Below are positions 1 to 5,748 of a stretch of 5,748 nt of DNA, piece by piece (position 1 is the stretch's first letter; each line of letters starts with the position of its first letter). This DNA comes from Thermoproteota archaeon (lineage in GTDB: Archaea > Thermoproteota > Methanomethylicia > Culexarchaeales > Culexmicrobiaceae): positions 1-5,748 of the forward strand of contig QMQW01000027.1 in assembly GCA_003650625.1 (NCBI GenBank), given 5' to 3'. A program made the translations under genes and the position numbers. The notes under the pieces were generated by a model. The model was not told the DNA's origin and did not search any database. It was given only the letters and a program-made list of their open reading frames with translations.

Positions 1-393
1 ATGTCCCACTGGACTTCGGCTAAAATACGTATTAAAAATCCCGATAGGGAACTTCTTAAGTTGGCTTTGCAAGCAATTGCCAAGGAGCTGGGTGTTCAAA
101 CGGTTGCCGAAAACTACATGGTTATAGGCTATAACGGAAGGCAACGTTGTCCATTTGCCATCCCATTAAAGTTACCGTACGGCAACGGTTACGGAGTTTA
201 TATTGATGAAAATGGCGAAGTTAGGGTGGTTGTTGACGACCACGGTGCCCCCCTAAGTGCTCGGGAGTTTGCCAACAAGCTGACACAGTATTATACAACC
301 TTAGCTGTTCAAGTGGCAGCTCAGCAACTGGGATTCATAGTTACTGATGCTCGACAAACACCGCAAGGCATAGTTTTAGATCTAACGAGGTGA
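1..393 (+). CDS. DUF1257 / Ycf35-like protein
   Basis: The 130-aa product matches the pattern I know for the DUF1257 (Ycf35) family: an MSH-aromatic start (MSHW), a K-I-R-I strand, a helix (residues 17-30), a G-Y-N-G turn (43-46), a strand region with Y-G-V-Y-I-D-E-N-G (64-72), an acidic VVVDDHG segment (77-82), a helix with LTQYY (94-98), then AAQQLGF (106-112) and a C-terminal strand. Length is normal for the family. The molecular role of DUF1257 is not established; its members are commonly encoded beside DUF2997 proteins and Ycf46-type AAA ATPases, and both occur here. The start codon is the first base of the window, so no upstream signal is visible, but the MSHW start agrees with the family's usual N-terminus. 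The stop is only 4 nt before the next start, so the two genes are almost certainly co-transcribed. Confidence 0.85.
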   Translation: MSHWTSAKIRIKNPDRELLKLALQAIAKELGVQTVAENYMVIGYNGRQRCPFAIPLKLPYGNGYGVYIDENGEVRVVVDDHGAPLSAREFANKLTQYYTTLAVQVAAQQLGFIVTDARQTPQGIVLDLTR

Positions 394-395
394 TT
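387..395 (+). promoter_or_regulatory. Shine-Dalgarno site for the DUF2997 gene
   Basis: GAGGTGATT overlaps the stop codon of the preceding gene. Its GAGGTGA core ends 4 nt before the ATG at 398. The same nine bases recur before the third gene (581-589), which supports both as real initiation sites in a translationally coupled series. Confidence 0.7.
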
Positions 396-397
396 AG

Positions 398-604
398 ATG
401 CCTACCACAAGAGTTCTGATTAGAAATGATGGGAAGGTCGTTATTGAGGGCATTAACTACGTCGGTAACCAATGTCTAGTCGATCTCCAGAGGCTCCAAG
501 ATATGCTGAAGTCTTTGGGTGTAGAAGTTAACATTGAAGCACAGAGGAAAAAACCCGAAGCCCAATTGGCAACTTCTGAAGAGGTGATTCAGCATGAAGG
601 TTAA
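398..604 (+). CDS. DUF2997 family small protein
   Basis: The 68-aa product fits DUF2997: a short basic strand (RVLIRNDGKVVIEG, residues 5-18) with the N-D-G turn, then G-x-x-C-L (C26, L27) opening a helix (DLQRLQDMLKSLG), and an EV-x-I-E strand (43-47). The region after about residue 50 is a polar tail ending in a helix-like acidic stretch. DUF2997 proteins are small and uncharacterised, and are typically adjacent to DUF1257 genes, as here (4-nt gap). I infer that the two products work together, perhaps as adaptors or subunits of the AAA ATPase encoded at 1576-3273. The conserved cysteine is present, but nothing in this sequence shows whether it is catalytic, modified or structural. The 3' end overlaps the next gene by 11 bp. 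Confidence 0.8.
   Translation: MPTTRVLIRNDGKVVIEGINYVGNQCLVDLQRLQDMLKSLGVEVNIEAQRKKPEAQLATSEEVIQHEG
581..589 (+). promoter_or_regulatory. Shine-Dalgarno site for the 48-codon gene
   Basis: GAGGTGATT lies inside the end of the DUF2997 gene, its GAGGTGA core 6 nt before the ATG at 594. It is identical to the site at 387-395. This is the main non-protein evidence that the very short frame at 594-740 is translated. Confidence 0.65.
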
Positions 605-740
605 CGTAATCTCCATAACCAAGGACAGATTGCTAATCTACCATGATGACGATGATGACAAGTTTCTAAAGGATCTCCAAAAGATTCTTGAGAACTACGG
701 CGTTTACGTTGAAAATGTTTCCTCAACCCGATGCGGTTAA
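594..740 (+). CDS. 48-aa small protein, likely shortened DUF2997-like paralogue
   Basis: An ATG at 594 opens a 48-codon frame ending with TAA at 738-740, overlapping the DUF2997 gene by 11 bp. A strong Shine-Dalgarno sequence sits 6 nt upstream. The product has the same order of elements as its neighbour: a beta-like start (VNVISITKDRLLIY), a turn, then a helix F-L-K-D-L-Q-K-I-L followed by G-V-Y-V-E-N. This parallels C-L-V-D-L-Q-R-L-Q and G-V-E-V-N-I-E in the DUF2997 protein. It differs in having five consecutive aspartates (residues 18-22) where the neighbour has a loop, in lacking the cysteine before the helix, and in having a short tail with Cys47 and a terminal Gly. I infer a tandem duplication that has diverged. 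It could instead be an unrelated short coupled peptide, but the overlap, the ribosome site and the similarity together favour a real gene. Confidence 0.65.
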   Translation: MKVNVISITKDRLLIYHDDDDDKFLKDLQKILENYGVYVENVSSTRCG

Positions 741-745
741 ATAAT

Positions 746-758
746 CTCTCCTTTTTTC
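746..758 (+). terminator. Candidate poly-T transcription end after the three-gene unit
   Basis: A pyrimidine-rich tract with six consecutive T (752-757) starts 6 nt after the stop codon at 740. Archaeal RNA polymerase commonly terminates at such T runs without a hairpin. The tract is short, so read-through into the gene at 804 is possible. Confidence 0.35.
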
Positions 759-803
759 TGTGGTATATCCTACGCAAGTACAATATTCTTTAGCGGTGAG
801 AGC

Positions 804-1469
804 ATGTCTCGTATTTCTCGTATTCAAGTCCAGACCCAGACTCGATTTCTTGATTTAGTTTATTTGCTTGAGAAGAAGAAGGAAGAAATTCAGCAGCTTT
901 TAGAGCGGAGAAAGCAGTTCAAGTCTAATATGCCAGAGTATAGGAGGCTTAGTAGGGAGATAAGAAAGCTTGATCGTGAAATACTGTGTATTGAAGATAA
1001 GATGAGGGAGATAGCGATAAAGGAAGTTAGAGAATTAGAGTCGGTAATCGATGATTTTGTGAATAAGATGAAGAGTGATTTCAAGAACTGCTATGACATA
1101 GTGACGCTTGAGAAGGATGTGTTACCACATTATTGGAGACCTATAACGCTATATGATTTGTACGGCATCTTCAAGAGGTGTGGTTTGCCAATAGATGAGC
1201 TGGGGAGGTTTAGGGCTGGGGTTGTTATTAGATTCCACTGGTTTAATGGAGATGTGCAGCAGATTGAGGAGCTTGTTAAGTATGTTAAGGAGAAGAAGCC
1301 AAGCGATGTCGTGGTTATCTTAAGCTTCGATAGGAGACCCGATCATTCGGAGGCTGCATATCAGCTATCAAACATGGTGGCGTTCGAGAGAAAAATACCC
1401 TTCCAATATGACGGCGTCTATATACATGTACAAAATATAGTTTTAGATCCAGAAATCATAATTCTCTAG
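804..1469 (+). CDS. Uncharacterised coiled-coil protein with C-terminal alpha/beta domain
   Basis: I do not recognise a family for this 221-aa protein. Residues about 15-92 are strongly helical and highly charged, with leucine/isoleucine spacing typical of a coiled coil (LLEKKKEEIQQLLERRK, then REIRKLDREI and EVRELESVIDDF). A proline at 44 may break it into two helices, so a helical hairpin is possible. Residues about 97-221 look globular: T-L-Y-D-L-Y-G-I-F-K (115-124), strands AGVVIRFHWF and DVVVILSFDRRPD, and a strand-rich end (VYIHVQNIVLD). There is no signal peptide, membrane segment or obvious catalytic motif. GGTGAG at 795-800 serves as ribosome site 3 nt before the ATG. It lies between the DUF1257/DUF2997 genes and the ATPase on the same strand, so I infer a partner or adaptor of that ATPase. 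No close equivalent of the 14-bp promoter element precedes it; a weak TATATC at 763-769 is at a suitable distance. Confidence 0.8.
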   Translation: MSRISRIQVQTQTRFLDLVYLLEKKKEEIQQLLERRKQFKSNMPEYRRLSREIRKLDREILCIEDKMREIAIKEVRELESVIDDFVNKMKSDFKNCYDIVTLEKDVLPHYWRPITLYDLYGIFKRCGLPIDELGRFRAGVVIRFHWFNGDVQQIEELVKYVKEKKPSDVVVILSFDRRPDHSEAAYQLSNMVAFERKIPFQYDGVYIHVQNIVLDPEIIIL

Positions 1470-1525
1470 GGGAGCGATAGACATCTTCTATTCCCTTATT
1501 TTTGTAGCACCTACTACTTAAGTAC

Positions 1526-1539
1526 AAAAACTTTTTATA
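1526..1539 (+). promoter_or_regulatory. Archaeal BRE/TATA promoter of the AAA ATPase gene
   Basis: The A5-C-T5-ATA element resembles an archaeal purine-rich BRE plus TATA box. Transcription starting about 25 nt downstream of the box would begin near 1560, giving a very short leader that still contains the AGGTGA site at 1563-1568. An identical 14-bp copy precedes the AbrB-like gene (3284-3297). Confidence 0.7.
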
Positions 1540-1562
1540 CCCCGATTTCCTAACCATATACT

Positions 1563-1568
1563 AGGTGA
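1563..1568 (+). promoter_or_regulatory. Shine-Dalgarno site deciding the ATPase start
   Basis: AGGTGA is only 1 nt from the ATG at 1570 but 7 nt from the in-frame ATG at 1576. The second spacing is functional, so 1576 is the preferred start and the protein begins MSHVFGF. Confidence 0.65.
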
Positions 1569-1575
1569 AATGTGT

Positions 1576-3273
1576 ATGTCCCATGTTTTCGGTTTTAAAT
1601 CCAATCTTAGTTTTGATTTTTTGCTTAAGGAGTTCTGGGTTAAGAGGCTTGCTCAAGCCTCAACAGTTGCGATCTTTAAGACTTCGGATCCCAAGAGGCT
1701 GGAGCCCTTCATTAGGTTTGTTAAGTCCAGCTATGATAGGCTCATAAGTAAGGGTTCTGTGTCGTCTTACGAGATTTTTGTCTATAGGGTTTGGTCGGGA
1801 CTGTATAGGGTGAATGTTAAGGCTGATGAGGTTGAGTATGAGCCGGTGTCGTTGAGGTTTCAAGTTCAGCTTCCGTCTCCGCTTCTTATACAGCAACCGC
1901 AACAGCAAATTAGGGATTTGACGGCTGCTTTAACGTTTGTTGACAGCATGATGAATCAGCGTGAAGGTATTGTCCTTATTCTTTGGGGTCTTTTCCCGAA
2001 GAAGGGCAATCCACAAGAAAACGATAATCTTCTGGCTTTCCTCCGTAATGCGATATTTACGGACTCCTACTATGCCAAGTTTCATACGGTGGTGGTGTTT
2101 ACGGACACTCCGGAGGCTATTATTGACGACGACACGTTGAAGCACAGCATTTTGGTTGATGTGCCCCCGTCGTTCGATAATGAAAGAAGGCAGATCATCG
2201 AGAACATAGCCAAGACCTTTGGTCTTAGCAACAATTTCGACGCCCTAGTGGAGGCTACAAGGGGGCTGAATATTCATGAAACAGAGTCTGTTGTCCTAGA
2301 GTCCTTCTTCAAGTATAGGAAGCTTGATCCGAAAGTGATGACGCAGTTCAAGTACGAGATAGTTAGAAAGTCCGGAATCCTAGACATCGAAGAACCAACC
2401 TACGGGTTCGAAGCTGTCGGCGGATACGGAATAGTCAAGGACTTCATATTGAACAACGTCATTAAGGTGCTGAGGAACCCGAAGAAGGCTGAAAGGCTCG
2501 GGCTTAGACCGCCTAGAGGAATCCTACTGTTTGGGCCTCCGGGCACCGGTAAAACATGGTTTGCCCGTGCCCTTGCTAAGGAGCTTGGTCTACCATTCTT
2601 AAGGATGAGAACCGAGAAGATCGTCAGCAAATGGTACGGCGAAACCTCTAGAAACATAGCCAAGGCAATAGAAATTGCTGAAGCAGTTGCCCCATGTGTG
2701 ATGTTTATTGACGAAATAGACCGTTTCGGTAGACGTGGACATTTGAGTGAGCACGAGGAATCCCGTAGGGCATTCAGCATTCTCCTAGAGTGGCTTGGCG
2801 ACTCTCGGAGAAAGACCATAGTTATTGGCACGACCAATAGACCCGAGGATCTGGATGAGGCTTTTCGTCGTGTTGGACGTTTCGACTACTTGATACCGTT
2901 CCTTTACCCAGATGTCGATGCTAGATTGGAGATCCTTAAGGTGCATACCAGCATAGTTAGGAAGGTGCCTTTGGCGGAAAATGTTAATCTTAGAGCTGTT
3001 GCCTCTATGACGGAGCTATGGACTGGTGCGGAGCTTGAAGAACTTGTCCTACGTGCAGCTAGAAGGGCTCTTAGAGAGAATGCTGATGTTGTCAATATGA
3101 AGCACTTCCAAGAAGCCCTAGCAACGTTTAGAATAAACCGTGAGCAAAGGTGGCGTCAGCTAGAGCACTATCTGAAGTTGACAGAAGAGTACACTAATGA
3201 TGCGGAGTTCCTCAAGAAGCTCAAAGAGACCACGAAAAGCCGTGCCGAAGTAGCGAAGCATCTGCTAGAGTAA
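1576..3273 (+). CDS. Ycf46-like AAA+ ATPase with degenerate N-terminal ATPase half
   Basis: The product is 565 aa from the preferred start. The C-terminal half is a complete classical AAA module: V-G-G-Y-G at 281-285, Walker A GPPGTGKT at 320-327, pore loop K-W-Y-G at 352-355, Walker B with D379 and E380, sensor 1 N421, arginine-finger region RRVGRFD at 431-437, sensor 2 region T-G-A-E at 483-486, then a helical lid and charged C-terminal tail. The N-terminal 250 residues have strand patterns of an ATPase fold (VAIFKTSD, GIVLILWGLF, HTVVVFTDTP) but no Walker A. The linker with R-K-S-G at 264-267 just before the AAA domain, and the inactive-plus-active layout, are what I know from the Ycf46 family; that family-level call is from recall. 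It probably forms a ring that remodels a protein substrate in the cytoplasm, with DUF1257 and DUF2997 products as likely partners. The substrate is unknown. A generic Cdc48/proteasomal ATPase is less likely because there is no second active AAA domain or OB/N-domain. Confidence 0.85.
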   Translation: MSHVFGFKSNLSFDFLLKEFWVKRLAQASTVAIFKTSDPKRLEPFIRFVKSSYDRLISKGSVSSYEIFVYRVWSGLYRVNVKADEVEYEPVSLRFQVQLPSPLLIQQPQQQIRDLTAALTFVDSMMNQREGIVLILWGLFPKKGNPQENDNLLAFLRNAIFTDSYYAKFHTVVVFTDTPEAIIDDDTLKHSILVDVPPSFDNERRQIIENIAKTFGLSNNFDALVEATRGLNIHETESVVLESFFKYRKLDPKVMTQFKYEIVRKSGILDIEEPTYGFEAVGGYGIVKDFILNNVIKVLRNPKKAERLGLRPPRGILLFGPPGTGKTWFARALAKELGLPFLRMRTEKIVSKWYGETSRNIAKAIEIAEAVAPCVMFIDEIDRFGRRGHLSEHEESRRAFSILLEWLGDSRRKTIVIGTTNRPEDLDEAFRRVGRFDYLIPFLYPDVDARLEILKVHTSIVRKVPLAENVNLRAVASMTELWTGAELEELVLRAARRALRENADVVNMKHFQEALATFRINREQRWRQLEHYLKLTEEYTNDAEFLKKLKETTKSRAEVAKHLLE

Positions 3274-3283
3274 GTCGGAAAAT

Positions 3284-3297
3284 AAAAACTTTTTATA
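3284..3297 (+). promoter_or_regulatory. Archaeal BRE/TATA promoter of the AbrB-like gene
   Basis: This is a 14-bp perfect copy (A5-C-T5-ATA) of the element at 1526-1539, lying 33 nt before the GTG at 3331, against 36 nt for the ATPase gene. A second T/A-rich box (TTATTTATA, 3309-3317) lies between it and the start and could be an alternative TATA box giving a leaderless transcript. Confidence 0.65.
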
Positions 3298-3330
3298 TTT
3301 CAACCGCATTATTTATACTTGGTGGTTTAG

Positions 3331-3690
3331 GTGCACATATTGCTTCCCGTACCCAATACCCACTATGCTGTGACGAAGAAAGTGATTAGGGTAGGGAAGT
3401 CCCTCTCGATAGTTCTTCCCTCCAAGGTTTCGACAACCCTCAACATCACTAGCGAATCAACATTCTACGTGTATGTTGAGAATGGGAAAATAGTATATTC
3501 GCTTAGTAAACCGAGAGGTGTCAAATGCAGAAGGGTCAAGGCAAGAATCCAAGCAAGACACGGAACCAAGGAGTACTACGTCGTGACTTTGCCGACCGAG
3601 TTCTCTCTAAAGCTAGGCATTAAGGAGGGTTCGCTTGTTCTGCTTCTTCTTACGGATAAGGGATTGGTAGTGGAGTCTCTTAAGCCCTAG
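3331..3690 (+). CDS. Protein with two tandem AbrB/MazE-type (SpoVT-AbrB) domains
   Basis: The 119-aa product contains two similar swapped-hairpin domains. Residues about 16-58 read K-V-I-R-V-G-K-S-L-S-I-V-L-P, then a helix and TFYVYVENGKIVYSL; residues about 68-117 read VKARIQARHG, YYVVTLPTEFSLKLGIKEG, and SLVLL with GLVVESL. The second matches the canonical family pattern (strand, L-P-x-E, helix, L-G-I-K-E-G, strand) very well; the first is more diverged. Family members bind DNA as dimers, often as antitoxins or transition regulators, so one chain may supply a whole dimer-like DNA-binding unit. No partner toxin gene is visible. The start is uncertain: GTG 3331 has GGTGG at 3321-3325, TTG 3340 has AGGTG at 3329-3333, and GTG 3370 would begin right at the first domain but lacks a ribosome site. 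Sharing a promoter element with the ATPase suggests co-regulation, possibly by this protein itself. Confidence 0.8.
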   Translation: MHILLPVPNTHYAVTKKVIRVGKSLSIVLPSKVSTTLNITSESTFYVYVENGKIVYSLSKPRGVKCRRVKARIQARHGTKEYYVVTLPTEFSLKLGIKEGSLVLLLLTDKGLVVESLKP

Positions 3691-3696
3691 TTTTTT
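3691..3696 (+). terminator. Poly-T transcription end after the AbrB-like gene
   Basis: Six T residues directly follow the TAG stop, with more T-rich sequence to 3713. Archaeal transcripts often end at such tracts. The gap to the convergent minus-strand gene is only 22 bp, so the two transcripts may end within each other's coding ends. Confidence 0.5.
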
Positions 3697-3712
3697 AGTG
3701 TTCGGATTTATT

Positions 3713-4087
3713 TTATAGTTCTTTAGCCCATTTTCTAAGGATTTCTATGGCTTCTTTGTTTCTTCCTTCGGCTATTAGCATGAGGGCTTTGGCTACGTCT
3801 CTGTGCCATGGTGAAGCCTTGGCGGATAGGGAGGAATCTACTGGGACGGCGAATTTTCGGTAGTCGTACCATCCAATTATGATTGCTAATGGAATGTAGA
3901 CTAGGAAGAAAGTTATGGCGAAAGCTGTTAGACTAGAGAACAGCATTTTCAACATTGGCACATACTCTACCAGTAGCCTATACTGTATGACGACGAAGTT
4001 TGCAAATGAAATGAAAAACACTAGATATGTGCCGTGGGCTCTGCGGAAGTAAGCCCACCACCTAAGTATTCTGTCCTTATTAAGCAT
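3713..4087 (-). CDS. Small two-helix membrane protein of a glycosylation operon
   Basis: The preferred start is the ATG at 4087, giving 124 aa; it overlaps the glycosyltransferase stop by 8 bp and has AGGGTGG 6 nt upstream. A longer frame from 4162 would run 83 bp into the glycosyltransferase gene and add a non-hydrophobic segment, so I reject it. Residues 1-17 are basic and aromatic (RILRWWAYFRRAHG), residues about 20-40 and 50-73 form two membrane helices (YLVFFISFANFVVIQYRLLV; TAFAITFFLVYIPLAIIIGW), and residues 94-124 form an amphipathic helical tail (WHRDVAKALMLIAEGRNKEAIEILRKWAKEL). The basic N-terminus before helix 1 suggests both ends face the cytoplasm. I know no function; from memory, similar small proteins with an RRxHGxYL segment occur in other thermophilic archaea. 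Its place after a glycosyltransferase suggests a role in membrane-associated glycan synthesis. Confidence 0.75.
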   Translation of the reverse strand: MLNKDRILRWWAYFRRAHGTYLVFFISFANFVVIQYRLLVEYVPMLKMLFSSLTAFAITFFLVYIPLAIIIGWYDYRKFAVPVDSSLSAKASPWHRDVAKALMLIAEGRNKEAIEILRKWAKEL

Positions 4088-5294
4088 TTTCAACCACCCT
4101 AAGGAATTTTGTTGTAAACCTACGTTCGCTAAAGCATGGTGCTCTGCTAAGCGATTTTTCATGGTAGATTCTCCACAGCTTAGGTTCCGTTATCAGCCTA
4201 TCTATGTGTTCTGCAAGTTCCTCCACGGAATCAAACGACAAGCCGTAGTTGCCGTAGTCTGTTATGTCCTCGTAGGGGCCTCCTCTCCTATGAACCACTA
4301 CGGGGCAGCCGGCGGCCATTCCCTCAACAACTGCTATGCCGAAGTGCTCACCTACCGTAGCGTGTACGAAAACCTTCGATGAAGTAGCCAACTTTACAAG
4401 CTCATTTCTGGGTGCATTAGGGTAGAGCTCTACCTTAACGCCTTTCTCTTTAGCTTTCTTTTCCAGCCATTTCTTGTATGGTATCGATGTGGGGATGAGT
4501 CCGCCTATCACCCTTAAGATCGGCTTGGTCTCGCTAAGGGCAATAGCGTCTATTACATTTTCAATTCTTTTTTCACGGGATATTCTGCCTATCATGACTA
4601 CGGCGTTGTCTCTTTCCTCAAACGGCTTCTTTCCATAAGGCTCGAAATCATCGGTCTTTATCGGTGGGTGAAGAACTACTGGTTCTCCATCCCAAAGCAT
4701 CTTCGTTAGTCTAGCGATGTATCTTGAATTAGCCATTACAACATCCGCTATGTCAAACGGGTTGTCCCTAGCAACTTTACCGTAGAACTTCAAGAACACT
4801 TTAAAGTATAGTTTCCAAAGCCCTTTCTCGTACTTCTTATGGTATTCTTTAGCATCTCTAATGTATTTCTCATACAGTTTTTTGTCACCGCTTTGCTCAA
4901 GCTCCAGAACCTTTATAGCGTGAAATGGGAAGTGAATGTACTCTAGCAGTTTGAAGCCAAGCTCCTTCTTCAGCTTGATTATTGGCTTGTAGAGTTCATT
5001 ATCAACAAACACTACATCCGGCTTCTCCTTCTTAATGGCCTTCTTCAAAGGTATGAAGAACCCCAGTCTCTGATAAATACCGAATAATGGTAGCATTTTC
5101 GGTAGCAAAACATACTTCCTAATTTTTCCAAGGTCTAGGTTGAACCATTCCCTATACTTTTTCTTGTCGAATCCGAAAGCTGATGCAACAGCTACTTCAT
5201 GTCCCGCTTCTAGGAGTGTTTTTACAGCATAGGCGTTAACTAGTTCTCCTCCACCTACTCTGCTCCATAAATGGTGTCCCACAACTACCTTCAT
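4080..5294 (-). CDS. GT4-type (group 1) glycosyltransferase
   Basis: The 404-aa product has the two-lobed GT-B layout. The N-terminal lobe begins with the strand MKVVVGHH and a glycine-rich loop G-G-G-E at 14-17 for acceptor/phosphate contacts. The C-terminal lobe has the GRISREKR motif at 236-243 (group 1 family, contacting the nucleotide diphosphate), and the E-x7-E motif with E316 and E324 in EHFGIAVVE, typical of retaining GT4 enzymes, followed by G-M-A-A-G-C-P-V-V. The length is normal. It transfers a sugar from an activated donor, which I cannot identify, to a lipid, glycan or protein acceptor; no membrane helix is evident. The start at 5294 is preferred over the GTG at 5303 because AGGTGA at 5300-5305 sits 5 nt before the ATG and includes that GTG. 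Neighbours are a methyltransferase upstream (59-bp overlap) and a membrane protein downstream (8-bp overlap), fitting a cell-surface glycan operon. Confidence 0.9.
   Translation of the reverse strand: MKVVVGHHLWSRVGGGELVNAYAVKTLLEAGHEVAVASAFGFDKKKYREWFNLDLGKIRKYVLLPKMLPLFGIYQRLGFFIPLKKAIKKEKPDVVFVDNELYKPIIKLKKELGFKLLEYIHFPFHAIKVLELEQSGDKKLYEKYIRDAKEYHKKYEKGLWKLYFKVFLKFYGKVARDNPFDIADVVMANSRYIARLTKMLWDGEPVVLHPPIKTDDFEPYGKKPFEERDNAVVMIGRISREKRIENVIDAIALSETKPILRVIGGLIPTSIPYKKWLEKKAKEKGVKVELYPNAPRNELVKLATSSKVFVHATVGEHFGIAVVEGMAAGCPVVVHRRGGPYEDITDYGNYGLSFDSVEELAEHIDRLITEPKLWRIYHEKSLSRAPCFSERRFTTKFLRVVENA
4094..4100 (-). promoter_or_regulatory. Shine-Dalgarno site for the membrane protein gene
   Basis: On the minus strand AGGGTGG lies 6 nt before the ATG at 4087, inside the end of the glycosyltransferase gene. 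It supports the shorter start and translational coupling through the 8-bp overlap. Confidence 0.6.
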
Positions 5295-5748
5295 GTTTTT
5301 CACCTAGAACTATGAGGGTATCTGATAGGAGGAGAATAAATATTTTAAAAATAACTCTTAGCTTGTGGGGTAGAAGGGTTCCTACTAGCGTGGGTGTATG
5401 CGGTTTTAGCCCGACCTTTTTGATCATTCTCCAGAGCCTTATAAGGTTAAATGTATGCTTATGGTCTGGGTCAAGATATGCATTTCTAGACAGAAAGTTC
5501 GGGGTTTCAATTGTAACCATGCCTCCCCTTTTCAGCACCCTTCTACACTCCCTCAGAAACCTAAGTGGATCCTCCAAATGCTCTATGACGTGAGCTGCAT
5601 ACATTTCGTCTATTGCATCATTTCTTAACGGTAGGTTTTGGGCATCGGCAACTATCCAGTAGCACCTACTACATTCAAAGTCCGGAGGCTTAATGTCCAA
5701 ATATACTACATCATAGTCTGGACAGTAGTGGGGATTAAACATGTATCC
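5236..5748 (-). CDS. SAM-dependent class I methyltransferase (type 11), 5'-truncated by window edge
   Basis: The visible frame runs to the end of the window and stays open beyond the ATG at 5742 (Gly-Tyr precede it), so the real start is outside. Numbering from that Met, Y-L-D-I at 14-17 is the end of strand 2 with Asp16 as the expected ribose contact, A-D-A-Q at 32-35 is the adenine-side acidic loop, H-V-I-E-H-L-E-D-P at 51-59 is the post-strand-4 motif, and VLKRGG at 69-74 precedes strand 5. The glycine-rich motif I should lie just upstream, which is why the ATG at 5742 cannot be the start. D-P-D-H-K-H-T-F at 91-98 is typical of methyltransferases in glycan or lipid pathways. The acceptor is unknown. 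The C-terminal 20 or so residues lie in the 59-bp overlap with the glycosyltransferase and look like an unstructured extension past the usual last strand (TLIVLGEK). Confidence 0.85.
   Translation of the reverse strand, partial: GYMFNPHYCPDYDVVYLDIKPPDFECSRCYWIVADAQNLPLRNDAIDEMYAAHVIEHLEDPLRFLRECRRVLKRGGMVTIETPNFLSRNAYLDPDHKHTFNLIRLWRMIKKVGLKPHTPTLVGTLLPHKLRVIFKIFILLLSDTLIVLGEKHEGSCGTPFMEQSRWRRTS
5300..5305 (-). promoter_or_regulatory. Shine-Dalgarno site deciding the glycosyltransferase start
   Basis: On the minus strand AGGTGA lies 5 nt before the ATG at 5294. The alternative GTG at 5303 lies within this site, so it is very unlikely to be the start. Confidence 0.65.

Follow-up and report, generated by a model that had tools for sequence, protein, structure and literature searches.

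Ycf46, Ycf35 (DUF1257) and DUF2997 are widespread proteins, and the literature searched, part of it accessible as excerpts, offers no mechanism for any of the three. In cyanobacteria, the available portion of one report describes a DUF2997-ycf35-fed7 cluster, fed7 encoding a ferredoxin (PMC4284462), and in red-algal plastids the loss of both ycf35 and ycf46 is linked to habitat, according to the accessible part of another (PMC5940233). The same searches returned nothing that pairs DUF1257 with AAA, DUF2997 with AAA and phage, or a C-terminal Cys-Gly with archaea; for DUF2997 together with archaea and viruses they gave only a mention of its spread. Here we analyze a stretch of 5,748 nucleotides (hereafter the window; contig QMQW01000027.1) from a Thermoproteota archaeon whose nearest named relatives are Thermoprotei archaeon MAGs. 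All six ORFs that the initial annotation had proposed as a functional unit were recovered on the same strand with identical coordinates, and the core trio, comprising genes for a DUF1257 protein, a DUF2997-like protein and a Ycf46-like AAA+ ATPase, is borne out by Pfam and profile comparisons. As in the cyanobacterial cluster (PMC4284462, available portion), the DUF1257 and DUF2997 genes adjoin, whereas Pfam detects no ferredoxin among the window proteins, and the archaeal ATPase forms a clade of its own (100/98) in a comparison that did not include the sequence of the cyanobacterial Ycf46, Slr0374. A glycosyltransferase and a methyltransferase are also encoded in the window (Pfam).

DUF1257 and DUF2997 proteins

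The DUF1257 (Ycf35-like) protein of 130 aa (positions 1-393, plus strand) scores 29.8 bits against PF06868, over the cut-off of 22.2, and carries a conserved N-terminal Met-Ser-His, in which Ser2 is invariant in both a 57-row (57/57) and a 61-row alignment and Met1 and His3 occur in at least 90% of the rows. The adjoining gene (398-604, plus strand) encodes a 68-aa protein that reaches 16.2 bits against PF11211, below the cut-off of 24.1, and is for this reason named DUF2997-like. Its relatives support the DUF2997 identity: in an alignment of 19 proteins, 12 hit PF11211 with E <= 0.01. The protein has both the position next to DUF1257 and the G-x-x-C motif, whose Gly23 and Cys26 are invariant in 19/19 alignment rows, an invariance that is partly a product of selection because the rows were gathered with the profile and in part with the motif itself.

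The AAA+ ATPase

The third core gene (1570-3273, plus strand) encodes a Ycf46-type AAA+ ATPase of 567 aa, assigned by Pfam and hhalign, with an N-terminal half (residues ~1-270) followed by an AAA module (~273-540). The module matches PF00004 (E 2e-38) and the lid AAA_lid_3 (PF17862, E 3e-11), and its nucleotide-binding motifs are intact: G322, G325-K328, D381 and E382 are invariant in 15 aligned ATPase sequences. Two cyanobacterial plasmid ATPases, the cyanobacterial representatives in this comparison, match the archaeal profile with E 1e-50 and 7e-54.

A module with a lid is also a feature of Cdc48/p97-type ATPases, and grouping with these rather than with Ycf46-type proteins would have spoken against the assignment. 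The window protein, in contrast to the Cdc48/p97 type, has one conserved ATPase module and belongs to its own clade. Moreover, when nine relatives of the window ATPase were used as the hhalign query, the N-terminal half matched 11 phage-type ATPases (from phages, viral contigs and archaea, six of them with DUF1257 found beside them) at 99.3%, E 4.8e-20, over 243 columns, but fitted three Cdc48-type proteins less well and over fewer columns (94.5%, E 8e-8, 151 columns). Judged by this profile comparison, the N-terminal half and linker are common to largely DUF1257-linked ATPases and resemble these better than the Cdc48 type. The N-terminal half thus contradicts a Cdc48 grouping, whereas the AAA-domain tree does not settle by itself which of the two types is closer. 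In this unrooted tree, in which the Cdc48 label was given by architecture and from which PAN, FtsH and Vps4 references were left out, the window clade (15 rows, 100/98) and the Cdc48-type clade (14 rows, four of them L062-type viral rows; 100/99) are separate, with the phage-type clade (18 rows, 100/98) placed across the midpoint root from the window clade and not joined to it. A 39-row group (85/88) contains the window and Cdc48-type rows, which fall on the same side of the midpoint drawing.

Distribution in archaea, viruses and plasmids

The co-occurrence of DUF1257, DUF2997 and Ycf46-type genes, which the initial annotation had taken from family knowledge, recurs on archaeal contigs and plasmids, in one archaeal virus and in phages of bacteria, as well as on further viral contigs. 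Among 15 archaeal ATPase loci (a count made without L036, which groups with Cdc48-type rows, the Cdc48-type loci L016-L020 and second stretches from genomes already counted), DUF1257 lies less than 3 kb from the ATPase in seven, and in an eighth, L035, which has the trio, the distance is about 11 kb. It was not seen in the other seven, five of which end no more than about 1 kb from the ATPase on one side; the remaining two, L032 and L053, have no DUF1257 despite at least 5 kb on both sides of the ATPase. The cassette is patchy, being found in 5/398 and 4/59 of the genomes searched, with the starting genomes counted in. In L004 the module adjoins a gene whose product contains, according to Pfam, thioredoxin and ferredoxin-thioredoxin-reductase domains. 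Another gene of this locus (3439-4215), considered PCNA-like by eye, was dropped since it had no Pfam match at E <= 0.01.

Outside cellular chromosomes, the trio is present in the Acidianus tailed spindle virus (Bicaudaviridae), in phages of Pseudomonas, Rhizobium and Aeromonas, and in plasmids of Geminocystis, Pseudanabaena and Bacillus; on cyanobacterial plasmids, too, all three genes occur jointly. In the spindle virus the AAA+, DUF1257 and DUF2997 genes stand in a row (gp08-gp10, annotated as an AAA+ ATPase and hypothetical proteins), and the three are clustered in the phages Rhizobium RHph_I4 and L338C, Aeromonas HJ05 and Pseudomonas PA_L9. The phage and plasmid relatives of DUF1257 surfaced only with the ATPase or a phage DUF1257 as the query; neither a tblastn search of phages and plasmids with the window DUF1257 protein nor a search of phages with that of L044 gave a match. 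Similarly, scans of viral contigs with an alignment of the ATPase N-terminal half (A1) or of DUF1257 (A2) confirmed no relative, and scans with full ATPase alignments yielded nine loci (A3) and 233 relatives, of which the best 80 were kept (A4). This presence on viral and element-like contigs had been overlooked in the initial annotation. That the module recurs in an archaeal virus, in phages and on plasmids points to a transferable tool rather than a photosynthesis gene set.

A microprotein with a Cys-Gly end

What had been described as a second mini-DUF2997-like gene (594-740, plus strand) proves to be real, as indicated by its position in relatives, the alignment, codon variation and a structural model. 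It overlaps the DUF2997 stop codon and encodes a microprotein of 48 aa that ends in Cys-Gly, a feature missed at first. A protein of 40-52 aa with the same end follows DUF2997 in all ten testable archaeal or archaeal-like loci, overlapping its stop codon in nine; this count omits L034 (where the contig ends 90 bases past DUF2997), L005 (where it ends inside DUF2997), L054 and L055 (the same contigs as L044 and L045), and L003 and L031, in which the microprotein, recognised by its Cys-Gly end, lies near the end of a contig without DUF2997. The latter two were included in the 12-row alignment, where invariance is confined to the columns of Cys47 and Gly48, two rows having been chosen by that end, and in the codon table. 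The 12 copies use TGC and TGT six times each for the Cys, and among them each of the four Gly codons and each of the three stop codons occurs. As background, 13 of 8830 ORFs end in Cys-Gly, and none of 235 ORFs of at least 80 aa does.

A likeness to DUF2997 is suggested at the profile level (hhalign 86%, pairwise E 5e-6), although the microprotein lacks the GxxC motif; against Pfam it gave nothing better than E 0.18, and none of the 12 members matched DUF2997 there. Structure prediction of the microprotein gave a model with pLDDT 74.6 and pTM 0.49, values that denote middling confidence. The literature searched, whose coverage excludes most subscription journals, holds no description of such a protein.

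No short Cys-Gly protein follows DUF2997 in two spindle-virus, four phage and nine other viral loci (among which L037/L056, L059/L065 and L040/L042 are near-repeats rather than independent cases), and no ORF of at least 30 aa with this end was detected in five plasmid loci, three of which hold DUF2997 and two of which are cyanobacterial. At the corresponding slot of the Acidianus virus, gp11 is a 76-aa protein with a zinc-finger-like end (...HKCGDSR), not Cys-Gly, and the four phage modules have other partner proteins. The absence from viral, phage and plasmid trios implies that the microprotein is not essential to the core. Two apparent exceptions were set aside. A 116-aa ORF after DUF2997 in Pseudomonas phage PA_L9 ends in CG, which we take as chance because the proteins at the same position in the Rhizobium and Aeromonas phages end otherwise; and the 63-aa Cys-rich protein of L059 and L065, ending in FCG, is located before the ATPase, not after DUF2997.

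Possible functions of the module

Our preferred reading, to which we assign a probability of roughly 40%, takes the locus for an archaeal version of the Ycf46-Ycf35-DUF2997 module, probably carried by a mobile element and combining an AAA+ remodeller with small adaptors and a working thiol tail. The ATPase would be a ring-forming remodeller with an N-terminal half devoid of ATP-binding motifs, and DUF1257, DUF2997 and the Cys-Gly microprotein would assemble into a small adaptor complex, loading a client onto the ATPase or presenting one. The microprotein might offer its tail as a free thiol end, serving as a thiol or metal ligand or in a reversible covalent link, in concert with the DUF2997 Cys and the DUF1257 Met-Ser-His N-terminus, both of which are conserved. 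In favour of this reading are the recurrence of the trio, the Cys-Gly end in all ten testable loci with its varying codons, the invariant Cys of DUF2997 and Ser2 of DUF1257, and the N-terminal match of the ATPase to phage-type proteins. As links to thiol chemistry we count the thioredoxin-domain neighbour in L004, with its relative on contig L153, and the cyanobacterial DUF2997-ycf35-fed7 cluster, as given in the available portion of its description (PMC4284462). The ATPase loci without DUF1257, the gap of about 11 kb in L035, the lack of the short Cys-Gly protein from viral, phage and plasmid trios, the middling model of the microprotein and the AAA tree count against this reading. The conserved Cys-Gly end of the archaeal partner of 40-53 aa offers a residue-level handle on what the machine does, and the archaeal set is small enough to be purified whole.

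A far bolder version, which we regard as a long shot, would make the microprotein a new class of archaeal small proteins whose C-terminal thiol becomes covalently joined to a partner or client, as a thiol counterpart of the Gly-Gly tail of ubiquitin-like proteins or of the penultimate Cys arm of DsrC. The microprotein would be charged via DUF1257 and DUF2997 and released by the Ycf46-type ATPase, within a machine that archaeal viruses and plasmids use on the host.

Alternatively, the invariant end could be a tag, the microprotein itself being the substrate, a disposable timer or inhibitor whose C-terminus the ATPase engages for unfolding or extraction. AAA+ unfoldases commonly engage protein ends, and Cys47 and Gly48 as sole invariant columns (with the stated choice of two rows) agree with this possibility. 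However, Cys-Gly is unlike the hydrophobic end tags that are known, pulling needs no free thiol, and no protease exceeds the Pfam cut-off among the nine proteins of the window, so that we consider a tag unlikely.

Less probable still is a virus or plasmid tool for remodelling host transcription or replication complexes, with the microprotein mimicking part of the TATA-binding protein (TBP). Among solved structures, the first match of the microprotein profile is TBP (1mp9, E 1.8e-9), and the top five are all TBPs, presumably archaeal; the match persists when each row is dropped in turn and its score is reached by 0/200 column shuffles. The matched region corresponds to the hairpin-helix half of the TBP repeat, and genes for TFIIB and a topoisomerase are found near the module in L032 and in L003, respectively. 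Nevertheless, the strongest single stretch scores a modest 26.7 bits (i-E 4e-5) and the hairpin-helix is a common arrangement; hhalign with TBP gives 77.5%; and, instead of two full repeats, the 48 aa match only the second half of one. Furthermore, the TBP likeness of DUF2997 and DUF1257 does not rise above shuffles (26/200 and 17/60 reach their scores), and bacteria, which lack TBP, keep the trio.

Flanking genes, promoter-like sequences and a dyad

Extension of the functional unit to all six genes found no support for two of them. The first, an orphan protein of 221 aa (804-1469, plus strand), coiled-coil-like by weak hits, gave only weak matches in domain searches and retrieved only itself among 188 candidates; in 23 related loci with 3162 ORFs, no match to it improved on E 0.03. 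Its slot is held by unrelated genes in L001 (177 aa) and L003 (198 aa) and is empty in L002; on these comparisons it is taken as a neighbour of the module, and its place in the functional unit is rejected. The second, a tandem AbrB/MazE-type protein of 119 aa (3331-3690, plus strand), matches the MazE/AbrB domain in two stretches (40.9 bits, cut-off 24.7), and the best hit in the 23 related loci (E 0.97) is not a relative; it is a candidate local regulator whose association with the module is not conserved. For neither gene was conservation beside the ATPase detected, several of the contigs compared being short. An unrelated-looking MazE/AbrB-type ORF of 52 aa, exactly at the Pfam cut-off, is located on the other strand about 0.6 kb from the ATPase in L033.

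The ATPase and AbrB genes are preceded by an identical 14-bp promoter-like sequence, the TATA-box-like AAAAACTTTTTATA, at 1526-1539 and 3284-3297 (plus strand, exact matches), and L001 has AAAACTTTTTATA at the same place before its ATPase gene. Sequence comparison also revealed a dyad, GTAGYASSTRCTAC, with a core YASSTR between GTAG and CTAC, in three of 11 genomes, namely those with the ATPases nearest to that of the window. Its recurrence in these nearest relatives had escaped the initial annotation. The window contains two exact copies, GTAGCACCTACTAC, upstream of the ATPase promoter-like element (1504-1517) and inside the methyltransferase ORF (5659-5672).

That the trio instead belongs to an ordinary chromosomal cluster with unrelated neighbours is about as improbable as TBP mimicry. 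The glycosyltransferase and methyltransferase genes of the window would fit such a cluster, as would the 213-kb contig L002, where, judged by eye, the module is among carbamoyl-phosphate synthase-like, acyl-CoA dehydrogenase-like and RFC-like genes; the low genome counts (5/398 and 4/59) and the dyad, restricted to 3/11 genomes, with some of its contigs having genes in common with one another, argue otherwise. Small dyad contigs are weak evidence of an element, however, because several genomes that carry the dyad are fragmented MAGs. We regard an IetAS-type defence or counter-defence system as very unlikely: despite the patchy distribution and the match of PADLOC IetA models (E 2e-42), this match is confined to the AAA module, as it begins at residue 294, NCBIfam IteA gives 130.7 bits against a cut-off of 510, none of the nine window proteins is a subtilase (IetS), and viruses themselves carry the set.

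The dyad was also compared with the centromere-like site of SegB, printed as TCTAGA-S-TCTAGA in the available part of PMC12284271, from which its core differs, and this assignment was rejected. A relative of the thioredoxin-domain protein of L004 is encoded on the dyad-bearing contig L153 (E 4e-5).

Gene content and recurrence of the locus

At its core, the locus represents a novel archaeal version of a known, enigmatic module that combines a Ycf46-type AAA+ ATPase with DUF1257 (Ycf35) and DUF2997 proteins. The forward strand of the window encodes DUF1257 (1-393, over the Pfam cut-off), a DUF2997-like protein (398-604, so named because its Pfam score of 16.2 bits lies under the cut-off of 24.1), a 48-aa microprotein (594-740) whose reading frame opens 10 bases ahead of the last base of the DUF2997 stop codon, a 221-aa protein (804-1469), the AAA+ ATPase (1570-3273) and a tandem AbrB protein (3331-3690). 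Genes for a 149-aa protein without family, a glycosyltransferase and a methyltransferase occupy the opposite strand. The closest named proteins come from Thermoprotei MAGs. The initial annotation proposed that all six forward-strand genes form one functional unit; this proposal is not supported, the 804-1469 product being an orphan, and what stands is the DUF1257/DUF2997/ATPase core, which recurs in archaeal loci, a spindle virus, phages and plasmids.

Relatives of the ATPase are present in 8 GTDB loci and were found in 5 of the 398 genomes in the phylum of genome G001, in 4 of 59 in the class and 5 of 294 in the phylum of genome G002, and in 1 of 12 and 3 of 229 genomes of two further classes, all counts being made with unequal thresholds on overlapping sets that include the starting genomes. 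DUF1257 is encoded at most 3 kb from the ATPase in 7 of the 15 archaeal ATPase loci (the window and L001, L002, L004, L005, L030 and L033; L008 and L035 are counted as one locus and the Cdc48-type L036 is excluded), and approximately 11 kb away in L035. No DUF1257 was seen in L003, L006, L007, L029 and L031, where on one side of the ATPase the contig runs out within about 1 kb, or in L032 and L053, where at least 5 kb flank the ATPase on both sides. Genome G003 encodes DUF1257 and DUF2997 on a contig that ends 90 bases past DUF2997 (L034) and the ATPase on another (L003) that starts shortly ahead of a Cys-Gly microprotein; these contig ends within the module (L034 4130-4429 and L003 1-332) may be adjacent stretches of one genome.

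Beyond cellular archaea, the trio is carried by Acidianus tailed spindle virus, by an IMG/VR contig close to it and by several other IMG/VR contigs. Phages of Rhizobium, Aeromonas and Pseudomonas have it too, as do plasmids of Geminocystis, Pseudanabaena and Bacillus. Among the best 80 of the 233 IMG/VR relatives of the ATPase, 12 loci have a DUF1257 or DUF2997 match. On the Pseudanabaena galeata plasmid (L137 1-5515), the DUF1257, DUF2997 and ATPase genes are consecutive and accompanied by GrpE and Hsp70-family genes. In L033, which comes from a genome in the class of G002, Pfam searches of the stretch near the module (10955-13120) identified DprA and resolvase-family recombinase genes as well as a MazE/AbrB-type ORF, suggesting an integrated element.

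In cyanobacteria, a DUF2997-ycf35-fed7 cluster has been described (PMC4284462), loss of Ycf46 reduces the carbonic anhydrase activity of EcaB, and iron, sulfur and oxidative stress elicit a response of the Ycf46 operon (both PMC7496141, citing others); a table of cysteine measurements lists Cys269 of Ycf46 (Slr0374) (PMC13214033). In red-algal plastids, ycf35 and ycf46 show losses linked to habitat (PMC5940233), and archaea and some viruses are among the known carriers of DUF2997 (PMC13131479). The passages cited here offer no mechanism for Ycf46, Ycf35 or DUF2997.

Classification of the ATPase

The C-terminal AAA module of the window ATPase is about as close to PAN as to Cdc48 and FtsH (180-186 bits in each case, far below the cut-offs), and therefore the N-terminal half was compared. 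Using hhalign, a profile of this half built from nine relatives of the window protein matched the group of L030, L004, L005, L044 and L045 with a probability of 100% (E 2e-48, 258 columns), 11 phage-type ATPases encoded by phages, on viral contigs or in two archaeal genomes with 99.3% (E 4.8e-20, 243 columns; DUF1257 was found adjacent in 6 of the 11), and three Cdc48-type proteins with 94.5% (E 8e-8, 151 columns). A midpoint-rooted tree was built from 63 AAA domains, with PAN, FtsH and Vps4 references left out and 'Cdc48-type' assigned by two-domain architecture. The window falls in a 15-row clade (100/98), the Cdc48-type rows form a separate 14-row clade with four other viral rows (100/99), and 18 phage-type rows (100/98) lie across the midpoint root from the window clade; a weaker group of 39 rows (85/88) contains window and Cdc48-type rows alike. 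Under midpoint rooting, the tree neither proves nor refutes closeness of the window ATPase to the phage type. A Cdc48-type grouping, which would count against the initial annotation, is contradicted by the N-terminal half, and the tree decides neither way; judging from the N-terminal half and the gene neighbors, on which the call rests, the ATPase is predicted to be of the Ycf46 type. In two of its relatives, P0064 (978 aa) and P0070 (990 aa), intein-type domains (PF14528, PF14890) split the AAA module, by eye at Walker A and Walker B, respectively.

A microprotein with a conserved Cys-Gly end

The point worth testing is the microprotein, which ends in Cys47-Gly48. We located DUF2997 by profile or record annotation in 26 loci and took ORFs of at least 35 aa around its ends by position alone. 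Eleven of these loci are either archaeal or fall among archaeal ones, including the IMG/VR contigs L044 and L045, whose ATPases group with those of L004, L030 and L005 in the tree; L034 is set aside because its contig ends. In 9 of the other 10 loci, a Cys-Gly-ending ORF overlaps the DUF2997 stop, starting 3 to 43 bases before the DUF2997 end; in L004, an 80-aa ORF intervenes and the Cys-Gly protein begins 240 bases further. A short Cys-Gly protein is absent from all 15 other loci (two spindle-virus, four phage and nine further viral, some of them near-repeats); a 116-aa ORF in one of the phages has a Cys-Gly end, and the two spindle viruses carry at this position an ORF of 77-80 aa with HKCGDS close to its end. 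Five bacterial plasmid loci, three of them with DUF2997, showed no Cys-Gly-ending ORF of at least 30 aa. As background, such ends occur in 13 of the 8830 ORFs of the best 80 of 233 IMG/VR loci, a count that includes the L054 and L055 microproteins, and in 0 of 235 ORFs of at least 80 aa. In L059 (5201-5392) and L065 (5001-5192), viral contigs similar to each other, a 63-aa Cys-rich protein with an FCG end is encoded immediately upstream of the Ycf46-type ATPase.

Cys47-Gly48 are the sole invariant columns of a 12-row alignment in which two rows had been recognized by that end, the aligned proteins being 15-29% identical to the window copy. The 12 copies use TGC and TGT six times each, all four Gly codons and all three stops; therefore, the constraint acts on the protein. 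In DUF2997, the Gly and Cys of a GxxC motif are present in 19 of 19 rows, which had been collected in part by means of this motif, and in DUF1257, Ser2 is found in 57 of 57 rows and Met1 and His3 in at least 90%. Conservation of the DUF1257 N-terminus, the inner Cys of DUF2997 and the C-terminal Cys of the microprotein suggests one shared site. A thioredoxin/ferredoxin-thioredoxin-reductase fusion (Pfam) is encoded beside the module in L004 (9649-10407), and a relative of it (E 4e-5) in L153 (4338-5193). AAA proteins of the Ycf46-like type act as ring-shaped remodellers, and for the ATPase of this locus the small proteins would likely serve as an adaptor or client-loading set, with the Cys-Gly tail as the likely working end of the microprotein.

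In the predicted model, the microprotein has a beta hairpin and a single helix, plus a tail (pLDDT 74.6, pTM 0.49). When its profile was compared with 177,635 solved sequences, TATA-binding proteins (TBPs) came first (E 1.8e-9 for 1mp9, with 26.7 bits for the best single stretch) and made up all of the top five matches, which we take to be archaeal. Against 4414 ORFs of at least 80 aa, TBPs scored best after two copies of one ORF overlapping a microprotein. The score is robust to dropping any one row and was reached by 0 of 200 column shuffles, and the match covers one half of a TBP repeat, that with the hairpin and helix. By hhalign, the microprotein matches TBP with 77.5% and DUF2997 with 86%; the DUF2997 and DUF1257 profiles had no match to TBP above shuffles. 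The likeness may reflect shared ancestry, mimicry or a small fold of a common type.

Promoter-like sequences, palindromic sites and a helical protein family

An identical 14-mer, AAAAACTTTTTATA, by its look a TATA-type promoter, lies about 30 bases upstream of the start of both the ATPase and AbrB genes; the equivalent position in L001 has AAAACTTTTTATA. Upstream of the copy before the ATPase gene, the window has GTAGCACCTACTAC, and L001 correspondingly GTAGCACCTGCTAC. The palindromic form of this sequence, the dyad GTAGYASSTRCTAC, is present twice in the window, the second exact copy of the 14-bp dyad (5659-5672) being inside the opposite-strand methyltransferase ORF, and was found in none of 200 shuffles. 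It occurs in 3 of the 11 genomes searched, G001, G238 and G797, and is absent in the other eight; the ATPases of these three are the closest to that of the window among the genomes searched (for L006, by eye from P0044). G001 has two dyads, both on the 3.7-kb contig carrying the module genes, G238 two, one of them on such a contig, and G797 has 11 on five contigs of 3.0-7.9 kb, that with the module genes among them, although small contigs prove little because the genomes are fragmented. With a reversed pattern as the control, one site was found on each strand in G001 and no site in the other genomes. Some dyads lie 15-30 bases upstream of start codons and others within ORFs, and two dyad contigs from different genomes, L029 and L153, have three protein pairs in common. 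We read this pattern as the mark of a putative mobile element having its own DNA-binding protein.

Finally, helical proteins absent from the window recur close to the module on archaeal and viral contigs and are mutually related in L003 (3399-5186), L004 (8661-9611), L030 (8138-9088), L032 (7398-8231), L044 (8318-9487), L045 (8105-9238) and the dyad contig L152 (5674-7239), with a weak DUF3150 match in two of the seven. The gene lies downstream of the microprotein in L044 and L045 and immediately upstream of the ATPase in L032.
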